From assembly GCA_020726185.1 (NCBI GenBank), contig DYTB01000016.1, positions 1-33,086 on the forward strand: a DNA stretch of 33,086 bases. The letters are read 5' to 3'. The stretch comes from Candidatus Odyssella sp. GTDB taxonomy: Bacteria; Pseudomonadota; Alphaproteobacteria; Paracaedibacterales; CAITNM01. The translations under genes were made by a program, and so were the position numbers. Shown here in pieces: positions 1-33,086 of this stretch; within the stretch, counting starts at the first letter, position 1; each line of letters begins with the position of its first letter. Below the pieces are notes generated by a model. The model was not told the origin of the DNA and did not search any database. It worked only from the letters and a program-made list of their open reading frames with translations.

Positions 1-332
1 GCAGTATGCCGCCTGCTTCTTTAAAAGCTTTATTTTGGCAAGCTCAAAGAGCTGGCATCCCACTCGTCTTTCGAGGTCTGATTGATAACTCATTTGAAAA
101 AACCAAGAGCTTTTTTGAAGAACATCAAATTAACGGAGAAATAGATCCTAACTTATTTTCTGAGTATCACGTGTCAGAAGTTCCGACATTTGTGATCCGT
201 GAAGGAAAGACATTTGATGTGCTTCAAGGGAATATTTCACTTGAAGATGCACTCACTCTTTTTAAGAAAAAAGGGGAGTTAAAAGATAAAGCGACTCATC
301 TTTTGACAACCATGAAAGCGTCACATTCATGA
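1..332 (+). CDS. trbC: TrbC, F-type conjugative pilus assembly protein (5' partial)
   Basis: C-terminal part of a TrbC-family protein, a periplasmic factor needed for F-type pilus assembly. The visible frame opens with S-M-P-P-A-S-L-K and then a GIPLVFRGL stretch, which matches the family pattern in which an 'F-S-M-P' strand is preceded by more N-terminal sequence. The first in-frame ATG at 6 is therefore an internal methionine and the gene begins upstream of the window. The later part, SEVPTFVIREG, resembles the thioredoxin-like end of the family. The stop codon overlaps the traN start (ATGA), showing translational coupling. The gene order trbC-traN-traF-traH-traG supports the call. Family assignment comes from remembered family patterns, not a search. 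Confidence 0.85.
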   Translation, partial: SMPPASLKALFWQAQRAGIPLVFRGLIDNSFEKTKSFFEEHQINGEIDPNLFSEYHVSEVPTFVIREGKTFDVLQGNISLEDALTLFKKKGELKDKATHLLTTMKASHS

Positions 333-2170
333 AAATATCGATATTCATTATTCCTGTTTTTTGTTGTCTGTGGCTTGTGACTAATCAGGCCTTGGCCACA
401 GATGAACGCTCGTATGGTCAAGGAGAAATCGTGGCGCAAGAGTCTAATGTAATGGCTGAGTGGGACTTAAAATCTGTACCGGGATTTAAAGAGCCGTCCA
501 CAATTTCTGAGACCTCGATTAATGAAAACAATATCGAAAACCGCATAGGACGTTCATTACAGACAAGCCAAAGTGCGGGGCTTGTTCAAGATACCTATAA
601 TCAAAGGTCTAGATTTGATTTGGATACAGAGCGGGATCCTTTATTTACTGATGCCGATAAAATTATAAAAAATCCAGAAAAAACTCTCAATGTGAAGGCT
701 CAAACGCAAATCCTTGGGATTGGCAAAACACGGCATAACTGCATCAAAGGTTATGATTTATTGGAGCGGAAATGTCGTTGGGTCAAGGTTGCTAGACAAA
801 CAGGTGTTAGAAGAGAAGAAAGAAAATATAGAGTGAATATTTCTGCTGTGGAGGCCGCTCGAAAGGGAGGAAGTTATGCTCACAAACTTCAAAATTTAGC
901 CATACAAGCTTATCCCACTAGATATTCTCGTGTCTTAAAAAATAAAAGCTTTAAACGAGTTATGCCTACTGAAGCTGTCCCCGCTTTTCTATCTGTATTC
1001 CATGGTCGAGATGAAAAGACAAGAAGACCAATTGCTATCGAAACAGATAATATTACGTCTGTTAAAGTACTTCGTCATTTTGGTTCATTGATAGAAATAA
1101 ATACAGGAAGAGTCGCCTCTGGTTTTGGTACTGAGGCTAATACACGACAGTATTATGAAGTAGAGGTCACCACCTTTAAAGAAATCCCTACTTATGAGCT
1201 GCAAGATTCCAACAACTGTCAAGATCTGGAGGGGCAGGTCGACACAGGTGCGTGTGAATATTCTTCCAAAAGGTGTGTTGAAGGCGCTGAAACCCGCCTG
1301 ATTGAGGGAACGCCTGTTTACTCTAAATGCTGGGCGGAAGAAGCGGTCTATCAATGCCGCACTGTTGAGGAAGATCACTGTACAGACTTTGCTAAAAAAG
1401 GGTGTCTTCAGATTGGCTCAAGGTGCCTTACTTATTTAGAGCAAGGTCACTGCGTTAAATGGCAGCAAACCTATGAATGCACATCCGGTAAAAGACAAGC
1501 CTCGATTACGACACTGACAGGTAAAACGCCCTTTTGTTTAGATGGACACTGTGTCGATCAAACCTGGGATGGAAATGCTGATATGGTTGATGCTCTTGCC
1601 AAACTCGCTATTTTCAAAGAAATGCAAAAAGGCCTTGATGCCAATATGGGTGTTGTCTTTAAGGGAAGAAACCTTGGCTGTTCTCGAGTGCCCACCGGAT
1701 TTAAGGACTGTTGTAAAATTAAGGGCTGGGGCAAGGATATCCACTTAGCGAGTTGCAGTCCCGAAGAAGAAGATCTAGGAGAGCAACGAAAACTAAATAA
1801 ATGCTTATTCATTGGAACTTACTGTGCCGATAAAGTGTTGGGTGTCTGTACCCGTAAGAAAACGACCTTTTGCTGTTACCCAAGCAAACTCTCAAAAATT
1901 ATTAATGTGCAAGGAAAACGACAGTTAGGGCTGTCCTTTGGCAATGCTGAACATCCTGAATGCGGTGGTTTGACCCTTGATCAAATTAGCCGGATTGATT
2001 TCTCACAGCTTGATTTAAGCGAGCTTCTCTCAGAGATGTTTGCCAACCTTAAAACCCCCAATGCAACCAATCTGGGCAAAGATATCCAGAAATCAATGAC
2101 CAATAAAACTTACATGATCAATGACAAAAAGAAAAAGATTACACAAGGAAAATCCCATGGCAATTTTTAA
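329..2170 (+). CDS. traN: TraN, outer-membrane mating-pair stabilisation protein
   Basis: Large exported cysteine-rich protein of the F-type transfer apparatus; TraN sits in the outer membrane and stabilises contact with the recipient cell. It has 613 residues, close to the roughly 600 of F TraN. A signal peptide covers about residues 1-23 (hydrophobic core IFIIPVFCCLWLV, then QALA before the cut). I count 24 cysteines in the mature part, concentrated between about residues 297 and 420 and again from 455 to the C-terminus, including two CC pairs; this fits the disulfide-rich family. The start overlaps the trbC stop, and the 3' end reaches 14 bases into traF, whose ribosome-binding site lies inside traN. 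N-terminal regions of TraN vary and contact recipient receptors, so specificity cannot be read here. Confidence 0.93.
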   Translation: MKISIFIIPVFCCLWLVTNQALATDERSYGQGEIVAQESNVMAEWDLKSVPGFKEPSTISETSINENNIENRIGRSLQTSQSAGLVQDTYNQRSRFDLDTERDPLFTDADKIIKNPEKTLNVKAQTQILGIGKTRHNCIKGYDLLERKCRWVKVARQTGVRREERKYRVNISAVEAARKGGSYAHKLQNLAIQAYPTRYSRVLKNKSFKRVMPTEAVPAFLSVFHGRDEKTRRPIAIETDNITSVKVLRHFGSLIEINTGRVASGFGTEANTRQYYEVEVTTFKEIPTYELQDSNNCQDLEGQVDTGACEYSSKRCVEGAETRLIEGTPVYSKCWAEEAVYQCRTVEEDHCTDFAKKGCLQIGSRCLTYLEQGHCVKWQQTYECTSGKRQASITTLTGKTPFCLDGHCVDQTWDGNADMVDALAKLAIFKEMQKGLDANMGVVFKGRNLGCSRVPTGFKDCCKIKGWGKDIHLASCSPEEEDLGEQRKLNKCLFIGTYCADKVLGVCTRKKTTFCCYPSKLSKIINVQGKRQLGLSFGNAEHPECGGLTLDQISRIDFSQLDLSELLSEMFANLKTPNATNLGKDIQKSMTNKTYMINDKKKKITQGKSHGNF

Positions 2171-2966
2171 GCAACTCCTGCTCTCCGGTTTATTGATGGT
2201 GACGACCTGCAATGCTGCTTCTTGGTACAGTAAAGACCCTGAAGGATGGCTGTGGTATAAGAAAATCCCGAAGAAAACGGTTCTGAAACCCAATAAAGAG
2301 AAAGCATCAACGCCGTCAGAGGCAAACAAGCCGCCAAGTTACCGTGAGCAAATGAAAAAGGTGCGTCAGAACTTTGATGAGGTACAAGCTAAAGCTATTT
2401 TGAATCCGACCATTGAAAACGTCACAGAGTTTCAAAGGGCGCAGAACACCGTCCTTAACCAAGCCGATATCTTTCAAAAGATGCTAATGATGGCAGCAAT
2501 GATGGAAGGACAAAATACCTCTACAGCCATGATGGCCACACCAGTTTCAAGGCAGCTTTATCAAGGACAACAGGAAAAGCAATTAGAAAAAGATATAAAA
2601 GCTTTAAGCAAAAGCTACGGCTTATTTTTCATCGTCAAAAATGACTGCCCTTACTGTCATCAATTTGCGCCGATTATTAAAGAAGTTGCCGAGGAATATC
2701 ATTTCGATATCAAAGCAATCTCAAAAGATGGGCTGCCCCTGGGAGGAGCCCTAATGCAAGAGTTTCCAGAGGCAGTTCCTGATAATGGCACGATCAAACA
2801 GCTTAATCCAGAAGGCATTTATCCCTGTTTACTTCTTGTTAACCCTCAGACAAGAGAAGTCATTCCGCTTGCCAAAGGGCTGATTAATAAATCCCAGTTA
2901 AAAGAAAACTTCCGGGTGATTATCCAATTTCTTAAGGGTCAACATCAAGGGAGGAGCCATTCATGA
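2157..2966 (+). CDS. traF: TraF, thioredoxin-fold pilus assembly protein with CPYC motif
   Basis: Periplasmic TraF-family protein of F-type conjugation, 269 residues from the ATG at 2157. I chose this start because AAGGAAA lies about six bases upstream and it begins an obvious signal peptide (MAIFKQLLLSGLLMVTTCNA, cut near residue 20); an in-frame ATG 36 bases earlier would add a charged leader. Mature N-terminal motif W-Y-S-K-D-P-E-G-W-L-W-Y is typical of the family. The C-terminal half is thioredoxin-like, with FFIVKNDCPYCHQFAP placing CPYC at residues 164-167. F-plasmid TraF is described as lacking CXXC, with disulfide exchange provided by TrbB or DsbC, so this copy may be redox-active itself. 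The stop overlaps the traH start. Confidence 0.93.
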   Translation: MAIFKQLLLSGLLMVTTCNAASWYSKDPEGWLWYKKIPKKTVLKPNKEKASTPSEANKPPSYREQMKKVRQNFDEVQAKAILNPTIENVTEFQRAQNTVLNQADIFQKMLMMAAMMEGQNTSTAMMATPVSRQLYQGQQEKQLEKDIKALSKSYGLFFIVKNDCPYCHQFAPIIKEVAEEYHFDIKAISKDGLPLGGALMQEFPEAVPDNGTIKQLNPEGIYPCLLLVNPQTREVIPLAKGLINKSQLKENFRVIIQFLKGQHQGRSHS

Positions 2967-4306
2967 GGAAGCATATTTGTACTATGATTAAATCATTAAG
3001 CCTTTTATTTATTGGGGCAGTTTTGTTGCCGGCTTCCGTAAATGCCGGTGCCCTAGATAAGTTTTTTGAAAGTTTGGGTGGCCAGGTTAATCATTCAACA
3101 CCGGGTTCTTATCAAGATCAAGCAGCGGGATATTATACTGGTGGTGGTTATGTGATGCGGCAGAACAATGCTGTCATTCAACCGATTAATATAAGTCTGC
3201 CCAGGCTTGGTGCCGGCTGTAATAGTCTTGATATGTACTTTGGATCCTTGTCCTTCTTACAAACAGATAAACTTGTTCAGTTGGGACGGCAAGTGATGAC
3301 CGGGATTCCAACATATGGGTTCCAGCTCGCTTTAAAGACTATGTCCCCGCAAATTGAAAACATGCTCTCTCAGTTGCGCAAATACGTTCAAGATATGAAT
3401 GCGACAATGCTGAATTCGTGCCAAGCTACCCAAACAATTGTCGGTGGTTTATGGCCTAAGGGAACAGCGGCCAGTGAACATATTTGCATGAATGAAATGC
3501 AAAGTGGCGGCAATATGGATTTGTTTGATGCAAGAAGTCACTGTGAAAAATCATCAACTGTCAACACCAAGGTAACGCAAGCTAAAAACAAGTATAAAGA
3601 CTTGTTAATGGGTGAATATAATCTTGTCTGGCACGTCCTTCAAAAGATGTCAGCTTACAAAGACAACAAACAATTAATTGATTTTGTCATGTCGGTGACC
3701 GGAACACTGATCTCAACTGTGGAGGACGGAAAACCTCGCCTTCGGGTAATTGAACCTCGTGCCGATCAAAAAGAGTTTATTGGTGCTTATTTAAAAGGGG
3801 GAGATACCTCAGCTTTAACTTGTAATGATCAACAAAAATGTCTTTTACCACGCCTGACTCAAGTTGCTATTCCAGATACGCAGTCTCTTAAAGCAAAAGT
3901 GATCCAGAAGATTGGCGAGCTTCGGGCAAAGTACGTTTCTAAAGAAAAGATCACTCCAGATGATATCCATTTTCTCAATGATGCTGTCAATCTTCCTGTT
4001 TACCGCTATATCCAGGTCAGTGTAGCAGCCGGCACAGTGTTTATGATGGAAGATGCAGCTGAATATATTGGTGCCAATGTTCTCTTAGCTCAGTTTGACC
4101 GAGTCATGAGTGAGATCCTGGAAGCCATAGATGCCATACAAAAAATTCAGCTAGAAGACTCAGCGATAGCAGAATTTAAGAAGAACCTCCAAGAAGCCAG
4201 AGGCCGTGTTCAGGCCATGTTGATTGGGGCAAACAATGGATCAATCCATTTACTCAATCAATCCATCCAGGCAATCGAACAATCAATCATCGCTAGAAAC
4301 AGTTAA
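2963..4306 (+). CDS. traH: TraH, F-type pilus assembly protein
   Basis: Exported TraH, one of the proteins needed to assemble and anchor the F-type pilus at the outer membrane. It has 447 residues (F TraH is about 458). The start at 2963 overlaps the traF stop (ATGA) and follows a strong GGGAGGAG ribosome-binding site. A signal peptide runs to about residue 28 (core SLLFIGAVLL, then ASVNA). Family-typical stretches include QPINISLPRLGAGCNSLDMY and IPTYGFQLALKTMSPQI, and the C-terminal 80 residues are alpha-helical with coiled-coil character. TraF, TraH, TraU, TraW and TrbC work as one periplasmic assembly group in F, consistent with this contiguous operon. The 3' end near 4240-4280 is locally repetitive (several CAATCA units) but the frame is intact. 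Confidence 0.95.
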   Translation: MRKHICTMIKSLSLLFIGAVLLPASVNAGALDKFFESLGGQVNHSTPGSYQDQAAGYYTGGGYVMRQNNAVIQPINISLPRLGAGCNSLDMYFGSLSFLQTDKLVQLGRQVMTGIPTYGFQLALKTMSPQIENMLSQLRKYVQDMNATMLNSCQATQTIVGGLWPKGTAASEHICMNEMQSGGNMDLFDARSHCEKSSTVNTKVTQAKNKYKDLLMGEYNLVWHVLQKMSAYKDNKQLIDFVMSVTGTLISTVEDGKPRLRVIEPRADQKEFIGAYLKGGDTSALTCNDQQKCLLPRLTQVAIPDTQSLKAKVIQKIGELRAKYVSKEKITPDDIHFLNDAVNLPVYRYIQVSVAAGTVFMMEDAAEYIGANVLLAQFDRVMSEILEAIDAIQKIQLEDSAIAEFKKNLQEARGRVQAMLIGANNGSIHLLNQSIQAIEQSIIARNS

Positions 4307-4318
4307 GAGGACAAATAA

Positions 4319-7045
4319 ATGGAATACAGTATTTATGTTTATGGTGGTGGCGACATCCTTTGGGCAGTCTTTAATGGGATCGCGATGCTATTCAAGAGTA
4401 ATAGTCCGTACTTTACTTCTGCCGCCAAACTGACAATGAGCATTGGTGTTTTATATGTGGCGGCTCAAGCCATTCCTAAAGCGTCACTACCGATCTTCTT
4501 TAAAAGCTGGTTCTTGCCAACCTTCTTGCTGACAGCGCTGTTTTATGGTCCGAAAACAGAAGTCCATATTATTGATAAAGCCAATACGGATTTTCAATAC
4601 GCTAAAGTGGATCACATCCCCTTTGGCATTGCTGCTGTCGCGGCTCTTTCAACTCAGATCAGTGAATATCTGACAGAAAATATTGAGACGGTTTTTGGGG
4701 TTGGGGAATCAGAAAAGTTCTCCAAAGTCGGTTCGATGTTTGGGACAAAGCTGATTCAAGCAGCAAACCAATTGACCATCAAAGATCCATTGATGAAAGA
4801 GAATCTGAAGGATTTTACAAGGCAGTGTTTTGCTTGGCCTTATGTTTTCTCAAATCTTGCTCCGGGTAAAAAAGCAGCCCTTGAGAGCGAAGATATGCTT
4901 GGGTTTATTGCCGCAAACCCTCATCCTCTACTTGGCATTTATTGGCGCAGCCCGAACGGTCAATCTTCCTTCATGAACTGTGTTGAATGTGCCAGAAAAG
5001 TGAAGCAAGTGATTGGTATAGAAGTCAATCAAGGTCTAGCCTCTCTTGCTCAAAATCTGTTTGGTGCGCATGTTGATCCCGAGCGAGCAACAAACCGTCT
5101 CAATCAATATTTTGGGGATGCATGGAGTAAACTCTCGAAAGGGTCAAGTAATTCTGCCGCTTTGGTTCAACAAGAACTGATGCTTAATTCTTACCGTGAA
5201 GCGATTCAAGATAAACGCGATGAACTTCGTTTAGGTCGATCTGAAATTGAGATGGCACATCTTAATGCTGCGCGTGGTATTGCTCAGCAAGACAGCTCTT
5301 TTTTGGTGAAAGCCTTTATGGCCGGCACTTTGGTTCCGATATTTCATACAATCGTTTTTGCTTTAGCCTTGATCTATTTCTCCATTATGGCGCCGATGAC
5401 CTTTTTACCAAAGGGAATGAGTCTTTTGGTGACGTGGGTAAAAGTAATGATCTACTTGGCAACGTGGCCGGCATTATATGCGATTCTTAACTGTATCGGC
5501 CAGATGTATGCTGTCAAATCTATGGCCACCAAAGTTATTGGTTATGGAGATGGTCTCACTTTGTTAACACAAAGTGGAATGAGTGATGCGGCTCACACGG
5601 CGTATATGGCAGCAATGGGAATGCAGCTCTCGGTTCCTTTCTTGGCCTGGACATTGTTGTGGGGCGGCGGCTATGCCTTTTCTCAATTAGCTTCATCTCT
5701 TACCCAAAGCTCTGAGTCTTTCGCAGGTAAAGCCGGATCTGAGATAGTTGATGGTAACGTGTCTTTTGATACGCAAAGTCTACATAACCGGTCTATTGCC
5801 AATGGTCAAATAGCGCAGCAACAGATGGGAGCTAATCTCAATTACGGCTCACGGATTGATGATGGAAAAATGGCGACTCTGTACGGTCAAGGCGGCCAAG
5901 TGACGATGCAAGAGCATCAAACCAATCTGGGTACCAACGTTTCGCAAAATGATGCGTTCAGTACCATGCTTGGCATGCAAAGTATGATGATGCAAAACTC
6001 CGGATTCCAGCAAACTCAAATGGCGCAAACGCAGTTCCAGAAAGGAATCAGCGATCTTGTCTCTGTTGGCAGTACCTTTGCCGATAACAAAAACTGGACG
6101 GATACGTTTGGGAATAGTGAATCAAGTCAAGCCCAGAAATCCTTAAGCAATTCTATGGATACCGCTGCCAAGTTTGCGAAAGACAATCATATTTCTTTAG
6201 GTAAATCTGTTCAAATTCTTACCCAAGCTGGTGTAAGTGCCGGCGTGGGTGTTGGTGGATTGGTTGGATCTTTATCAGGCTTAGCACAAACAAATTGGAA
6301 TACTGATGCTGCGGATAAAGAACTGCTTTCAAAAGCAAAGAGTAATGGAATGGGCGAAAGTTTTACTAAAAATTTCAATCACGGCATTCAATATTTACAA
6401 GACCATAAAGGCAGTGTTGGGAACTCTTCTCAGCTTCAAAAACTGGATCAGGCACAAAGCAGCTTTAATCAGTCTAAGTCATCTAGTGATCAAGCATCTG
6501 CCACTTTGAGTATGTCTAAACAATTAAGTCAGCAAGCTTCTGAACAACGTCAGCAAACTCTTTCTTCTAGCAGTAATATCAATCCTCAAGTCCTTCAATA
6601 CGTAGCGGATAAGAAGTTTGGTGGGAATCAAGTAGCTGCCGCACACTGGCAATCACAAAACCCTCAAGGTTATCATCAAGAAACCACTCGTTTCTTGGAA
6701 GAACGTAAGCAAGGCATAAAACAGGGAGGAATGTTTACTCCGCAAGATATCAATCAACATCATCAAGAGTCACAAAATAAGATTGAAAAGGTTACACCGC
6801 GCGGAGAAGAAATTCAAAAGCGTATAGACGGTCAATCAAAACAGCTTAATCAACAAGAAAACTCTTTCAATAGCAAGATATTCAACGAAGCCATTGAAGC
6901 ACAAAAAGGTATAAAAAAATATGACAAAACCATTGATCAAGGGAAAAAGAATATTCAACAAGCCCTTAATCAAAAAGAGAAGGAATATAATGCAGGTAAA
7001 GAAGAAAACTTAACAATCAAAGCATTTAAGAAGAAGATAACATGA
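4319..7045 (+). CDS. traG: TraG, mating-pair stabilisation and pilus assembly protein
   Basis: Inner-membrane TraG of F-type conjugation, 908 residues (F TraG is 938). AGAGGA precedes the ATG by a suitable distance, and only 12 bases separate it from traH. Hydrophobic segments occur near residues 33-53, 60-77 and 98-112, then a central group from about 326 to 392 and one near 438-455. The C-terminal 430 residues are hydrophilic and rich in Q, S and N, with long helical runs; in F this part acts in pilus assembly, mating-pair stabilisation and entry-exclusion recognition through TraS. The family N-terminus (VYGGGDILWAVFNGIAML) is clear. This is the last gene of the tightly packed plus-strand block; a minus-strand gene ends 17 bases beyond its stop. 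Confidence 0.94.
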   Translation: MEYSIYVYGGGDILWAVFNGIAMLFKSNSPYFTSAAKLTMSIGVLYVAAQAIPKASLPIFFKSWFLPTFLLTALFYGPKTEVHIIDKANTDFQYAKVDHIPFGIAAVAALSTQISEYLTENIETVFGVGESEKFSKVGSMFGTKLIQAANQLTIKDPLMKENLKDFTRQCFAWPYVFSNLAPGKKAALESEDMLGFIAANPHPLLGIYWRSPNGQSSFMNCVECARKVKQVIGIEVNQGLASLAQNLFGAHVDPERATNRLNQYFGDAWSKLSKGSSNSAALVQQELMLNSYREAIQDKRDELRLGRSEIEMAHLNAARGIAQQDSSFLVKAFMAGTLVPIFHTIVFALALIYFSIMAPMTFLPKGMSLLVTWVKVMIYLATWPALYAILNCIGQMYAVKSMATKVIGYGDGLTLLTQSGMSDAAHTAYMAAMGMQLSVPFLAWTLLWGGGYAFSQLASSLTQSSESFAGKAGSEIVDGNVSFDTQSLHNRSIANGQIAQQQMGANLNYGSRIDDGKMATLYGQGGQVTMQEHQTNLGTNVSQNDAFSTMLGMQSMMMQNSGFQQTQMAQTQFQKGISDLVSVGSTFADNKNWTDTFGNSESSQAQKSLSNSMDTAAKFAKDNHISLGKSVQILTQAGVSAGVGVGGLVGSLSGLAQTNWNTDAADKELLSKAKSNGMGESFTKNFNHGIQYLQDHKGSVGNSSQLQKLDQAQSSFNQSKSSSDQASATLSMSKQLSQQASEQRQQTLSSSSNINPQVLQYVADKKFGGNQVAAAHWQSQNPQGYHQETTRFLEERKQGIKQGGMFTPQDINQHHQESQNKIEKVTPRGEEIQKRIDGQSKQLNQQENSFNSKIFNEAIEAQKGIKKYDKTIDQGKKNIQQALNQKEKEYNAGKEENLTIKAFKKKIT

Positions 7046-7062
7046 AGATGAGTCATATTTTA

Positions 7063-7650
7063 TTATTTAGAAATATAATTTGGGGAAGAAGGATTCAAAA
7101 ATCCTATGGGGTTCGATGGATCTTCCATGCCTCCCATAGGACGATATCCATGAAGATAGGACGATCTTCCAGATTTTTGATTGCTTATTTGAGTTTTTGC
7201 GCCTACCCAAGGGTAAATCATTTTTTTATAAGCCAAATAAAGGCCTGCAAGAAGCCTAAAAGTGAAATACATCGAACAAAAGGCAGAGTCATAATCAGTG
7301 CCAAACTTAAAGAACATGTCAGCGACAATGGCTATGCAGGATACAAAAAAAGCGCCGTTCCTCAGCCACATGTAAACGGTCGAGTGACGGTCAAGGCTTT
7401 CTCTGCTCATTCCAACTTTATCAAACCAACCTTGGGGAGTTACATCAGATTCTTTGACACCCTTAAATTCGAAATACCACCAATCAATCAAAACACCGGT
7501 GGCCAAATGCATGAAAATTGCTTCAAACAGATAGCCAAAATAAGCAATAGGAAGACTCACCAAAAAACTCAAAACCATGCGCTTATCGCGGTAGAAAAAA
7601 GGGCGACGTGTAGAAAGATTCTCAGTCATTGGTTTAGCTATTCCGGGCAT
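7063..7650 (-). CDS. Multi-pass membrane protein between traG and traD, unknown (possible exclusion protein)
   Basis: Hydrophobic protein of about 195 residues from the ATG at 7650; an in-frame GTG at 7704 and ATG at 7629 are alternatives, and none has a strong ribosome-binding site. At least three membrane segments are visible: a long one starting MVLSFLVSLPIAYFGYLF, a second with FFVSCIAIVADMFF, and a third with FRLLAGLYLAYKKMIYPW. The C-terminus is polar. I prefer this strand over the overlapping plus-strand frame because only this one has coherent membrane segments. It faces traG tail to tail and interrupts the transfer operon. Its size and topology loosely recall DUF4400-type membrane proteins of conjugative elements, but I cannot confirm that. 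By position it matches traS/traT, the exclusion genes of F. Confidence 0.7.
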   Translation of the reverse strand: MPGIAKPMTENLSTRRPFFYRDKRMVLSFLVSLPIAYFGYLFEAIFMHLATGVLIDWWYFEFKGVKESDVTPQGWFDKVGMSRESLDRHSTVYMWLRNGAFFVSCIAIVADMFFKFGTDYDSAFCSMYFTFRLLAGLYLAYKKMIYPWVGAKTQISNQKSGRSSYLHGYRPMGGMEDPSNPIGFLNPSSPNYISK

Positions 7651-7763
7651 AATGTACACTATTTCATACTTTATTTTACCACATATGATCCTAAAAAACT
7701 TCACTTTTTTAAATATTTACAAGAGTTAACAATTCTTTCTTTTTCGATTCAAAGGAGATGCGC

Positions 7764-8291
7764 ATGAATATAAATTACTACTCTAACCAAATTAAAAACG
7801 CTGTTGATCAAAACCCTAAATGTATCACCGGTATATTAGTGACAAATAGAGTTTTTGTCCGAGAAGAAGGTAAGGCTGGAAAACAGGAAGTGCTGTGTTT
7901 GCTCTATGCTGATCTATACGATTGTTATATTTGGGGGCATGTATTTTTCCATGAGGGGCTTGATCATTATGTTTCATGTCTTGTCGATTTTGAGTCTCTT
8001 ATTTCTGGGAGAACTGTTGACCATCTATTTGACCGTTTTGATTGGTATATAAGGCAAAAAGGTAATTGGCAACCTGTCACTATTCAAGAAGAGTGGAATG
8101 CTTTTGCTATGAGCAACAATTTTGCTGATGCTTGCTCTGCGCTGGTGAGAATGATTGGCGCTTTTGATTTCACCAAGCGTAGCCCTTTCGAAGATGATGA
8201 AGCTAATAATGATCCCAGTGAGTACCGTATTTTAAATGTTTACCCATTTCCTAGTTGCGACCGCGATAACTGGGAAAAACCTCCTTATTAA
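7764..8291 (+). CDS. Hypothetical soluble protein between traG and traD
   Basis: I do not recognise this 175-residue protein. The start at 7764 is preferred over the in-frame ATG at 7758 because AAGGAG at 7752-7757 is directly adjacent to the earlier ATG but six bases from this one. No signal peptide or membrane segment is visible. The sequence is rich in aromatic residues (for example FDWYIRQKGNW) with an acidic patch FEDDEANNDPSEY near the end, and it has five cysteines. It lies 33 bases upstream of traD in the same direction, so the two are probably co-transcribed. It could be an accessory of the coupling protein or an exclusion-related factor; nothing in the sequence decides this. Confidence 0.75.
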   Translation: MNINYYSNQIKNAVDQNPKCITGILVTNRVFVREEGKAGKQEVLCLLYADLYDCYIWGHVFFHEGLDHYVSCLVDFESLISGRTVDHLFDRFDWYIRQKGNWQPVTIQEEWNAFAMSNNFADACSALVRMIGAFDFTKRSPFEDDEANNDPSEYRILNVYPFPSCDRDNWEKPPY

Positions 8292-8324
8292 AATTTCTTT
8301 TTATTACGAAAGGCTAAATAATTT

Positions 8325-10127
8325 ATGAGCTTAACCAAGAATTTTACCCAAGGTGGACAAGTCACCCTCCATAATCTTCGGATGATCCGACAAGTATTAA
8401 GTGTGACATTAGGAACGACGCTAATAATCAGCTTATTATTCTTCGGATTTAAAACCTGGCAAGACCATACGCCCTATCAGCGGCAAATTACCCTGACATA
8501 TTTAGTGGCACAGCTAAAGACAGGAATTCCTTTTGGAGATATCAGTAAGCGAACGCAAACATTTGTTTACCAGGATGGTAGAAGGCAAAAAGTGAGATCA
8601 GTAGATATTATAAATGATCCTTGGATGAATATAGAAATAGATCACATTTCTAACATGATATTATCTAATGCCTTTAAAACTTTATGGTTGTTCTTAATAA
8701 GTACATTAGTCTTCATTGGTTTTTGGATGTGGCGAGGCAAGAAAAAAGAAGAAAGCAAGTTGCTGAAAGGTGTATCTATTCAATCACCAAAAGTTGTTAA
8801 AAAGATTATTACTAAAAAGGGTGCTGCCGATATCAATTTAGCGGGTATTCCGATGCCAAAAGAAACGGACAAAGAGCATACGATGATTTGTGGGACAACG
8901 GGTGCTGGGAAAACGAACGCTATTAACAATTATATTAATCAATTAAAAGAGCAGGATCTCAAAACACTGATTGTAGATACTACAGGAAATTATATTGCCA
9001 ATTTTTATGATGAAAAAAAAGACTATTTACTCAATCCATTTGATGACCGTTACACTTATTGGAATCTGTGGAGTGAAGCCGTTGATGATTATGAATATCT
9101 TGAGTTTGCGGATAGTTTGATTCCTGTAAAAGTTCGACAGGATGAATTTTGGGTCAATGCCTCAAGGCAGCTTCTAACAGTGGGAATTACTACCTTAAAA
9201 GAAGAAAACAATTTTAGTATTAAAGAGTTGTTGAATTTCCTAGTTGTATTGCCATTAGATCAAGCTCACAGAAAGCTATCTCATACGTTGGTAAGTGCTT
9301 ACCTTGATCCTAAGAACGAGAAAACAGCCTTAAGCATTCGCGCCTCCATGATAGCTGCTTTATGGAGTCTCCAGTATCTAGGTAAGCCTTCTAAAGATTC
9401 AGGGTTTTCTATTCGTAAGTGGTGTGAAGATGATAAAGATAGGGGCTGGCTTTTCTTGGCTGCTCAACCAACCCAGCGGAGTATTCTGCAGCCACTTTTA
9501 AGCGGTTGGCTAAGTATAGCAGTGAAATCCTTAATGGCACGAGGTGAACATAAAACACGTCGGTTATGGTTTATTATGGATGAGCTTGCCTCGATTAATC
9601 ATCTACCAACATTAGAGAGAGGTTTGGCTGAGGTTAGAAAATGCGGTGGATGTTTTTTGATTGGATTTCAGGATATAAATCAACTTTTCAAGATTTATGG
9701 CCAATACGATGCTCAAACAATTCTTGGCCTATTGGGTACTCAAGTTGTGATGCGTTCCCAGCGTAAGCAAGCGGATGCTTTGTCACAATGTTTTGGCAAT
9801 AAAGAAGTGATTGAGCAAGTAAGAAGCATTTCCTTCGGAGCTAACGATATGAGAGATGGTGTCTCATTAGCAGAACACTTAAGGGAGAAACCTGTGATTT
9901 CTCCTACAGATATTATGATGTTGGATAAAGGGGAAGCCTATGTGCGTTTCAATGGGAATTTTCCTTATACAAAACTAAAATTTCCAATGGCTTCCGTTGA
10001 GGTACAAGCCCCAGCATTTATAAGAAATCCTCTCTTATCTGAGCGTCAAACAAAGCAAGATCTTGATGAGTTTAAGCAACAACATGATCTGGTAGTTGAA
10101 AGTGAAAAAACTACTGAATATACGTAA
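8325..10127 (+). CDS. traD: TraD, type IV coupling protein
   Basis: Hexameric inner-membrane ATPase of the VirD4/TraD class that brings the relaxosome to the secretion channel. It has 600 residues. Two N-terminal membrane segments lie at about 23-42 and 117-136 with a periplasmic loop between them (contains GIPFGDISKRTQTF). Walker A is GTTGAGKT at 190-197, and Walker B is LWFIMDE at 414-420 followed by the family stretch LASINHLPTLERGL. It is shorter than F TraD (about 717), lacking the long Q-rich C-terminal tail that contacts TraM. The ribosome-binding site ACGAAAGG is weak but well placed. About 110 bases of AT-rich sequence with operator-like repeats follow, so the transfer block ends here. 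Confidence 0.95.
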   Translation: MSLTKNFTQGGQVTLHNLRMIRQVLSVTLGTTLIISLLFFGFKTWQDHTPYQRQITLTYLVAQLKTGIPFGDISKRTQTFVYQDGRRQKVRSVDIINDPWMNIEIDHISNMILSNAFKTLWLFLISTLVFIGFWMWRGKKKEESKLLKGVSIQSPKVVKKIITKKGAADINLAGIPMPKETDKEHTMICGTTGAGKTNAINNYINQLKEQDLKTLIVDTTGNYIANFYDEKKDYLLNPFDDRYTYWNLWSEAVDDYEYLEFADSLIPVKVRQDEFWVNASRQLLTVGITTLKEENNFSIKELLNFLVVLPLDQAHRKLSHTLVSAYLDPKNEKTALSIRASMIAALWSLQYLGKPSKDSGFSIRKWCEDDKDRGWLFLAAQPTQRSILQPLLSGWLSIAVKSLMARGEHKTRRLWFIMDELASINHLPTLERGLAEVRKCGGCFLIGFQDINQLFKIYGQYDAQTILGLLGTQVVMRSQRKQADALSQCFGNKEVIEQVRSISFGANDMRDGVSLAEHLREKPVISPTDIMMLDKGEAYVRFNGNFPYTKLKFPMASVEVQAPAFIRNPLLSERQTKQDLDEFKQQHDLVVESEKTTEYT

Positions 10128-10162
10128 TTCATAAGCGTCAAATAGAGTAGTGATAAATATAA

Positions 10163-10200
10163 TATTCAATTTAAATATTGATTTATATTCAATTTGAATT
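10163..10200. promoter_or_regulatory. Operator-like repeat upstream of the ribbon-helix-helix gene
   Basis: Two copies of TATTCAATTT(A/G)AAT start at 10163 and 10186, 23 bases apart. The second contains a perfect inverted repeat ATTCAA-T-TTGAAT, and the first is an imperfect version. They sit 40-80 bases upstream of the gene at 10242, whose N-terminus looks like a ribbon-helix-helix DNA-binding domain. Paired direct or inverted repeats of this kind are usual operators for such dimers, so autoregulation is plausible. The region is very AT-rich, which makes chance repeats easier. Confidence 0.4.
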
Positions 10201-10241
10201 TAAATTAAAAATGATTAAATATAAACCTTAGGATTCTTTAA

Positions 10242-11249
10242 ATGTTATCTTTGGAACAAGCTGTACTTTCTCTTCTTAATTCCCCATCCCAAACGCACTT
10301 AGATAAATCAGAAGTAAGTATTAATGAAAAAATGGCTACCACAGTACGGATAGAAACTAGTGTAAGAACTTTTGTTGAAGAAAAGTCACAGGCATTAGGA
10401 ATAAGTCTTCAAGATCTTATTAGTTTAATTTTGAAAGCAGTTATGCTGAAAAGTGACGAGAAAAATGAGGAAAAATCTTGTGAGCTTAATAATATAATTT
10501 CAAGGTTTATGGAAGTATTTGAAGAATATAATATCCCTCTTTTTGATGTCCCTAAATTATTTCCTGAGAATAGAATTGATCTGGCCACTTTAAATTCTCC
10601 ACAACAACTACTTCATTCAATTGATGATTCTGTCCTACACATAATTGAAAGTATCTTTCTGATTAAGCAAGAATGGCTAAAAGGACTCCCAAATGTAGCC
10701 TGCCATCAGACTATATATATGCTGCCGGATCTTCATAATTTATCAAGGGAAATAATGCGCCACAAAGAAGAAAAAGCTGATGTTGAATTAATCTTTTGTC
10801 ATAAATCAGACAATGTTTTTTCTTATTTACCACTTAGAAAAGCCAAAAGTCTGGGTAATGAATTTGATTCTCAAGAAATCTCTGTAGTTGTAAAAGCACG
10901 TAAAAGAATTAGGGACATCGAAACCACTGTATATCAAGTGTTTAATAGTCTATCTTGGAATACTGAAAAATCCCGATTTTATGTAAAGTATGCTGCTAAA
11001 TTAGCACAGCAATTAAATATACTAACTTGGACAGGTACCATGCCTTCTTCTATTTATAGCAAGTTTTCTAATGGCTATTTAATGCCTTCCTCTGCGATAA
11101 AAAAACATTTTAAAAGAGGAGGTTTCGATTTTGGAGTATTTTTACTTGATGATGAAAAAAACCCTGAACGAGAAGAATTAGCAGATGTTATTAGCTGGTA
11201 TAATAAAAATAAATATATGGAAATAAATAATTTAACTTACGCAAATTAA
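10242..11249 (+). CDS. Hypothetical protein with N-terminal ribbon-helix-helix-like segment
   Basis: A 335-residue protein that I cannot assign to a named family. Residues about 33-68 (TTVRIETSVRTFVEEKSQAL, then SLQDLISLILKAVM) have the strand-helix-helix pattern of a MetJ/Arc-type DNA-binding domain. The rest is mixed alpha/beta with no membrane segment or catalytic motif I can name; a central part reads VELIFCHKSDNVFSYLPLRK. AGGAT seven bases upstream supports the ATG at 10242; an internal ATG at residue 31 begins exactly at the DNA-binding segment and is an alternative. It stands alone between the traD block and the restriction-modification genes, preceded by operator-like repeats. It could be a regulator or copy-control factor of the element; this is inference from the N-terminus only. 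Confidence 0.75.
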   Translation: MLSLEQAVLSLLNSPSQTHLDKSEVSINEKMATTVRIETSVRTFVEEKSQALGISLQDLISLILKAVMLKSDEKNEEKSCELNNIISRFMEVFEEYNIPLFDVPKLFPENRIDLATLNSPQQLLHSIDDSVLHIIESIFLIKQEWLKGLPNVACHQTIYMLPDLHNLSREIMRHKEEKADVELIFCHKSDNVFSYLPLRKAKSLGNEFDSQEISVVVKARKRIRDIETTVYQVFNSLSWNTEKSRFYVKYAAKLAQQLNILTWTGTMPSSIYSKFSNGYLMPSSAIKKHFKRGGFDFGVFLLDDEKNPEREELADVISWYNKNKYMEINNLTYAN

Positions 11250-11315
11250 TATTATTAAGGAATATGGTTACTACCATCTTTAAAAGATAAAAGCAGCCCA
11301 AATTTGAAGAATTAG

Positions 11316-11343
11316 TTGATTTATCTTCTAACTAATGTAAAAT
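11316..11343 (+). promoter_or_regulatory. Predicted sigma-70 promoter of the methyltransferase
   Basis: TTGATT at 11316-11321 and TAAAAT at 11338-11343 are separated by 16 bases, a good match to a vegetative promoter. Transcription would begin near 11350, leaving about 30 untranslated bases before the ATG at 11382. This also argues against the upstream in-frame TTG at 11316 being the start. A second TATAAT lies at 11361-11366 without a well-spaced -35. Confidence 0.45.
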
Positions 11344-11381
11344 TAAAAAAAATAACCATGTATAATGTTGTTAAGGGTAAT

Positions 11382-12641
11382 ATGAAAATACATTATTCTA
11401 TTTCTGAGCTTGCTGATATGTTATCCGTTTCAAAAGAAACTCTTCGTAGATGGGATAAAAATGGCCAATTAAAGCCTATACGTCACCCAATCAACAATTA
11501 TAGAGTTTACCATAAAGACCAATTGCGTAGTTTTGAGAAACTAGGGTTTTTATTTCAGAAAAGAGAAGAATTTCAGGAATTACCAATTAAGCAATATAAA
11601 GTCATTGAACTCTTTGCTGGAGGGGGAGGGTTAGCTTTGGGCCTGGAGAAATCTGGTTTACAGTGCATAATGTTAAACGATATTGATAAATGGGCTTGTG
11701 AAACTCTTAAGAAAAACCGTCCTCATTGGAATGTCATTTACGAAGACATTTCTAAAATCGATTTTACACCTTATATGGGTGCTGTTGATATAATGACAGG
11801 AGGATTTCCTTGTCAATCTTTCAGCTACGCTGGTAAAAAACTAGGTTTTAATGATATACGAGGCACACTGTTCTATGAATATGCAAGAGCAGTCAAAGAA
11901 GTTCAGCCTGCGATTTGTATCGGAGAAAATGTTCGAGGCCTAGTTAATCATGATAATGGTCGAACTATTCAAGCAATGAAGGACATTTTGACGGAATTGG
12001 GATATACAGTATTAGAACCCAAAATTCTTAAAGCTATTTTTTATCGAGTCCCTCAAAAAAGAGAGCGTTTAGTTATAGTTGCTATCAGAAATGATTTAGC
12101 ACATTTACCTTTCATATATCCTGAACCCCATACAAAAATATACTCTTTAAAAGATGCTTTAAAAAAAGGTGAGCTTTTTAATACAGACGTGTCCGCCTCT
12201 TCTGGCCAGAAATATCCAAAAAGAAAATCAGAGATTATGAGTTTAGTACCTCCGGGAGGCTATTGGCGAGATTTACCCTTTGAGCTTCAAAAAGAATATA
12301 TGCTTAAGAGCTATTATTTAGGAGGAGGTAAAACTGGAATGGCGAGGAGAATGAGTTGGGATGAGCCATGCCTTACCCTCACCTGTGCGCCTGCTCAAAA
12401 ACAAACAGAAAGGTGCCATCCTGAGGAAACACGACCCTTCACAGTTAAAGAATACGCCCGTATTCAAACATTTCCAGATGATTGGGAGTTTATGGGGACA
12501 CTTACTAATCAGTATAAACAAATAGGTAATGCTGTTCCTGTTAATTTAGCTTATGAAATAGGATGCTCCATTGTAAAATTTATGAACCAGCTTCAAAATA
12601 ATGTAGAACGTAATACATTAAGGCTCGAAGATGCGGCTTGA
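11382..12641 (+). CDS. DNA cytosine-5 methyltransferase with N-terminal MerR-type HTH
   Basis: Type II modification enzyme that methylates cytosine at C5 to protect DNA from its partner nuclease. It has 419 residues from the ATG at 11382, which has AAGGG just upstream. All main family motifs are present: motif I FAGGGG (78-83), motif IV GGFPCQS with catalytic Cys144, motif VI GENV (181-184), motif VIII QKRER (225-229) and motif X GNAVP (382-386). Residues about 5-58 form a MerR-like helix-turn-helix (SISELADMLSVSKETLRRWD, then NNYRVYHKDQL), an addition to the usual enzyme. N-terminal HTH parts in enzymes such as M.SsoII and M.EcoRII repress their own operons, so this one may regulate expression. 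The target-region stretch resembles Sau96I/Eco47II-type enzymes, but I cannot assign the recognition site. Confidence 0.95.
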   Translation: MKIHYSISELADMLSVSKETLRRWDKNGQLKPIRHPINNYRVYHKDQLRSFEKLGFLFQKREEFQELPIKQYKVIELFAGGGGLALGLEKSGLQCIMLNDIDKWACETLKKNRPHWNVIYEDISKIDFTPYMGAVDIMTGGFPCQSFSYAGKKLGFNDIRGTLFYEYARAVKEVQPAICIGENVRGLVNHDNGRTIQAMKDILTELGYTVLEPKILKAIFYRVPQKRERLVIVAIRNDLAHLPFIYPEPHTKIYSLKDALKKGELFNTDVSASSGQKYPKRKSEIMSLVPPGGYWRDLPFELQKEYMLKSYYLGGGKTGMARRMSWDEPCLTLTCAPAQKQTERCHPEETRPFTVKEYARIQTFPDDWEFMGTLTNQYKQIGNAVPVNLAYEIGCSIVKFMNQLQNNVERNTLRLEDAA

Positions 12642-13366
12642 TCAGAAACCTCTTTCGCTAAATTCTGAATTTCGGGAGTACTAGCTAGATTGGAAATTAC
12701 TTCTTCTAGTTCATGGGTGAAGTTTGCTTCTTTAGCGATAATCCCTATAGACTTAATAAGGTCATGATAAAAATTAGGATCACCTGTTAATCGTGTCCAG
12801 AAATCTTGTCCAATTAGCACAGTATAATCATACTTTTGAGTGATACTTTTGTAATGAGAACTTAGATCATTTTCATGCCCATATAGAACGCCAACAATTA
12901 AATTATTATATCCTAAATTCAAATTATTAGTACGGGCGAGATTTTTAATAGATTTAAAATGATTTGAGATAGTCTCAACATCGTCTTTATTAATAGTATT
13001 AGGCCCCGCTTTTAGCTGACAATATTTTTTTAATCCGTCTACAGCATCATCAAACTCTATATCTATTCCACGAGTCGTACTTCCAAAAGAGGAAAGAACT
13101 TTGCTTGCGAAGCTCTGCATATTTTGTCCGAAAGAAGTGGTAATAGAAGTGCCTAATACCCTTGGATAAATAAGGGCTTTTGCTATACTTTCAGGGGTGG
13201 CGTCCCCCGTTAGAAAATTGGCTAAATAAACGGTCAAAAATGGATTGATGTGAAATGCATCAGGATTAGAAAGCTTCTTAGTATTTTTAATATGGTTTTT
13301 AGAAATAGTATCTCTAAACCAATCTTGAGCTTTTAAAAGAACTTCTTTTTTGTGCTGCTCATCCAT
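12593..13366 (-). CDS. PmeII-family type II restriction endonuclease
   Basis: Probable partner nuclease of the adjacent methyltransferase, 257 residues. I recognise the PmeII family from conserved blocks such as NTKKL near 28-32, INPFL...YLANFLTGD, AKALIYPRVLGTSI and the KAGPNTINKDDV segment. A PD-(D/E)xK-like core is visible: GIDIEF (Asp102/Glu104) followed by CQLK with Gln117-x-Lys119. The family call is from memory of these blocks. The gene is convergent with the methyltransferase and their 3' ends overlap by 49 bases, so the two transcripts are mutually antisense there. The ATG at 13366 has no strong ribosome-binding site. A promoter and palindromes lie just upstream, suggesting separate control from the methyltransferase. 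Confidence 0.85.
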   Translation of the reverse strand: MDEQHKKEVLLKAQDWFRDTISKNHIKNTKKLSNPDAFHINPFLTVYLANFLTGDATPESIAKALIYPRVLGTSITTSFGQNMQSFASKVLSSFGSTTRGIDIEFDDAVDGLKKYCQLKAGPNTINKDDVETISNHFKSIKNLARTNNLNLGYNNLIVGVLYGHENDLSSHYKSITQKYDYTVLIGQDFWTRLTGDPNFYHDLIKSIGIIAKEANFTHELEEVISNLASTPEIQNLAKEVSDQAASSSLNVLRSTLF

Positions 13367-13389
13367 GTGAATGTCATTTATTAAATATC

Positions 13390-13482
13390 TTAATAGACAG
13401 ACTAAAACAAATTGGCAAAGAAAATCTAGATTTTATTATATGAATCATTTTCCATTGCCGGCTAGATACTCGTTTTGCCAAT
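13390..13482 (-). promoter_or_regulatory. Restriction gene promoter with palindromes
   Basis: On the minus strand TTGCCA (13418-13413) and TATTAA (13395-13390) are 17 bases apart, a fair sigma-70 promoter with a start near 13383. Immediately upstream is a perfect 14-base palindrome AAAATCTAGATTTT (13421-13434). An inverted repeat ATTGGCAAA (13411-13419) and TTTGCCAAT (13474-13482) has one arm overlapping the -35 box. These are candidate operators; the MerR-like domain of the methyltransferase is one possible ligand, but its own promoter shows no matching copy that I can see. Confidence 0.4.
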
Positions 13483-13500
13483 TGGAAAGGTCAAGATAAT

Positions 13501-14733
13501 TTAAAAATCTTCATTAGGAGTCATTCCTGATAGAGCGCTGTTTCTCAAACAAAACCCATATACCTTTTTGACGCAACGTGCAACTTCAGGAGTATAAACG
13601 GCGGGGGATTTAAGATCATTTAGCTGATTGATGAGGAGTGTTAAGATAGCCTTTCCTCCGGGAGAGCGCCCATCAATTGGAATCCCGCCGCCTGTTGTCA
13701 TAATATAATCTCCCATATCCATGATTGAGCAACAGAAAAAAAGCCCTTCATGTTTTGAAGCATTTAAAGCTTTATCTATTAGTAAATATGAATTTTGAGT
13801 AATAACATCGACTACCTGTATTGCTCCATGTGATAAATTGTGGTCAATTCTTAAAAGAGAAAAACGAGCGTCAGAGTATAGTTGAGCTACTTTTTTATTG
13901 GAAGAAGTGATGACATTTGAGTTCCTTTCAAACCAATCCGTAATAAATCTTTTATTTTTAGTTCCTCGGTAAAGTGTGGCATAATCATAAAAGACATTCA
14001 TTTCAGAATCATTTTGAATGACCGCAGTTTCTTCGAGAGAGTCGAAGTTTCCCAGTTCTTTAGAGATGTCAACGGTATCTTCCATACATTCATCAAAAGA
14101 AAGCTTAAGTAGTTCGTTTAGGATTCGTCTCTCGTGCGCATATTCTTGGTAGATTTTTGATAAAAATTCTAGTTTTTGATTGTGGTAATTTACCTTTATC
14201 TTATAAAGAGCCTTTATCCACTTTTCATTGGGATTATTGAATATTTGAAAATCATGCAAACTTCCTGGCCCCAATGGTTCTTGATCGGTTTCTTCAACTT
14301 CTTCCTCATCAAGATCTAATGGATCATACAGATTGCCGAGCAGATAATCCAATGCTAGCTCTACGTCATCTTTTTCAAGAATACGATTAATTGTGTGATC
14401 TTTATAATGGCGGGCTAAAAACAAAATCTGTTCACTAGTTTTTTGTAGCCTCTTAGAGAACTTTTCTATTTTTTCAATATCTGCAAGTTGAATTGATGTA
14501 GGATTTTGGTCTCGCCAGAACTTACATTGCTGTAAACCCGCGGCAACCAATTCACTCTTCTCAGAATATAGCTTGATGATCCTATCAACAATCTCATCAT
14601 CTAGAATGTAAGGTTTGTTCTTGCAAGCCTCAAGGTGTTTAAGTTGTTCCAGAGACTCATGCAACTGAGCGGCAGTTATTTCTAAGTATGTTGGAATCAT
14701 GCCTAATGCATGAAAAGTTAAATTTTTTGTCAT
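13501..14733 (-). CDS. Hypothetical 410-residue protein next to the restriction gene
   Basis: I do not recognise this protein. It is soluble and mostly helical in the first 270 residues, with a strongly acidic stretch at about 137-152 (LYDPLDLDEEEVEE). The last third has mixed alpha/beta character and a glycine-rich segment MTTGGGIPIDGRSPGGKA near residues 342-359. No signal peptide, membrane segment or known catalytic signature is visible. It is transcribed toward the restriction gene, 134 bases upstream of it, and follows the AlbA_2 ATPase gene in the same direction. The context (restriction-modification on one side, AlbA_2/ATPase on the other) makes a defence role possible, but this rests on neighbourhood only. 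Confidence 0.8.
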   Translation of the reverse strand: MTKNLTFHALGMIPTYLEITAAQLHESLEQLKHLEACKNKPYILDDEIVDRIIKLYSEKSELVAAGLQQCKFWRDQNPTSIQLADIEKIEKFSKRLQKTSEQILFLARHYKDHTINRILEKDDVELALDYLLGNLYDPLDLDEEEVEETDQEPLGPGSLHDFQIFNNPNEKWIKALYKIKVNYHNQKLEFLSKIYQEYAHERRILNELLKLSFDECMEDTVDISKELGNFDSLEETAVIQNDSEMNVFYDYATLYRGTKNKRFITDWFERNSNVITSSNKKVAQLYSDARFSLLRIDHNLSHGAIQVVDVITQNSYLLIDKALNASKHEGLFFCCSIMDMGDYIMTTGGGIPIDGRSPGGKAILTLLINQLNDLKSPAVYTPEVARCVKKVYGFCLRNSALSGMTPNEDF

Positions 14734-14826
14734 GTCGGATCGCTTAATAAATTTTGGGTTATTTTTCTTGTTCTTAAAAACTACGGATTATCATGTTAAA
14801 GTTAGATATGAAAGCCATCTCAGACC

Positions 14827-16179
14827 TCATTTTCTAGTTTTATACTTTTTATTAGGATCATATGGTCCCGTGCCACTTTCATATACGTAATTTAAGTCAA
14901 TTAAACGCTTTAATCGTTCTCTAGTTGAGCGAGATGAAAGGCCGATAAGGGGAGCAATTTGAGAAGTCGATAAACCATCTAAATTTTTTATAGCATCAAT
15001 AATTTGTTGATCAACTGGGTCTATTTTGGGTAGATTTATAGCTCTAGTATATATAGTCACTCTAAAGCGTGTTGAGATTTCTTTAAATTCTGGAGACGGT
15101 AGACCTGCATCTTGGCAGGATTTTATCATACTTGCTATACCAATTCCCCATTTTTCGATGTAACCCAACTCATGCAATACTCTTACAATAACCTTATTTC
15201 TTATTTTTGAGATTCCCTCTATTATGTCATCGATAGTAACTCCAAATGGCAAAAGGCCTGGATTTTCAATTTCCAATCGATCATCAAAAATTGAAATGCG
15301 TATAGGGGCACCATTCTGGGAATAATCGCAATGAGCGAAAGCATTTATTATTGCTTCCCTGACTGCCCTCATTGGAATAGACCACTCTTCAGTCCTTTGA
15401 ATCCCTTCAAATTTATACGAGAACATAGCGTGCTTTTTGATAAAATCAATAGCTCTTTCAATGCAATTAATTGGATAGTCGTGGATTTCAACTGAATCCA
15501 TAATATCTGATTTCGTTGTCCCTCTAAATCTTCCTGCTTGAACCCAACAGTCGGGAAAGAATTTTTCTCTTTCAGGGCTAAACAAGATAATACCGCCTAT
15601 TGAAGGAACTTTTTTCCCATTGTAATCAACGATAAGATCTAATACTTCAAGATCTCTTTTAGATATAATCCTTTTATTTTCAAAGAAGCTTGAAGCTACC
15701 CTGAAGTCAATATCTTCAGGGTTTAAAGTTGTCATGGGTAATTCATCAAAATATTTATTTGTGACAGATCTTTTCAATTCTTCAATTATAGCTTGATCTG
15801 CTTGACGATTTGTTGACCCCACGCGGTAATAAATCCCCTGAATAAGATCTGAATTTTTTATTTTATAGGGCTTATGGGAACCAGGATATACTTGGATCAC
15901 AACTAAATTCTTATTTCTATAAGAAGCAAGCTCTATATTTGGGGCAATTTTTGGTGATATGCAGTCATTAATTAGATTGGCTAGTTTTTCAGTTTCTTTA
16001 AGTGGGTCTTCTATTCCAATCACGGCTTTATCTTTATCCCTTATTCCAATAATCAAAACACCACCGGCGGTATTAGAAAAAGAAACAATCGTTTTAAGTA
16101 TATTTTGAGAGGCCGAAGAATTTTCTTTAAACTCTACGGTTTTTCCTTCAGCTAAAGATAAGATATGCTCAATATTCAT
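14827..16179 (-). CDS. AlbA_2 (Schlafen-like) DNA-binding / HATPase regulator
   Basis: Three-domain protein of 450 residues from the ATG at 16179; an in-frame TTG at 16215 is less likely. Residues about 5-140 form an AlbA_2 (Schlafen-related) domain, with EGKTVEFKEN at 11-20, then SFSNTAGGVLIIGIRD and later IYYRVGS. Residues about 265-350 match a GHKL ATPase of the HATPase_c_4 type: N-box REAIINAFAHCDYS (273-286) and a nucleotide-loop segment LEIENPGLLP (302-311). A winged-helix-like end at about 388-436 contains LSTSQIAPLIGLSSRSTRER. Proteins with this layout are usually called putative transcriptional regulators, and many sit in defence-rich or mobile loci. It lies 93 bases upstream of the 410-residue gene on the same strand. 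Confidence 0.9.
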   Translation of the reverse strand: MNIEHILSLAEGKTVEFKENSSASQNILKTIVSFSNTAGGVLIIGIRDKDKAVIGIEDPLKETEKLANLINDCISPKIAPNIELASYRNKNLVVIQVYPGSHKPYKIKNSDLIQGIYYRVGSTNRQADQAIIEELKRSVTNKYFDELPMTTLNPEDIDFRVASSFFENKRIISKRDLEVLDLIVDYNGKKVPSIGGIILFSPEREKFFPDCWVQAGRFRGTTKSDIMDSVEIHDYPINCIERAIDFIKKHAMFSYKFEGIQRTEEWSIPMRAVREAIINAFAHCDYSQNGAPIRISIFDDRLEIENPGLLPFGVTIDDIIEGISKIRNKVIVRVLHELGYIEKWGIGIASMIKSCQDAGLPSPEFKEISTRFRVTIYTRAINLPKIDPVDQQIIDAIKNLDGLSTSQIAPLIGLSSRSTRERLKRLIDLNYVYESGTGPYDPNKKYKTRK

Positions 16180-16289
16180 ACTAAGAAATATACCCTGAAG
16201 AAAACAAAAAGTCAAAACTTCAGAGCTTTTAACTAGAGATAAATTTGAGTAGAAGAAATAGGCTAATCTAGTTTATTTATTTCATCAAA

Positions 16290-16637
16290 TTAGCTTTTCC
16301 GAACAGATGTTTTTATTTTAACGAAAGGTGGAAATAATTCTTCTAGTAGCGAAAGTAATTTTTTAGACGGCTTGGCTTTAGGAACAAGAATACTAGCTGG
16401 AAGTGTCCATGTTTGATTTTCTTCAGTAAAAACTTTAACTTTATACTTTTGTATGGCGGTAATAAAACCTACTATTTTTTTATCGTCTTTCGCCGTAAAG
16501 CTTACGATATCTCCAATTCGAAATTGAGAAGCAGCATTAATTTCGGCTTGAGATTGAAGTTCTTTGATGCGCGTTACTACTTGCTTATTAAGTTCAATAA
16601 GATCTTCAACACTTAATGCATCAATATTAACACTCAT
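16290..16637 (-). CDS. Small protein with coiled coil and SH3/KOW-like segment
   Basis: A 115-residue protein of unknown function. Residues 8-38 form a short amphipathic helix (VEDLIELNKQVVTRIKELQS). Residues about 40-87 have the alternating strand pattern of an SH3-like or KOW-like barrel (RIGDIVSFTAKDDKKIVGFI, then KVKVFTEENQTWTLP). The C-terminus is basic. AAAGG upstream of the ATG supports the start. A resolvase remnant lies 24 bases upstream, so this gene may once have been transcribed together with a recombinase. A nucleic-acid-binding role is possible from the fold guess and the basic tail, but is not shown by any specific motif. Confidence 0.65.
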   Translation of the reverse strand: MSVNIDALSVEDLIELNKQVVTRIKELQSQAEINAASQFRIGDIVSFTAKDDKKIVGFITAIQKYKVKVFTEENQTWTLPASILVPKAKPSKKLLSLLEELFPPFVKIKTSVRKS

Positions 16638-16660
16638 TTTTATTACCTTTTTATAGAGAA

Positions 16661-16804
16661 TTACGATTTTAGAAGTTTGTCGCCATGAGGTCTAATTTTA
16701 CCATCTGGGTTAATATAACGATAAAATGTAGAACGCGTAAGACCTATTTCTTTACAAAATTCTGATATTTTTTTATCGAACTTGCTCATAGATGCTTGAG
16801 CAAA
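16661..16804 (-). pseudogene. Serine resolvase C-terminal remnant
   Basis: The minus strand reads AQASMSKFDKKISEFCKEIG followed by LTRSTFYRYINPDGKIRPHG and D-K-L-L-K-S before a TAA stop at 16663-16661. This aligns without gaps to the last 47 residues of the complete resolvase at 19773-20384, at about 85% nucleotide identity by hand count. Homology ends abruptly at 16804, right after the shared bases TTGAGCAA; the catalytic domain is absent. The divergence shows it is not a recent copy. It marks one edge of the 3.1 kb segment that ends with the intact resolvase. Confidence 0.85.
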
Positions 16805-16895
16805 GCAAGGAGATCGAGTACGTGTCTAATTAACCTCAAGGATACTTAACTATCCTTTTTCCCCGCTGTTGCTTGGCCATTGGCCAAATTTATAA

Positions 16896-17483
16896 TTATT
16901 TCAGCATTAACTTATCCCACCAATTCGTGGAGTATTTTAATTTTGCAAATTGACCTATATCTAAATATTTTTTCATTATTTCGAAGGCTTTATTTGCGGC
17001 CTCATGACAAGTTTTTTGAGTTTTTTTAAAACAATTTTTTTTATCTTTGTCTATATCCCCAAATAAATTTATAATATCGTTAATATAATCATTAATATCC
17101 TTAAGTTCCTTTTTTGCTAATGGAAAAATTAGAGTTGCTTCAACTAACAAGGGAGCAACTTTTTCTTTTTGGCTTAGTAAAACATCCAATTCGGGAGAAT
17201 AGGGGCCTGCCATTTCCTCTACTTCATTAGGGTAAAGTGCGGCGTTATATTGTTCTGATTCAGTTAGTGTGGGATACCAATTGCCATCATGGGAAAGCTC
17301 AGAAGTGAAGAACCTCAATTTAACCTGCAGTTCCTGAAATAAAGCTCTTCTTCTGTCTAATGCTCTAAAATTTATATCAACATTAAGTGTTTTGCTATTT
17401 TGCCTTAACGTATATATGGCGAATCCAATGGTTGCTAGGAGTGCACCAAACGTTATATAATTTTGTATTTGACCATCAGTCAT
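16896..17483 (-). CDS. Membrane-anchored hypothetical protein
   Basis: Protein of 195 residues with one membrane segment at about residues 9-26 (YITFGALLATIGFAIYTL) and a long cytoplasmic or periplasmic helical part. A segment FRALDRRRALFQELQVKLRF follows the membrane helix, and two cysteines lie at about 150 and 159. AAGGAAAA upstream supports the ATG at 17483. I do not recognise a family. It is the last gene in a minus-strand run of exported or membrane proteins between two resolvase ends, 67 bases downstream of the lipoprotein gene, and may act with them at the envelope. Confidence 0.75.
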   Translation of the reverse strand: MTDGQIQNYITFGALLATIGFAIYTLRQNSKTLNVDINFRALDRRRALFQELQVKLRFFTSELSHDGNWYPTLTESEQYNAALYPNEVEEMAGPYSPELDVLLSQKEKVAPLLVEATLIFPLAKKELKDINDYINDIINLFGDIDKDKKNCFKKTQKTCHEAANKAFEIMKKYLDIGQFAKLKYSTNWWDKLMLK

Positions 17484-17550
17484 AAAAATTTTCCTTTTGA
17501 GTAAATTCTTTTTAGGCTCGGTGTTAAGTCGATAAGTTTATAGGGGAAAG

Positions 17551-18372
17551 TCATTTTTTAAACTCGATTTTTTGACCAGAACGAATTCTCCATGGCTGTC
17601 CTGACATTCCGAATTCTAAATCTGCTACACCATTTTTAGCGGCAATTTTAATGAATTTGCCTTTGAGACCTTTGCTCAACTTTTTTGTTAATTTATCTAC
17701 AACCATCGGATCTGATAGTATAGAAGAGTCTTCACAATTGACGAGTGTCATATGTAATCCGGCAGATATTGGCTTGTCGCCCAGGTAAATAGTTTCGTGA
17801 TTGTTAAAAAACAACTTAGCCATGATAAATGAAGGCCCTTTATCATTTTTTGTGATGACTATTTCAGATATTTTAAAACGCCAATATGGTTTAATAATGG
17901 TGCTGTACCTGGTGCTGACAGTTTCTATATCTGTGGGTGTCTCGCAATTTTCGAATAAAACATTACAGACTTGCTCTAAGGTTTCAGAAGAATGAAATCC
18001 CCTCGGACTTGTATACAATAATGTTGCATGCATTTCCTCACCGACATTAGGTCTACTTTTTTCTGCATAGTGATCGATTCGAATATCACCATTCTCCCTC
18101 TTTAGAAGGATTTTTGCATTATTATCGCCTGATTCTTTTGTAATATGCAGAATTGATTTTAGCACATCCTTAGTTAATGCATTGATTTCTTTAAGACCGA
18201 TATAATCATTGCCGCTTTCTTCCTCAAAATGAATCTTAGCACCGATTTTCCACCCGTTGTCTGGCTTTGATAAACGTTGATGATTGTTTTTATCAGTTAA
18301 ATGGTTGCAAGCTACTAATAAAACGGTTGCTAAAAATAAAATTATATTCAGTTGAATTCTGTTTTTCCTCAT
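17551..18372 (-). CDS. Lipoprotein with two HxT motifs (2H phosphoesterase-like)
   Basis: Exported lipoprotein of 273 residues. I chose the ATG at 18372 because it begins a clear lipoprotein signal (FLATVLLVAC, lipid-attached Cys21 of the precursor); longer in-frame starts would bury it. Two HxT motifs in hydrophobic strands, MHATLLYTS (His115) and LHMTLVNCE (His207), are 92 residues apart. That is the signature of the 2H phosphoesterase superfamily (LigT, CPDase, AKAP7-like), which acts on 2',5' or cyclic phosphodiester bonds in RNA or nucleotides. The superfamily call is by motif only. It lies 112 bases downstream of an exported nucleotidyltransferase-fold gene, hinting at linked nucleotide chemistry outside the cytoplasm. 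Other interpretations, such as an unrelated lipoprotein with chance HxT pairs, remain open. Confidence 0.8.
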   Translation of the reverse strand: MRKNRIQLNIILFLATVLLVACNHLTDKNNHQRLSKPDNGWKIGAKIHFEEESGNDYIGLKEINALTKDVLKSILHITKESGDNNAKILLKRENGDIRIDHYAEKSRPNVGEEMHATLLYTSPRGFHSSETLEQVCNVLFENCETPTDIETVSTRYSTIIKPYWRFKISEIVITKNDKGPSFIMAKLFFNNHETIYLGDKPISAGLHMTLVNCEDSSILSDPMVVDKLTKKLSKGLKGKFIKIAAKNGVADLEFGMSGQPWRIRSGQKIEFKK

Positions 18373-18484
18373 AAAATATCCCGTTTTAATTTCTTCGTAA
18401 ACCACAGCACCATCTCTTTCATAGCTTGCTAAGGCATACCCCCGTTTCTGTAATTTAACCCAATATATCAATAACAGAGATGCT

Positions 18485-19270
18485 TCATCCCTGATACAAC
18501 CCATTTTCCGTGATAATTTTAGCCACACCAGGGCTTACCATGCGTCCAATGGCCTCGCCCGCCTTCAGGGCTTTTTTCACTCTTGTGGAGGAAAGACTCT
18601 GCTCTTTTTCGCTTTGGATAACTGCGATAATGGGGCGATCGATAATGCTATTGTTGAGTGAAGAAATGTCATCACCAGTTCGCATGGCCACGATGAAGGT
18701 CTTGGCTGGCAGAGCCATCAATCCACCCAATGTGCTGTTGTGATATTTCTCAGGAACCTGAAGTCCCGTGAGAAAAGGACGAGCTGCCTCCGGCTTTGAA
18801 ATCGCAAGGGCGGTATCAGACCCTACAATTCCAATGAACTCAAGACCTGGTATGGCGACTTCTATCATAGGCTTCCCTTCTGGAGATTGTTGAGCGCTGG
18901 GTTTGGTTAGGTAACGCTGCATGTCCTGGGGAGACAGCCTTGTGACAATCACTTTTGGATGATCGGCAAAAGCTGAAAACACCATGTCATGGCGCAAATT
19001 GATACCTACCCTTTTCTTGTAATTGTCTCCGCCCCAGGCAGGATAGATCAGAACGTAATCACAAAGTCCATTTTGAATTGGCAAATTCGCAACATCTTCA
19101 TGACCCAAGTGTAGCGGATCAAAGGACCCAACGTAATACCCGACTTTTTTATTTGAGAGGGTTTCTTCAAGGATCCCTTGCGAGATAAGTTCCTCTAGAA
19201 ACAGAGCATTCACGGGGGATGTTAGTATTAGGATAAGAGAGAGAGCTAGAGGCTTTAAAGAGTTTATCAT
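18485..19270 (-). CDS. Exported NadD/cytidylyltransferase-like nucleotidyltransferase
   Basis: Nucleotidyltransferase-fold protein of 261 residues with an N-terminal signal peptide (LALSLILILTSPVNA, cut near residue 22). The fold signatures are intact: GSFDPLHLGHED with the HxGH motif at 54-57, IVGSDTAL near 148-155, and SLSSTRVKKAL (226-236) corresponding to the ISSTxIR motif. NadD and related enzymes transfer a nucleotide to nicotinate mononucleotide, pantetheine phosphate or similar acceptors in the cytoplasm, so an exported member is unusual. The ATG at 19270 follows AAAGGATC; a longer start would place a basic stretch before the signal. A small secreted ORF ends one base upstream. Substrate is unknown; ATP or CTP supply outside the cytoplasm would be needed, for example from a host. 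Confidence 0.85.
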   Translation of the reverse strand: MINSLKPLALSLILILTSPVNALFLEELISQGILEETLSNKKVGYYVGSFDPLHLGHEDVANLPIQNGLCDYVLIYPAWGGDNYKKRVGINLRHDMVFSAFADHPKVIVTRLSPQDMQRYLTKPSAQQSPEGKPMIEVAIPGLEFIGIVGSDTALAISKPEAARPFLTGLQVPEKYHNSTLGGLMALPAKTFIVAMRTGDDISSLNNSIIDRPIIAVIQSEKEQSLSSTRVKKALKAGEAIGRMVSPGVAKIITENGLYQG

Positions 19271-19271
19271 T

Positions 19272-19448
19272 TTATTGATCCTTTTTTTGGAGCCATGGCA
19301 AACCCCGCATAATAACCGCAATTATCTTACACTTCCCTTCATCTTTTTGCTGAGCATATGCATTTATAGCTGAAAAAAAATAACTTAAAATTAAAGGGGA
19401 TATACTTACATGCAAGAATTGCGCACCATTTTTAAAATATTTATTCAT
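19272..19448 (-). CDS. Possible small secreted peptide
   Basis: A 58-residue frame from the ATG at 19448, with GAGGG five bases upstream. It has a signal-like hydrophobic part (HVSISPLILSYFFSA, then INAYAQQ) and a short polar remainder with one cysteine. Its stop codon is one base before the exported nucleotidyltransferase start, consistent with translational coupling. No family is recognised. It may be a true secreted peptide or a leader frame only. Confidence 0.4.
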   Translation of the reverse strand: MNKYFKNGAQFLHVSISPLILSYFFSAINAYAQQKDEGKCKIIAVIMRGLPWLQKKDQ

Positions 19449-19501
19449 ATATACCCTCATTTAGTGAATTTAAACTTATAAAATACAATCTCTAGGATGT
19501 T

Positions 19502-19711
19502 TTATTTCTTTTTAGAAAAATGCAATATTTCTGATCTAGAATCAGATAATCCTCCTTTTAATGAAGTTTTTTCAATCCACTTTGCATTTAAAAAATAAGA
19601 CATCTCCTCTTCGGGTTTTATTTCTAAATGGCATGGGTAAAAGTTGAGTTTATCAGGTGAATGATCACATCCAGCTAATATTACTACACTTAAAATAAAA
19701 AACTTCTTCAT
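19502..19711 (-). CDS. Small lipoprotein
   Basis: A 69-residue protein beginning MKKFFILSVVILAGCDHSPD, a textbook lipoprotein signal with the lipid-attached cysteine at residue 15. The mature part is about 54 residues with one further cysteine (FYPCHLEI). AAAGAAGA upstream supports the start. It lies upstream of the small secreted frame and the exported nucleotidyltransferase in the same direction. Small lipoproteins of conjugative elements sometimes act in entry exclusion, but no specific family signature is visible here. Confidence 0.65.
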   Translation of the reverse strand: MKKFFILSVVILAGCDHSPDKLNFYPCHLEIKPEEEMSYFLNAKWIEKTSLKGGLSDSRSEILHFSKKK

Positions 19712-19772
19712 AAATTCTTCTTTATAGATGGCTATTAATATTCATTTCTTATAATTTTTACTTGAAAAAGTA

Positions 19773-20384
19773 CTATGATTTCAGAAGTTTATGTCCATGA
19801 GGTCTAATTTCACCTTCTGGGCTAATATAACGATAAAGAGTAGAACGCGTAATCCCTATTTCTTTACAAAATTCAGATATCTTTGTATCCCGGTTACTCA
19901 TCGATGCTTGAGCAAGTCGAAGTTGAGATTTGGTAAGGGCGAATTTACGACCCCCATTTCGTCCACGCGCTCGCGCAGCTTCTAACCCCGCCATAGTCCG
20001 TTCACGAATCAATTCACGTTCAAATTCTGATAACGCTGCAAAAATCCCAAAAATCATTTTTCCACTGGCAGTGGTCGTATCAATATTAGCGCCTTGACCT
20101 GTCAGAACCTTAAATCCAATTTCTCGTGTTGCAAGATCTTGAACAGTATTGACAAGGTGCGCCAAATTACGGCCTAAGCGATCGAGTTTCCAAACAATAA
20201 GAATATCCCCTGCCCTCAAATTTTTAAGACAGGACTTTAATCCCGGACGATCATCATTTTTTCCTGAAGCCATATCTTCATAAATGTAATCTGGATGAAC
20301 TCCTTCTTGTAAAAGAGCATCTTTTTGCAGATCCATATTTTGAGATCCATCAGCTTTAGAAATTCGAGTGTACCCTATCAACAT
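19773..20384 (-). CDS. Serine resolvase/invertase
   Basis: Complete site-specific recombinase of the small serine (Tn3 resolvase/invertase) group, 203 residues. The catalytic serine is Ser9 in GYTRIS, and the conserved KLDRLGR block lies at 66-72. Further family motifs are TASGKMIFGIFAALSEFERE and LIRERTMAGLEAARARGRNG. A C-terminal helix-turn-helix at about 165-190 (ISEFCKEIGITRSTLYRYI) binds the res or inversion site. A 14-base palindrome lies 11 bases upstream of the ATG. A diverged remnant of the same gene end lies 3 kb away at 16661-16804. It could resolve plasmid multimers, invert a segment or belong to a lost transposon; no transposase accompanies it. Confidence 0.95.
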   Translation of the reverse strand: MLIGYTRISKADGSQNMDLQKDALLQEGVHPDYIYEDMASGKNDDRPGLKSCLKNLRAGDILIVWKLDRLGRNLAHLVNTVQDLATREIGFKVLTGQGANIDTTTASGKMIFGIFAALSEFERELIRERTMAGLEAARARGRNGGRKFALTKSQLRLAQASMSNRDTKISEFCKEIGITRSTLYRYISPEGEIRPHGHKLLKS

Positions 20385-20721
20385 TTGTGTCCCGCAAACG
20401 GCCGTTTGTGAAGCATATCAATTTCACATCCAAACAACCTATAATTCTGTATTTTAATATGTATTATATTCTATGTATAGCATATCATCATTAAAAATGA
20501 ATAATATACATTATGTCCTCTATTCGGTAGGTAATCCCCCCTATTGATCTCCATTGATATTGCATACAAACATCATCAAATTTCTTGCTCCATACGGATA
20601 ACTTAATTTGATAAATTTTAAAACTATTAGTAAATGTGAAATTTGTAATTTGTTTATTTAAAACTTCATAATAACAATCCACGTCTAACGTACTGACTAA
20701 TTCATGAATGTTTATTTTAAG
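20385..20721. other. Intergenic region between resolvase and nhaA
   Basis: Stretch of 337 bases without a convincing gene. At 20395-20408 is a perfect palindrome CAAACGGCCGTTTG, just upstream of the resolvase start, a candidate operator or recombination site. The rest is very AT-rich. A 63-codon minus-strand frame beginning with GTG at 20682 has no ribosome-binding site and no recognisable features. Confidence 0.5.
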
Positions 20722-21885
20722 TTAACGGTACCATCTAATGACACCCAATAAAATAATATAGCCTATTACGCCAGATAATAGCGAACCCAACATAACCCCT
20801 AAACGCATCACGGTGAGGTGTTCATCATGAGAAAAGGCTAACATACCTATAAATATGCTCATCGTGAACCCGATACCTGTGATTAATGCCATTCCGTAAT
20901 AATGTAACCACGTTACATTTTCTGGCAAGCTACACCATTTTAATTTTACGGCACTTACTGAAAACAACATTACACCTAATTGTTTTCCCAAAAATAAACC
21001 TGTTACAATTCCTAAAAATACGGGATGAGTTAGTGTTCTAGCAGAAATCTCCTCAACAGTAATACCAGCATTAAAAAAAGCAAAAGTTGGTAAAATAAAA
21101 TAAGACACCCAAGGGTGAAGAATTTGCTCTAAAGTCATTAAAGGAGATATTTTATTAGCTGTTTTAGAGTGTATAGGGATGAAAAAAGCTAAAACTATAC
21201 CTGCAATGGTTGCATGCACGCCAGATTTTAAAATGCAGATCCATAAAAATGAACCAATTATAATGTAAAAACTTAATCTTTGAACAGAAAAATGATTTAA
21301 AGTTATTAAGATGAGCAAGGGGAGGATACTTAAAAGAAGCCAGTAAAAAGAAATGTTAGCTGTATAAAAGATAGCAATAATCAGTACAGCCACAATATCA
21401 TCAAAAATAGCAATAGATAGTAAGCATATTTTTAGTTGGGGGGGTAATCGTTTTCCTAATGAAGATAAGATACCTATTGCAAAAGCAATATCAGTAGCGG
21501 CGGGTACGGCCCATCCTTTTAAGGTAATAGGATTATCCCAATTATATACAGCATAAATGGTTGCGGGTACTATAATTCCCCCTAAAGCAGCTATAGCTGG
21601 GAGGATTCTATTTTTATTGGATGCAAGATGCCCTTCTAAGGTTTCTCTTTTTAATTCTAGGCCTACAACTAGGAAAAATACCGCCATCAATAACTCGTTT
21701 ACCCATATTAATGCAGGCTTAGTAACAGACAATTGAGAAATATGAAGACTTACAGGGTAGTTTACAAGAGTATCATAGCTATTCATAAAGGAAGAGTTTT
21801 TAGCTAAAATAGCGAGAATAGTGCAAATTCCTAGAATAATAGCGGAGCTAGATTCTAAGCGCATAAAATTTCTAATAAATTTCAT
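20722..21885 (-). CDS. nhaA: NhaA Na+/H+ antiporter
   Basis: Inner-membrane antiporter that exports Na+ (or Li+) in exchange for protons, supporting pH and sodium homeostasis. It has 387 residues, almost equal to E. coli NhaA (388), with about 12 membrane segments. Key residues are present: AATDIAFAIG with Asp132 and IFDDIVAVL with the Asp162/Asp163 pair that binds the ion. The family block ELKRETLEGHL is also clear. The start is the ATG at 21885; the ribosome-binding site is only AAAGAA. It stands alone, with 836 non-coding bases upstream including a MITE-like element. On a mobile element this suggests cargo that helps survival under salt or alkaline stress or in a host compartment. Confidence 0.96.
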   Translation of the reverse strand: MKFIRNFMRLESSSAIILGICTILAILAKNSSFMNSYDTLVNYPVSLHISQLSVTKPALIWVNELLMAVFFLVVGLELKRETLEGHLASNKNRILPAIAALGGIIVPATIYAVYNWDNPITLKGWAVPAATDIAFAIGILSSLGKRLPPQLKICLLSIAIFDDIVAVLIIAIFYTANISFYWLLLSILPLLILITLNHFSVQRLSFYIIIGSFLWICILKSGVHATIAGIVLAFFIPIHSKTANKISPLMTLEQILHPWVSYFILPTFAFFNAGITVEEISARTLTHPVFLGIVTGLFLGKQLGVMLFSVSAVKLKWCSLPENVTWLHYYGMALITGIGFTMSIFIGMLAFSHDEHLTVMRLGVMLGSLLSGVIGYIILLGVIRWYR

Positions 21886-22721
21886 TTAGATTCTTTACAT
21901 TTTTGTTTTATCTGCCACGAACTAAATATTTTTATATAATTCATTAATGGCATTTAAATTGTAATTTAATTTTTACATATATTTTCAACTATGAAAAGAT
22001 ATATGGTTTTAGGTTAAGTTGTGTACACCCTTTCATTGTTTTATTTATATTACTTCAGCTACACAATGTGCAGGCCATGAAGACTACCTTTACCCCACCG
22101 TGCTCTTCAATTGAATTTTTACTTGTACAACTTTCCTGATAAAAATTAAAATTTGATGCAATAATGGATGAAAACCATAAACTAAAATTTTGATAGATTA
22201 ACTAGCTATTTTGGAGATTGACCACAATTATAAAAATTATTATAAAAAGGTGAATTAGTTATTTTTAATATGCGCCTTGTTTTCGGCGGGGTGTTAAGGA
22301 AGGACTGTTTTTAGCCCACATCTGCTTAAAGAATCCTGCTTTTCTTCATTTCGATAAAATTTTAAATATTTTTCTGTATTAAATATCACACTTACAAAAA
22401 CTTCTGACTTATAATAATTGTTAGGAATTGTCCTTGTTTTTTACTTGATATCTTGTATTTTTATCCCTTAATATCGCCTTTATCATGTATATAAGTGCCG
22501 ATAATGACGGTTATCGGTACTATTTAATCTTAGAGTTTTTTTGAGTGGAATATTAGGGGATTTATGAAGAAATATATCTAAGATATAAATTTGTTTAATA
22601 TCAAATAACATACTGATTTAATTATAATATTGATCAATGTGAGCCAAAAACGGTTCTTCCTTAACACCCCGCCCATAACGAAAGATAGCGCTCAAAGAGG
22701 TTGAGTTGAAAGAGTGATTGA
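21886..22721. other. Long AT-rich intergenic region upstream of nhaA
   Basis: This stretch holds the nhaA promoter region on the minus strand and a MITE-like element at 22285-22673. I see no credible gene in it. The part from about 22021 to 22140 is less AT-rich than its surroundings and may be decayed coding sequence, but no frame is recognisable. Confidence 0.5.
22285..22673. mobile_element. MITE-like element with 37-base terminal inverted repeats
   Basis: A 389-base segment bounded by inverted repeats. The left end reads GGCGGGGTGTTAAGGAAG from 22285, and the right end is its reverse complement ending at 22673. Comparing 37 bases of each arm gives 33 matches. The inside is AT-rich and non-coding, which fits a non-autonomous miniature element moved by a transposase encoded elsewhere. 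No clear target-site duplication is visible; flanking bases show a further weak inverted similarity (GCGC...), so the true ends may lie a little outside. Confidence 0.65.
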
Positions 22722-23195
22722 TTAATCAAGTTTTATCTCTTTAATTTGTTCCAATAGCTCATCTTCCAACATATCTTCTTGCGGAAGGTGAATCAACGAT
22801 TTGATAGGAACCCTTAACATTGCAAAAATATCTTCAAAATGTGCTTGGGTTTCTCTAATAGTACCTACAAATGTTGCAGGATTAGGAACACCCCAATGGA
22901 TTTTTAAGGAAGAAGTCGGAAAGATAGGACAACTTTCACCAGCATCATCATCACAAACGGTAATAATAAGTTTAAATGATATATCTTTTAATTCCTCCCA
23001 TGATTTACTGTATAACCCTTGGGTAGAAATTGCATGATCCTTCAAAATTTGTAAGGTAATAGGATGAACTTTTCCAATAGGATGACTGCCAGCACTAAAG
23101 GCTTGAAAATTTTTAGAACCCACATGATTGAGAAACGCTTCTGCCATAATACTGCGGCAAGAATTACCAGTACAAAGAAATAAAACTTTCAACAT
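22722..23195 (-). CDS. Low-molecular-weight phosphatase / ArsC-type arsenate reductase-like protein
   Basis: Protein of 157 residues from the ATG at 23195. The N-terminal P-loop CTGNSCRS (Cys8 to Ser15) is the LMW protein-tyrosine phosphatase signature. Two further cysteines in VCDDDAGESCP (Cys81, Cys89) match the redox pair of thioredoxin-coupled arsenate reductases, so an ArsC role is more likely than phosphatase. The usual HWGxPDPA block reads HWGVPNPA, with Asn105 replacing the general-acid aspartate; this may lower activity. No arsR, arsB or acr3 gene is nearby. It is a lone minus-strand gene after the MITE-like element. Whether it still reduces arsenate cannot be judged from sequence. 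Confidence 0.88.
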   Translation of the reverse strand: MLKVLFLCTGNSCRSIMAEAFLNHVGSKNFQAFSAGSHPIGKVHPITLQILKDHAISTQGLYSKSWEELKDISFKLIITVCDDDAGESCPIFPTSSLKIHWGVPNPATFVGTIRETQAHFEDIFAMLRVPIKSLIHLPQEDMLEDELLEQIKEIKLD

Positions 23196-23477
23196 TGTAT
23201 TAGTCAATCTAAATAGGCCATATATAAGTACTTTAGGTCGAAATATTCAAGAAAACATTAAAAATTTGGTAATAAAAATAGTTTTATTATGACTTATCTT
23301 TCTAGCTTTATTTATAAATTCTATTAGGAGGCTTACCCTGTCAATGACAGTAAATTTGCCTGTATGATCCATATATGTGGTTCATATATGATGATTCAGT
23401 AATTATTTCACCATGAAATTAATAAATTATCAAATTTTACCTGAGATAATAAAAAAAAGTGAGAATAGAGGTAACTG

Positions 23478-24347
23478 ATGAAAATTCACACCCAAGACTT
23501 TATAGTTAAAGAGGGTAAAAAAGTTAAGCTTAAGGAGTGGCCAACACTTGTAAACCCTTTTTATCACTCTAAAAATCAGTGTAAGGAAATTTTAAGGGAT
23601 CATGAGGAGCAACTCAATATACATCAGAAACTTCACTACGCCACAAGTAGCTATCCACTCCTTTTTATTTTGCAGGGAATGGATACAGCCGGAAAAGATA
23701 GTGTTATCCGACATGTTATGTCAGGCATTAACCCCCAAGGATGTCAAGTTTCAAGCTTCAAGCAACCTTTAGGGGTAGAGCTTGCTCATGATTTTTTATG
23801 GCGCTATGTAGAAAAACTTCCAGAATGCGGTAAAATTGGTATCTTTAATCGATCCTATTATGAAGAAGTTTTAGTGCTTCGGGTTCACCCGGAAATTATT
23901 CAGAACCGAAACATCCCGAGTGAATTATTGAAGATTAAGACACTTTGGGAAGATAGATATCAATCCATCAACAATTTAGAAAAACATCTGACCCGTAATG
24001 GTACAAAGATTATTAAGTTTTTCCTTCACCTCTCTAAAGATGAACAAAAAAAGAGATTATTAGATCGTATTGATGATCCTAGTAAAAATTGGAAAATTAC
24101 TAAATCTGACTTGAATGACCGAAATTATTGGAATGATTATATAAAAGTATACGAGAAATGCCTTAGTGCAACTAGTTCCGATCACGCTCCATGGTTTATT
24201 ATCCCTGCAGATGATAAACCGAATGCAAGACTCATCGTTTCACAGGTTATTCTTGAGACCATGGATGCTTTAAAAATGAAATATCCAGCGTTATCTAAAG
24301 AACGTCAAGAAGAATTAAAGTTATTTAAAGAAATGCTTGTCAAATAA
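23478..24347 (+). CDS. ppk2: PPK2-family polyphosphate:nucleotide phosphotransferase
   Basis: Cytoplasmic kinase that uses polyphosphate to phosphorylate nucleotides (or the reverse), 289 residues. Walker A is GMDTAGKD at 67-74. The family block FNRSYYEEVLVLRVHPE follows at 123-139, including the lid arginines, and later DRNYWNDYIKVYEKCLS is typical. AGAGGT upstream supports the ATG. It is a single-domain protein, most like the classes that act on ADP or AMP; the class cannot be fixed by eye. Upstream, CATATATG occurs twice at 23370 and 23383, a possible regulatory site. In a host-dependent bacterium PPK2 could restore nucleoside triphosphates during energy shortage. Confidence 0.95.
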   Translation: MKIHTQDFIVKEGKKVKLKEWPTLVNPFYHSKNQCKEILRDHEEQLNIHQKLHYATSSYPLLFILQGMDTAGKDSVIRHVMSGINPQGCQVSSFKQPLGVELAHDFLWRYVEKLPECGKIGIFNRSYYEEVLVLRVHPEIIQNRNIPSELLKIKTLWEDRYQSINNLEKHLTRNGTKIIKFFLHLSKDEQKKRLLDRIDDPSKNWKITKSDLNDRNYWNDYIKVYEKCLSATSSDHAPWFIIPADDKPNARLIVSQVILETMDALKMKYPALSKERQEELKLFKEMLVK

Positions 24348-24515
24348 CTGGCTCGATAATGATGGTAACTCGAACTATAGAAGGTATTCAGCCAGCAACC
24401 GTGTAAAAATCACACATAAGGATTTAAAAACGCCTGTTAATACCAGTCTTAGCAAGGGAGTCAGCCGATTTTCCTGATTTTGTATATTATGAATGCCTAA
24501 CCATAGAACCCTTTC

Positions 24516-24746
24516 TTAAGCTGCCAATTCAATCTTACGGACTTCTCTCTTCTTTATATACGCACTCCAGGCAATGTGGCTTGTATAGTCAAGAACTTTC
24601 GATATTTTCCGAACCGATAGACCGTATACCAGCAATTCTTTGATTCTTTCAATATCCTTATCGAATTTACTCTTCTGAATTGTTCCCTTTGGTTTTCCCA
24701 AAATCTGTCCTTGTGATTCTCCAAAAGCTAGCGTCTCCTTCGTGCG
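24516..24746 (-). pseudogene. Mpi-type serine recombinase C-terminal remnant
   Basis: The minus strand encodes RTKETLAFGESQGQILGKPK, then KSKFDKDIERIKELLVYGLS and VRKISKVLDY, which is the C-terminal linker and helix-turn-helix region of Mpi-family serine invertases. The catalytic domain is missing. The open frame runs to 24806, but its first 20 codons overlap a hairpin and do not resemble the family, so they are not original coding sequence. It is a different recombinase lineage from the resolvase at 19773. Confidence 0.75.
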
Positions 24747-24790
24747 CAAACCAATAAGATACCCTCTAAAATTCTCAACGATCACCAATA

Positions 24791-24820
24791 AACAACCTCG
24801 CCGCAAGCAGCGGGGTTGTT
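24791..24820. terminator. Strong hairpin, probable intrinsic terminator
   Basis: AACAACCTCGC (24791-24801) pairs with GCGGGGTTGTT (24810-24820) over 11 base pairs with one G-U pair and an 8-base loop. On the minus strand the stem is followed by TTTATT, a modest T-run, and on the plus strand by a weaker TTCATT. It is the most GC-rich element in the neighbourhood. Confidence 0.5.
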
Positions 24821-25197
24821 CATTAAGGCCTAGTCTGAGGAAAAGTACAAAAGTCTGGTTGAGGTTGTTATCCTGCTAAAATTGTGTAATGTACTATATT
24901 ACATTTTTTCACGTTACTTTAGAGTATACCTCATTTAGCTACCACTTCCCAGTATGGCTAAATAATACAATTCACAACTCTATTTGGCCACCATATTGTT
25001 GGCTACTTATTTTGGCCATAACTTATATAAAATCCGCCCTTAACAAGAGTAAATATCTCTTAATATATTTTTTTACTGAAAGAATATATAAAAAAACAAA
25101 ATATCCCTTACATTTTCACAACTAATACTTGGCCAAGAGGAAGGTTTTTGGTTAAGATTATTACTATATCCACTTTCCAAACCCACAGGAAATAATA
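24821..25197. other. AT-rich region upstream of the HU gene
   Basis: Non-coding stretch of 377 bases. It has several TTGGC-type words but no clear repeat family. A 78-codon plus-strand frame at 24889-25125 has unbalanced composition and no ribosome-binding site, so I do not call it. The HU promoter should lie in the last 80 bases, but I see no well-spaced consensus. Confidence 0.4.
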
Positions 25198-25473
25198 ATG
25201 AATAAAGAAGAACTTATTAAAAAAATCGCTGAGCAAGCATCTTTAAGTAAGGATAATGCTAAGAAGGCTCTAGAGACTGTTTTCCAAGTTATTACGGATA
25301 GCCTTAAAAATGAAGAACCAGTTGCTATTTCTGGATTTGGAGCTTTTAAGGTAACTAAAAGAGCTGCAACTAAAGGCCGGAATCCTCGTACTGGTGATCC
25401 TATCGATATTGCTGCTAAAACTGTCCCTTCATTTACGGCTGGTAAAGCTTTAAAAGATGCAGTGAAGTCTTAA
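25198..25473 (+). CDS. hup: HU-family DNA-binding protein
   Basis: Small histone-like protein that bends and compacts DNA, 91 residues, typical HU size. The start has the family form MNKEELIKKIAEQASLS, and the beta-arm signature GFGAFKVTKRAATKGRNPRT is intact with the proline that intercalates in DNA. ACAGGAAA lies upstream of the ATG. The next gene begins 14 bases after its stop, so they form an operon. HU genes are common on conjugative elements, where they can shape element DNA or assist recombination and transfer. Confidence 0.96.
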   Translation: MNKEELIKKIAEQASLSKDNAKKALETVFQVITDSLKNEEPVAISGFGAFKVTKRAATKGRNPRTGDPIDIAAKTVPSFTAGKALKDAVKS

Positions 25474-25487
25474 AATCTGGAGATTTT

Positions 25488-26021
25488 ATGAACGAATCAA
25501 ATTGGAAAACTGTACGCTCAAGTTTAGATAAGGTCAGTCAGAGAGACCTAGTTGGTTTAATTAAGGAATTCTACGAACTAAGTCCACAAAATAAGTTGTT
25601 TTTAGATACTCGATTTAGTAATCCAGAGGCAGGTCTTGAAAAATATAAATTAATTATTGAAAAGAACATATGCCCAATTGAACCATGGAAAAAAGATGTC
25701 TCTCTCTCAACTGGGCGCAAAGCTATTAGTGATTATAAAAAGGCTCGAGGAGAACCAGAAGGTCTGCTTGAATTAATGATTTACTACTGTGAATGCGGTG
25801 TAAATTTTACGCTTGAGTTCGGAGATATTGACGAGCGATTTTATGGGAGTATTGAGTCCATGTTTGAAAATGTATTCAAATTTCTTAAAACAAATCCACA
25901 ATATATAGATCAGTTTTTACCGCGGCTCAAGCAGATTGTTAACAGTACTAAAGGTATAGGATGGGGGTTTCACGACTTCCTCGCTGATACTTTTCGAAAG
26001 CACTGTAAAGATTTGCCATAA
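25488..26021 (+). CDS. DUF6155-like hypothetical protein
   Basis: Soluble helical protein of 177 residues. The N-terminal pattern (DLVGLIKEFYELSPQNKLFL followed by EKYKLIIEKNI) resembles DUF6155 proteins; this is from memory and tentative. A later stretch LLELMIYYCECGVNFTLEFG lies near the middle, and the end is basic. CTGGAG precedes the ATG, and the gene follows HU by 14 bases. Function is unknown. Pairing with HU in one operon suggests it is expressed under the same conditions rather than that they interact. Confidence 0.8.
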   Translation: MNESNWKTVRSSLDKVSQRDLVGLIKEFYELSPQNKLFLDTRFSNPEAGLEKYKLIIEKNICPIEPWKKDVSLSTGRKAISDYKKARGEPEGLLELMIYYCECGVNFTLEFGDIDERFYGSIESMFENVFKFLKTNPQYIDQFLPRLKQIVNSTKGIGWGFHDFLADTFRKHCKDLP

Positions 26022-26282
26022 ACTTGATTAATGCTTATAAACTGTACTATTTGTTTTTTTAAAGGATAAAAAAATCATTCATCGAGTGAGGCTAACATTT
26101 TATTAAATGGTCGCATTCTTCTTCTAATGAAATCGATAACTGTTGTTGGGGTTAGGGGAGAATAAAATGGCCAGATCACCCTGAGCAAGCCCTGATTCGT
26201 GCAAAGCTAACCGTATAACATGCCAACTAACTGCTTTAATTTAATGGTTCCGTTATTAACCCCTGTTAGAGATATTCATTGC

Positions 26283-28151
26283 TTAAATTTTATACCTTAC
26301 ACCTAATTCAATCACTTTATGATGCGGAATACGATAGAAATCTGTGGCGCTTTGAGAAAGAGAGGCCAAGGCTATATATAATTTTTCAGAAAATCCTGAT
26401 AAAATAAGGGATTTACTTGCTACTGGAATACCTTTTCCTAAAAATATTGACACATTTTCTTCTGATGTAATGATATCTTGGTGCTTTAGCCATTGTAATG
26501 CCTTATTCAAATCTGGTATTTCTTTAAACCCAAAGCTAGCAATAAGCTGTGAACAATTATTAGTAATTAATTGGAATTTAAATCTATCAGAAATTTTCTG
26601 GTAAGGAACTGCTTTAATAACAAAAGAAACAAGAATAACTTTTTCATGCAAGTACTTGTTATGATGCAATTGCATTACCAATGAGCTAGGTATCTTAAAG
26701 GGTTCGCGGCATAAAAATAATGCCGTACCCGGAATTCGATGTTGATAAGCTTGCAAGTGATTTTCTATAAACTTTTTTGCAGCCATAGGTACACTGATTT
26801 TTTGACTATAAAGTGCCTGACTTCCTTTCCTCCATACATGGACAACGTAGTAACCAATTGATGTAATTGTGAGGACATACCATGCACCGTCAAAAAACTT
26901 TACAATATTAGTGGAAACAAAGAGTATATCCATTAAAAAGAGAGGAGAAAAAATTAATATTAGCTTTATTTTATGCCAACCCCATTCTACCCAAGCAATC
27001 ATAAAAACAAGTGTCGTAGTTATTAACATAATCCCAGATACACAAAGTCCATAAGCAACAGCTAGCTTTTCTGAAGAACCAAAGTTCAAAACAGCTATGA
27101 CAGTTAATAGATAAATTCCATAATTAATAACTGAGAGATAAACTTGCCCCATATTTTTTTCTGAGGTTTTTGTTACTTTCATCCTTGGTAAATAGTTTAA
27201 TAAAATTGCTTGCCAAGCAATGGAGAAAAGACCAGAAATAATAGACTGAGAAGCAATCACCGTAGCCAAAGTCGCTAAAATAATTACTGGCTGTAAAGCC
27301 CAAGAAGGAACCATTAAATAAAATGGATTTGAAATTGCCTCAGGGGATAATAACAACAAAGCTCCTTGCCCCAAATAGTTTGCTACAAGAGCGGGAAAAA
27401 CAAGATATATCCAAGAAAATTGAATAGGCCGTTTCCCGAAATGCCCAAGATCAGCGTATAGAGCCTCAGCTCCAGTAACTACCAAGATCACTCCTCCCAT
27501 TAAAGCAAAACCTCCCCATGAGTTACTCCACATGAAGCTTAGAGCATAGTATGGGTTGACTGCTTTTAATATAAGAGGACAACAGCAGATATGGTAAACT
27601 CCTAAAATCAATAATAAACTAAACCACATAATCATTATTGGTCCAAAAAAATGCCCTATTCTACTGCTACCAAATTTTTGAATGCTAAATAACGCCGTTA
27701 ATATTCCTATTGTAATAGGTATAATGTAAGGAGTTAGTTGATTGTTAACGAGAGAAATTCCTTCAACAGCGCTTAACACTGAAATTGCTGGAGTTATAAT
27801 TCCGTCACCAAAAAATAAGGCCATTCCAATTATGCCGCAAAGAGAAGCAAAAGAACGAAATTTAGAGTTATCCATTGCAGCTGCTAGTGTTGATAAAGCT
27901 AAAACTCCTCCCTCACCATTATGATCCATTGTTAAAACTAACCTGACATATTTAAAAGATACAATGAGAATTAGTGACCATACAAAGAGGGATATGACAC
28001 CTATAATAATAGATTGGCTAGCTGATAGCCCTCCCATTGACAGGCAGCTCTTCAACGCATAAAGTGGGCTAGTGCCAATATCTCCATAGACAACGCCAAT
28101 TGCTCCGACAATTAAAGTAGATAATTTATCTTTTGTAGTAGTATTTATCAT
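26283..28151 (-). CDS. kup: Kup low-affinity potassium transporter
   Basis: Inner-membrane K+/H+ symporter of the KUP/HAK family, 622 residues, the same length as E. coli Kup. The N-terminal signature VVYGDIGTSPLYALK is intact, followed by FGDGIITPAISVLSAVEG and then TGAEALYADLGHFG, all family hallmarks. About 12 membrane segments end near residue 430, with a cytoplasmic C-terminal domain. The ATG at 28151 has only a weak ribosome-binding site. It lies 117 bases downstream of a CorC/CNNM-type gene on the same strand, so co-transcription is possible. With NhaA it forms an ion-balance cargo set. Confidence 0.96.
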   Translation of the reverse strand: MINTTTKDKLSTLIVGAIGVVYGDIGTSPLYALKSCLSMGGLSASQSIIIGVISLFVWSLILIVSFKYVRLVLTMDHNGEGGVLALSTLAAAMDNSKFRSFASLCGIIGMALFFGDGIITPAISVLSAVEGISLVNNQLTPYIIPITIGILTALFSIQKFGSSRIGHFFGPIMIMWFSLLLILGVYHICCCPLILKAVNPYYALSFMWSNSWGGFALMGGVILVVTGAEALYADLGHFGKRPIQFSWIYLVFPALVANYLGQGALLLLSPEAISNPFYLMVPSWALQPVIILATLATVIASQSIISGLFSIAWQAILLNYLPRMKVTKTSEKNMGQVYLSVINYGIYLLTVIAVLNFGSSEKLAVAYGLCVSGIMLITTTLVFMIAWVEWGWHKIKLILIFSPLFLMDILFVSTNIVKFFDGAWYVLTITSIGYYVVHVWRKGSQALYSQKISVPMAAKKFIENHLQAYQHRIPGTALFLCREPFKIPSSLVMQLHHNKYLHEKVILVSFVIKAVPYQKISDRFKFQLITNNCSQLIASFGFKEIPDLNKALQWLKHQDIITSEENVSIFLGKGIPVASKSLILSGFSEKLYIALASLSQSATDFYRIPHHKVIELGVRYKI

Positions 28152-28267
28152 AAGTTAGGTTTATGCATTAAATTCTTAAGGTAAATAAAAATAACATTTG
28201 TTTTTAGACAAATTCAATTTAATTAATTGCAAGTTATTGGGTCGATTCTTATAATACTATTGGTGAA

Positions 28268-29632
28268 TCATAATGTATGAAGGGTTACTTTTATCCATAC
28301 GTGTTTTGGATCTCCTCTCTTCTCAATCATAAGAGTAAATTGATTAAAGTTTATAATTTCTCCTGCCTGAGGTAGATTCTTTGTTTCATGTAATATAAGT
28401 CCCATAACAGTTGCTACTGGATAGGAGGATAAATCTTGCGCAATTATCCTTTCTAGAACATATATAGAAGCCGTTCCTTTAAGAAGAAATGAACCATCAG
28501 GGAGATCCACAACGTCTTCTGCTGTAAAATGAAATTCGTCTTTAATTTTTCCTGTAAGAACTTGAAGTAAATTATCAAATGTAAGAAAGCCTACTAATTC
28601 TTTTTGAGAATAGACAAGAGCCAAATGAGATGCTCCTCTTCTAAAATCGTCTAACAAATTGAGAGCATTATCAGATAGCTGTATCTGCAAAATGGGGCGG
28701 ACAAATTTTTTCAAATCTTTAATTCGGGTATTAGGAAACAAAACAGCAATTAAATCTTTAATGTGTAGCATTCCAAGAACTTTTGTGGGACTGCCATTAT
28801 AAACGGGATAGCGGCTAAATTGATATTTTAAAATCGTTCTGAATGTTTCATTAATGGGTTTAGAAGCATCTAAAAAAATGAGATCTTTTATAGGTCGCAT
28901 AACATCAGATACCTGTAGCTTGTGAAATTCTAAAAGATGATTGAGTGTTTTTATTTCTTTATGAGATAATACGCCGTGATGATGGCTTTTTTTAAGTATT
29001 ATTTTTAATTCTTCTGAAGAAATAAAATGATCGTGGGTGGATGTATGGTCGAGCTTAAACCATTCAAGCATTTTATTAGCGCTATAGTTTAATAATGAAA
29101 TTAAAGGATACATTAGCCAATAAAACAGATAAAGTGGGACTGCTGATATCAAAGACATTTTCACAGGCTGACGGATAGCCATGGATTTTGGCATTAACTC
29201 CCCTATAACAATATGAAGGTAAGAGATAATAGAAAAGGCAAGAAAGAAAGCAATAATTTGAGTGGTCGTTTGTGAGAAAAGCCCTATATACTGGAAAACA
29301 GGCGATAATAGTTCCTCAAAAGCCGGCTTCCCGATCCAACCAAGACCAAGCGAAGAAAACGTGATACCCAGCTGACAAGCAGAAAGGTAAGCATCTAATT
29401 TGCTGTGAACTTTTACAAGAATCTTACCTTTCCAACCATTATTGTGTTTAAGCTTTTCTACTTGAGTTTGCCTCATTTTGACTAGAGCAAATTCTGCAAG
29501 AACAAAAAATCCATTTAAAATGACAAACCCACAAGCAGCTAAAATCAAAATTAAATTTGTAATGATAACGGTTTCTCCAATTTTATTATCTAAGCAATAT
29601 AAGTATATTAAATTAATTATAAATTTTAGCAA
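28268..29632 (-). CDS. CNNM/CorC-type membrane protein with CBS domains
   Basis: HlyC/CorC family protein, 454 residues from an in-frame TTG at 29632. Order of domains: DUF21/CNNM membrane part (LNGFFVLAEFALVKMRQTQV, later LGLGWIGKPAFEELL and IGELMPKSMAIR), a CBS pair at about 245-360 (VSDVMRPIKDLIFLDASKP, then SRYPVYNG), and a C-terminal CorC_HlyC transporter-associated domain. These proteins take part in magnesium or cobalt efflux or resistance. Relatives normally begin close to LILAACGF, so the first 22 residues may be untranslated; a strong GGAG lies eight bases before an ATC codon at 29566, with no ATG nearby. The start is therefore uncertain. Confidence 0.93.
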   Translation of the reverse strand: MLKFIINLIYLYCLDNKIGETVIITNLILILAACGFVILNGFFVLAEFALVKMRQTQVEKLKHNNGWKGKILVKVHSKLDAYLSACQLGITFSSLGLGWIGKPAFEELLSPVFQYIGLFSQTTTQIIAFFLAFSIISYLHIVIGELMPKSMAIRQPVKMSLISAVPLYLFYWLMYPLISLLNYSANKMLEWFKLDHTSTHDHFISSEELKIILKKSHHHGVLSHKEIKTLNHLLEFHKLQVSDVMRPIKDLIFLDASKPINETFRTILKYQFSRYPVYNGSPTKVLGMLHIKDLIAVLFPNTRIKDLKKFVRPILQIQLSDNALNLLDDFRRGASHLALVYSQKELVGFLTFDNLLQVLTGKIKDEFHFTAEDVVDLPDGSFLLKGTASIYVLERIIAQDLSSYPVATVMGLILHETKNLPQAGEIINFNQFTLMIEKRGDPKHVWIKVTLHTL

Positions 29633-29695
29633 CTTATTAGAGAATTAAATTAATTTATAAAGCCCTAAAATTCCTCAATAAATTATAAAACACTT

Positions 29696-30031
29696 CTACG
29701 AGTTTAGCAGCTTAGAAACCACTAAATACCCAGGTAAGGTAATAAAAACAGATAAAAATAGCGACATGTAAAACCCCACCCCTTTATTTAAAATAACTGG
29801 AAGTATATAAAACATTGGAAGTGTTGGCAGAACATACCAAAGAGTACTTAAGGACAAGTCTGCAATGACCTTCGTATCGTGGGTATCATAATAAATCCAG
29901 ATAAAACTAATAATCGATATAAGAGGTAACGATTTGATAACCCCTCCGATTTGGGTGCTAAATCGGCTAATTTCTGTAACACTAACAATAATAAGAGCAG
30001 CTATTATAGTTTTGACAATATACCACATCAT
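29696..30031 (-). CDS. DUF3147 integral membrane protein
   Basis: Hydrophobic protein of 111 residues with about four membrane segments. It matches my memory of DUF3147: SVTEISRFSTQIGGVIKSLP followed by LISIISFIWIYYDTHDT, then LSLSTLWYVLPTLPMFYILP. Function of the family is unknown. The ATG at 30031 follows GGGAG at a slightly long distance; a second ATG follows at once. It sits 63 bases upstream of the CNNM/CorC gene on the same strand and may be expressed with it, adding to the run of membrane transport cargo. Confidence 0.85.
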   Translation of the reverse strand: MMWYIVKTIIAALIIVSVTEISRFSTQIGGVIKSLPLISIISFIWIYYDTHDTKVIADLSLSTLWYVLPTLPMFYILPVILNKGVGFYMSLFLSVFITLPGYLVVSKLLNS

Positions 30032-30090
30032 TTATTTTACTAGCTCCCTTTTCTATTTTTTTATTCATATGAATATTAAGCAAAATATAT

Positions 30091-30672
30091 TTAATCCTGT
30101 AATACCTTGGATTTTTTCAGGTATTTCTTGATGGGAGATTCTACTTTTTTCCATTTATTCTCAACCAGTGCCAAATCTGGGTCATTTTTGGAAATAAAGA
30201 AAAAGTAGACCATCCCAGTGAGTGCTGATATATAATCTGCTTTTTCTGAAGCAGTGGATAACTGATGAAGTAGATTTCCCAAATTTTTATTAACAACAAG
30301 GATCTTTCCCGGTTCAGTTGACATATTTCCAATTGCCATAATATGCTTGCCCCAATTTTCTGGAGTTATATGAATGCGGTTACGAATACTTATCACCTTA
30401 TTTATCTTCTCAGGGTCAACAAATTGAATAATAGGCTTGATCTGTTCTAATGTTTGATCAACTAGAGCTATAATTTCTGGTTTCTGAGCTATAGATTTAA
30501 CAAAGTTTTTCCACGCCCTTTCCGGCGATTTGTTAACAATAGATGCATAAGATTCAGTTTTAGCTTCTAGCATACTTGGTTGGTTAGGAAGAGCATAAGC
30601 ATTTAAAGCTAAAGGGGTACTATATATTCCTAAATTTACCAAGATACATAATAATATTAATCTTGAAATCAT
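30091..30672 (-). CDS. Secreted hypothetical protein
   Basis: Exported protein of 193 residues from the ATG at 30672 (an upstream in-frame TTG is less likely). The N-terminus MISRLILLCILVNLGIYSTP is a signal peptide, probably cut after about residue 27 (LNAYA). The mature part is helical, with two lysine-rich ends and a mildly hydrophobic stretch ISALTGMVYFFFIS near residue 155. No family is recognised. It begins 28 bases after the coiled-coil membrane protein gene in the same direction, so it belongs to the DNA-processing operon at the right end of the window and may be secreted into the periplasm or the host. Confidence 0.75.
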   Translation of the reverse strand: MISRLILLCILVNLGIYSTPLALNAYALPNQPSMLEAKTESYASIVNKSPERAWKNFVKSIAQKPEIIALVDQTLEQIKPIIQFVDPEKINKVISIRNRIHITPENWGKHIMAIGNMSTEPGKILVVNKNLGNLLHQLSTASEKADYISALTGMVYFFFISKNDPDLALVENKWKKVESPIKKYLKKSKVLQD

Positions 30673-30700
30673 TTTTTGTTCTTTCAAAAATAGCTAGCGT

Positions 30701-31297
30701 TTATTTTTTGTTCTTCTTATCAAAATACACAGAATTTAGTTTTTCTCTTTCTTTGGGATCAAGCTTAGACCAAATGGTTTGCATAGCTTCCCCAGAGCGA
30801 AATTGCGCAAGCATTTGTTGATCCATCTTGGGAAATGAATAATGCACTAGCCACCCGCCAATCAATCCGGACAGTAAAGACGTTGCAATAAGAGCAGCAA
30901 AAAACCATTTAGAAAAAAAGGAGACTGTTTTACCAGCTTTTTCAAGATCAGCCTCACATCTATCCGTGGTATTTTGTAGTTTTTGAACTAGGTCATCAGT
31001 TTTTGCACTTAAAAGGTCAAGTATTTTATTGCTTACTTCTTCGGTAATAGATTGAGATACTTTTTGTATTTCTCTCGCAATGATAGATTGATTTGCTTCA
31101 TCAAGATGAAGCATTTTTTCTGTAATTTTTTGAGAGCATGCTTTAAGCTCTTGCGATACATACGTCATCTGAGACGCAGCATCAGCAATATGTTCTCGTT
31201 CATTTGCCAAGTTCTGATGCACACTATTAATTAGATACAAAGACCGGGTTAGATCTTTTGCAGTATCGTGTTTATGAAGCTCATCATGCTTTTCCAT
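30701..31297 (-). CDS. Coiled-coil membrane protein, mobilisation accessory-like
   Basis: Protein of 198 residues with a long helical coiled coil (about residues 20-130) followed by one membrane segment, FFAALIATSLLSGLIGGWLV (about 131-150), and a short charged tail. AAAGGAAG precedes the ATG, and the gene starts 17 bases after the primase gene's stop. Small coiled-coil or membrane proteins next to relaxase genes (MobB/MbeB-like) help anchor the relaxosome, which suggests the same role here. The sequence similarity to those proteins is not strong enough for a firm name. Confidence 0.75.
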   Translation of the reverse strand: MEKHDELHKHDTAKDLTRSLYLINSVHQNLANEREHIADAASQMTYVSQELKACSQKITEKMLHLDEANQSIIAREIQKVSQSITEEVSNKILDLLSAKTDDLVQKLQNTTDRCEADLEKAGKTVSFFSKWFFAALIATSLLSGLIGGWLVHYSFPKMDQQMLAQFRSGEAMQTIWSKLDPKEREKLNSVYFDKKNKK

Positions 31298-31314
31298 ATT
31301 ACTTCCTTTCTATT

Positions 31315-33086
31315 CTATCTTGAGAAATCAAAGCCTCGACTTTGAGATTGCAATAATTCCCGAGATCTTTCTTGTTCCATAGCTATTTTTTCAATTCTTT
31401 TTCCAAATTCAGGGCAAGTACTTTTAACAATCTCATATGCCTCTTTATGTTTTTTCATAAAGTCTAGGGATTTTTCTTCAAAAGCAGCTTTCGTGTCATC
31501 CGTTATATTTTGCAATTTTTCAGCACGCTCAAATGATTGGTACTCCTTTAAGAATTCGGTGGCTAAATCATACTTGTTTTGAGGACGCATAGGCTTAACA
31601 GAAGGAGTATGTATTTCATTACTTTGACCTATTTTTCCTGTGTCTAATATTGAATGAGAAGAATGAGTTCCCTTAGCTATGTTACCCCATCCTGAAACTT
31701 CCTCTTTCTGAGGAAGGTGAAGTCTGGAGTCATGAGCAAACGGTGCAATCCTATCTAATTCAGCAGAAGAATCACTCCTACCTGAATTTCGGTGTTGTAT
31801 ATCAGCAAAAACTTGATCCAGCGTCATCGATTTATACTCTTCCGCCGTTTCTTTCATCATCTCTGCCCATGTTTTTTGTTGTGGGGATTTTTCCTTACCC
31901 ACACCCGACACAAGGTTTTGCACTTTATCAACCGTCAATGTCTCCGGCATTTTGTCTGCCAAATCCCATTTCGCAGGTAAATCTTTTGGAAGATCCACAA
32001 TCTTTATCTGCGGCTCTTTCGCAGCACTTTGATTAAGCTTGGTAAGTTCTTGCGTGATTTGGGTGGCTGCTTTTTGTCCAGGCACATCATTATCCGGCCA
32101 GATGGTGACATCTCGTCCAACCAGAGGCGACCAATCGGCTTTATTGATCGCTCCGACACCGCCTGCCCAACTGAGAACAGCATGATTGGGGAGAAGTTTT
32201 TGAGCAGCATCAGCCGCCTTTTCACCTTCAACAATTAAAACAGGCTTGTTCTCTGCCAAACGGTCAAGACCGTACAGAGGTCGATTATCGCCAAATCCTT
32301 TCCAACGCCAATGTTGTTGCCCCTTCTCGTTTTCACAGTAAGTTAAAGTTGGTGTAATTTTGGAGCCATCCTTATCCTCAAGGCGTGCGACATAACCCAG
32401 TGTTTGTCCTCGCTGATCTTTATAGATATAGACAGAGGTAACCTCCCGCTCATTGATCATATAGGACAGATAAGTATTACTTTTAATATCAGGTTTAAGT
32501 GCATGACTCGGTACCGGCAGAATCGGTGTCCACGTTGTGCCCTTCTCTGGGTCTTTAATGATCGAGTGTTGTGGGCTTATAGACCTTATTGGCGTTGGCA
32601 TCAGTGTTTGACCGAGCCAGTCTTTTGCCCAACCGATTGCTTCTTTAGGGGATAGCTGAAGTTTTTCTTCAATCATCTTTATCGGACTGCCATGAACCCC
32701 TGTTTCAAAGTTTGAGTACAATCCTTGATTCGAACCACTGACCATCACAGAGATTGATCCTTTGCGCCCAAACCTATATTGATAGGCGCTGCGACTAGAT
32801 GGATCCCCAAGCAATGTTTGGCTTAACTCCCCTATTCTCTCTTTTAATGACTCATGCAGATTTTGAGAATCATTGACCTTAAAGCTTTGGAAAGTCTTCG
32901 GTGTTTGAGACGCGGAAGACGGCGTGGCGAATATATCTTCCTTTGTTTGTTGAAGCTGCGTTTGCCTAAACGTTGCCTCTTTTTCTTGAATATGGGTAAG
33001 CAGCTCATTAGGGAGAATCTTTGATTCAGCTAACATCCCGTAAGTCTGTTTGGATCCGCTCTCACGATCAAAGTCGAGCCAGGCAC
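31315..33086 (-). CDS. TOPRIM primase part of a conjugative relaxase/primase (5' partial)
   Basis: Large DNA-processing protein whose N-terminus lies beyond the right edge. The frame stays open for 16 codons upstream of the first ATG (33036), reading AWLDFDRESGSKQTYG, so that ATG is internal. Counting from it: a DNA-binding region at 85-142 (QYRFGRKGSISVMVSG, then YSNFETGVHGSPIKMI), and a TOPRIM core with VLIVEGEKAADAA (Glu270) and TIWPDNDVPG (Asp315, Asp317). The C-terminal 190 residues are polar and probably flexible. This layout fits the primase-like C-terminal half of a TraA/MobA-type relaxase of alphaproteobacterial elements, though a stand-alone primase is possible. It leads the operon with the coiled-coil membrane protein. 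Confidence 0.85.
   Translation of the reverse strand, partial: AWLDFDRESGSKQTYGMLAESKILPNELLTHIQEKEATFRQTQLQQTKEDIFATPSSASQTPKTFQSFKVNDSQNLHESLKERIGELSQTLLGDPSSRSAYQYRFGRKGSISVMVSGSNQGLYSNFETGVHGSPIKMIEEKLQLSPKEAIGWAKDWLGQTLMPTPIRSISPQHSIIKDPEKGTTWTPILPVPSHALKPDIKSNTYLSYMINEREVTSVYIYKDQRGQTLGYVARLEDKDGSKITPTLTYCENEKGQQHWRWKGFGDNRPLYGLDRLAENKPVLIVEGEKAADAAQKLLPNHAVLSWAGGVGAINKADWSPLVGRDVTIWPDNDVPGQKAATQITQELTKLNQSAAKEPQIKIVDLPKDLPAKWDLADKMPETLTVDKVQNLVSGVGKEKSPQQKTWAEMMKETAEEYKSMTLDQVFADIQHRNSGRSDSSAELDRIAPFAHDSRLHLPQKEEVSGWGNIAKGTHSSHSILDTGKIGQSNEIHTPSVKPMRPQNKYDLATEFLKEYQSFERAEKLQNITDDTKAAFEEKSLDFMKKHKEAYEIVKSTCPEFGKRIEKIAMEQERSRELLQSQSRGFDFSR

Follow-up and report, generated by a model that had tools for sequence, protein, structure and literature searches.

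A predicted exported NadD-family nucleotidyltransferase and a 2H-fold lipoprotein within a resolvase-bounded stretch of a Candidatus Odyssella genome

The window analysed here is a stretch of 33,086 nucleotides from Candidatus Odyssella sp. (contig DYTB01000016.1, C42 in our numbering). The genome, 1.54 Mb in 53 contigs, is related to uncultured alphaproteobacterial MAGs. Two neighbouring genes encode a nucleotidyltransferase of the NadD/NMNAT family (NTase) and a lipoprotein with a predicted 2H phosphoesterase fold, both with putative export signals (Table 1). They are accompanied by two short ORFs, which an earlier sequence-only reading of this DNA had described as a small lipoprotein and a tiny secreted peptide. 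That description fits their N-termini, a clean lipobox in one and a signal-like start in the other; neither ORF had a relative in any locus retrieved. Every exported gene lies within the 3.1 kb between two copies of a direct repeat, which are 83% identical and correspond to the 3' ends of an intact and a degraded resolvase gene. This arrangement suggests that the stretch is a cargo segment. It also contains a gene for a 195-aa protein with an N-terminal membrane segment, for which Pfam gave no match. Promoter and terminator scans did no better than on shuffled sequences, and an operon is neither supported nor excluded by them. Elsewhere in the window, F-type conjugation genes (TraN, TraG, TraD and neighbours, 329-10127) indicate that the contig carries a conjugative element, and a type II restriction-modification pair, a MerR-fused C5 methyltransferase with an EcoO109I-type endonuclease, lies at 11316-13366.

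Table 1. Positions of the features discussed, in window coordinates unless a residue range or another locus is given.
Feature	Position	Strand	Detail
154-nt direct repeat, left copy	16650..16803		degraded 3' end of second resolvase gene; 42-codon remnant 16661-16789
195-aa protein	16896..17483	-	inside repeat-bounded stretch
2H phosphoesterase-fold lipoprotein, 273 aa	17551..18372	-	motifs and AlphaFold model
2H lipoprotein features	lipobox LLVAC22; H115-A-T117; H207-M-T209		catalytic-type motifs
NTase-2H intergenic gap, 112 nt	18373..18484	-	read directly
NadD/NMNAT-family nucleotidyltransferase, predicted exported, 261 aa	18485..19270	-	motifs, profile, N-terminus
NTase features	residues 1-22; 54-57; 227-233		putative signal peptide; HxGH; SSTRVKK
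58-aa ORF	19272..19448	-	signal-like N-terminus; stop one base before NTase start codon
69-aa predicted lipoprotein	19502..19711	-	lipobox LAGC followed by D
154-nt direct repeat, right copy	19762..19915		3' end of intact resolvase
Serine resolvase	19773..20384	-	Pfam Resolvase, HTH_7
NTase and ABC exporter half-transporter genes, family f6	L017:7670-10447; L018:8682-12412; L021:7138-11248		three loci

The NTase gene starts with an ATG at 19270, with a ribosome-binding-like AGGA just 5' of it, and ends with a stop codon at 18485-18487. Its catalytic motifs are intact, namely GSFDPLHLGH (HxGH) and SSTRVKKAL, and the motif residues F, D, P, H, G, H, S and S are invariant among the aligned relatives. 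Searched as a single sequence against NCBIfam, the protein ranks NadD models first (E 4.6e-10), and the family profile matches solved NadD structures in the PDB at 5e-14 and 7e-12 and human NMNAT1 at 5e-7. NadD is the top match in both collections, above other nucleotidyltransferases, which bears out the fold family and motifs read from the sequence alone; in Pfam, CTP_transf_like was matched slightly under the cut-off (E 6e-4). The scores of 38-39 bits fail the equivalog test of the curated NadD models (cut-offs 112 and 150, TIGR00482 and NF000840), so that the protein classifies as a divergent NadD relative and as no NadD equivalog. A tree of exported and cytoplasmic NTases places the former outside the group of NadD and CoaD, with the deep branches and the placement of the G125 sequence uncertain. 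An AlphaFold model of the NTase, computed from single-sequence input (pLDDT 37), gives the fold no support.

The first 22 residues of the NTase (MINSLKPLALSLILILTSPVNA, followed by LF) form the putative signal peptide. The shape of such a peptide, a hydrophobic stretch followed by small-x-small, is kept at the equivalent place in 10 relatives and is missing from the genome's housekeeping NadD, a 183-aa protein encoded on contig C6 beside an RsfS-like gene. The HxGH patch is the only part that the two proteins have in common. The signal peptide claimed for the NTase is thereby corroborated, and the enzyme is predicted to be Sec-exported, not cytoplasmic like the NadD equivalogs. A first genome scan with the single NTase sequence returned no matches; the relatives, 32-52% identical, come from six other genomes of the order and four sampled genomes from other families of the class. 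Some carry long extra N- or C-terminal parts, and in G181 the gene is split. The exported NTase of G035 (L016:8614-10443) is extended at its C-terminus by 330 aa in which AVFKP..GEVVAYQCSLALGFPNIPP occurs; to the eye this part is kinase-like, and Pfam gave no match for it. Three genomes of one family (f6) have the exported NTase gene next to a similar gene for an ABC exporter half-transporter. Furthermore, G006, a genome of the window's genus, encodes a second, unrelated exported nucleotidyltransferase (L080:4535-5140), a lipoprotein (LLNAC) that matches CTP_transf_like at E 3.3e-14 and whose gene adjoins two ABC half-transporters. A viral or phage origin of the NTase was considered and rejected, as its profile matched ordinary NadD-like phage proteins only, at about 24% identity.

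The gene of the 2H lipoprotein starts with an ATG at 18372 and encodes the lipobox LLVAC, followed by N, and the motifs HATLLYTS and HMTLVNC. The H and T/S of both motifs lie in conserved blocks and are invariant in the members that carry both, those of Chlamydiae included. Searches of Pfam, PHROGs, NCBIfam and the PDB did not detect a relationship by sequence; the 2H claim therefore rests on the structural model and the motifs. For the AlphaFold model, the protein was aligned with relatives found in MAGs, four of them alphaproteobacterial and three from Chlamydiae; the model reached a pLDDT of 76.7 and a pTM of 0.78. Its best Foldseek matches in the PDB are a phage phosphodiesterase and an Arabidopsis Appr>p phosphodiesterase (E 4e-3 and 1e-2). 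VIA-align returned 37 PDB entries with Z from 10.4 to 5.2 before a drop to 2.6; nearly all are known 2H proteins, the exceptions by name including two trypanosome mitoribosome chains, and the Arabidopsis enzyme leads at Z 10.4. In a viral library the top matches were 2'-5' RNA ligase and cyclic phosphodiesterase proteins (E 3e-6). A 2H fold, as suspected from the two HxT motifs, is thus supported by the model, and no metallophosphoesterase domain of the CpdB kind was found with Pfam. The fold data do not choose among RNA-type, ADP-ribose-type and cyclic-dinucleotide substrates. A viral or plasmid origin of the gene was rejected, with no relatives in IMG/VR or PLSDB.

The same matches bear on the idea that the lipoprotein, perhaps with the NTase, acts on host signals, either by cleaving cGAMP like Acb1 and the avipoxvirus cGAMP phosphodiesterase or by reshaping ADP-ribose or NAD signals. 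Acb1 (Z 8.0; viral Acb1, E 7e-4) and the penguinpox cGAMP phosphodiesterase (Z 7.6) are among the structural matches; however, they tie with RNA-type 2H enzymes, the best match is the Appr>p enzyme, and the fold does not give the substrate. An enzyme directed against CBASS should, moreover, work in the cytoplasm and not be an exported lipoprotein. We regard action on host signals as unlikely.

Members or remnants of the 2H family were also found in 8 of 234 Chlamydiae-class genomes. In one Chlamydiae MAG (L087), DUF2608 (HAD-type, E 1.3e-34) and the 2H domain make up the N- and C-terminal halves, respectively, of an exported protein of 523 aa. L121 has a DUF2608 gene (E 7.7e-34) that encodes a signal; it ends in TGATG, where it overlaps by one base the start codon of a gene for an exported 2H protein. 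With this fusion and this operon, exported HAD-type DUF2608 is the recurrent partner of the 2H domain in Chlamydiae; the chance of two of six Chlamydiae 2H loci being joined to DUF2608 is about 1e-4 to 1e-3, a rough figure that assumes 3-10 copies per 2000 genes. DUF2608 is present in 32 of the 42 genomes of the window's order, as against none of 14 control genomes, and the exported NTase gene of G148 is preceded, at a distance of 41 nt, by a DUF2608 gene. The window's genome has its DUF2608 genes on other contigs, among them a lipoprotein version on C14, and none near the NTase and 2H genes. No mention of DUF2608 was found in the literature searched. Other arrangements of the 2H domain include a fusion to a C39-like peptidase (L088) and, in the Chlamydiae genome G433 (L119:2056-3270), a C-terminal domain (GSGPMGIRN..GDIDIIV) that by eye resembles pol-beta-type nucleotidyltransferases; Pfam gave no match for this domain, and a free-standing ORF similar to it lies upstream (552-905). 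GrpB-GNAT fusion proteins adjoin the 2H gene in G047 and lie near the NTase gene in G148 (L084:5655-6599, L075:10282-11235).

Our survey of homologues covered 42 genomes of the window's order and a sample of the class, with the 234 Chlamydiae-class genomes added for the 2H family. The NTase was found in 11 genomes and the 2H gene in five Alphaproteobacteria. Within the order, seven genomes have the NTase, four the 2H gene and two both, these being the window's genome and G019, in which the genes lie on different contigs and the 2H copy is broken by a stop; the class sample held no further genome with both. The two genes are adjacent in the window only (1 of 11 NTase genomes). The survey thus does not support a conserved two-gene system, and the pairing put forward in the sequence-only reading falls for want of a conserved neighbourhood. 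A true two-gene system, with the NTase adding a nucleotide that the 2H enzyme removes or resolves outside the cell, would still find encouragement in the common strand, the 112-nt spacing and the export signals of both, as well as in the G433 protein, whose extra domain by eye resembles another kind of nucleotidyltransferase. We consider it highly improbable, given the differing distributions and the recurrence of DUF2608 as the 2H partner. GC contents point the same way: the NTase gene, at 46.6%, and the 2H gene, at 35.0%, arguably differ in origin (resolvase 40.5%, most neighbours 28-35%). Moreover, about 40 nt just 5' of the 2H start resemble the region 5' of the homologous gene in G010/G017, which suggests that the 2H gene has a leader of its own. 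The best reading is that the NTase and the 2H protein are separate, laterally spread enzymes, predicted to act on host nucleotides outside the cytoplasm, and the simplest one for the segment is that it was built gene by gene.

A segment assembled in this way might also hold decayed or non-functional cargo of a mobile element, to which the flanking resolvase sequences, the two orphan small ORFs, the broken 2H copies in G019, G490 and G510 and the split NTase of G181 could be taken to point. Both genes of the window are nevertheless full length with all catalytic motifs, and comparing the 2H gene with the closest related sequence gives a dN/dS of 0.15/0.79, or about 0.19; we regard decay as an improbable account.

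The NAD pathway of the carriers bears on what the NTase may do. Full NadE matches (245-259 bits) occur in five genomes of the order, all without the exported NTase, and full NadE is absent from all seven NTase genomes of the order, which gave weak matches or none (in G019 a 57-bit, stop-broken remnant). A second NadD-like gene of NadD size is missing in most NTase genomes; the window's genome has one, and the other PF01467 genes in the remaining NTase genomes are CoaD- or HldE-like by size, with MAG incompleteness weakening all these NadD and NadE absences. With no full NadE, adenylylation of NaMN would lead nowhere. The usual NadD product would thus lack its next enzyme, which favours one of three options, namely conversion of NMN to NAD, use of a different substrate or a role directed at the host. 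The sequence of the NTase does not itself discriminate between NMN and NaMN. The enzyme probably makes NAD or an NAD-like dinucleotide from a host mononucleotide and ATP. Intracellular Chlamydiae import NAD via NTT transporters, and NTT4 of Protochlamydia has been described (PMC5381601).

We postulate that the two exported enzymes encoded in the window are separate and have each spread laterally, and that in this host-dependent alphaproteobacterium they came to lie together in a resolvase-bounded cargo segment; of their substrates, site of reaction and uptake step, we infer the following. By analogy with its fold relatives, the 2H lipoprotein would open host-derived cyclic phosphates, be they 2',3'-cyclic nucleotides or RNA ends or ADP-ribose 1'',2''-cyclic phosphate. 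The exported HAD phosphatase (DUF2608) would then remove the remaining phosphate, and the products would be taken up. Likewise outside the cytoplasm, the NTase would use host ATP to adenylylate a mononucleotide of host origin, the most plausible reaction being NMN to NAD, yielding a product for uptake or altering the host NAD pool. We advance this account as a tentative one, credited with a little less than an even chance; against it, ATP would have to reach the NTase beyond the inner membrane. The general idea of nucleotide chemistry outside the cytoplasm, raised when this DNA was first read, survives in it, backed by the exported DUF2608 partner, without the NTase-2H pair.

Alternatively, instead of serving salvage in the envelope, the exported proteins may enter the host cytosol as effectors, with RNA ends and NAD as their targets there. 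In the survey they occur only in small genomes of a host-dependent type and are common to Alphaproteobacteria and Chlamydiae, the long C-terminal part of the G035 NTase and the C39-like peptidase joined to another 2H domain would suit effectors, and a review names T6SS as the likely effector route in Holosporales (PMC11909080). Plain Sec and lipoprotein signals, however, usually keep proteins in the envelope, and we judge an effector role somewhat unlikely.

Beyond this locus, host-dependent Alphaproteobacteria and Chlamydiae may draw, through lateral transfer, on a common set of exported enzymes in varying combinations (2H, DUF2608 HAD and NadD-like NTase) by means of which NadE-less bacteria would process host cyclic nucleotides and make NAD or NAD-like dinucleotides outside their own cytoplasm, a generalization that we put forward as possible, if doubtful. 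Both enzymes are unusual outside the cytoplasm, and each represents a known fold family in a new, exported form. A NadD-family enzyme with a conserved signal peptide, in bacteria that have no full NadE, raises the question of whether some intracellular bacteria complete NAD, or another dinucleotide, outside their cytoplasm, a step that would precede NAD import such as that by NTT4 (PMC5381601). The link between 2H and DUF2608 is the most useful new lead; the fusion provides a functional handle on a domain that is frequent in the window's order.

Compared with known systems, the NTase resembles NadD (PDB 8aih, 1kam; TIGR00482) in HxGH, SSTxxR/K, a C-terminal NadD-like signature and its profile match (E 5e-14). 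Unlike NadD, it carries a putative signal peptide and about 50-70 extra residues between the motifs, scores under the NCBIfam equivalog cut-offs and belongs to an organism without full NadE. The lipoprotein shares with the 2H superfamily (Appr>p cyclic phosphodiesterase 1fsi/1jh6, Usb1, LigT/ThpR, Acb1 and the phage BCSR5 phosphodiesterase) the modelled fold and two HxT motifs on predicted strands. It differs as a predicted exported lipoprotein with an extra N-terminal part and without detectable sequence similarity to the 2H proteins of the PDB and Pfam, and in belonging to a family fused or linked to DUF2608 in Chlamydiae. DUF2608 itself (PF11019), exported and HAD-like, recurs in physical linkage with the 2H domain and adjoins the NTase in G148, yet in the window it adjoins neither gene. 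The proposed pathway is closest in job and place to CpdB, the periplasmic 2',3'-cyclic phosphodiesterase/3'-nucleotidase (PMC4905662), in that cyclic nucleotides would be opened and then dephosphorylated outside the cytoplasm. In CpdB a single metallophosphoesterase chain does both; in the proposed pathway the job would be split between a protein of 2H fold and a second protein, the HAD phosphatase, or between the two parts of a fusion.
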